Shown here: positions 1 through 35,978 of the stretch, piece by piece
Position numbering within the stretch: position 1 is the first letter of the stretch
Layout: each line of letters begins with the position of its first letter
From: an uncultured Hippea sp.
GTDB lineage: Bacteria; Campylobacterota_A; Desulfurellia; JAADFJ01
Reading direction: 5' to 3'
Length of the DNA: 35,978 nt
Assembly (NCBI GenBank): GCA_913009315.1
Contig: CAJVZA010000013.1
Location: forward strand, 1 to 35,978
Translations under genes and position numbers: made by a program
Notes under the pieces: generated by a model
The model's input: the letters and a program-made list of their open reading frames with translations, nothing else
What the model was told of the DNA's origin: nothing
Database searches by the model: none

Positions 1-23
1 GCTTTATGAGGTTTCCCATATAC

Positions 24-129
24 TTCGTTAAACTTCTTTGAATTAACCCGTTAGTCCTTCAGAAGTTTGCCTTGTCTATAGAAAACCTCATAAAAAGCTG
101 TGAATTTGCTTATTGTGCAGTGGTCTCTT
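24..129 (-). repeat. Long copy 1 of a dispersed IS/MITE-like repeat
   Basis: This segment aligns with 2184-2288 in the same orientation. Both carry a TTCGTTAAA...TAACC...TTAGT block near one end (25-58 here). Both end in an arm that reads, on the minus strand, GAGACCACTGCACAATAAGC (108-127). The arm is shared with the compact palindromes at 3056-3108 and 28371-28429. A worn second arm can be seen around 79-98. Weaker similarity to copy 2 continues past 129 to about 175 (shared TAAAGAC and ATATGGAA blocks). The element is therefore probably the tail of a decayed insertion sequence. The repeat is seen directly; the mobile origin is inferred. Confidence 0.6.
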
Positions 130-276
130 AATATGTCTGTTGTCTTTAGCTCAAACGTTTTGGCTGAATTTTCTTCCATATCGAAAACAGTTACTTTCGG
201 TGATCCGTTTCTCGTGTTGTTTGGCAAGCAGAACGTCAATTAAATGTATAGTCAATTGTTTATTGGAAAAGATAAA
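130..276 (-). other. Stretch downstream of pcm, possible transposase tail remnant
   Basis: No intact gene is present. On the minus strand, in the same frame as pcm and after its stop, about 42 codons stay open to a TGA near 165. They include a piece reading LLAKQHEKRITES then CFRYGRKF. This faintly resembles the C-terminal beta-barrel of DDE integrases and transposases (pattern ..EERxVxxxxTxxxxGkxY..). It adjoins the repeat at 24-129 and part of it aligns with DNA beside copy 2. A decayed transposase end is a guess from pattern only. Confidence 0.2.
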
Positions 277-858
277 TTACATAACAAGTGGTACAAAGCG
301 ACAATAAGTTACAAATCGGGCTTCATTTCCAGCAGCCGTTTTTACTACGAGCATAAGTTTTTGGTTCAGAGCGCTGCCTACCGGAATAACCATTTTTCCA
401 CCTACGGCAAGTTGATTCAAAAGCTGATCGGGAACTCTTCCGGCTGCTACTGCGGAAACAATAATGCCATCAAACGGCGCTTTTTCATTCCATTCTTTGA
501 GAGTTGATCCGACCTTTATATATACATTTTTGCAATTCGCCTTTTTTAAATTCTCCTCTGCCTGTTTGGCCAATTGAGGAATTCTCTCAATTGAATAAAC
601 CTTGTCAACCAGCTGTGATAATATAGCGCTCATATAGCCGCATCCAGATCCTATCTCTAAAATTTTCATACTTTTAGCGGGAGATATGAGATCAATCATA
701 AGAGCTATCAGAGAAGGTTGAGATGTTGTCTGGTTGAAACCTATAGGAATCGGCTCATCTATATCCTTATAGCGTTTTTCGAGATCGGGCAAAAAAAGCC
801 CTCGGTCGACTTTTTTAACTGCTTCTATTACACTTTTTGAAATATGTTTATCTATCAT
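277..858 (-). CDS. pcm: Protein-L-isoaspartate O-methyltransferase
   Basis: Cytosolic repair enzyme that methylates abnormal L-isoaspartyl residues with S-adenosylmethionine so that they can revert to aspartate. The 193-aa product is slightly shorter than the usual 205-215 aa. It shows the family's QTTSQP segment (43-48, the substrate-side motif), SAM-binding motif I LEIGSGCGY (67-75), an acidic YSIER strand, the PFDGIIVSAVA motif, GGKMVIPVG and the typical terminal RFVPLV. The ATG start leaves a complete N-terminal helix. A possible promoter lies upstream (911-939). It appears to be transcribed alone, with repeat copy 1 just beyond its stop. The family call is secure. Confidence 0.93.
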   Translation of the reverse strand: MIDKHISKSVIEAVKKVDRGLFLPDLEKRYKDIDEPIPIGFNQTTSQPSLIALMIDLISPAKSMKILEIGSGCGYMSAILSQLVDKVYSIERIPQLAKQAEENLKKANCKNVYIKVGSTLKEWNEKAPFDGIIVSAVAAGRVPDQLLNQLAVGGKMVIPVGSALNQKLMLVVKTAAGNEARFVTYCRFVPLVM

Positions 859-1318
859 TCTAACCTTTAACCATTCTCGTATACATCAATTTCTTCATAC
901 TACCTGTTCTATTTTATAGTATTTTTGTAAATATTGCAATCCCCATGTACTTCTGCAGAGTTGACGCTTTGTATGCGGCCAAGTATATATATTAAAATAT
1001 TGTTTTGTGCGTAAGGTGAGTAATTAAACGAAACAATAGTCTCCTGTTTTTTAGAAGAGTTCGTATAGGACGGAGCAAAAGCTTTGTCCTATGCTTCCGA
1101 CCGTCAAACCTGACTTCCTCCCGCAAAATTCAGTCCGGGAGCATCCGACTCAGTTGCCGCTCAAGTTTTTAGTGTCTCTTTCGGATATGGTTAAAATCCA
1201 TCGCCTTTAGGCGAAGAAAAGTTTTCAATTGTTCCGAAAGGACTTTTATAAGGAATATCTCACGTCTAAAGACGGCGTGTTTATTCCGACTTTTAAACTA
1301 CCACCGTGAGATATTTAT
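859..1318. other. 460-bp non-coding stretch with several hairpins
   Basis: No convincing gene is present. Visible structure includes: hairpin TCGCC-TTTA-GGCGA near 1200-1215; near-palindrome CTCACGTC-TAAA-GACGGCGTG at about 1259-1280; inverted arms ATATCTCACG (1254-1263) and CGTGAGATAT (1305-1314) enclosing it; and a GC-richer patch at 1070-1160. Small hairpins of this kind occur at IS200/IS605 ends and in their omega RNAs, but no transposase or TnpB could be read. A decayed end or an unannotated structured RNA are both possible. Confidence 0.3.
911..939 (-). promoter_or_regulatory. Candidate sigma-70 promoter for pcm
   Basis: On the minus strand, TTGCAA (934-939) and TAAAAT (911-916) are separated by exactly 17 bases, about 50 bases upstream of the pcm ATG. 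Each hexamer is close to consensus (4/6 and 5/6). No experimental support. Confidence 0.4.
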
Positions 1319-2101
1319 CTAATCGCTGTCTTTTATTATAAGTTGCATTATAGACTTTGCCTTGTTATTTTCCGTATCAATTAATACTCCGCATAGTCTT
1401 TTATCAATCCCGTTTGTTACAAATCTTTGCGGTAATCCGTATAGAAATCGATCTACTGCTTCTTTCGCTCTAAAGCCTATAACGGAATCAAAGCTTCCGG
1501 TCATGCCTGCATCTGTTATGAAAGCAGTTGCATTATTTGTAATTTCTGCATCTGCAGTGGGAACATGTGTATGAGTTCCTATAACCGCTGCTACCCGTCC
1601 GTCCAGGTAATGAACCATTGCACGTTTTTCGGATGTAGCTTCTGCATGAAAATCTATAAAAATCGGAGAGTTTTTCAATATATCTCCTGAAGAGAGCAAT
1701 TTATCTGCAGTTCTAAACGGACAATCGATCAGATTATTCATAAATACTCTTCCCTGAAGATTAATCACAGTGATAGTTTTATTATTTTTTGTCAAACTTG
1801 TTATTCCCTTACCTGGAATGCCGTCAGGATAATTGGCCGGCCGCAATATCAATTTATAAGAATCAAGATAACTGTTTATCTCTTTCTTGTCCCATACATG
1901 GTTTCCTGATGTAATTATGTCAATACCGCACATAAATAGCTCATCTGCAATGTCTGGTATAATTCCAAAACCTCCCGCAGCATTTTCACCATTTGCTATG
2001 ATAAAATCAGGTTTAAATTTTTCTTTAATGCTTCCCAAGAGTCTTCTTACAGTACTTCTTCCTTTTCCGCCTATAATATCACCAATAAAAATAGTTCTCA
2101 C
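1319..2101 (-). CDS. YmdB-type (TIGR00282) metallophosphoesterase
   Basis: Calcineurin-like dinuclear-metal phosphodiesterase; characterised relatives cleave 2',3'-cyclic nucleotides and influence RNA turnover. The product is 260 aa, the family's normal length. Metal ligands are visible in order: GD at 7-8, NGEN at 37-40, GNH at 66-68, H152 (DFHAEA) and HTH at 177-179. The signature TDAGMTGSFDSVIG follows. The start GTG/ATG region gives MRTIFIGD, the standard N-terminus. In many genomes this gene follows rny (ribonuclease Y), but here the upstream DNA is repeat-derived, so that context has been lost or moved. The family call is secure; the exact substrate is not established here. Confidence 0.9.
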   Translation of the reverse strand: MRTIFIGDIIGGKGRSTVRRLLGSIKEKFKPDFIIANGENAAGGFGIIPDIADELFMCGIDIITSGNHVWDKKEINSYLDSYKLILRPANYPDGIPGKGITSLTKNNKTITVINLQGRVFMNNLIDCPFRTADKLLSSGDILKNSPIFIDFHAEATSEKRAMVHYLDGRVAAVIGTHTHVPTADAEITNNATAFITDAGMTGSFDSVIGFRAKEAVDRFLYGLPQRFVTNGIDKRLCGVLIDTENNKAKSIMQLIIKDSD

Positions 2102-2183
2102 ATTACCTCCGCTGTAATACTAACAAAAATAGTTCATTAATCAACAAAACAGGCTTGTTTTTTGCCACTTTCTTTGCGGAAGT

Positions 2184-2288
2184 TTCGTTAAAATTCTCGA
2201 ACTAACCGATTAGTACCTCAAATTTTAATTTCTAAATCTTACCCTTTCTTTGATTTCTATGAATCCGTTTATTGTACAATGATCTCAC
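2184..2288 (-). repeat. Long copy 2 of the dispersed IS/MITE-like repeat
   Basis: Same architecture and orientation as 24-129. The TTCGTTAAAATTCTCGAAC block followed by TAACCGATTAGTACCTC (2185-2219) aligns with about 29 of 37 positions of copy 1. The end arm at 2267-2288 matches the shared core with several changes (GAGATCATTGTACAATAAAC on the minus strand). It lies between ymdB and the fetB-like pseudogene. The two long copies bracket the pcm-ymdB block as direct repeats about 2.1 kb apart. Confidence 0.55.
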
Positions 2289-2530
2289 TATATCTTTGAC
2301 AGGTCTTTATTTAAACCGGATTTGACATTTCCATATTTTGCGGTATTGATTTGATTATATGTTTATCTGGAAAATAATGCTTAATGGCACTGTTATTAAT
2401 CCATGAGTGCGTATCTTGAGCCCCAAATTAGTCTCCCTTACGTTGCAAATTTTGATGAGACAGATTCGGGCTCTCAATCTGAAACGCCCGGAATTAATAG
2501 AGGTATCCTTGAGAAAAATAAAAATATATT
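2289..2530. other. Leader region of the fetB-like gene with inverted repeat and small ORF
   Basis: An imperfect inverted repeat pairs TTGAGCCC...TAGTCTC (about 2415-2435) with GAGACAG..GGGCTCTCAA (about 2457-2477), enclosing a loop of roughly 21 bases. A 43-codon ORF (2403-2534) runs through it, and its TGA overlaps the fetB ATG as ATGA. It resembles nothing I know. A FetA ATPase gene would be expected upstream of fetB but is absent. Whether this is a leader peptide, an attenuator or debris cannot be decided from the sequence. Confidence 0.3.
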
Positions 2531-3082
2531 ATGACTGATCTGGTTCAGGCAATACCGATTGCAAATTTAACTCTTATTATTATTCCGGTTATGGCTGTTG
2601 TCGGAATATTTTATAAATGGCATCTTAAATTTACTAATCCGCTTTACGCTATAATTCGAATGCTTCTTCAGCTTTTACTTATAGGCTATTTTTTAGTCTA
2701 TATATTCAAATCGAATAGTGCATGGGTGGTGATGATAATTTTTGCTGTTATGGTTGCCTCTTCCAGCTGGATAGCTTTGCGTACAGTGGAGCACAAACGG
2801 GCAGTCCTTTATAAAAAGGCCATATTGTCCATTGCTTTTGGAGGAGGAATAGTTTTGCTGATTGTTACCCAATTTGTTCTTGATCTTTCACCTTGGTTTA
2901 AACCGCAATATGCTATTCCACTTGCAGGAATGATTTTTGCAAGTGCTATGAACAGCGTCAGTCTTGCAGCGGAACGATTTAGTGTGGAGATTCAAAGAGA
3001 TGTTCCTTACGAAAAGGCGCGCGCAGCTGCATTCTCCGCATCCCTAATTCCCATTATGAGACCACTGCACAATAAGCTGTGA
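2531..3082 (+). pseudogene. fetB: FetB-like (UPF0014) ABC transporter permease, truncated by a repeat
   Basis: FetB is the membrane half of the FetAB metal (iron) exporter and is normally about 255-260 aa. The reading frame gives 183 aa with hydrophobic segments and the family's hallmark run: GMIFASAMNSVSLAAERF, then acidic/basic residues, then AAAFSASLIPIM. After SLIPI the frame enters the palindromic repeat at 3056 and ends nine codons later with repeat-encoded residues. The expected C-terminal third (normally ..MMAVGLVSLPGMMTGQIL..) was not found downstream. No fetA partner is adjacent. This is most likely a broken gene, although a short product could still be translated from the ATG. Confidence 0.75.
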
Positions 3083-3108
3083 ATCTGTTTACTGTGCAGT
3101 GGTCTCAT
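3056..3108. repeat. Compact palindromic repeat copy 3, inside fetB
   Basis: Near-perfect 53-bp palindrome. The left arm 3056-3077 and right arm 3087-3108 match at 20 of 22 positions, with a 9-bp loop. The arm reads ATGAGACCACTGCACAATAA, the family core. No target-site duplication was seen. It interrupts the fetB-like gene. It would form a strong hairpin in RNA from either strand. Confidence 0.8.
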
Positions 3109-3109
3109 G

Positions 3110-3136
3110 ACGGGCATCAATCCCGTAAGACTTTTT
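3110..3136 (+). terminator. Weak hairpin plus T-run after the palindrome
   Basis: ACGGG (3110-3114) and CCCGT (3122-3126) form a 5-bp stem, followed by AAGAC and six T (3132-3137). The stem is short, so this is only a possible terminator for plus-strand transcription leaving fetB. The next 160 bases to the MFS gene hold no recognisable gene. Confidence 0.25.
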
Positions 3137-3299
3137 TGGAATGACGCATGTAGAGCGGAGACGACGTTTAAGAAGCCGGGCAGAATCGGTAAAGCCTGCA
3201 AATTCATGCCCTCCGCCAATTACTCTGTCTATCGGAGTTGTTTTTTCTCAGTAACCATGCAAATACAATGGCAGTCCCTGCATATTTATCCTTTGCTTT

Positions 3300-4562
3300 C
3301 TACAATGACCGGTGCAGATTGCCGGTTGCAGCCAATCTGTTTTTAAGACGGCTCTCTTCCGTTTTGGCAACAGCTATCAGTATAACAATCAAAATTGATA
3401 TACTTATCATTACAATAGCTATGGCATTATAAACTGCCGCAAGACTATATGCTTTTTTTATCCATCCTACAATATAGACTGCAGTGGAACCGATTCCGAA
3501 AACAAGAATAAATTTTATCCCATAGGCGGTTGAACGCCATTTTTCCGGTGTGTATTTTGCTACAAGGCTATTTTCGATCGGCTGCGTTCCGAGTGTAAAA
3601 AATAGATAAACTGAGGCAAGCATAACAAAAGAAAATCCTGAGGCCGATGCCATAAGAAGGCTTGTCGGGAACACAATAAAATAAAAGATCAGATAGAGTC
3701 GTTTCAGTTCATAGCGATCGGCTAATTTTCCTCCGAAGAGAGCTCCGGCCATTCCGAATATATATGCAATTGATACAAGAACCGAAGCTGCCATTATATT
3801 TGCAGCTGAAAGACCGGATGAAAACGAGCCCAAAAGGCCGGATAAAAAGTCAGCATGAATCTCTATATATGAAGGCAGAACAAGAGAGTTGGCTCTATAT
3901 GCCAATCCGCCTAAGGTCATGATTATACTCAGAATTATAAATTGTTTGATGCGGTTATTTTTTGAAGTATTGTCGGTTTTGGTAATACTTATTTCTCTGA
4001 TTGATCTTTCTTCCACCTTGCTGATGATCATCATTATTCCGGATAGCAGGCCGACAATGCCCGAGACGATAAACGCAAATCGCCAACCTCCGATCCAGTT
4101 CAGTAAAGCCCCGATAAAGGGTGCCGATGTTAAACCGATTGCTCCGGACACTCCGTTTATCCCGAGTGCCGTACCGATATTTTTTATACCGACAGATATT
4201 AAACCCATAACGGCCGGATGGCAGATACTTGAAAAAAGTCCAGTCATTCCGAGAAACAGTATAAAAGCGGCACGATTATGAGTAAGAGCGGCTAAAATCA
4301 GCGATATAGACGATCCAAGAAAAAATACAATTATGCTGTTCTTTTTCCCAAACCTATCGGAAAGATATCCTGCCGGCAGCGACCCAATGCCCATCAAAAG
4401 ATACATAAAAAAACCAAGTTTAAAAACATCTGCCAAATTCAATTTTAATGAAAGCATCAGCGGTATGGCAAGAGCGGGGAAAAGCATCGCATAGTAATGA
4501 AACAGAAAATGTGCCAATGATGTAAATACCAATATCTTGGTTTCATTTTTTGCTGTTTTCAT
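3300..4562 (-). CDS. Major facilitator superfamily transporter
   Basis: Polytopic inner-membrane secondary transporter of 420 aa with about 12 hydrophobic segments in two halves. The cytoplasmic loop signature between TM2 and TM3 reads AGYLSDRFGKKNS, the classical MFS motif. An HFLFHYYAMLFPAL N-terminus, followed by a charged central loop (KVEERSIREISITK), recalls FSR-like drug or metabolite exporters. The substrate cannot be inferred. Its ATG shares one base with the stop of comM (TAATG), so it is probably co-transcribed as the last gene of the comM-FN3-rluD run. A plus-strand repeat region lies beyond its stop. Confidence 0.85.
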   Translation of the reverse strand: MKTAKNETKILVFTSLAHFLFHYYAMLFPALAIPLMLSLKLNLADVFKLGFFMYLLMGIGSLPAGYLSDRFGKKNSIIVFFLGSSISLILAALTHNRAAFILFLGMTGLFSSICHPAVMGLISVGIKNIGTALGINGVSGAIGLTSAPFIGALLNWIGGWRFAFIVSGIVGLLSGIMMIISKVEERSIREISITKTDNTSKNNRIKQFIILSIIMTLGGLAYRANSLVLPSYIEIHADFLSGLLGSFSSGLSAANIMAASVLVSIAYIFGMAGALFGGKLADRYELKRLYLIFYFIVFPTSLLMASASGFSFVMLASVYLFFTLGTQPIENSLVAKYTPEKWRSTAYGIKFILVFGIGSTAVYIVGWIKKAYSLAAVYNAIAIVMISISILIVILIAVAKTEESRLKNRLAATGNLHRSL

Positions 4563-6058
4563 TATAAGGAGTTAAATGCAATCTCCCGATATTGGAGGGC
4601 TTCAAGCAGATCGTTTTCTTTTATCTCATTATGACCATTCAGATCGGCAATGGTTCTCGATACTTTTCTTACCCGGTTGATTCCTCTTAATGAAAGGCCG
4701 AATTTCTCAGCCGATTGAATTAGAATTGCCTCTGTGTCATGACTTAGCTTTGCATACTTATCGAGCTCTTTGGCACTCATCCGGCTGTTGAACATTGTTT
4801 TTCCGAATCGCTTTTTTTGCCTTCTTAAAGCTGACAGCACCATCTTTCTCATTTTAGCCGAACTCATAGAATTTGTTTCTTTTGTTTTTGTATAACTGAC
4901 GGCAGGAACATCAACCATAATATCGATTCTGTCTAAAAGAGGGCCTGAGAGTTTTGAACGATAATGCATTATATCGGATGTCTTGCAGCTGCATTCTTTA
5001 TACGGGTTGCCGAAGTTTCCACACTTACAGGGGTTGGATGCAGCAACCAGCATAAAATCTGCAGGATATGTAACATTTGAATGCGCTCTGCTTATATTTA
5101 CATAACTGTTTTCGATCGGCTGCCGCAGAACTTCAAGCGTGGAGCGTTTGAATTCCGCCAATTCATCCAAAAACAGGACGCCTCTGTCGGCAAGGCTGAT
5201 TTCGCCCGGTCTTGGAATAGTTCCGCCGCCGACAAGGGCAACATCGGAAATTGTGTGGTGCGGAGCCCGGAACGGTCTGATCGTTATATAATTGTTATCC
5301 GGCAGCATTCCGCTTACGCTGTAGATTGTTGTTGTTTCAATAATTTCATCTTTACCCATTGGAGGCATAATCGTAGGAATTCTTGATGCTATCATAGTTT
5401 TTCCGGATCCGGGCGGGCCTATCATCAATATATTATGATAGCCTGCAGCTGCGATCATAGCAGCTCTTTTGGCAAGCGGCTGGCCTTTGACATCCGCAAA
5501 ATCGACATCAAATATACCCGATTTGTTATAAATAGCGCCTGGATTGAACTTCTCTATCCCATCAAAGTTTGTAATCTCCGACAGATGTTTGACTGCCAAA
5601 ATATCTATTCCGTCAACTAAACCGGCTTCTAATCGATTCTCATAAGGAATTATTATACCTTTTCCAAGTTTCTTTGCCAAGATTGCCATAGGAAGTATGC
5701 CGTTGCATCTTCTCAGCTTGCCTGAAAGTGAAAGCTCTCCTGCAACAAAATAATTTTCCAACTTATCAAATTTTGTTCTGAGAGAAGATGAAATGACTCC
5801 GACTGCGATAGCAAGATCATATATTGCCCCTTCTTTTTTTAGATCGGCAGGGGAAAGATTGACTGTTATTCGTTTTGGCGGAATTCTGTAGCCGATACTT
5901 TTTATCGCGCTAATTACTCTTTCTCTTGATTCCTTTACGGCATTATCGGGAAGACCGACTATATTAAATGCCGGAAGACCGCTTGAACTATCGGTCTCTA
6001 CAATGACTTGTCTTGCGGCTATTCCCGATATGGCGATACTTAAAACGGTTGAAACCAT
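4562..6058 (-). CDS. comM: YifB/ComM-family magnesium-chelatase-like AAA+ ATPase
   Basis: Helicase-like AAA+ protein; ComM promotes branch migration during natural transformation and recombination. The 498-aa length is standard. The N-terminal ChlI-type domain (about 1-170) has the GLPDNAVKESRERV and NLSPADLKKEGAIYDL signatures. Walker A GPPGSGKT is at 214-221 and Walker B VLFLDELAEF at 294-303. A cysteine cluster (C344, C346, C356, C358) in SNPCKCG..CSCK is typical of the family. The C-terminal Mg_chelatase_C domain ends with SLRGINRVRKVSRTIADL. Its ATG directly follows the upstream FN3 gene's TAG with no spacer. The presence of comM does not by itself show competence. Confidence 0.93.
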   Translation of the reverse strand: MVSTVLSIAISGIAARQVIVETDSSSGLPAFNIVGLPDNAVKESRERVISAIKSIGYRIPPKRITVNLSPADLKKEGAIYDLAIAVGVISSSLRTKFDKLENYFVAGELSLSGKLRRCNGILPMAILAKKLGKGIIIPYENRLEAGLVDGIDILAVKHLSEITNFDGIEKFNPGAIYNKSGIFDVDFADVKGQPLAKRAAMIAAAGYHNILMIGPPGSGKTMIASRIPTIMPPMGKDEIIETTTIYSVSGMLPDNNYITIRPFRAPHHTISDVALVGGGTIPRPGEISLADRGVLFLDELAEFKRSTLEVLRQPIENSYVNISRAHSNVTYPADFMLVAASNPCKCGNFGNPYKECSCKTSDIMHYRSKLSGPLLDRIDIMVDVPAVSYTKTKETNSMSSAKMRKMVLSALRRQKKRFGKTMFNSRMSAKELDKYAKLSHDTEAILIQSAEKFGLSLRGINRVRKVSRTIADLNGHNEIKENDLLEALQYREIAFNSL

Positions 6059-7294
6059 CTATTTTGACGTTTTGATGGTAATCTCTTTACTATTTTTACT
6101 GAATTGTCCGGCCTCATCCACAGATTTAATCCAGTATGTATAGCTTGTATTTCTTTTGACATTGTTATCAACGAATGTAGTTCCGTCTGATTTGCCCGCT
6201 TCCTCGGTAACGACAAGCCAGTAGCGTTTCCAGATGACATATCCGGTTACATCTTTAGTCTCACTCTTTTTCCATGAAATCATAATGTTTCCATTGGACA
6301 TCTCATCTATGCTCAGCTGCGTTGGAGCGAGAGGAAGCGGCTTTGTTGTCGCTGTTGCAATTATGGAATATTTGCTTTTTATGTTATCTTTATCAATGGC
6401 ACGTATTCTGTATCGGTAAGTTGTTCCGGCATCAAGGTTTTTATCTATAAAACGAGTTGTATGTCCGCCTACGACAGCTATGCGATAAAAATTTTCTCCC
6501 GGTTTTGAACGTTCTATATAATAGTTTTTTATATCGTTGTTTGGGCTTGGCTGCCAGATTACCACACTTCTCTTCGGCATATTTGAGATTGTTTTAACTA
6601 AGGGCGGCGGCAAAGGAGGAAATTTTGTAATTCCTATGGCTGCCTTCGACAAAGTGCCGGTAGCCCCAACCCGATTGAAGGAACTAATTCGGTAGAAATA
6701 TTTTGTTCCGTTTTTTAGTCTTTTGTCTACGTATAGTGAGTTTAATCGTCCGCTAATCCTCGCAATCATGGTAAACTGTGTGTTTATGGCTCTTGAGCGA
6801 TAAAGTTTATATCCAATTACCGATGGATCATCAGACGGCATCCATGTAATAACGATCTTTTGAGCTTTTCCTTTTGATGCTGCAGGATTTATCGGAGGTT
6901 GAGGAGCTCCGATTGTGGTTACCTTGATCACCTTTGAGAGCTTTCCCAGATTATCGGACGAATCCAATGCCGCTACTCTGTAAAAATAGCTCATATTGTC
7001 TCCGAGATGGCCGAGAAGTCCGCCTTTATCAAGATATCTTGTTATATTCTTGTCTGTCTTTCCCGTAGATACGAAATTGCATTTTGCGCAGCTGCCCCTG
7101 AAAATTTCATATCCGGCGGCATTGGGAACGGAACTCCAGTTTATCAGCACCGATCGTTCCCCCGCTATGGCATTTTCTATGATTGGTGCCGAAAGATTTG
7201 CAGTTGGGGTTACGTAGCTGCTTCTGTTTACATTAAGCTGAGCGCATCCGCTAACAATTAAAATTAGCAGGAAAGCGAAAATAATCTTTTTCAT
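6059..7294 (-). CDS. Fibronectin type III repeat lipoprotein
   Basis: Predicted outer- or inner-membrane-anchored lipoprotein of 411 aa. The signal sequence MKKIIFAFLLILIVSGC ends in a lipobox (VSGC) with the acylated Cys at 17. After a short linker the protein consists of about four FN3 domains (roughly 35-125, 130-220, 225-320, 322-410). These are recognisable by repeated W-P/N-A..GY.(I/L)(Y/W)R.., ..T.Y.YR(I/V).A.D..G..S.. and K.(I/V)..T patterns. FN3 repeats usually mediate protein or polysaccharide contacts; no catalytic domain is present. It overlaps rluD by 4 bases (ATGA) and abuts comM, so it is translationally coupled. Its actual partner is unknown. Confidence 0.85.
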   Translation of the reverse strand: MKKIIFAFLLILIVSGCAQLNVNRSSYVTPTANLSAPIIENAIAGERSVLINWSSVPNAAGYEIFRGSCAKCNFVSTGKTDKNITRYLDKGGLLGHLGDNMSYFYRVAALDSSDNLGKLSKVIKVTTIGAPQPPINPAASKGKAQKIVITWMPSDDPSVIGYKLYRSRAINTQFTMIARISGRLNSLYVDKRLKNGTKYFYRISSFNRVGATGTLSKAAIGITKFPPLPPPLVKTISNMPKRSVVIWQPSPNNDIKNYYIERSKPGENFYRIAVVGGHTTRFIDKNLDAGTTYRYRIRAIDKDNIKSKYSIIATATTKPLPLAPTQLSIDEMSNGNIMISWKKSETKDVTGYVIWKRYWLVVTEEAGKSDGTTFVDNNVKRNTSYTYWIKSVDEAGQFSKNSKEITIKTSK

Positions 7295-8199
7295 CTCTTC
7301 CTCCTTAAGCTATTTAAAACAGATGACATATCATCGGGAAGGTTTGCACATATCTTCAACATCTTCCCCGTATCCGGATGCATAAATTTTAAAGACGCAG
7401 AGTGAAGCGCTTGCCTTTCAATCAATCCGCTTCTTTTTCCGTATAGTTTATCAGATAATATGGGAAAACCAAGTGCGCGCGATACTACTCTTATCTGATG
7501 AGTTCTGCCAGTTTCAAGGCGATATTTCATTATAGCATAATTGCCAAACGATTCTATCATTTTGTAATATGTTACGGATAGCTTGGACGAAGCTGTTTTG
7601 TTTTCTATCATTTTAAAGCGTATTCGGTTAGCCGGATCACGAGCGATATAACCGGTTATTTTTCCGGCCGCCTCTTTCGAAACTCCATCTGTTATTCCGA
7701 TATAAAGTCTCTCAAACAGATGATTTGATATCATGTGGCGCAGTTTATGATAGCTTGCTTCGGTTTTTGCCAGCATCATTACGCCGGATGTTTCTTTGTC
7801 GAGTCTTTGAACAACCCCCGGTCTTACCGGTAAACCAATTGGTGCGAGGGAAATACCCATCCAGATAAGTCTGCCTACTATTGTATCGCTGCTGTCTCCG
7901 GCTCCTGGATGCACCGATACGCCTGATGGCTTATCGATTACAATCAAAGATGTGTCCTCATACAAAATTTTTACGGTTTTATGGGATATTATCAGATCCG
8001 GTTCTCTGTCCGGAACATATACCTCAATTGTTTCGTTTAACAACGGCATATATGCCTTGTCTCTCTTTTTTCCCGATACTGCAACCCACCCGTTTTTTAT
8101 CCAATGCTGAACCTGATTTCTCGGTTTCCCAAATCTGTCCTGCAGAATTTTGTCAAGTCTCTCATGCATAGATACTTTAAAAGATGCTTCAATCTGCAT
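7291..8199 (-). CDS. rluD: RluA/RluD-family 23S rRNA pseudouridine synthase
   Basis: Converts specific uridines of 23S rRNA to pseudouridine (RluD targets helix 69). The 302-aa protein has an N-terminal S4 RNA-binding domain (about 10-70, with RLDKILQDRFGKPRNQVQ). The synthase domain carries VQRLDKETSGVMML, whose catalytic Asp is D134. The closing strand motif is KYRLETGRTHQIRVVSRALGFP. RluD rather than RluA/RluC is preferred because of the S4 domain and length, but paralogues cannot be excluded. First gene of the rluD-FN3-comM-MFS run. Confidence 0.88.
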   Translation of the reverse strand: MQIEASFKVSMHERLDKILQDRFGKPRNQVQHWIKNGWVAVSGKKRDKAYMPLLNETIEVYVPDREPDLIISHKTVKILYEDTSLIVIDKPSGVSVHPGAGDSSDTIVGRLIWMGISLAPIGLPVRPGVVQRLDKETSGVMMLAKTEASYHKLRHMISNHLFERLYIGITDGVSKEAAGKITGYIARDPANRIRFKMIENKTASSKLSVTYYKMIESFGNYAIMKYRLETGRTHQIRVVSRALGFPILSDKLYGKRSGLIERQALHSASLKFMHPDTGKMLKICANLPDDMSSVLNSLRRKR

Positions 8200-8225
8200 A
8201 CTGTTAAATCGGCCTTATTTGACGG

Positions 8226-9080
8226 TTATTTCGTGATTTCCGTGCCAATTCCGCTTTTTGTGAACAGCTCTATTAAAAGTGAATGAGCGAGTCTTCCATC
8301 AATAATATGTACCTTTTTGACGCCGCCGGTTATTGCTGAGACAGCTGAGGTAACTTTTGGAATCATACCGTCTGCTATAATTTTTCCTCTTTTTAAAAGT
8401 GCGATGTCTGCTATTTTTGCCTTAGGAATTAATCTGTTTCCCGAATCCATAAGTCCCTGAACATCGCTCAGATAGATGAGTTTTTCTGCGGCAAGTCCGG
8501 ACGCTATCCAGGATGCCGCTTCATCGGCATTCACATTGTACAATTTTCCGTTAACAGAGATGCAGATAGGAGCTATTACCGGTATAAAGTCCGAAGAGAG
8601 CAGCTTTTCCACAAGAGCGGTGTTTACCTTTTCGATTTCTCCGACCATGCCGAGATCTATTTCACTCTTTTTTTTATGCGCTATAATGGTTTTTCCATCT
8701 GCTCCGGTGAGTCCCACCGCATTGCCGCCCGAACTGTTTATCTTGCTTACAATCTCTTTATTGGCGGGTCCTGCCAGCACCATAAGCGCGCTTTCAAACG
8801 CCTTTTCGTCCGTAACTCTGAGACCGTTGTGAAATAGAGGAGTCTGTCCAAGCTTGGTCTGAAGTTTTGACACCATTTTGCCGCCGCCGTGAATTATAAC
8901 CGTTTTTATTCCTACGAGATTCAATAAAACGATGTCCTCGCACAAATTTATAAGTTTGTCCTGTTCGATGCTTATAGATCCGCCGAGTTTTACAACAATT
9001 ATTTTGTCGTGAAACTTTCTTAAATAGGGCATTGCTTCTATTAGAACCGCAGCTTTTGTTTTTGTTGTTAAAGTTTGCAT
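8226..9080 (-). CDS. argB: Acetylglutamate kinase
   Basis: Second step of arginine biosynthesis: phosphorylates N-acetyl-L-glutamate with ATP in the cytoplasm. The 284-aa product is normal length. Visible signatures are KLGGS at 31-35 (phosphate binding), HGGGK at 64-68, the NADEAASWIASGLAAEKL segment, LSDVQGLM and the C-terminal GIGTEI. It sits 26 bases upstream of rluD on the same strand, with no other arg gene nearby. The upstream gap may hold its promoter, but I could not pick one out. Confidence 0.95.
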   Translation of the reverse strand: MQTLTTKTKAAVLIEAMPYLRKFHDKIIVVKLGGSISIEQDKLINLCEDIVLLNLVGIKTVIIHGGGKMVSKLQTKLGQTPLFHNGLRVTDEKAFESALMVLAGPANKEIVSKINSSGGNAVGLTGADGKTIIAHKKKSEIDLGMVGEIEKVNTALVEKLLSSDFIPVIAPICISVNGKLYNVNADEAASWIASGLAAEKLIYLSDVQGLMDSGNRLIPKAKIADIALLKRGKIIADGMIPKVTSAVSAITGGVKKVHIIDGRLAHSLLIELFTKSGIGTEITK

Positions 9081-9423
9081 AAAAAAATTATACCCCTAAG
9101 GTTCTTTATGTCAAAGTCGAATTACGATAGATTGTTGAAAAGATCGCTTAAAGGCACTCTATTAATTCTGAGTGTTTCAAATTAAGAGTTCAAAATCACC
9201 GGTAAGAGCAGAACTTATTACGAAACTGCTGTATTATCTCAATAAATTAACGGCAGAAGATGCAGAGAATTATTGGTAAATTTGCATAATAACAGGGGTC
9301 TTTTTTTGTTGCTGCTATTGCAGCCGAATATGAAGAAATTTATTGACAGGCAAGAGTGTTTAATGTAGACTTCAATTAACTTACTTAAGGTAGGTTGATA
9401 GCTTTTTTTGAGAAGGAGAATTG
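9081..9423. other. Divergent intergenic region between argB and mreB
   Basis: About 340 bases with no convincing gene. It holds the mreB promoter described separately, a small hairpin GCTGC-TATT-GCAGC (9311-9324) and a run of seven or more T at 9300-9308. The regulatory signals of argB, which diverges leftwards, should also lie here. Confidence 0.5.
9343..9371 (+). promoter_or_regulatory. Sigma-70-type promoter of the mre cluster
   Basis: A perfect TTGACA -35 box (9343-9348), a 17-base spacer and TAGACT (9366-9371, 4/6 of TATAAT) lie about 50 bases before mreB. A strong ribosome-binding site AAGGAG (9413-9418) follows. This is the best promoter in the window and probably drives mreB through at least rodA. 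Confidence 0.55.
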
Positions 9424-10455
9424 ATGTTATTTCCATTTTCTATTGTTGCAAAAGGGATTGCTATAGATCTTGGCACGGTTAACACATTGATAAGCATTGA
9501 AGACGAGGGGATCGTGATTGAAGAGCCCTCTGTGGTATCAGTTCAAAATGATGGACGAGGCGGCAAAAAAATACTTGCTGTAGGCGAAGAAGCCAAACAA
9601 ATGATAGGCAAAACACCTGACAGTATACAGGCCATACGTCCTATGCGTGATGGAGTTATAGCGGATTTTGAAGCAACGGAGGGAATGCTGCGTTATTTCA
9701 TAAAAAAGGCAAATCACCATCGTATCGCAATTATACGACCGAGAATTGTAATTGCAGTTCCGCACAGCATAACGCCGGTGGAAAGAAAGGCTGTTCAGGA
9801 TGCCGCTACATCTGCAGGCGGGAGATCGGTTCATCTCATCGAAGAACCGATGGCATCGGCAATCGGCATAGGGCTTCCGATTGAAGAGCCTGCCGGAAAT
9901 ATGATAGTTGACATAGGAGGCGGAACCACAGAAATCGCCGTAATAAGCTTAAGCGGTATCGTTATAGGAGAATCCATAAGAGTGGGTGGTGTTAGATTCG
10001 ATGCGGCAATAATGCAGTATATAAAAGGCAAGTACGGAATACAGATTGGTGAGCGAACCGCTGAAAAGGTAAAAATCAATATTGGATCAGTCAGTGATGA
10101 TACAAAAGACAGTGATATCGATGTTAAGGGTCTAAATCTTGCTTCCGGAACTCCAAGCACGATCAAAGTAGCGAAAAAAGCTATAAGAAACGCCGTTATG
10201 CCTGCGATAGAAGAGATAATAGCAGCTATATTAAGTGTGCTTGAGAAAACGCCTGCGGAACTTGCGGCTGATATTATAGACAGGGGAATATTCCTTACAG
10301 GCGGAGGGTCGCTAATCAGCGGAATGGATGTTTTAATCAAAGAGAGAACCGGTCTTCCTGTGGTGCGAGGTGACGAGCCTTTGCATTCGGTTGTAAAGGG
10401 CGCTGCGGCAACACTGAAGCAGATGTCGCTTTTGAAAAATGTTTCATTTGTTTAA
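9424..10455 (+). CDS. mreB: Rod-shape-determining actin homologue MreB
   Basis: Membrane-associated actin-like ATPase that positions the elongasome and sets rod shape. The 343-aa product matches the family length. Phosphate-1 loop IDLGTVNTLI lies near the N-terminus. Phosphate-2 loop VDIGGGTTEIAVISL, the adenosine motif LTGGGSLI and the hydrophobic N-terminal MLFPF are also present. I chose the ATG at 9424 over the in-frame TTG at 9421 because it is 5 bases from the AAGGAG site, whereas TTG is only 2 away. First gene of mreB-C-D-mrdA-rodA. Its last 17 bases overlap mreC. Confidence 0.96.
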   Translation: MLFPFSIVAKGIAIDLGTVNTLISIEDEGIVIEEPSVVSVQNDGRGGKKILAVGEEAKQMIGKTPDSIQAIRPMRDGVIADFEATEGMLRYFIKKANHHRIAIIRPRIVIAVPHSITPVERKAVQDAATSAGGRSVHLIEEPMASAIGIGLPIEEPAGNMIVDIGGGTTEIAVISLSGIVIGESIRVGGVRFDAAIMQYIKGKYGIQIGERTAEKVKINIGSVSDDTKDSDIDVKGLNLASGTPSTIKVAKKAIRNAVMPAIEEIIAAILSVLEKTPAELAADIIDRGIFLTGGGSLISGMDVLIKERTGLPVVRGDEPLHSVVKGAAATLKQMSLLKNVSFV

Positions 10456-11293
10456 GAAAAAGAAAGACAAATACATTATACTGTTTATCATTTTTGTACT
10501 ATCGACTATTTCTGTGGCCAAGCATAAGGACATGTTTATAAGAGCTTCTATGGATCCATACAGTTATCTCGTAGAATCCTCGATCACAAAGCTTAAATTT
10601 TTTGCCGGAAGATTTTTTTCCGATATTTCAAAATCAGATGCCGTAAAGCAAAAGCATCTGAATGATGTCGTATCTATAGAAGAGTTAAAATGGCAGAACA
10701 GCATATATAGAAAGCAGCTTGACAGCTTAAGCCGATTATTTCCTTTAAAACTTAATTTTAGTTTTGCTAAAAATAGGTTTTTAGTATCACAGGTTGTAGC
10801 AAGGGATATAAACTACAATGGAAGATTTTGGATTAATCTTGGTAAATCTGATAATGTAGTTGCCGGAACCCCTATAATAACAAAAAATCTGGAGCTGGTC
10901 GGTACGGTAAAAAAGGTATCTGATTCTAAAAGTAGTGTTTGGTCAATACTGACAAAAGATAATGTTATAGATGCAATTGATTCTGCAACAAACGGATGGG
11001 GAATATACTATGGCAAGGGAAAACCTACCGGATTGTACACCTATTTTTCAGATAAACCTCTTTCTATCGGAGATATTATTAAAACAAGCGGTCTTGACGG
11101 TAAATACCCGAAAGATATTATAATAGGAAAAGTAACAAAAATCATAGAAACCGATCCATTAAAAACGGTTGCCGAAATAAAACCTGCGGCGTTGCCGGGC
11201 GCATCACTATATCTCATTGCCATAACTAACAACAATAATAATAATGATATGGGCAAAAGCAGTTCTGCTATTCATAGTCGGAACAGCAGCTAG
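10439..11293 (+). CDS. mreC: Rod-shape-determining protein MreC
   Basis: Bitopic periplasmic scaffold linking MreB to PBP2 and RodA. It is 284 aa: a basic cytoplasmic N-terminus, one membrane helix (about 13-28), a helical region (about 70-95) and the MreC beta-domain. The domain shows VVARDINYNGRFWINLG, ..VVAGTPIIT..LVGTV.. and GDIIKTSGLDGKYPKDIIIGKV. The last 28 residues include a run of six Asn encoded by an AAC/AAT trinucleotide repeat (about 11228-11245), immediately before and within the mreD start. Overlaps mreB by 17 bases and mreD by 50. Confidence 0.92.
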   Translation: MFHLFKKKKDKYIILFIIFVLSTISVAKHKDMFIRASMDPYSYLVESSITKLKFFAGRFFSDISKSDAVKQKHLNDVVSIEELKWQNSIYRKQLDSLSRLFPLKLNFSFAKNRFLVSQVVARDINYNGRFWINLGKSDNVVAGTPIITKNLELVGTVKKVSDSKSSVWSILTKDNVIDAIDSATNGWGIYYGKGKPTGLYTYFSDKPLSIGDIIKTSGLDGKYPKDIIIGKVTKIIETDPLKTVAEIKPAALPGASLYLIAITNNNNNNDMGKSSSAIHSRNSS

Positions 11294-11732
11294 CTCGGTT
11301 GTTGCCAATCTAAGCAGTTTTTCGACGCAGATCTGTTCCGTGTCTGTCGCGCTGCTTGTGATTATCAAAGGGTATAAGAGTTATGCGGATTTGCTGCTTT
11401 TTTCTTTCCTGATCGGCATCATGGAGGATGTTCTTGAGGGGGCTACGCTTGGGACCAATTTTCTTTTGTTTGTTGTTCCTGTGGTTGCAGCAGGTTTGGC
11501 CGTTAAATTTATCAGACAAAATATTCTGTTTGATTTTATGATTTTTATCTTCCTGTCTGTTTCGATAACGGCAATAAAAGTTGTCGGTTTAAATTTCTTT
11601 TCAATAGCTGAGCCGTCGATCATGGGCTTTTCAGGCTGGATGATTCACAATACACTGCCGATTATTATATTATATGTTATTCTTTATCTATTTTATGAAT
11701 GGGTATTGGAAAAATCGGATCGTGTCATCTAA
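11244..11732 (+). CDS. mreD: Rod-shape-determining membrane protein MreD
   Basis: Small polytopic membrane protein of the elongasome, 162 aa, with about five hydrophobic segments. The conserved region reads FSFLIGIMEDVLEGATLGTNFLLF, the typical G.l.D......lG... MreD signature. The ATG at 11244 sits inside the mreC tail, giving a 50-base overlap. No better in-frame start follows before the first membrane helix (AKAVLLFIVGTAASSVVANL), so I kept it. Identity is supported by both the motif and its place between mreC and mrdA. Confidence 0.88.
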   Translation: MIWAKAVLLFIVGTAASSVVANLSSFSTQICSVSVALLVIIKGYKSYADLLLFSFLIGIMEDVLEGATLGTNFLLFVVPVVAAGLAVKFIRQNILFDFMIFIFLSVSITAIKVVGLNFFSIAEPSIMGFSGWMIHNTLPIIILYVILYLFYEWVLEKSDRVI

Positions 11733-13473
11733 ATTCTATATTGGTGAAATACCGCATTTTAGAAAACATATTAAAATTTTGAAAATTGCGGTAACCCTGA
11801 TTTTACTTTTCATTGTTTTAAGGACAGCACAAATTCAGCTTTACAAAGGAAAGGATTTTGGAAATATTCTAAACAGTACAAACATATCAACATATTATAC
11901 AAAGGCGATAAGAGGAGAGATATTGGATAGAAACGGAGTCGTACTTGCAAAAGATTATCCGTCCTTTTCGTTATATATTCCGAATAGAAGAGAGTTTGAA
12001 TACAAAAATATAGCGGTTTTATCTAATCTCACGGGAAAATCCGCAAAGCGTATAAGAAAAATACTTAAAGTATCTACCAAGAATATTTTGATAAAAAGGG
12101 ATTTGACAAGAGAACAAGTTATACAGCTCGAACTCAACAGAATCGACATAAAGGGTATTGATATTAAAGTTGAACCTCAAAGATTTTATCCTATGGGTAA
12201 TCTGTATGCTCATCTGATAGGCTATGTATCTGAAGTTTCACGACAGAATAGAGAAAGCGGTTATTATCAGAAATATGATTATTCCGGCAAAACGGGTATA
12301 GAAAAGATGTTTGATAAAACTTTAAGAGGCAAAGACGGCATAAAGAAAGTTGCAGTAAATGGAATGGGTGAGATAATTAAAACTCTGGAAAACATGCCCG
12401 CTAAAAACGGCAGCAGCCTGATCTTGTCGGTTGACAGCAGGCTTCAGAAGATAGTAGTGGAAAGCATGCGGGGCAAAAAGGGTGCTGTAGTTATTATAAG
12501 ACCTGATACCGGCGCTATACTTGCTATGTACAGCAATCCATCGTATGATCCGAATCAGTTTGTTACCGGATTTACAAAAGTTTTCTGGAACAAGATAAAA
12601 AAGAATACCGATAAGCCGCTAATTAATCGAGCCGTAAAAACCTATCCTCCGGGATCTATATTCAAGGTAGTTACGGCGGCGGCCGCTCTGGAGAATCATG
12701 TGATAAACTCAACAACTAAAATATTTTCTCCTCCTCAGATAAAAGTGGCAAATCAGGTATATCACGATTGGAAAAAAGGAGGATTCGGCCTTATCAATAT
12801 ACATAGAGCAATTGCATCTTCATCGGACGTTTTTTTCTATAAGCTTGGACTAATGACCGGAGCATCAAAAATTAGACGCATGGCTTTGAAATTCGGTCTT
12901 GACAGAAATCTATTCAAACTGATCGGTTCGCAATCGGGGCTGATACCGTCACCTGCATGGAAATGGCGGCGCTTTCATAAAAAATGGTATGCAGGCAATA
13001 CGATTTCTATGGCTATAGGCCAGGGATATGTAAGAATATCTCCACTTCAGGCGGCCGTGGTGACAGCTGTAATTGCAAACGGAGGATATTTCATAAAGCC
13101 GCATATATTGATAAAGAAAGAAATAAAAAGAATAAAAATAATAGGAAATCGTACTATTAAAATTATCAGATCCGGAATGCATGATGCGGTAAACAGCAGC
13201 ATTGGAACAGCCTTTGCATCCAGAAGCAATATGATAGTTATAGCAGGCAAGACCGGAACAGCTCAAATAATCAGAACAATAAGCCGCGACAAAAAGAATT
13301 TGCATATTCCAAAAAAATTCATACCTGACGCGTGGTTTATTTCGTTTGCTCCGTATAAACATCCAAAATTCGCAATGGCGGTATTTATAGAAAACGGAGG
13401 ATTCGGAGGCGCAGCAGCTGCACCTGTGGCAAAACGAATATATGATCAATCTGTAAAAGCCGGAATAATCTGA
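11674..13473 (+). CDS. mrdA: Penicillin-binding protein 2, elongation-specific transpeptidase
   Basis: Class B PBP that cross-links new lateral-wall peptidoglycan. The 599-aa protein has one membrane anchor (about 35-52), a PBP dimer domain (RGEILDRNGVVLA; RFYPMGNLYAHLIGYV) and a transpeptidase domain. Active-site motifs: SxxK in PPGSIFKV (S328/K331), the SSD motif in AIASSSDVFFYKLG, and KTG in AGKTGTAQ (K526). Start is uncertain: ATG 11674 overlaps mreD by 59 bases, while ATG 11695 and GTG 11722 are also in frame and none has a good ribosome-binding site. The essential domains are unaffected. Pairs with rodA immediately downstream. Confidence 0.94.
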   Translation: MLFFIYFMNGYWKNRIVSSKFYIGEIPHFRKHIKILKIAVTLILLFIVLRTAQIQLYKGKDFGNILNSTNISTYYTKAIRGEILDRNGVVLAKDYPSFSLYIPNRREFEYKNIAVLSNLTGKSAKRIRKILKVSTKNILIKRDLTREQVIQLELNRIDIKGIDIKVEPQRFYPMGNLYAHLIGYVSEVSRQNRESGYYQKYDYSGKTGIEKMFDKTLRGKDGIKKVAVNGMGEIIKTLENMPAKNGSSLILSVDSRLQKIVVESMRGKKGAVVIIRPDTGAILAMYSNPSYDPNQFVTGFTKVFWNKIKKNTDKPLINRAVKTYPPGSIFKVVTAAAALENHVINSTTKIFSPPQIKVANQVYHDWKKGGFGLINIHRAIASSSDVFFYKLGLMTGASKIRRMALKFGLDRNLFKLIGSQSGLIPSPAWKWRRFHKKWYAGNTISMAIGQGYVRISPLQAAVVTAVIANGGYFIKPHILIKKEIKRIKIIGNRTIKIIRSGMHDAVNSSIGTAFASRSNMIVIAGKTGTAQIIRTISRDKKNLHIPKKFIPDAWFISFAPYKHPKFAMAVFIENGGFGGAAAAPVAKRIYDQSVKAGII

Positions 13474-13474
13474 A

Positions 13475-14539
13475 ATGAATTTTAGCGATAACAAAGCCAC
13501 TTTTTCTGAAAACAATAAAATTTTCATCATAGCTTCTGTCGTTATGCTTGCGGTGATGTCGATATATACTTTGAAGTCACTGCATGGAACATTGTGGATA
13601 AAACAACTTGCCTGGTTTATGCTGGGAGCTTTTTCGATTGTTATAGCGATCAAAATGACACATAATTTTTTTTATCATTATGCATACTTGTTCTATTTGT
13701 TGGGACTGGCGCTGCTTTTTCTTGTGAGTGTTTTTGGGACAAAGCATTTTGGTGCCATAAGATGGATTCATATAGGAATTATAAATCTGCAGCCTTCGGA
13801 AATTGCAAAACCTTTGATTATTCTGGCAGTGAGTCGTTATCTGTCTGATCATCAGGAAAACAGACCGCTCAGATTAGTTCACTTCCTGTTCGCCGCTGCA
13901 ATTGTAGCACTTCCTGCATTTTTGGTGATAATGGAGCCGGATCTGGGGACAGCCATCATAATGCTTTCCATACTTCTTTTAGTAATCTTTGTGGCCGGAA
14001 TAGATAAAAGAATATTTTTTGCTATGATTATACTGACGTTTTCTGCAATTCCCATAATATGGAAATTTCTAAAAGGCTATCAGAAAGCACGAATTATTGA
14101 GTTTATCAATCCGGGAAGTGACCCGCTTGGATCAAGCTTTCAGTCCGTGCATTCACAAATTATTATAGGATCGGGGCAGCTGTTCGGACACCCGTTAGGT
14201 TCCGTATTTCCATGGTCGAATTTTTTGCCTCAAAGCAGTTCGGATTTTTTCTTTGCACTATTTGCTTATCAGTATGGTTTTGTGGGAATCTTAGTTTTAA
14301 TTGCAATATTTTGGCTTTTGATATCACGCTTTATAAAGCGTGCTCAAAATGCGGAGGATAATTTTTCCCGCTATTTTATAATTGGTTTTACAATAATCTT
14401 TAGTATATCATTATTTTTTAATATAGGAATGACTTTAGGGCTTGTTCCTGTAGTGGGGATTACGCTTCCGCTTGCAAGTTACGGAGGTTCGTCTATAATA
14501 GCAAATATGATATCAATTGGTATTATTCTATCTAAATGA
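13475..14539 (+). CDS. rodA: RodA, SEDS-family peptidoglycan glycosyltransferase
   Basis: Polymerises lipid II into glycan strands for cell elongation with PBP2. It is 354 aa with about ten membrane segments. SEDS signatures are visible: GAIRWIHIGIINLQPSEIAK, MEPDLGTAIIML (catalytic-region Asp), and the C-terminal ..GMTLGLVPVVGITLPLASYGGSS.. region. RodA rather than FtsW is preferred because it directly follows mrdA in an mre operon. It begins one base after the mrdA stop and overlaps yjbQ by 4 bases. Confidence 0.94.
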   Translation: MNFSDNKATFSENNKIFIIASVVMLAVMSIYTLKSLHGTLWIKQLAWFMLGAFSIVIAIKMTHNFFYHYAYLFYLLGLALLFLVSVFGTKHFGAIRWIHIGIINLQPSEIAKPLIILAVSRYLSDHQENRPLRLVHFLFAAAIVALPAFLVIMEPDLGTAIIMLSILLLVIFVAGIDKRIFFAMIILTFSAIPIIWKFLKGYQKARIIEFINPGSDPLGSSFQSVHSQIIIGSGQLFGHPLGSVFPWSNFLPQSSSDFFFALFAYQYGFVGILVLIAIFWLLISRFIKRAQNAEDNFSRYFIIGFTIIFSISLFFNIGMTLGLVPVVGITLPLASYGGSSIIANMISIGIILSK

Positions 14540-14934
14540 ACATGATTGAAATAGAAACAAAGAGTAAAAACGAGTTTATAGACATTACTTCTTTGCTTAA
14601 AAGTGAGGTTGCCTTAAAAAATTTGAATTCTGCCGTACTTTTAGTCTATATTCCGCACACTACTGCCTGCGTTACCATAAACGAAAGCTACGACCCTGAT
14701 GTTGCCTATGATATTCTTTCCTCTATGCAAAAATTGATACCTGAGAATTTTCACTACAAACATCGGGAGGGCAATAGTCCTTCACATATAAAATCCGGTC
14801 TTTTTGGAAATCAGCTGTTAATACCTGTTTCAGATGGACAACTAATGCTTGGAAAATGGCAGGGTGTGTTCTTCTGCGAATATGATGGTCCGAGAAACAG
14901 AAAAATATATACGGAGTTTATTAAAACCGTATGA
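14536..14934 (+). CDS. yjbQ: YjbQ/UPF0047 family protein
   Basis: Small cytosolic beta-fold protein of 132 aa, close to the usual 135-140. Conserved motifs include IPHTTACVTINESYDPDV, HREGNSPSHIKSGLFG and LGKWQGVFFCEYDGPR; the His and Glu residues in these form the conserved site. YjbQ proteins have been linked to a weak thiamine-phosphate synthase activity; the physiological role is uncertain. Coupled by ATGA to rodA, and its own stop overlaps an ATG (14931) that may be the original start of the next gene. Confidence 0.88.
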   Translation: MNMIEIETKSKNEFIDITSLLKSEVALKNLNSAVLLVYIPHTTACVTINESYDPDVAYDILSSMQKLIPENFHYKHREGNSPSHIKSGLFGNQLLIPVSDGQLMLGKWQGVFFCEYDGPRNRKIYTEFIKTV

Positions 14935-15021
14935 GCAGTTCAAAACCTCCCGATTCTATACTTACCGAAAAAATCGGCAGTTTCGGAGTTATATATTAGT
15001 ATCTATATTGCTGTTCTTTTA

Positions 15022-16242
15022 TTGTGTCTTTTTTTCTCGGCATTTTTTTCTGCAAGTGAAACTGCTCTAACATCAATTTCAGAACTGAAAGCCCGCCACA
15101 TCATAAAAAAGAATAAGAAGGGGAACAGTTCTTTGAAATTATGGATAGATCATCCCAAAAAAATGCTTACTGCTATTTTAATAGGCAATAATATAGCAAA
15201 TGTTTTTGCATCGGTTTATGCAACGGTTATCGCGCAAAAAATAATAGGAAACAGTGTTGTCGCGATAGCAGGCGGAATAATGACTCTTCTGATACTTATT
15301 TTTGGTGAAATTACGCCAAAAACATTTGCAAAACAGCATGCCAATATTATTGCACCTATAGCCGCAAGACTTCTCAAACCGTTTTACTATATTTTTTATC
15401 CAATTACTATGGTTTTGCGTTACATTGCCAAAAATATGACATTTGAATCGCAAATAGGGAACAAGACCGGTTTGTTGACTGAAGATGAACTTGAATTTAT
15501 GGTTGAAATGGGAAAAAATGAAGGTGTGTTAAATGCCGACAAACATAAGATGATAAAGAATATATTTGATATGGGAGATACAATTGCAAGAGAGATTATG
15601 ACTCCAAGACCCGATATAAAGGCGGCAGATGCCAGTATGAGCGTAGAAGAAGTTATTAAGCTTTTCGCAAAATACGGCCATTCAAGAATGCCTGTTTACG
15701 AGGATAGCAGAGACAATATATTAGGTATCATAAATCTCAGGGATTTGATTGCACAGTACCCTGATATAAAAAACGATAATGTAAAAAAGCATATGAAGGA
15801 TGCTGTTTTTGTGCCTGAAACGAAATCGATCTTCAAGCTGCTCAAAGAGATGCAGAATAAGAAGATTCATCTTGTTATCGTACTTGATGAATATGGTGGA
15901 ACCTCAGGAATAACAACAGTTGAAGATATTATTGAAGAAATTGTGGGAGAAATAGAGGATGAAGACGACAGCGTAAAGATTGATGTGCGAAAGGTTAAAG
16001 ACGGATCATACATAATAAACAGCAGGATGAGTTTTGATGATTTTGTAGAAAAATTCAACCTGGAGGAATTTGAGGATATAGAAAGAACCGATTTTGATAC
16101 GGTTGGAGGATTTATAATGTATCTTGATGACTCCATACCTAAAATAGGAGCTGTTATAAAATACAAAAATCTTCGTTTTACAGTTTTAGATGCTGATGCT
16201 AACAGACTTTTGAAGGTGAAGCTGGAGATTGTCAAAGAATGA
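15022..16242 (+). CDS. CNNM/HlyC-CorC family transporter-like protein with CBS domains
   Basis: Membrane protein of 406 aa in the UPF0053/CNNM group, linked to Mg2+/Co2+ efflux. An N-terminal DUF21 membrane domain (about 1-150, SAFFSASETALTSISELKARH) is followed by paired CBS domains (REIMTPRPDIKAAD and VVLDEYGGTSGITTVEDIIEEIVGEI). The C-terminal CorC_HlyC domain ends DADANRLLKVKLE. The start is problematic: TTG 15022 lacks a ribosome-binding site and cuts the first membrane helix. The expected ATG at 14931 is one frame off and meets TAG at about 14997. The gene may be frameshifted or use an unusual start (see findings). Overlaps the next gene by 4 bases. Confidence 0.85.
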   Translation: MCLFFSAFFSASETALTSISELKARHIIKKNKKGNSSLKLWIDHPKKMLTAILIGNNIANVFASVYATVIAQKIIGNSVVAIAGGIMTLLILIFGEITPKTFAKQHANIIAPIAARLLKPFYYIFYPITMVLRYIAKNMTFESQIGNKTGLLTEDELEFMVEMGKNEGVLNADKHKMIKNIFDMGDTIAREIMTPRPDIKAADASMSVEEVIKLFAKYGHSRMPVYEDSRDNILGIINLRDLIAQYPDIKNDNVKKHMKDAVFVPETKSIFKLLKEMQNKKIHLVIVLDEYGGTSGITTVEDIIEEIVGEIEDEDDSVKIDVRKVKDGSYIINSRMSFDDFVEKFNLEEFEDIERTDFDTVGGFIMYLDDSIPKIGAVIKYKNLRFTVLDADANRLLKVKLEIVKE

Positions 16243-16961
16243 TTATCGCAGGCGATATACATGGCCAGGTGCGACTCATAGAAAAGGTACTAAAGAGTTT
16301 TGAAAATAACAAAATTCTTTTTGCAGGCGATATCATAGACAGAGGAGACGCAAAAAGCTGTCTGAAACTGTTGTCGGAATCGGGCGCAAAATCTTTAATC
16401 GGAAACCATGAGCAGATGGCAATTGCATTTTGCAACGCTCCGGAGGCAGATCTAAAAAGCTTTTATAATATCTGGATGGCTAATGGCGGCTTATCTACTC
16501 TAAAAAGCTTCGGCATAAAGAACAAGGATTTAAAGAGTGTGCAAATATTGATACGAACTAATGCAATATTCGATATTATAAGACGTTTTGATATATATAA
16601 AATTATTGATGATACGATAATTCTTCATGCCGGAATTGACAGAAATTATCTTTTAGATCCGCATGAATCGTTTGTCTGGTCAAGAACTCCGATAGATAAA
16701 GTTGGCAGCAGTGTGGTATTATCCTTCAAAAACGATTTCCCTGCTATAAAATTTATGATAACCGGCCATAATATTGTTAAAACTCCCGCAATATATACGA
16801 ACTGCTCCATATTGCAGTTAAGGATCGATCTGGGTTCTTTCTACAGCAAAACAGTTGGTGCATTTGACACTGAGAGCAAGAATATTTATAAGATCAGCGA
16901 GAATGATGTGGTGTTAGTTGGCAATATAAATAGTATGACAAACAGCAGAAGTTATTTTTAG
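16239..16961 (+). CDS. PPP-family metallophosphatase (ApaH/PrpE-like)
   Basis: Cytosolic phosphoesterase of 240 aa with the full PPP signature: GDIHGQ (near residue 5), GDIIDRGD (near 30), GNHEQM (near 57), a HAGID motif and TGHNIV near the C-terminus. Bacterial members act on diadenosine tetraphosphate or on Ser/Thr/Tyr phosphoproteins, and the sequence does not settle which. The ATG overlaps the upstream CBS-protein stop as ATGA, so it is probably translationally coupled to it. Confidence 0.85.
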   Translation: MIIAGDIHGQVRLIEKVLKSFENNKILFAGDIIDRGDAKSCLKLLSESGAKSLIGNHEQMAIAFCNAPEADLKSFYNIWMANGGLSTLKSFGIKNKDLKSVQILIRTNAIFDIIRRFDIYKIIDDTIILHAGIDRNYLLDPHESFVWSRTPIDKVGSSVVLSFKNDFPAIKFMITGHNIVKTPAIYTNCSILQLRIDLGSFYSKTVGAFDTESKNIYKISENDVVLVGNINSMTNSRSYF

Positions 16962-16988
16962 ACGGTTATTTGGTTTGGGAGATAATAA

Positions 16989-17765
16989 ATGAGTTATATC
17001 GAATTAGAGGAAAGGAATAAAACGGCCATAATAAGATTCAATAGAGAAAAGAGCTTTAATGCAATGAATGGTGCACTTATTGTGGAGTTTGCCCAAAAGG
17101 TGAGGTTGATTGAGCAGACCGATTTTCGGACGATAATATTAACAGGCAGAGGCGCGGCATTTTCAGCCGGCGGAGATGTAATAAGTATGATGGAAACGGC
17201 TCGGAGTGAAAGAGGAAAATTTTTTAACAGACTTACTTTTCCTCTTCATGAAGCAATACTCAACATTGCAAAATCCGACAAAATATGGATTGCTGCCGTA
17301 AATGGTGTTGCTGCCGGTGCAGGAGTATCGGTAGCACTTGCATGCGATATGACAGTAGCATCAGAAGATGCTAAATTTATTTTATCATATGAGAAAATCG
17401 GACTTACTCCCGATGGCGGAGCAACATTTTTCCTGACTCATTTATTAGGTTTCAAAAAGGCTATAGAAATAGTGCTGAAGGATCCTGTAATAGATGTCCA
17501 CGAGGCGTTGCGATTAAATATCATCAATCAATACTTCAAAAACGATCAATTGTTAAGCGGTGCGCTGAGTATTGCAGAGTCAATAAACGAAAAATCTCAA
17601 GATGCAATGACTGCATCAAAAAGGCTCATAAGAAAACCTTACTTAGATTCATTAAAAGAGCAGCTGAATCGCGAATCCAGATCAATTGCAAAACTATCTG
17701 AAACAGAAAATGCTGAAATTGGAATGAAAGCTTTCATAGAAAAAAGGTTTCCGAAATTCAAGTAA
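16989..17765 (+). CDS. Enoyl-CoA hydratase/isomerase family protein
   Basis: Crotonase-fold enzyme, 258 aa, acting on acyl-CoA in the cytosol. The first oxyanion-hole segment is GRGAAFSAGGDV (about 50-62). The second is AAVNGVAAGAGVSVALACDMTV (about 100-120). The KIGLTPDGGATFFL segment has Asp and Gly where classical hydratases carry the second catalytic Glu. That PD-G pattern resembles PaaG-type isomerases, so an isomerase role is plausible. Good ribosome-binding site GGGAG about 8 bases before ATG. No other beta-oxidation gene is near. Last gene of the plus-strand run. Confidence 0.86.
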   Translation: MSYIELEERNKTAIIRFNREKSFNAMNGALIVEFAQKVRLIEQTDFRTIILTGRGAAFSAGGDVISMMETARSERGKFFNRLTFPLHEAILNIAKSDKIWIAAVNGVAAGAGVSVALACDMTVASEDAKFILSYEKIGLTPDGGATFFLTHLLGFKKAIEIVLKDPVIDVHEALRLNIINQYFKNDQLLSGALSIAESINEKSQDAMTASKRLIRKPYLDSLKEQLNRESRSIAKLSETENAEIGMKAFIEKRFPKFK

Positions 17766-17900
17766 CTTTATTCTCGCACTAAACTAATCTTCAACCACAA
17801 TCTCTACAAAACATTCAAAAAGGTTGCAAGTCCGCTATTCACAGAAAAGTCGGAAGAGCCTTTTTTATAAGAGAGTACTTATAGTAATATGCAAGGCAAG

Positions 17901-18476
17901 CTACAAGGTTATCAAAGCATCCCCGTTATAACGGTTTGCAGCTTTGTCAAATCGGTATTTATACCAATACAGTGCTGCTTCTGCGGCTTTGTCAAAGATA
18001 TTATCAAAGAGTTCCAACTCATCCTTCTTGAGTCGCTTAAGTACATAAGAAGCGGCATTTTCCTCCGACCGGCCTATGCCGATTCTTAAACGCACAAACT
18101 CTCTGCTGCCGAGTTGAGCTATTATGGATTCAACTCCCTTGTGTCCCGCGCTTGCCCCGCCATTCTGAAATCGTATCTTTCCAATCTGAAGGTCAAGATC
18201 ATCCGATATTATGAGAAGATCATCGAGGCTGATTTTAAAATAACTGACAATAGAGCAAACGGCAAAGCCGGACAGATTCATATAGGTAAGCGGTTTGGCC
18301 AAAAGCAGAGCGTTACCAACATCTTTTGCTACCATAGCTTTAAATCTCCTGGATTCCGCAAAAGAACAGCCGCATCTGTTTGCTATTTTATCTACAACCC
18401 CAAACCCTGCATTATGTCTCGTGGCACTGTAATCACTGCCGGGATTGCCAAGTCCGACAATCAGACTAAACGACAA
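17901..18476 (-). CDS. pth: Peptidyl-tRNA hydrolase
   Basis: Recycles tRNA by hydrolysing peptidyl-tRNA released from ribosomes. It is 191 aa, normal length. Key residues are N11 (GLGNPG), catalytic H21 (TRHNAGF), N67 (TYMNLSG) and the DD pair at 92-93. The GGASAGHKGVESI loop and FVRLRIGIGR follow. It closes the ispE-tRNA-Gln-prs-rplY-pth cluster, an arrangement common in many bacteria, and lies 15 bases after rplY. It converges on the enoyl-CoA hydratase gene; no strong terminator was found in the 135 bases between them. Confidence 0.95.
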   Translation of the reverse strand: MSFSLIVGLGNPGSDYSATRHNAGFGVVDKIANRCGCSFAESRRFKAMVAKDVGNALLLAKPLTYMNLSGFAVCSIVSYFKISLDDLLIISDDLDLQIGKIRFQNGGASAGHKGVESIIAQLGSREFVRLRIGIGRSEENAASYVLKRLKKDELELFDNIFDKAAEAALYWYKYRFDKAANRYNGDALITL

Positions 18477-18491
18477 CCTTAATACCGCAAA

Positions 18492-19067
18492 TTAAGATTC
18501 TGAACTTTCTTCTTCGGCTGTTTCAGCAGTTTCCTCAGTCTTTGCTCTTCCAACCACACTCGCTATAGTAAAAAATAATCTCCCCTTGATTTTGACATTG
18601 TCAGGAAGCTTCAGTTCTGTTGCCCTTAGCGCATCGCCAATTACCATATCGCTGACATCAACCTCAATTGAGCTGGGTATCTGAGTTGCCGGAGCAGTCA
18701 CATTTATGCTTGTCCGAGCCTGATTAAGCACTCCTCCGATTTTTACTCCTTTTGGAATTCCGGTCAAAATCACCGGAACTTTTACATTCGTAAAATGATT
18801 TTCCTTCGCCTCATAAAGATCAATATGTAAAATTTCATCGGTTACAGGATGTCGGGCAACATCTTTTACCAAAATTTTGACCACCGTATCATCTATACTT
18901 ACTTCGTTGAGATTGGTTCTGTTTCGTAAAAAAGCAAGCTCCTGGGCGTCTTTTACGGACAGATAAACATTTTTATTTTGTGTACCGGGGCCGTAGAGTT
19001 CAGCCGGAACAAATCCCGCACGCCTTGTTTTCTTACCGTCTTCTTCCCTTCTATGTAGATTTATCAT
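18492..19067 (-). CDS. rplY: 50S ribosomal protein L25/Ctc, long form
   Basis: Binds 5S rRNA on the large subunit. The 191-aa protein is the Ctc-type long form. The N-terminal L25 domain (about 1-85) starts with RAGFVPAELYGPG. The C-terminal TL5 domain (about 90-175) includes VPVILTGIPKGVKIGGVL and IEVDVSDMVIGDALRATEL. An acidic Glu-rich tail follows. A good ribosome-binding site AGGAGG is just upstream (19073-19078). It sits 9 bases after prs and before pth, as is typical. Confidence 0.95.
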   Translation of the reverse strand: MINLHRREEDGKKTRRAGFVPAELYGPGTQNKNVYLSVKDAQELAFLRNRTNLNEVSIDDTVVKILVKDVARHPVTDEILHIDLYEAKENHFTNVKVPVILTGIPKGVKIGGVLNQARTSINVTAPATQIPSSIEVDVSDMVIGDALRATELKLPDNVKIKGRLFFTIASVVGRAKTEETAETAEEESSES

Positions 19068-19076
19068 TTTTTCCTC

Positions 19077-20012
19077 CTATAAAAACAATGAACTAACAGA
19101 TTCATTATTGTAAATTCTTCTCATTGCTTCACCTATCAATGAAGAAACCGAAAGAACTTCAAGTTTTTCAAACAGTTTTTCCTTTGGCAGCTTTATAGTA
19201 TCCGTTACTATAAAACGTGATATCGGCGATTGAGCAATTTTCTCTTTTGCGTTTCCTGATAAAATTGAATGAGTACAGCATACTACAACATTGGTAGCAC
19301 CTTCCTTTTTTAGCGCATCTGCAGCTTTGCATATTGTGCCTGCCGTATCAACAATATCATCAACTATCAAAGCAATTTTCCCCTTTATCTCTCCGATTAC
19401 ATGCATTACCTCACTTACATTTGCTTTTTGTCGCCTTTTATCAATCATAGCAACCTTGGCATTAATCTTTTTCGCAAAATAACGCGCCCTCTCCATTCCG
19501 CCTGCATCGGGAGAAACAACAACACAATTTTTTATACCACTTCGTACCACGTGATCAATAAGTACAGGAGCTGCATACAAATGATCGACCGGTATATCAA
19601 AAAACCCCTGAATCTGACCGGTATGCAGGTCAACCGACAATACTCGTGACGCTCCTGCCTTTGTCAGGAGATCGGCAACCAGTTTTGCCGTTATAGGTAC
19701 TCGGGGTCTGTCTTTCCTGTCCTGTCTTGCATAAGCATAATACGGAATAACCGCTATAATCTGCTTTGCCGAAGAACGCTTGAGCGCATCACATAAAACC
19801 AGAAGTTCCATAAAACTTTCATTGACATCAGGATAACATGATTGAACAACAAACACATCGCTTCCGCGAACATTCTCTTTCACGTGCACATATATTTCAC
19901 CGTCTGAAAAACGAGAAATATCGACATCGGTAAGATTCACTCCGAGATAATCTGTAATCTTTTTCGCCAATGGAAGATTCGAGCTTCCTGATATAATTTT
20001 CATATCATTCAT
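19077..20012 (-). CDS. prs: Ribose-phosphate pyrophosphokinase
   Basis: Makes PRPP from ribose 5-phosphate and ATP for nucleotide, His and Trp synthesis. It is 311 aa, matching class I enzymes. Motifs are SRFSDGEIYVHVKENVRG (near 33-50), YYAYARQDRKDRPRVPITAK (flexible loop region), VVSPDAGGMERARYFAKK and the PRPP-binding loop VDDIVDTAGTI. The start was taken at the first ATG; an internal ATG at codon 4 gives MKIISGSSN and is equally plausible. It lies directly downstream of tRNA-Gln. Confidence 0.96.
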   Translation of the reverse strand: MNDMKIISGSSNLPLAKKITDYLGVNLTDVDISRFSDGEIYVHVKENVRGSDVFVVQSCYPDVNESFMELLVLCDALKRSSAKQIIAVIPYYAYARQDRKDRPRVPITAKLVADLLTKAGASRVLSVDLHTGQIQGFFDIPVDHLYAAPVLIDHVVRSGIKNCVVVSPDAGGMERARYFAKKINAKVAMIDKRRQKANVSEVMHVIGEIKGKIALIVDDIVDTAGTICKAADALKKEGATNVVVCCTHSILSGNAKEKIAQSPISRFIVTDTIKLPKEKLFEKLEVLSVSSLIGEAMRRIYNNESVSSLFL

Positions 20013-20030
20013 AATTCACCTTTGTTTTCA

Positions 20031-20105
20031 TGGTTGGGGCGGGAGGGTTCGAACCTCCGAATGCAGGAGTCAAAGTCCTGTGCCTTACCGCTTGGCTACG
20101 CCCCA
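20031..20105 (-). tRNA. tRNA-Gln (anticodon TTG)
   Basis: A full cloverleaf can be drawn. The acceptor stem TGGGGCG pairs with CGCCCCA. The D arm is GCCAAGCGGTAAGGC. The anticodon stem CAGGA/TCCTG encloses loop CTTTGAC with anticodon TTG. The T arm GGAGG-TTCGAAC-CCTCC is perfect. The 3' CCA is encoded (after discriminator A). It lies between ispE and prs, on the same strand. Confidence 0.97.
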
Positions 20106-20138
20106 TCGCCGATAATTGTATCGTTAAATATTGTATTT

Positions 20139-20993
20139 TCAACAGAACTTTTCCGACAACTTTATAGAATGAGTCGTAAAACAGTTCCATCCTGCTTCCA
20201 TTTTTAAATTTTTAAAACATTCCTCCATCTTTTTTTTATTTTCGAACATTCCGACAACACTGCTGCCTGAACCTGTCATAAAAACAGGGCTCCCGCCGGC
20301 TGCTGCAGAAAGAGCTTCGATTGCCTTTTGCACGGGTTCAACCATAAAAGCTACCGGCAGTTGAAGATCATTTTGTATGATCCTCGACAGAGCATCAAAA
20401 TCAATCACAGCGGGCAGATGTTTTATAGTAGCAGTTTTGCCTGTTGTCAACCGGTCATACCAATTATATGCCGATTTTGTCGATACCTGAATTCCCGGAT
20501 AAACTATGACAAAGTAAAGCATTGAGAACAGATTCAACGGCTTGATCCTTTCACCTCTTCCACCCATAAGAATCAACGTCGAATCCTCAAAAAAAAGCGG
20601 TAGATCCGAGCCGCAAATAAGGGCAACTTTTACCAAATCATGTTTCGGCAAATTCAATTCCCACAATTTGTTCAATGCTTTGATTGATGCAGCGGCATCA
20701 GAGCTTGCACCTCCTAATCCGGCACCTGCGGGAATACTCTTTTTGACTCTAATTTTCGCTCCACCGTTATATCCATAGAATTTCTGCAATGTATCGGCAG
20801 CCCTATAAACAAGATCATCTTTTCCTAAGCCAAGCTTCGATTCAACCGTAATTTCATTACTTTCAGTCGGCAAGATATCAATTTCATCAAATATATCAAC
20901 AAAACAAACGAGAGAATGCAAATTATGAAAACTACCCGATTTTCCTTTTATTTTTAGCAATAGATTCAGTTTTGCGGGCGTATTCAAAACCAT
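20139..20993 (-). CDS. ispE: 4-diphosphocytidyl-2-C-methyl-D-erythritol kinase
   Basis: MEP-pathway isoprenoid enzyme that phosphorylates CDP-ME with ATP. The 284-aa GHMP kinase has the N-terminal TPAKLNLLLKI motif with Lys8. The ATP-binding loop is PAGAGLGGASSDAAAS (88-103), and FMTGSGSSVVGMF is the third GHMP motif. Its presence implies the cell makes isoprenoids by the MEP route. The start overlaps the HlyD-like gene by 10 bases, so the two are probably co-transcribed. Upstream of tRNA-Gln-prs, as in many bacteria. Confidence 0.95.
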   Translation of the reverse strand: MVLNTPAKLNLLLKIKGKSGSFHNLHSLVCFVDIFDEIDILPTESNEITVESKLGLGKDDLVYRAADTLQKFYGYNGGAKIRVKKSIPAGAGLGGASSDAAASIKALNKLWELNLPKHDLVKVALICGSDLPLFFEDSTLILMGGRGERIKPLNLFSMLYFVIVYPGIQVSTKSAYNWYDRLTTGKTATIKHLPAVIDFDALSRIIQNDLQLPVAFMVEPVQKAIEALSAAAGGSPVFMTGSGSSVVGMFENKKKMEECFKNLKMEAGWNCFTTHSIKLSEKFC

Positions 20994-22111
20994 TTAGATT
21001 GTTTTACATCAACGGCAACCGGCGTATAAAGCGGATATTTTGCTATAGTAGCTTCAGGCTTAATAAACAATTTTATCGTACTATTTCTATCAATGGCTTT
21101 GTTATTATAATAAATCTCATCAATTTGCCCTTTTATTTTTTGTCCGGCTATAGTTATGGTTACATCAGCTCCCTTCTTGATTTCACCGGTTGTATGATAA
21201 TATGCAATAATACGCATCTGCTTGGGCTTATAAAAGAAAAAAAGCGTATCTCGAGGATAAACCTTTGAAGGGACAGGTGCGGAAATTTTGTAAACGATTC
21301 CATTCGTATCAGAGGTAATATAGCTGTATTGTTCCGGTTTCTTTTCTATAATAATTTTTTTATTGCTGCTGACGGTTATCTTTTTGGGATTTTTAATTTT
21401 AGTTTTAGCTTGCTGCAAAATAATATTTTTCGGCAACTTGCCGATCTTATTTATTGAACCATTCGATAGCGTACTATTAGATAGCATGCTTTTTTTCAAT
21501 CTTCTTACGATTTTTTTTATATTTAAAATTTTAGCATCTTTACTTTTTGCCTGGAAAGAAGAAATCAGACCTTTTTTGTAAAGCCGCTTTAATCTTTTTT
21601 GTGTGATGAGTGCCTTTTTAAGATTATGTCTGTAAAAATCCAGCAGCAAGCTGTTAAGTTTATGTTCTTTTATCTTACCTATGCGATCCTGGATTAACAA
21701 TTTAGAAAGATAGTCTGATATAAACATTAGCTGCTGAGTAATATTTTTTAGCCTCAATCCATTTTCTTTTAATGCATAGTTCAGCTTGTCGGTTATATGA
21801 TTGATCTTCTCCAGTTCTTGTTTTTGTTCGCTTTTCAATATTTTCAAGAGCCGGTCACTCAAAACATTGGGGCTTTTAACTTTAAGATAAGCTATCTTTG
21901 TGCCTTTTTTTATAACAGATAACGCCTTAATGTCTATTCTGATCAGATAGCCCTGCTTATCTATTCTGAATCGATTTTGAGGCGCCCAAATATAAGCATT
22001 ATTTATTCTGATATGTTTATTTATATAAAAAGCTTTACTCAAGAGCGACAAAAATAGAATGATGCCGATACCCACAACAAGCGATTCAACAATCTGATAT
22101 TTTCTCATCAT
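20984..22111 (-). CDS. HlyD-like membrane-anchored protein of unknown role
   Basis: Predicted inner-membrane protein of 375 aa with one N-terminal anchor (about 10-30). A periplasmic part follows, containing a beta/lipoyl-like segment (about 40-75). Next is a long, Lys/Leu-rich helical region (about 85-215), then a returning beta-barrel part with DTNGIVYKISAPVPSKVYPRDTL and ..GADVTITIAGQKIKGQI... This half-motif, helical hairpin, half-motif order is that of membrane-fusion (HlyD/EmrA) proteins. No pump or outer-membrane partner is adjacent. Overlaps both the amidase (ATGA) and ispE. The family call is moderate and the function unknown; an envelope or polysaccharide role is possible. Confidence 0.6.
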   Translation of the reverse strand: MMRKYQIVESLVVGIGIILFLSLLSKAFYINKHIRINNAYIWAPQNRFRIDKQGYLIRIDIKALSVIKKGTKIAYLKVKSPNVLSDRLLKILKSEQKQELEKINHITDKLNYALKENGLRLKNITQQLMFISDYLSKLLIQDRIGKIKEHKLNSLLLDFYRHNLKKALITQKRLKRLYKKGLISSFQAKSKDAKILNIKKIVRRLKKSMLSNSTLSNGSINKIGKLPKNIILQQAKTKIKNPKKITVSSNKKIIIEKKPEQYSYITSDTNGIVYKISAPVPSKVYPRDTLFFFYKPKQMRIIAYYHTTGEIKKGADVTITIAGQKIKGQIDEIYYNNKAIDRNSTIKLFIKPEATIAKYPLYTPVAVDVKQSKWF

Positions 22112-23352
22112 TTGTAACCGAAAAATTTTTCTACTCCATCTGATATACCGCTTACAATTTGCTCCTGATAACTTTTGTTCAATAAAAGTTTTGCTTCGTT
22201 GCGATTTGTTATAAAACCCACTTCAATCAGAACGGAAGAAACTTTTGTTCCGGCTAAAACATAAAAAGGAGCCTGCCTGACGCCAAGATTAGTTCTTTTT
22301 GTGTGAAGCATTTTAAAGATATCTTCCTGAATATCCTTCGCAAGAATACTTGATCTGCCTATTTTTGCATTCTGCACAAGCCCAACCAATATTTTCTGCA
22401 GTACACCCATCTGAGCTGGAGTAATACCATTTTCTCTTGATGCTATGAGAAGTGTCTTCTTGTCTGCCTTAGTCGTAAGAAAAAATGTTTCAATTCCTGA
22501 AAGCTTTTTGTTTCTTGAGGCGTTGGCATGGATAGATATAAACGCATCTGCATGATGTCGATTTGCAAACTCTGCACGCTTCTCAAGCGTTATAAACCGG
22601 TCGGTACTGCGTGTCAATAAAACAGTTGCACCCTCTTTTTTCAAACTTCTGTAAAGTTTTTTGGCAATTTCTAAAACAAGATTCTTTTCTTTAATGCCAA
22701 AATATCCTGAAGCACCGGGGTCTTTGCCGCCATGACCCGGATCTATCACTATAATTTTTCCGCTTAAGGGCTTTAATTGGTCCGCGTATTTTGCGGAAAA
22801 TATTAATTTTTTAGATGAGAACTTCTTTTTATCTTTTAAAACTAATTTTGCTTCCCAGCTATCAGGATACTCATCCAGCAGCTTTTTTTTCCATAGCAGG
22901 TAGGTCGATATTTTTTGTTTTTTATAAAGATCATAGATAGCAAAATAGCTGTAAGCTCTCGCTCTGCCGTTTTTGGAATATTTTATAATTTCATATGCGC
23001 TTTGGCGTACCCTGTCCTGAAAAAACAGTGAATGATTCTTCCTGGAAAGATATCGGTATAGATCAAGCATCCTTATCGCAGCCAATGCACCTTTATAACT
23101 ATTTGGCGATTTTTTGAACAGACTGTCATAACCGGCTATAATAAACTTAAATTTGGTATATTGTGCAACATTCTTACTTCTCAGGATTTTTTCCTGGGAA
23201 TAAAGCGTATTATAGGAAAGCCCGTAAGAAACATTTTGAAAGGCGGAAACTGCAATTAAAGCAGCAATTAACGTTAAAAATATGTTTATTTTATAGTGTA
23301 ATACGGTTTTTAGGCTCGTAATCTTATTTTTTAGAATTTCGTTCACCCGCAT
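22108..23352 (-). CDS. N-acetylmuramoyl-L-alanine amidase (Amidase_3)
   Basis: Periplasmic zinc hydrolase that removes stem peptides from peptidoglycan, needed for cell separation. The 414-aa protein has an N-terminal signal or anchor (about 22-44), a helical region of about 120 residues resembling TPR-type repeats, and the Amidase_3 domain from about 198. Zinc ligands are H207 (IDPGHGG), E222 (IKEKNLVLEIA) and H275 (SIHANAS). The catalytic Glu lies in VLIEVGFITN near the C-terminus. The N-terminal half is not the usual AMIN domain. Its ATG lies inside rpoN (29-base overlap). Confidence 0.9.
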   Translation of the reverse strand: MRVNEILKNKITSLKTVLHYKINIFLTLIAALIAVSAFQNVSYGLSYNTLYSQEKILRSKNVAQYTKFKFIIAGYDSLFKKSPNSYKGALAAIRMLDLYRYLSRKNHSLFFQDRVRQSAYEIIKYSKNGRARAYSYFAIYDLYKKQKISTYLLWKKKLLDEYPDSWEAKLVLKDKKKFSSKKLIFSAKYADQLKPLSGKIIVIDPGHGGKDPGASGYFGIKEKNLVLEIAKKLYRSLKKEGATVLLTRSTDRFITLEKRAEFANRHHADAFISIHANASRNKKLSGIETFFLTTKADKKTLLIASRENGITPAQMGVLQKILVGLVQNAKIGRSSILAKDIQEDIFKMLHTKRTNLGVRQAPFYVLAGTKVSSVLIEVGFITNRNEAKLLLNKSYQEQIVSGISDGVEKFFGYK

Positions 23353-24577
23353 TTTTTATGCCAAGCATGGATCTATATTTTGCCACTGTTCTTCTAACAA
23401 GCAATATACCCTCTTTTTTTAATTGAATCATTATATCTTTATCACTTAACCGATTTTCAGGAATTTCATTTTTTATTAGCTTTTCAATTTTATTTAATAT
23501 AATCTGTCTTGAAATATTATTTACACCGGCAGATCTTATAAACAGATTTTTAAGTTCTACCGATCCATGGGAGGTTGAAAGATATTTATCCGCTATAGCT
23601 CTGCTGACAGTTGAAATATGACAATCGGCTTTTTGAGAAACATCTTCAAGGGATAACGGATTCAAAACTGACGGATCACCGGTAATAAAAAATTGCTTTT
23701 GATGTCCGGCAACAATTCTGATTATTTTTTCTATGCTTCTTTTCCTCTGACTAACGAAATTGACAAGTTCTTTTGCCTCAGCATACTCGCTTTTTTCGGT
23801 TTTATCTAATGTTTTCGAGTCAATCTGGTAAAGACCGACATCATAGAACCTGTTCATGGAAATATTGATTTTGCCGTCTTCAATCCATACGGCAGCTTCG
23901 GGCTCAATGCTGTTTTCCGGCTCATCATCATACTGCAATCCGGGATACGGGTTCAATGATTCCAAAATTTTCCTTGCATGCATAATTTCATCATCACTGA
24001 AGCCCAGCATATCTTTTATGCCTGTCCATCCATATTTCTCTAAAATGTCAGAGCCGTCTTTTATAATAGATTTTGCTATATTTTCATTCGGATACAATAT
24101 ATTAAGCTGAATTAACAACGATTCGGAAGGGGAGCGGGCTGCAATGCCGGCAGGCTCAAACTGCTGTACAATTGCCAGAACGGCTTCAATATCTCCTGTT
24201 TCGCAGTTTAAAGATGTAGCTATATCCTCAATAGGTTCAATTAGGTATCCCTTGTTATCCAATGAATCAATTATATATCGGCCTATTTCAAGCTGTTTAC
24301 CGGTTGTCTGATAGCGCAGCTGATCGGCAAGGACATCTCTGAGGGATATCTTATTGGATGCTCTATTATCAATTATCATATTAACAGGAGAAAAACTCTT
24401 GCTTGTTGGATGAGACATAGTAATAAAAGGAGAATTTTTAAGTTTTTCGTGTAGATGCTTTTTCAGATTTTCCGATGGCATTGAGAGTATCGTAAGCGAC
24501 TGACGCATCTTAAGATTTAATTTAAGATTTAATTTAAGGGTGGGTTTAATCACGGTTCTTATAGTCATAGTGTTCAT
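23324..24577 (-). CDS. rpoN: RNA polymerase sigma-54 factor
   Basis: Directs RNA polymerase to -24/-12 promoters with AAA+ activators. I place the start at ATG 24577, which overlaps the lptB stop as ATGA and gives 417 aa, short for the family (about 450-500). A longer reading from 24649 would overlap lptB by 76 bases. Region I is short and contains a repeated LKLN unit. The central domain has CBD-type signatures (IDSLDNKGYLIE; QFEPAGIAARSPSESLLIQL). The helix-turn-helix reads CHISTVSRAIADKYL, and the RpoN box reads VRRTVAKYR near the end. The lptB-rpoN pair is a classical arrangement. Confidence 0.93.
   Translation of the reverse strand: MNTMTIRTVIKPTLKLNLKLNLKMRQSLTILSMPSENLKKHLHEKLKNSPFITMSHPTSKSFSPVNMIIDNRASNKISLRDVLADQLRYQTTGKQLEIGRYIIDSLDNKGYLIEPIEDIATSLNCETGDIEAVLAIVQQFEPAGIAARSPSESLLIQLNILYPNENIAKSIIKDGSDILEKYGWTGIKDMLGFSDDEIMHARKILESLNPYPGLQYDDEPENSIEPEAAVWIEDGKINISMNRFYDVGLYQIDSKTLDKTEKSEYAEAKELVNFVSQRKRSIEKIIRIVAGHQKQFFITGDPSVLNPLSLEDVSQKADCHISTVSRAIADKYLSTSHGSVELKNLFIRSAGVNNISRQIILNKIEKLIKNEIPENRLSDKDIMIQLKKEGILLVRRTVAKYRSMLGIKNAGERNSKK
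24508..24541 (-). repeat. Imperfect tandem repeat encoding LKLN units in rpoN
   Basis: A 12-base unit (TTAAGATTTAAT on the plus strand) recurs about two and a half times and encodes repeated LKLN in region I of sigma-54. Slippage here would change region I by whole 4-residue units without breaking the frame. Confidence 0.6.
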
Positions 24578-25302
24578 AGTTTGAAATCTCTCCCAAGATA
24601 GATTGACTGAACTGTTCTGTTGTTTGCAATCTCCTGCGGTTTGCTGCATGCAATTACTCTTCCCTCATTTATAATACAAACAATATCAGTTACATCAAAA
24701 GCGTCTCTAACATTGTGATCGGTAATTACAATTCCAATCTTATCTTTTGCAAGCTCTTTGATAATTGCTTTTATTTGTCCTACCACTATCGGGTCAATAC
24801 CGGCAAACGGTTCATCCAGAAGCAGAAATTTCGGTTTAGCGACAAGTGCTCTTGCAATCTCAGTGCGCCTGCGTTCCCCGCCCGAGAGCGAATAGCCTCT
24901 GATTTTTCGTATTGCCTTCAAATCAAATCTGTCCAAAAGATACTCGGTTATCTGATGCTGCTTATCCCTGCTTTTATATAAAAATTGAGCAATCGCTCTA
25001 ATATTCTGCTCAACAGTCATACCGCGAAAAATCGATGCCTCTTGAGGAAGATATCCAATTCCAAGCCTGGCTCTCTGAGGCATCGAAAGGCTTGAAATAT
25101 CGCTTCCGTTAAACAATACAACTCCTTTATCGGCCTTTATAATACCGACAATCATATAAAAAGAGGTTGTCTTGCCTGCGCCGTTAGGACCCAAAAGACC
25201 TGTCACTTCTCCCTGCTTGGCTTCAAAAGAGACATCTCTGACGCCCCATTTTTTCCCAAATCGCTTTGCAAGATGCTCGACAACAAGACTGTTTTCCTTC
25301 AT
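24574..25302 (-). CDS. lptB: Lipopolysaccharide export ATPase LptB
   Basis: Cytoplasmic ATPase of the LptB2FG machine that moves LPS to the outer membrane. It is 242 aa. Walker A is GPNGAGKTT (38-46), the Q-loop YLPQEASIFRGMTVEQNI, signature LSGGE (139-143) and Walker B LLLDEP (160-165), followed by FAGIDPI. The FAGIDPIVVGQIK and IGIVITDHNVRDAFDVTD segments are diagnostic of LptB among ABC ATPases. Followed by rpoN with a 4-base overlap. lptA and lptC, which often precede it, are not here. A TATAAT-like box lies just before its start (25309-25314). Confidence 0.94.
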   Translation of the reverse strand: MKENSLVVEHLAKRFGKKWGVRDVSFEAKQGEVTGLLGPNGAGKTTSFYMIVGIIKADKGVVLFNGSDISSLSMPQRARLGIGYLPQEASIFRGMTVEQNIRAIAQFLYKSRDKQHQITEYLLDRFDLKAIRKIRGYSLSGGERRRTEIARALVAKPKFLLLDEPFAGIDPIVVGQIKAIIKELAKDKIGIVITDHNVRDAFDVTDIVCIINEGRVIACSKPQEIANNRTVQSIYLGRDFKL

Positions 25303-25482
25303 AATGCTATATTATAGCAGATCAGTCAAAAATACAAAATATAATGAGACCAAAAAATGGTTTAAGTGTTCAGGACGATCATTCGCAGATCAATAGGAGC
25401 ATCATAAATGCTTCGGTTTCTATGAACTTCACTTGCATAGCAACTGAACTCAATTCAAAAGATCTCAGGGTATCTGTCTTAA

Positions 25483-26544
25483 TTACGGAAATTTGACCTC
25501 AACTCTATTTCTGCCATTACGTTTGGCTATATAGAGTGCATTATCGGCACGTTCCATACAATCTGAAACGCTGTCCGAATAAATTAAAATCGGCGCAACT
25601 CCAAAACTTGCCGTATATTTGATAACTTTATTTTCATATTCCAAAAATCCTGCTGCAAATCTCTGCCGCATCTTTTCAGCAACCTTTACAGCTACATCTA
25701 CCGGTGTATTGAGGATAATTATAAACTCTTCTCCGCCATAACGAAAAGCCTTATCGGTTTCCCTTATATTTGATCTTATAACTGATGCAAACTGTTTCAG
25801 GACTTCGTCTCCGGCAAGATGACCGAAGTTGTCGTTTATAAGTTTAAATCTATCTATATCTGCCATTATCACTGAATATACGCCTGCGCTACCCTTCGAA
25901 TTTAGAATTTTGGTTAAAAAATCCTCCAATGTTCTTCTGTTAAAGATATTTGTCAGCGGATCTATGTTAGATTTGCTCTTGAAAAACTCTATTCTATTTC
26001 TCATGTTTACTATTCTGTTTTCATGTCTGTACAGGTGAAAGGAGTATTTAAGAAGCAGAGATGCTATTCTCGAAAAGAACTCGGCAATTTTAGTTTGAGC
26101 GCTATCGTATTTTCGATGATCTTTCTTTCTTGAAATAGCGATTGAGCCAAGCAGTAAACCGTTTGCAGTCAAGGGAACTCCGATTGAAGATGAGATCACT
26201 TCTGCAAATCCTTTCAATTTTTTTCGCTCTTCCGGGTTCAAACTTGCCATATATTCTGAATAGCTCTCAATTAAAACCGGATGGTTGTATTTAGCGGCAC
26301 TTCCTGCTGCACCTGATCCTATCTCTAAATGATCAGGTGAATCTTTCAGATCAAAACCCACACTAACCATCAGATCTAACTTGCCGGTTTTTCTGTTATA
26401 AGAAAATATATTTCCCATCTGGGAATCAGTCAGCTTCATAGCAGTGCGAATCACAAGTCGGAGCAGATCTTTGTGCGACCTCTTTTCCAGGACAAGCGCA
26501 AAAAAATCCTCAATGAAGTCTAGTACATCACTACTTATCTGCAT
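25483..26544 (-). CDS. GAF-GGDEF diguanylate cyclase
   Basis: Soluble signalling enzyme that makes cyclic di-GMP. It is 353 aa: an N-terminal GAF sensor domain (about 18-160), a linker helix (about 165-190) and a GGDEF domain (about 190-350). The active site GGEEF (270-274) is intact. A product-inhibition I-site RETD (261-264) lies exactly five residues before it. [21 protein letters not shown] is the metal- and substrate-binding stretch. No transmembrane segment is visible, so the signal is probably cytoplasmic. It overlaps cysE by 14 bases. The 180 bases after its stop contain no gene. Confidence 0.92.
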
Positions 26545-27244
26545 TATCCCGAAAACCGTTATTATTTGACGAAGTCAGAATTCTATTCAGTTCTTCAATC
26601 TCTTTTTCATCTTCAGAAAGATCCGACTCAAAGTCAATCTGCTTTTCAATTGCTTTAATTCGCTTCAGCAGAAAATAGAGCAGCTTGCCTTCTATATCCG
26701 GAACTTTATGCTCAAGCATAATTTCATGATCCTTTGTTTTTCTTTTTACTATTTTGCCCGGTATGCCCACAACAGTGGAATCAGAAGGAACATCTTTTAC
26801 AATGACGGATCCGGATCCGATTCTGCTGTCATCTCCAACGGTAATGTTGCCGAGAATCTTTGCTCCTGCCCCAATAACAACGCGATTGCCTATTGTCGGA
26901 TGCCGTTTCACCTTTTTTGTACTTGTTCCGCCAAGCGTTACCCCTTGATAGATGGTTACATCATCACCTATCTCTGTGGTCTCTCCTATTACAACGCCCA
27001 TCCCGTGATCTATGAAAAATCGTTTTCCTATTTTTGCCCCCGGATGAATTTCAATTCCGGTCAAAAATCTGGAAATATGAGAAATGAATCTGGCCGGGAA
27101 ATAAAACCTGTTTTGCCACAAAGCCGAAGCCATCCTGTGAAACAAAAGGGCATGAAAACCGGGATAGCAGAAAACTATCTCAAGGACGGTTCTTGCCGCC
27201 GGATCTCTTTGAAAAATGGTCTGTATCTCTTTTTTAATTGACAA
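26531..27244 (-). CDS. cysE: Serine O-acetyltransferase
   Basis: First step of cysteine synthesis: acetylates L-serine with acetyl-CoA. It is 237 aa. The N-terminal helical domain contains [13 protein letters not shown] and [14 protein letters not shown]. Left-handed beta-helix hexapeptide repeats follow from about 65, with [18 protein letters not shown] (catalytic His/Asp region), QGVTLGGTS and [20 protein letters not shown]. The tail beyond 190 is charged and longer than in short bacterial forms. It overlaps the GGDEF gene by 14 bases; no cysK is adjacent. It diverges from holA across a 57-base gap that must hold both promoters. Confidence 0.94.
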
Positions 27245-27301
27245 AATGTTAACCTCTATATTGCTATTGCCGTAATTCTATTATATACTTAAAATTTGTC
27301 A

Positions 27302-28171
27302 ATGAAGTTAAAAGAAGAAATTAAAAATGGAATTTTTCACAAGCTGTATCTATTTATAGGCACAGATAAAGCACTTATAAAAAAGAGAATCGGTCGGATT
27401 GCAGATGCACTTAATCTTCAACTCCCGAAATCTGTCACAATTGAAAATGAAATCCAATGGAAAGAACTTCTCTCTTCTCTCAATGAACAGCAGCTTTTTT
27501 CAAAAACCCGTCTGGAAGTTGCCGTACTTCCTTTCGTTCCCAAAAAACTTAATTTTGACTTTGCTGAGGGCAATCATCTTGGGCTGATTTCAGAAAAACC
27601 GATAAAGTTTGCTCTTGCCGATTGTTATATAGAAGATACCGGAAAATTTGGAAAATCTGAATATACCAAATATATTAAGTATTTTATTGCGCATCACGGC
27701 AAGAGCGCCGATCATGAAATAATTGAAACGATATATGAAAATTGCGGAAAAGATATAGCAAAGATAGAACAGGAAACATTAAAACTTATCGCATATATTG
27801 GCGCAAGAGACAGTATAAGCAGCGATGATCTCATCATATTGACAAAAAAGAGCTCCGGCGGCTGGATAAATCTGCATAAAAAAGGACTCTCATTTTCATA
27901 CAATGACAGATTTTTGAAAAGAATCGAAAAAGACGGCAAACCTCCTCAAGTTGCATTGGGAACGATTTTTAATACATTGATTAAACAATCGGAACATATA
28001 AAAAAGAAAAACTTCGATCAGGCATTGGAACTGGTCAAGCAAGCGGATATTGCAATAAAAAGATCTGATTTATCTTTGGGATTTATCATATTGAGACAGC
28101 TATTGTTTAAATTAAACATAATTATAGACGGTAAATTTTCGGGCCAAAATTTTTGGAAAATTATAGATTAA
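27302..28171 (+). CDS. holA: Probable DNA polymerase III delta subunit (divergent HolA)
   Basis: Clamp-loader subunit that opens the beta clamp. The product is about 290 aa, shorter than the usual 330-345. Features that fit are FHKLYLFIGTDKALIKKRI at the N-terminus (HolA-type ..vYLLyGdE.fli...), a first domain with ..LSSLNEQQLFSKTRLEVAVLPF, and the C-terminal helical domain with LKRIEKDGKPPQVALGTIF and LVKQADIAIKRSDLSLGFIILRQLL. I took ATG 27302 rather than the in-frame TTG 27296; neither has a clear ribosome-binding site. Overall similarity is weak, so confidence is moderate. It ends before a repeat-bearing intergenic region. Confidence 0.65.
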   Translation: MKLKEEIKNGIFHKLYLFIGTDKALIKKRIGRIADALNLQLPKSVTIENEIQWKELLSSLNEQQLFSKTRLEVAVLPFVPKKLNFDFAEGNHLGLISEKPIKFALADCYIEDTGKFGKSEYTKYIKYFIAHHGKSADHEIIETIYENCGKDIAKIEQETLKLIAYIGARDSISSDDLIILTKKSSGGWINLHKKGLSFSYNDRFLKRIEKDGKPPQVALGTIFNTLIKQSEHIKKKNFDQALELVKQADIAIKRSDLSLGFIILRQLLFKLNIIIDGKFSGQNFWKIID

Positions 28172-28483
28172 TGAAACTGACTTCTTCAGATAATATCTTT
28201 CCATAGTACCTTTTTTGCCTATGTTATCTGCCGGTCTTCGTAACGACCGATCATCCATTGCGGAAAATTGTTATCGGCAGACTTTGAAATAGGTACTCCG
28301 GCAGGGGAAAATCCCTGATACAGATCTCCATCCACCGTTTAGAATGGGGCGCTGCCTTTAGAGGCCTCATATGAAACCTCTGCACAATAAACGAATTCTG
28401 TGTATCTGCTTATTGTACAGTGGTCTCATAATGCCTCATCAAACTGTCAAGACAACTTTTCTAAATACTCATTTTCTATCAGC
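28172..28483. other. Convergent intergenic region between holA and ccmA
   Basis: There is no gene in these 312 bases. They hold the compact palindrome listed separately and several smaller hairpins: CGGTC/GACCG (28232-28249); a longer-range pair TCTGCCG (28227-28233) with CGGCAGA (28275-28281) that shares bases with it and would exclude it; and AGGG/CCCT near 28303-28316. It marks the boundary between the core-gene block and the ccm operon. Confidence 0.45.
28371..28429. repeat. Compact palindromic repeat copy 4, beside the ccm operon
   Basis: A 59-bp palindrome with left arm ATGAAACCTCTGCACAATAAAC (28371-28392) and right arm 28408-28429. On the reverse strand the right arm reads ATGAGACCACTGTACAATAA. 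The arms differ at four positions and enclose about 15 bases. Same family as 3056-3108. GCCTCAT occurs just left (28364-28370) and just right (28433-28439), a possible 7-bp target duplication. It lies 54 bases beyond the ccmA stop, between two converging genes. Confidence 0.75.
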
Positions 28484-29206
28484 TTATGAAGAAGTTTCGC
28501 CATCCACATGAGCAAAGTAGATCTTTTCAAAAGTCTGCCGATCAACTTTTTCAGCTTCCTGACTGTAAACAATTCTTCCGGACACCATGATAGCTATCAT
28601 ATCACTTATTTCCAAACCTCGTGAAAGATCATGGGTAGTCATAATTATGGTTCGCTTGCCGGTGTGCAGTTTTGCTAATAGATTTCTAAAAATTCTGGCA
28701 GCATGTTGATCTAAACCGGTGTATGGCTCATCAAAAAAAAGTACCACAGGCTGATGAACTATTGCTCTGGCAATGGAAAGACGCTGCTGCATTCCCCGGG
28801 AAAAAGTCCTCACCAACTCATGTCTTCGTAAAAACAAGCCAACCTCTTTGATAACTTCTTCCACCCGCTGTTCTAAATTTTCTACGTCATACAATTGCCC
28901 GTAGAATTTTATATTTTCATAAGCAGTCAAATTATCATAGAGAAAGGTCTGATGAGAAATGACTCCGATTCTGCGGCGAAGTTCTTCTCCTTCCTCCGCA
29001 TCAAATCCCGCCACACGAAAACATCCTGAGGTAGAATTAGTCAAGGTGGATAAAATTTTGATGAGGGTGGTTTTGCCGGCTCCATTGGGTCCGAAAATAG
29101 TCAGAAACTTCCCTTTATCCACCTTTAGGTTAACCCCTCTGAGAGCCTTGTAGCGACCGAATGATTTGGTTAAATTTTCTATTTCTACTGCCCATTCGGA
29201 CATCAT
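28484..29206 (-). CDS. ccmA: Haem-export-type ABC ATPase CcmA
   Basis: ATPase that energises release of holo-CcmE from CcmC, working with CcmB. It is 240 aa. Walker A GPNGAGKTT lies at 39-47. The signature is the variant SRGMQ (136-140), common in CcmA and DrrA-type ATPases. Walker B VVLFFDEP is at 154-161, with TTHD as the switch His. On sequence alone it could be another ABC-2-type ATPase; its position as the last gene of the ccm operon decides the call. In most ccm operons ccmA comes first beside ccmB, so its place at the far end is unusual. Overlaps the preceding gene by 4 bases. Confidence 0.85.
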   Translation of the reverse strand: MMSEWAVEIENLTKSFGRYKALRGVNLKVDKGKFLTIFGPNGAGKTTLIKILSTLTNSTSGCFRVAGFDAEEGEELRRRIGVISHQTFLYDNLTAYENIKFYGQLYDVENLEQRVEEVIKEVGLFLRRHELVRTFSRGMQQRLSIARAIVHQPVVLFFDEPYTGLDQHAARIFRNLLAKLHTGKRTIIMTTHDLSRGLEISDMIAIMVSGRIVYSQEAEKVDRQTFEKIYFAHVDGETSS

Positions 29207-30372
29207 TCATTCTCCGTATTTTTACCTTCTTTATACAATTCCATCAATTTTTCTTTTTTTTGTCTGCGGAGAGTTCGGTAATTCATTTCGGAAATCTCAC
29301 CGGCATGGAACCGGTCATCTAATTGAGCTATGGCGGAAAGAAGAGCTTCCTTATTATCTTTAATCACCTCTTTTTTATCCTTTGCTGTTTTCTTTTTTCT
29401 AAACAAAGGATAAGCGAATCCCAGAAGAATCAGAATGACAACCAAGCTATAGATGATTATTCTAAGGTAACCATTATCTGCAGGTAAATCGGAAAGCTTT
29501 AAATTCAAAAGAGTACCGGCTTTTATTTCTCCCTTTGTCTGCAGATATAAATAGCTTTTGCCGTTGAGTTTTACTGTCGTGGAAGAGAAGGGAATTCCCT
29601 GGCTTACTACTTTGACTTTTCCCTCGGGAAAAAGAATACTTAGATGTTCAGTGTCATAATCCAGCAATCTTCGGAAAAGATATTTGGATGAGTTGTACTT
29701 AAGCCGGTAGGTAAAAACGACCTGTCTCTGACCCGGTTTGACGGACATAGTATCCAGCAAACCTTGCTCGGTAGGAATAACGCAGCAGACCATGAGTCCT
29801 TCTCCCTGAGGATATTTCGGATTGGCAAATCCTTTCGGCAGTGAGAATTTCAGAGTGATTTTTCTTGTTCTCCCTTCTTCTTTTTTGCCGATATAGGTTC
29901 GTTCTCCGCTATTATAGAAAATAAGAACCTCCCTAACAAGAAGAAGCTTCCCTTGAATGTCAAAAATTATGTGATGCATCTTTACACTGATGTTTCTGGC
30001 ACTGGATGTAGCGTCATATACACTAAATTGGAAATTCTTTACCGTTGCTGCACCATTAAAGATTATCGTCTTACTCCAATATTCCGCTTCATGATATTTT
30101 GAATATAAGCTGTAACTATAATCCTGTCCGGTGGACAGATTTTCAAATCGGAATTTGCCGTTTTCATCGGTTTTGCTGCTCTCATTACCGGCATCTTTTT
30201 GATTAAGATATTTGTAGATAACTATCTTTTGATCAGGAACCGGCTTTCCGGTAGTTTTATTGATCATCGTTCCTTCAATAATTCCCTTATCCGGTTCAAT
30301 GGCCTGTGCTGTATTCCACTCCACGGTCAGGAATAGTAAAAATATTATCATTACGTATTTTTTTATTTTCAT
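29203..30372 (-). CDS. Membrane protein with carboxypeptidase-regulatory-like domain and CcmI-like tail
   Basis: Not a recognised ccm gene. I placed the start at ATG 30372 (ATGA overlap with the upstream gene), giving 389 aa. It has a signal peptide (about 1-24, ending AQA). A carboxypeptidase-regulatory-like beta-sandwich (about 28-110) contains IEGTMINKTTGKPVPDQKI and TDENGKFRFENL. A long beta-rich periplasmic region follows, then one membrane helix (about 302-322). The cytoplasmic tail KEALLSAIAQLDDRFHAGEI with SEMNYRTL matches the segment in the neighbouring zinc-ribbon protein and resembles the N-terminal part of CcmI. A haem or apocytochrome handling role is inferred from context only. 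Confidence 0.7.
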   Translation of the reverse strand: MKIKKYVMIIFLLFLTVEWNTAQAIEPDKGIIEGTMINKTTGKPVPDQKIVIYKYLNQKDAGNESSKTDENGKFRFENLSTGQDYSYSLYSKYHEAEYWSKTIIFNGAATVKNFQFSVYDATSSARNISVKMHHIIFDIQGKLLLVREVLIFYNSGERTYIGKKEEGRTRKITLKFSLPKGFANPKYPQGEGLMVCCVIPTEQGLLDTMSVKPGQRQVVFTYRLKYNSSKYLFRRLLDYDTEHLSILFPEGKVKVVSQGIPFSSTTVKLNGKSYLYLQTKGEIKAGTLLNLKLSDLPADNGYLRIIIYSLVVILILLGFAYPLFRKKKTAKDKKEVIKDNKEALLSAIAQLDDRFHAGEISEMNYRTLRRQKKEKLMELYKEGKNTENE

Positions 30373-30887
30373 TTCAATTCTCTCCCGCATTGCGAACAAA
30401 ATTTACTGCTTTTATCGCATTTGAAACCACAGTGAGGACAAAAAGATAAGGATTTACGACGAGCAAGGATTTCTTTTTCTATAAAGCTGTCCGCATCTTC
30501 CGAATTTTCCAATTTCTCTCTTTCCCCAATTTCTCCTGATAAGGAATGGGGTTTTCTTCGGGCAAGAACTTCCTTTTCCATAATGTTATCCATGCTCTTT
30601 CCTTCTCTTACTTCATCAATCTCTTTAAGAATAAGGAGAGCATCTCTCCGATATCTTTCCTTTAATTCTTTATAATCTTCTTCGGAAAGCTTGTTGGTTT
30701 TAAAATCAAAGTCCAGTTCTTTGATGGCTGAATAGAGAGCTTCTTTTCTGGAGAGCAGTTCATCAAGCCGCCTATTCATATAAGTTTCAACCGGTACTTC
30801 CTTCAACTTCCCATAAAAAAGAGGATACCCCAATGCTATAAGCACTATCACGATTATGGCTGCGGCCGCGGCTATAAATAGTAACAT
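30369..30887 (-). CDS. CcmI-like membrane protein with C-terminal zinc ribbon
   Basis: 172 aa. It has one N-terminal membrane helix (about 3-24) and a helical segment SRKEALYSAIKELDFDFK (about 50-67) followed by LSEEDYKELKERYRRD, which looks like the N-terminal unit of CcmI. Two copies of EKE(V/I)LARRK follow, then a zinc ribbon CPHC..CSQC (C150, C153, C164, C167). The TPR domain of true CcmI is absent. The charged tail is probably cytoplasmic. It lies between ccmH and the carboxypeptidase-like gene, overlapping the latter by ATGA, so it belongs to the ccm operon. Function unproven; it may stand in for CcmI. Confidence 0.7.
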   Translation of the reverse strand: MLLFIAAAAAIIVIVLIALGYPLFYGKLKEVPVETYMNRRLDELLSRKEALYSAIKELDFDFKTNKLSEEDYKELKERYRRDALLILKEIDEVREGKSMDNIMEKEVLARRKPHSLSGEIGEREKLENSEDADSFIEKEILARRKSLSFCPHCGFKCDKSSKFCSQCGRELK

Positions 30888-30900
30888 TATGATATTCCTT

Positions 30901-31371
30901 TCACTGATCGAACTCTTTCAGTTCCTTATCCAACTTTTTCTCATATTCGATCTTCATTTCCTCATCTCCTTTCTTTTCAAATTCATTTTCTTTATTATCA
31001 TCTCTTCTGCTATTTACCCATTTAATAATGATTAAATATATAACCAACCCTCCTATGGCTATAAACAAGAAAGGGGTAATCCATGCAGTCAGATCGAATC
31101 CTCTTTTGGTGGGAGCAGCCAGAATTCCTTCTCCATACATGCGAACGAAATATTTTAGTATTTTCTTTTCGGACCAACCGGCGTTGATCTGTTTCTGAAT
31201 CAATTTCTTCATATCACCGGCAGTCTTCATTTCGCAGATGTTGAGCAGTTTTCCGCATCCGCAGTTGCAGATCAGGTTCCCTGCAACATCGTTTACACTG
31301 AGAGCCCATACATTTAAAGGAGAGAAAATTAAAGCAAAGATTAAGCCAAAAGCCATTAAGTTCAGCTTCAA
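30901..31371 (-). CDS. ccmH: CcmH-type thiol protein with an unusual CxCxC motif
   Basis: CcmH keeps apocytochrome cysteines reduced for haem attachment. It is 156 aa: signal peptide (about 1-23), a short helical domain with LICNCGCGKLLNIC (C35, C37, C39, C46), then IQKQINAGWSEKKILKYFVRMYGEGILAAP, the diagnostic CcmH/NrfF helix pattern. A membrane helix (about 96-114) and a Lys/Glu-rich tail follow. The classical motif is RCxxCQ; here the spacing is CxCxC, with a fourth Cys downstream. Only the N-terminal CcmH domain is present. No CcmG thioredoxin gene is in the operon. Starts one base after ccmF. Confidence 0.82.
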   Translation of the reverse strand: MKLNLMAFGLIFALIFSPLNVWALSVNDVAGNLICNCGCGKLLNICEMKTAGDMKKLIQKQINAGWSEKKILKYFVRMYGEGILAAPTKRGFDLTAWITPFLFIAIGGLVIYLIIIKWVNSRRDDNKENEFEKKGDEEMKIEYEKKLDKELKEFDQ

Positions 31372-31372
31372 T

Positions 31373-33358
31373 TTATATCTCCAACCGGCTCATGCCGTGT
31401 GCGGCGGTAAGTGCTTTTGCGCCTTTGCGTCTTTTTCTATCCGGCCAGAGAACGATGATTCCTCCCAGCACGAGAACATAACCGCCGATCCACATCCAGC
31501 TCATCAAAGGGTTGATGATAATTTTAAAGGTAGCGCTTCCATTTTTATATCCTGCCAGAATAACATAAAGATCCTCCTCAAGAGTGGAGCGGATGGCTAC
31601 TTCGCTGCTTGGCTGCTCCTGACCTTTATAGAAATCTTTTTCGGGAGTAAGGATTCCCACTTTCTTTCCTTCCTTATAGATGGAAAGAGTGGTGGCCACG
31701 ATATATTTATTCCGCGTAGGATACTCAGAGTAGCTGTCGTATCTGAGAGTATAATTTTTAACGGTTGATGATTCTCCCTTCGTCAGAGTAACTACCTTTT
31801 CCGATTTGAATGCCTTTCCGGTAACCCCGATAAAGATGAGGATAATTCCTATGTGAACTACATAGCCGCCATATCTCCTCTTATTTTTTCTTATCAGTGT
31901 AAAAAAGGCTTTTAATCGTCCTTCTCCGGTCATCTCTCTGCGTGCCATTGTTCCCCGAATAAACTCCGTAAGAATAGTGGTTGCTACAAAAATGGATAAG
32001 GTAAAAGAGATAAGGGCAAGAGTATTCCGTATTCCCATAATAAAAAGCACTATTCCTCCCGTCAAGCCTGCCGTAAAGGGATAGAGAAAATTTTTCATTA
32101 GATTGCGGCGGGAGGCGCTGCGCCATGAAATAAGGGGACAGATGCCGGTAAGCAGGAGAAGAGTCAGAAAAATAGGAATGGTTACCTGATTGAAGAACGG
32201 AGGTCCTACGGTAACCTTTACTCCCCGCACCACCTCTGAAATAATAGGGAAAACCGTTCCCCAGAAAATGGCAAAGGTAGCTCCCACCAAAAGCAAGTTA
32301 TTTAAAAGAAAGCTGCTCTCCCGGGAAAGCAGAGAATCCAATTCATTTCGACTGCTGAGCAAGGGTAGTCGCTTAATAAGGAGACCGTAAGAAAATATAA
32401 GAATAATTACAATAAAACCCAGAAAAAGGTAACCAAGAAGAGGCGATTCCGCAAACGCGTGAACGGAAGAAACGATTCCGCTGCGGGTAAGAAAAGTCCC
32501 AAAAATAGTCAGAACAAAAGTAAGAATAATGAGAATCATGTTCCAAACTTTGAGCATATCTCTCTTTTCCTGAATAATAACGGAGTGGAGATAGGCAGTT
32601 GCCACCAACCATGGCATAAAAGAGGCGCTTTCTACCGGATCCCACATCCAGAAACCTCCCCAACCCAATTCTACATACGCCCACCAGGAGCCAAAGAGAT
32701 TACCGATGGCCAAAAATAACCATGCAAAGATCGTCCAGCGCCGGGTGCTCCTGATCCATTCATCCCCTAAGCGTCCCGTCATAAGCGAAGCTATGGCAAA
32801 AGCGAAAGGAATAGTGAAGCCGACATAACCCATGTAAAGGGTAGGGGGATGAAAGAGCATCCCTGGATTTTGAAGAAGAGGATTCAACCCCTGTCCGTCC
32901 TGAGGAACAAAAGGCAACTTTTTAAAAAGATCGGTGACAAAGACAAGCAAAAAGAGAAAAAAGGAAGCAACAGTCATCATTACCGAGATAACATAAGGCA
33001 TAATGTCACGATTTTGCCGCAAATTCTGAATTACGACCAGGGAAGCAAAAATGCTGAGAAACCACACCCATAGAAGCAGTGAACCGGCATTACCGGCATA
33101 GAAAGCAGAAATAGTGTAGAACAGGGGAAGACTTCGACTGGTGTAGGAAGCCACGTATTCCAACTGGAAATTATGTGTGATAAGAGCATAAAGAAGTGAA
33201 GCTGCAGTAATGGTTATAAGTCCGCTGACCACAAAAACCGCATTCCGGCTGCTGCTTATCAGCTTCATATTCCCTGTCTTTTTAGCAATTGCAGAACAAA
33301 CAGCTGCATAGACAGAAACAATCAAAGCCGCAATGATAGAAAAATAACCGATATTCAT
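31373..33358 (-). CDS. ccmF: Cytochrome c haem lyase subunit CcmF
   Basis: Polytopic membrane protein that joins haem to apocytochrome c. It is 661 aa with about 14-15 membrane segments, close to the family norm. The tryptophan-rich WWD haem-handling motif WGGFWMWDPVE lies at about 230-240, followed by SFMPWLVATAYLHSV. NPLLQNPGMLFHPPTLYMGYVG precedes it and contains a conserved His. GGYVVHIGIILIFIGVTG (near 495-515) and a periplasmic beta-domain follow. It sits 13 bases after ccmE and one base before ccmH. Confidence 0.95.
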   Translation of the reverse strand: MNIGYFSIIAALIVSVYAAVCSAIAKKTGNMKLISSSRNAVFVVSGLITITAASLLYALITHNFQLEYVASYTSRSLPLFYTISAFYAGNAGSLLLWVWFLSIFASLVVIQNLRQNRDIMPYVISVMMTVASFFLFLLVFVTDLFKKLPFVPQDGQGLNPLLQNPGMLFHPPTLYMGYVGFTIPFAFAIASLMTGRLGDEWIRSTRRWTIFAWLFLAIGNLFGSWWAYVELGWGGFWMWDPVESASFMPWLVATAYLHSVIIQEKRDMLKVWNMILIILTFVLTIFGTFLTRSGIVSSVHAFAESPLLGYLFLGFIVIILIFSYGLLIKRLPLLSSRNELDSLLSRESSFLLNNLLLVGATFAIFWGTVFPIISEVVRGVKVTVGPPFFNQVTIPIFLTLLLLTGICPLISWRSASRRNLMKNFLYPFTAGLTGGIVLFIMGIRNTLALISFTLSIFVATTILTEFIRGTMARREMTGEGRLKAFFTLIRKNKRRYGGYVVHIGIILIFIGVTGKAFKSEKVVTLTKGESSTVKNYTLRYDSYSEYPTRNKYIVATTLSIYKEGKKVGILTPEKDFYKGQEQPSSEVAIRSTLEEDLYVILAGYKNGSATFKIIINPLMSWMWIGGYVLVLGGIIVLWPDRKRRKGAKALTAAHGMSRLEI

Positions 33359-33371
33359 TATATCTTACCTC

Positions 33372-33779
33372 TCACTTCTTCTTTTCGGGAATGGCAGACA
33401 AATACTTTGAGGGACATTTGGCCAACAGTGCAGCGGCTCGAAAAAAGCCTCTGGGAGAATATGTACCTTCGGCAACTACACTTGCTCCATTCTTGAAGGC
33501 ATCGGGAATTACCCCTTTATATATAACCGGAAGGCTCTTTTTCCCATCAGTAATACTGAATTTTAGTTTTAGCTTAAGTTTGTCCCATTCTATAGAACCT
33601 TTTACCACCCGTCCTCCTAAGTTTACTTTTTCTCCATAGACGGAATTACCTTTGGCCATAAGTTCACTGACCGTCATATAGTAACGCATTGTTCCTTCCA
33701 TTCCCGTATAGATCAGGTAAATTAGTACTAATAGAAGGATGCTTCCTCCGATAATAAATCTAAATCTTTTTATTTTCAT
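33372..33779 (-). CDS. ccmE: Haem chaperone CcmE, CxxxY variant
   Basis: Periplasmic haem carrier that binds haem covalently and hands it to CcmF. It is 135 aa with one N-terminal anchor (about 8-25) and an OB-fold beta-barrel (VNLGGRVVKGSIEWD; FSITDGKKSLPVIYKGVIPDAF; VVAEGTYSPRGFFRA). The usual HxxxY haem-binding motif is replaced by CPSKY: C122 and Y126. Cys-type CcmE is known from Desulfovibrio and archaea (System I*), where Cys binds haem. The start is ATG 33779, nested within ccmD by 20 bases. Confidence 0.92.
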   Translation of the reverse strand: MKIKRFRFIIGGSILLLVLIYLIYTGMEGTMRYYMTVSELMAKGNSVYGEKVNLGGRVVKGSIEWDKLKLKLKFSITDGKKSLPVIYKGVIPDAFKNGASVVAEGTYSPRGFFRAAALLAKCPSKYLSAIPEKKK

Positions 33780-33921
33780 CTCTTCCTTTTGCCATTATCC
33801 TTTTCAGGGATTTCAACTCCTTTCTCAATCTGTTCTGATCTCTCTGAAGTTTTAAAAGATAGATAAAGACACCAACCCAGACGAAGATATAGGCTGCCAT
33901 GAAATAATCTAAGTTTGTCAT
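33760..33921 (-). CDS. ccmD: Small haem-export protein CcmD
   Basis: A 53-aa ORF in the gap between ccmC and ccmE. It encodes MTNLDYFMAAYIFVWVGVF, one membrane helix, then a basic amphipathic tail (YLLKLQRDQNRLRKEL.. KRIMAKG). This is exactly the CcmD layout: a short N-terminus ending in a helix with YxxxW, then a charged cytoplasmic tail. ATG 33921 overlaps the ccmC stop as ATGA, and its own end overlaps ccmE by 20 bases. CcmD helps form the CcmABC-CcmE complex. Identity rests on position and layout, since the family is poorly conserved. Confidence 0.85.
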   Translation of the reverse strand: MTNLDYFMAAYIFVWVGVFIYLLKLQRDQNRLRKELKSLKRIMAKGRDENKKI

Positions 33922-34619
33922 TTTCTTTTTACCTCCATTAATTTGTCTTCAATCAATTCTAATTCGTCTTTTATTTTTTCCAGAGAAATTCGCTGATGAA
34001 GAAGGCAAAAATAGAAAAGAGTAAAAGCCGCCAAAGAAATCAGAAGAGTAATAATCATTGCCGGATTTACTTCCGTACCTTTAAGTTTAAATATCACAGG
34101 ATGGATTGTTCTCCACCAGCGTATAGACATATAAACGATTGGAACATCAATGAACGCAACAATTCCGAAAACCGCCGCCAATCTGGCTCCCTTGGAATCG
34201 TCTTCACTTGAGGTTCTTATCATCAGATAAGCGATATACAATATCCAGAGAATAAGGGTAGTGCTCAGGCGCGGATCCCATGTCCACCATGTGCCCCAGA
34301 CGGGTTTTGCCCAGATGCTTCCCGTGATTAAAACCAGAGTATTAAAAAGAATTCCTATCTCCGCCGAAGAGCGGCCGAGAATATCAAAACGTCGTTCCCT
34401 TTTCCATAAATAAAGAATGCCCGCCAGAAACACGTGAAAATAAGCTAAGAAGGCTATCCACGCAGCAGCGAGATGAAAATACCATATCTTTTGAATAAGA
34501 CCCATAGTAGCTTCCAGAGGAGCGTAGATAAAAATAGCGTATAATGCAATCATCATACTCAAAAAAGTCAGACCTATTAGGATTTTCTCCAGACTATCTC
34601 TTTGCATTTTATTCCTCAA
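33918..34619 (-). CDS. ccmC: Haem transport/handling protein CcmC
   Basis: Membrane protein that loads haem onto CcmE. It is 233 aa with about six membrane segments. The WWD motif is WGTWWTWDPRLSTTLILW (about 107-124), flanked by conserved His residues (YFHLAAAWIAFLAYFH and SIRWWRTIHP). This full-length fit with the WWD domain separates it from CcmF and CcsA. Overlaps ccmB by 11 bases and ccmD by ATGA. Confidence 0.95.
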   Translation of the reverse strand: MRNKMQRDSLEKILIGLTFLSMMIALYAIFIYAPLEATMGLIQKIWYFHLAAAWIAFLAYFHVFLAGILYLWKRERRFDILGRSSAEIGILFNTLVLITGSIWAKPVWGTWWTWDPRLSTTLILWILYIAYLMIRTSSEDDSKGARLAAVFGIVAFIDVPIVYMSIRWWRTIHPVIFKLKGTEVNPAMIITLLISLAAFTLFYFCLLHQRISLEKIKDELELIEDKLMEVKRK

Positions 34620-35292
34620 TCACATATTCAAAAACCAGAAAAGAGACAATCAGAAAAATTATGTCAAAAGCGATAAGAAGCTTTAACCATGGCATAATTT
34701 CTATAAGAGGTTTATCTTCGAGAATCTTGCCGGTTGACTTCACTGCTCCAATAATTACAGGGATAATAATGGGAAACAGCAGTATGGGCAGCATTGTCTC
34801 TCTGGCCTTGGTATTTACCGATATTGCCGCAAGAAGAGTACCGGCCGAAGCGAATCCTATCGTGCTTACCAATAGAATCAAAGTTAGTTTGGGAATAAGA
34901 TGGAAGAAACTCAGATTGAAGAAAAGAGTAAAGACAGGCAAGGTAATCAATTCTACTATAAAGATAAAAATAACGTTTCCCAGCATCTTTCCTAAATAGA
35001 TGATTCCTCTATCCACCGGAGAAAGCATCAAGCCCTGAAGAGAACCTCCATCCTTCTCAAAAATGAAAGAGCGGTTTAATCCTAAAATTCCGGCAAAGGT
35101 AAAAGCTACCCATAAGATTCCCGGGGCAAGATGTTTAATGTTTCCCTCTTCCGGAGCAAAAGCAAAATTAAAGATAATGATTACCAGCAGAGCAAAGAGA
35201 AACATAGCTGAGAAGATATCCTTGGTTCGCAGTTCAATTATGATATCTTTCCAGACGATGAGTCCTATCTTTTTAAAAAAATTAAGATTCAC
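34609..35292 (-). CDS. ccmB: Haem-export ABC permease CcmB
   Basis: Membrane subunit partnering CcmA. It is 227 aa with about six hydrophobic segments. Family features are WKDIIIELRTKDIFSAMFLFALLV near the N-terminus, WVAFTFAGILGLNRSFIFEKDGGSLQGLMLSP and LPILLFPIIIPVIIGAVKST. The start codon is GTG at 35292, the first start after an in-frame TAA, with only a weak ribosome-binding site. First gene of the minus-strand ccm operon, upstream of ccmC. Separated from its ATPase partner ccmA by about 5.4 kb. Confidence 0.93.
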   Translation of the reverse strand: MNLNFFKKIGLIVWKDIIIELRTKDIFSAMFLFALLVIIIFNFAFAPEEGNIKHLAPGILWVAFTFAGILGLNRSFIFEKDGGSLQGLMLSPVDRGIIYLGKMLGNVIFIFIVELITLPVFTLFFNLSFFHLIPKLTLILLVSTIGFASAGTLLAAISVNTKARETMLPILLFPIIIPVIIGAVKSTGKILEDKPLIEIMPWLKLLIAFDIIFLIVSFLVFEYVIEE

Positions 35293-35313
35293 TGATAAAT
35301 ATTTCGGCGGGAA

Positions 35314-35382
35314 TTAAAAACATACCTTTTTAACTTCATACTTTTTGTCTCCGTTCGTATCTGTATTATTTTCAAATCTCAT
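35314..35382 (-). CDS. Possible 22-codon leader ORF before ccmB
   Basis: ATG 35382 follows a strong ribosome-binding site (AGGAAGAG, about 4 bases away). It encodes a 22-residue polar peptide beginning MRFENNTDTNGDKKYEVKK and ends at TAA 22 bases before the ccmB GTG, in the same frame. The peptide resembles nothing I know. It may be a translated leader that feeds ribosomes to ccmB, or chance. Confidence 0.3.
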   Translation of the reverse strand: MRFENNTDTNGDKKYEVKKVCF

Positions 35383-35847
35383 AAAACTCTTCCTTTCTTT
35401 TCATAGCTGCTAAGCTTAATATTTTGAAATTCTTATGATGCTGCAGGAACTGCTTCAAAAAGCTTATTTATTCTCTTTATCATATATTTTACCATAAACC
35501 CACATAAGGTAGTATGTTACTCCGAACTGCCAATATAAAACGAGCAAATTTTATTCCTATGTAATTTTATAAAATATCGCAAAACACATGATAAAATTGT
35601 CGAAATATCGACGTTTATGTCGATCAGCTGTATACGATTTGTATTTGCGCCTCCCTTTTTTTGTTTGATCTGTGCTGAGCCCAAAGCTTAAGACAGATTT
35701 ACGGGAGCAGAGGTACCTCTAAAAATAGCTTATATTTTTATTGTCTTTGATACAGTTTGGTTGTTTCAATATCCAACGCTTCCAAATCGATCAATTTCTC
35801 TATCAGCTTTTAAAAAGGATACAGGCATTTAACGTTCATTAACTTTC
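35383..35847. other. Non-coding region upstream of the ccm operon
   Basis: No confident gene. Seen here are a 20-codon minus-strand ORF (start near 35490) encoding MVKYMIKRINKLFEAVPAAS; a cluster of TCGA/CGAC motifs (about 35599-35626) including the palindrome CGAC-GTTTAT-GTCG; and long A/T-rich runs. The ccm promoter must lie here, but I could not choose one with confidence. Confidence 0.4.
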
Positions 35848-35978
35848 TTAAAAGTTCTTCAGCTCGGTTTCTGTCAGCGGAATGACATCTGATGGCCGCT
35901 TGAGAATGGCTTTGGGTGCCGAGGGCGGTCTCATAAGTCTGTTGTTTCGGTTATCTCCGTTTCCGTGTGAGGCCGAAG
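35848..35978 (-). CDS. Unidentified partial ORF running off the window edge
   Basis: A minus-strand frame is open from the window edge for 42 codons to TAA at 35848-35850. It ends in APKAILKRPSDVIPLTETEL then KNF. Base composition is visibly more GC-rich than the adjoining DNA. A plus-strand frame is also open here, so coding status is uncertain. No family recognised. Confidence 0.25.
   Translation of the reverse strand, partial: SASHGNGDNRNNRLMRPPSAPKAILKRPSDVIPLTETELKNF

Follow-up and report, generated by a model that had tools for sequence, protein, structure and literature searches.

This operon raises the question of where translation of corC begins, the only ATG, GTG or TTG in its reading frame upstream of the conserved core being a TTG codon (15022..15024, plus strand) within the sequence for the first membrane helix. 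The window, i.e. the whole stretch of DNA that was analysed, is a 35,978-base contig of G000, a 1.74 Mb draft genome of 96 contigs (88% complete), and carries on its plus strand an operon in the order rodA/ftsW-like, yjbQ, corC and phosphoesterase. The first gene (13475..14539), which we take from its sequence to be FtsW/RodA-like, overlaps yjbQ as ATGA; yjbQ (UPF0047; 14536..14934, with TGA at 14932-14934) was identified by Pfam PF01894 (E 5.4e-38); and the gene following corC (16239..16961), presumably carrying calcineurin-like phosphoesterase motifs, overlaps the corC stop, again as ATGA.

Reading frames between yjbQ and corC

The original prediction regarded corC as frameshifted at its beginning, and the part of it that concerns the reading frames themselves stands. 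An ATG at 14931 does overlap the yjbQ stop as ATGA, as letters and coordinates confirm, and opens a frame of 22 codons, MSSSKPPDSILTEKIGSFGVIY, which ends with TAG at 14997-14999. This mini-ORF (14931..14999, plus strand), a candidate leader or coupling ORF, is real and is kept in the genus. The CNNM/CorC frame is displaced by one base (+1) relative to the mini-ORF, in the window as well as in the related genome G002; in the window this frame has no stop as far back as 14935 and runs ...SIYIAVLLLCLFFSAFFSAS. Equally justified was the objection to TTG 15022, the start called by gene finding limited to ATG, GTG and TTG: our scan for Shine-Dalgarno (SD) sequences gave no SD-like match at this codon, which cuts the first transmembrane helix predicted by AlphaFold and is not a start in G002, and it was rejected as the start of corC. 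What found no support is the explanation by a mutation, a sequencing error or programmed +1 frameshifting; the alternative that had been overlooked is an AUU start at 14995.

A candidate AUU start behind a conserved GGAG

The proposed start codon is ATT 14995..14997 (plus strand), whose last base, T14997, is shared with the mini-ORF stop. A candidate SD core for corC, GGAG (14985..14988, plus strand), ends six bases 5' of the ATT, with its central A 7 nt before it, the junction in the window reading GGAG-TTATAT-ATTAG. Re-annotated from this codon, corC would span 14995..16242 (plus strand; 415 codons plus TGA), and TTG 15022 would encode residue 10. We consider it probable, at about 0.8, that corC begins at AUU 14995-14997 behind GGAG 14985-14988. 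In a sample of 157 ORFs with 150 codons or more, drawn from the window and eight 20 kb stretches, 94 have an SD match of 4 nt or longer, and in 51 of these 94 the central A lies at the modal distance of 6-8 nt from the start, a range that includes the 7 nt found in both the window and G002. A 4-nt SD core occurs by chance at approximately 10% of random positions, and ATC 15001, located 6 nt past the ATT, has the same GGAG at 13 nt (central A). Because 4-nt matches are this common, it is conservation that bears the weight of the argument for AUU.

The class search covered 25 genomes, three of them from this genus (G000, G001 and G002), and G002 is the only other genus member that has the junction stretch; a search of genome contigs matched only the G002 contig and one distant locus. 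In G002, whose CorC is 82% identical, the junction reads TTTCGGAG-TTCTCT-ATTAG-CATCTATATT, i.e. GGAG, six nucleotides and ATTAG are kept, with a spacer of TTCTCT vs TTATAT in the window. GGAG-6 nt-ATT with the ATTAG overlap is thus present in 2/2 genomes having the junction. At the four-fold sites of corC, 74/124 positions differ between G000 and G002, and it is this divergence that makes the kept spacing within an altered spacer informative. Directly after the ATT conservation returns, the first 30 codons being 80% identical and second-position differences amounting to 0.03 between the two genomes. In the G002 corC frame no ATG, GTG or TTG is found between the SAFFSASE core and a TAG that lies 57 nt before the match start. 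Once ORFs that were antisense or out of frame had been discarded, 15 orthologous genes could be read in the window and G002, and corC is the only one of them with no canonical start in one genome. The ATGA overlaps at yjbQ/mini-ORF and at corC/next gene occur in both the window and G002, while the rodA/yjbQ junction is ATGA in the window and CTGATGAA in G002. In G001, whose YjbQ is 91% identical, the contig ends 52 nt past yjbQ, after MSSSKPPDPNRRQAALT. In G004, another member of the class, a run of N (masked) adjoins corC (locus L014).

The protein read from the ATT contains the domains CNNM (PF01595), CBS (PF00571, two stretches) and CorC_HlyC (PF03471) according to Pfam. AlphaFold predicts its first transmembrane helix at residues 2-27 (14998..15075, plus strand), including S15 and S19, with pLDDT values of 82 and 91 for the first two ten-residue blocks (80.8 overall; pTM 0.39). 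Of thirty homologue loci, three on the minus strand (L020, L023 and L024) were left out of the comparison. Both serines are invariant in 20/20 alignment rows and align with Ser21 and Ser25 of MtCorB, which coordinate Mg according to the available part of PMC8242095. In the same 20-row alignment the ATT falls in the initiator column, in line with the starts of 18 homologues, these starts being hand-picked from canonical candidates. If translation begins at the ATT, 14 residues precede S15; in the 18 other homologues 15-20 do so, as counted by eye, whereas TTG 15022 leaves 5.

AUU starts are known in few bacterial genes, documented cases being infC, pcnB and cvfC1 of Staphylococcus aureus (as described in PMC5472188 and PMC13009471), and gene finders limited to ATG, GTG and TTG truncate or drop such genes; in the present case they would remove part of the first helix of the transporter. 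As in infC and pcnB of E. coli and in cvfC1, an AUU that relatives share follows an SD and occupies the start position of corC, where such annotation misses it. For cvfC1 an extended SD was reported, whereas corC has only the 4-nt core. It further differs from all three in that it encodes a Mg-transport membrane protein and that its proposed AUU start overlaps the stop of a mini-ORF. The geometry of the junction, its conservation and the fit to homologues, as well as the lack of canonical infC starts in the class (see below), are directly visible in the DNA, and corC is most likely a further case of a known, small kind, the AUU-initiated genes.

Alternative readings of the junction

The +1 slip at TAT-TAG-T proposed originally, i.e. 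programmed +1 frameshifting that would fuse the mini-ORF to corC and thereby add an N-terminal extension of 22 to 26 residues, is compatible with the maintenance of the mini-ORF at both ends, and of the corC frame at +1, in both genomes. It also recalls the RF2 gene prfB, where a short frame with an early stop and the main frame at +1 are combined with an SD-like motif upstream, as is GGAG here, and where the shift takes place beside a stop. UAG, moreover, served as the stop in the largest mutant study of the CUU shift site, as far as the available text of a review (PMC5009743) describes it. However, by the same text CUU_U far exceeded in efficiency the other members of a set of 32 shift-site variants assayed with UAG, and the junction has no such shift-prone codon: by the rules of pairing, tRNA-Tyr shifted by +1 from UAU to AUU mismatches at the first two positions, so that TAT cannot re-pair. 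The lineage does possess a classic +1 site, GGGAGG-TYG-CTT-TGA-C, in prfB of 3/3 genus genomes (L056, L057, L058), and the corC junction is unlike it in shift codon, stop and SD spacing (GGAG-5 nt-TAT-TAG-T/C vs GGGAGG-3 nt-CTT-TGA-C); its spacing suits initiation instead. In addition, such an N-terminal extension is absent from all class homologues that were read, and an alternative slip site, A6 in G000, is A4 in G002 and hence not conserved. We regard frameshifting at this junction as quite improbable.

Much the same holds for the idea that the real start is another nearby non-canonical codon, ATC 15001 or ATT 15007, or after all TTG 15022. Both ATC 15001 and ATT 15007 are conserved, and the former still has GGAG upstream, but the spacing is far off the modal range and every step downstream shortens helix 1; TTG 15022 is, besides, missing from G002 and would leave only those 5 residues ahead of the first Mg-ligand serine. 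A recent disabling mutation or a sequencing or assembly error had been considered as well, and the quality of the data leaves some room for errors: G002 was assembled from a metagenome at a coverage of about 4, G000 is a draft in 96 contigs, and indels do occur, as illustrated by a one-base difference between G000 and G001 just past the ATG of lptF. Against this, the off-frame junction, the stop, the SD and the ATT are identical in two species as diverged at four-fold sites as described above, and both carry an otherwise intact and conserved corC. As the two assemblies agree, despite a 12-nt difference in the length of the mini-ORF, neither error nor mutation is at all likely. Of the frameshift reading as a whole, the dismissal of TTG 15022 and the frame of ATG 14931 remain, while slip, mutation and error are not supported.

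The mini-ORF and initiation in the lineage

If corC begins at AUU 14995-14997, this codon would be read as fMet, guided by the GGAG six bases upstream. Ribosomes would probably arrive mostly by chain translation of the operon, in which the ATGA at the end of yjbQ starts the 22-codon mini-ORF; our SD scan found no SD at ATG 14931, which is thus probably reached through restart. A ribosome terminating at the UAG of the mini-ORF could then restart at the base-sharing AUU, one frame over. AUU is a weak start codon, and, if initiation and coupling take place as we infer, such a start might keep CorC low or make its synthesis IF3-sensitive. Non-canonical starts also cut yield in the S. aureus reporters of the literature on AUU starts cited above.

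The start of the mini-ORF and its KPPD motif are kept in 3/3 genus genomes (in G001 only up to the contig end), and its stop and last codons in the 2/2 genomes that reach them (G000, G002). In G002 the mini-ORF has 26 codons, MNRSKPPDPERYQRVIVKISGFGVLY, with the junction intact. Between G000 and G002 there are 4 differences in the first 24 bases and 4 in the last 27 bases before the stop, with an unalignable middle, the borders of these blocks being chosen by hand and the genomes numbering only three. Conservation of the 3' block is partly explained by the SD inside it; the 5' block holds no SD. As it is conserved at both ends, the mini-ORF may couple or regulate corC translation. The PPD codons CCT CCC GAT (14946..14954, plus strand) are replaced by the synonymous CCT CCT GAC in G002, and PPDP is present in the mini-ORF of two of the three species. 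In E. coli, PPD is an EF-P-dependent pause motif, and in cells without EF-P it occurred solely among the pausing PPX motifs, according to the accessible part of PMC4140641. It is possible, judging from three sequences, though rather unlikely, that the mini-ORF is a cis-acting sensor in which pausing or ribosome abortion at its N-terminal KPPD, a proline/acidic motif, sets the flow of ribosomes to UAG/AUU, resulting in Mg-responsive metering of a CNNM Mg exporter through restart at an IF3-sensitive start codon; at low Mg, ribosomes would then abort within the leader and export would decrease. An Rfam scan of 14300-15400 gave a single match, far under its cut-off, no match was found in phage records and viral contigs, and four folds of the junction revealed no unusually stable RNA structure (no z-score below -0.8).

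Several known systems resemble this arrangement in part. In enterobacteria, the YoaL leader is a small ORF that overlaps the start region of mgpA/yoaE, a Mg-stress gene with a CorC domain, much as the mini-ORF overlaps that of corC, whereas the membrane domain of MgpA is TerC and that of the CorC described here is CNNM. When the start of YoaL was turned into a stop, translation of MgpA fell, and intrinsic ribosome destabilization has been proposed for CorC, YoaL preceding the CorC-domain gene mgpA (both as given in the available text of PMC12421838). The 8-aa ORF mgtQ in the mgtC-mgtB gap of Salmonella is likewise a short intra-operon ORF before a Mg transporter and has a regulatory effect on translation of the latter (PMC8092293, available part); it works through alternative stem-loops, however, in contrast to the corC junction with its lack of an unusually stable fold. 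Termination-reinitiation at gene overlaps is established, and ATGA/TGATG pairs share with the junction the overlap of stop and start and an SD inside the upstream ORF (PMC6728339, available part), but here the start is AUU and the overlap ATTAG. In the titles and abstract openings of the papers retrieved on restart and non-AUG/AUU starts, no bacterial case of such a restart was found. With its AUU overlapping the mini-ORF stop, corC offers a simple case for asking if non-canonical codons are used for restart after termination, and also if leader translation meters CNNM Mg exporters as it does other Mg-transport genes.

Elsewhere in G000, lptF (L064:13515-14654, minus strand) was the only one of the 157 ORFs without ATG, GTG or TTG in its first 50 codons and has a possible ATC start; it was rejected as a second non-canonical start of this genome, G001 having an in-frame ATG and G000 differing by one base. 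This one-base difference in the lptF/lptG-like permease (L064:14605-14622, contig C2, minus strand) is due to a genuine indel or else to an error in assembly. For infC, starts with ATT, ATC or AUA are known from other bacteria (PMC5472188, PMC13009471, in the parts available). In the 25 class genomes infC was found at 22 loci (L073-L094), of which 12 lack ATG, GTG and TTG all the way from the upstream stop to the IF3_N domain. An ATA preceded by AGGAGGTGA or a similar motif recurs at many of them, and in one family this conserved ATA looks like the infC start. A non-canonical infC start is not universal in the class, since infC of G003, G005 and G007 has an ATG that could serve as start. With infC lacking canonical starts at so many class loci, the ribosomes of this lineage very probably already use non-canonical ones. 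Within the genus, infC of G001 has no canonical start upstream of IF3_N, a TTG being present only at the first residue of this domain, while in G000 an ATG lies six codons ahead of it. Candidate starts of infC in the genus are an ATA behind GGGAGG or an ATT further on; in G000 and G001 the candidate GGGAGG-TAGAGC-ATA falls within the 3'-terminal part of the preceding gene.
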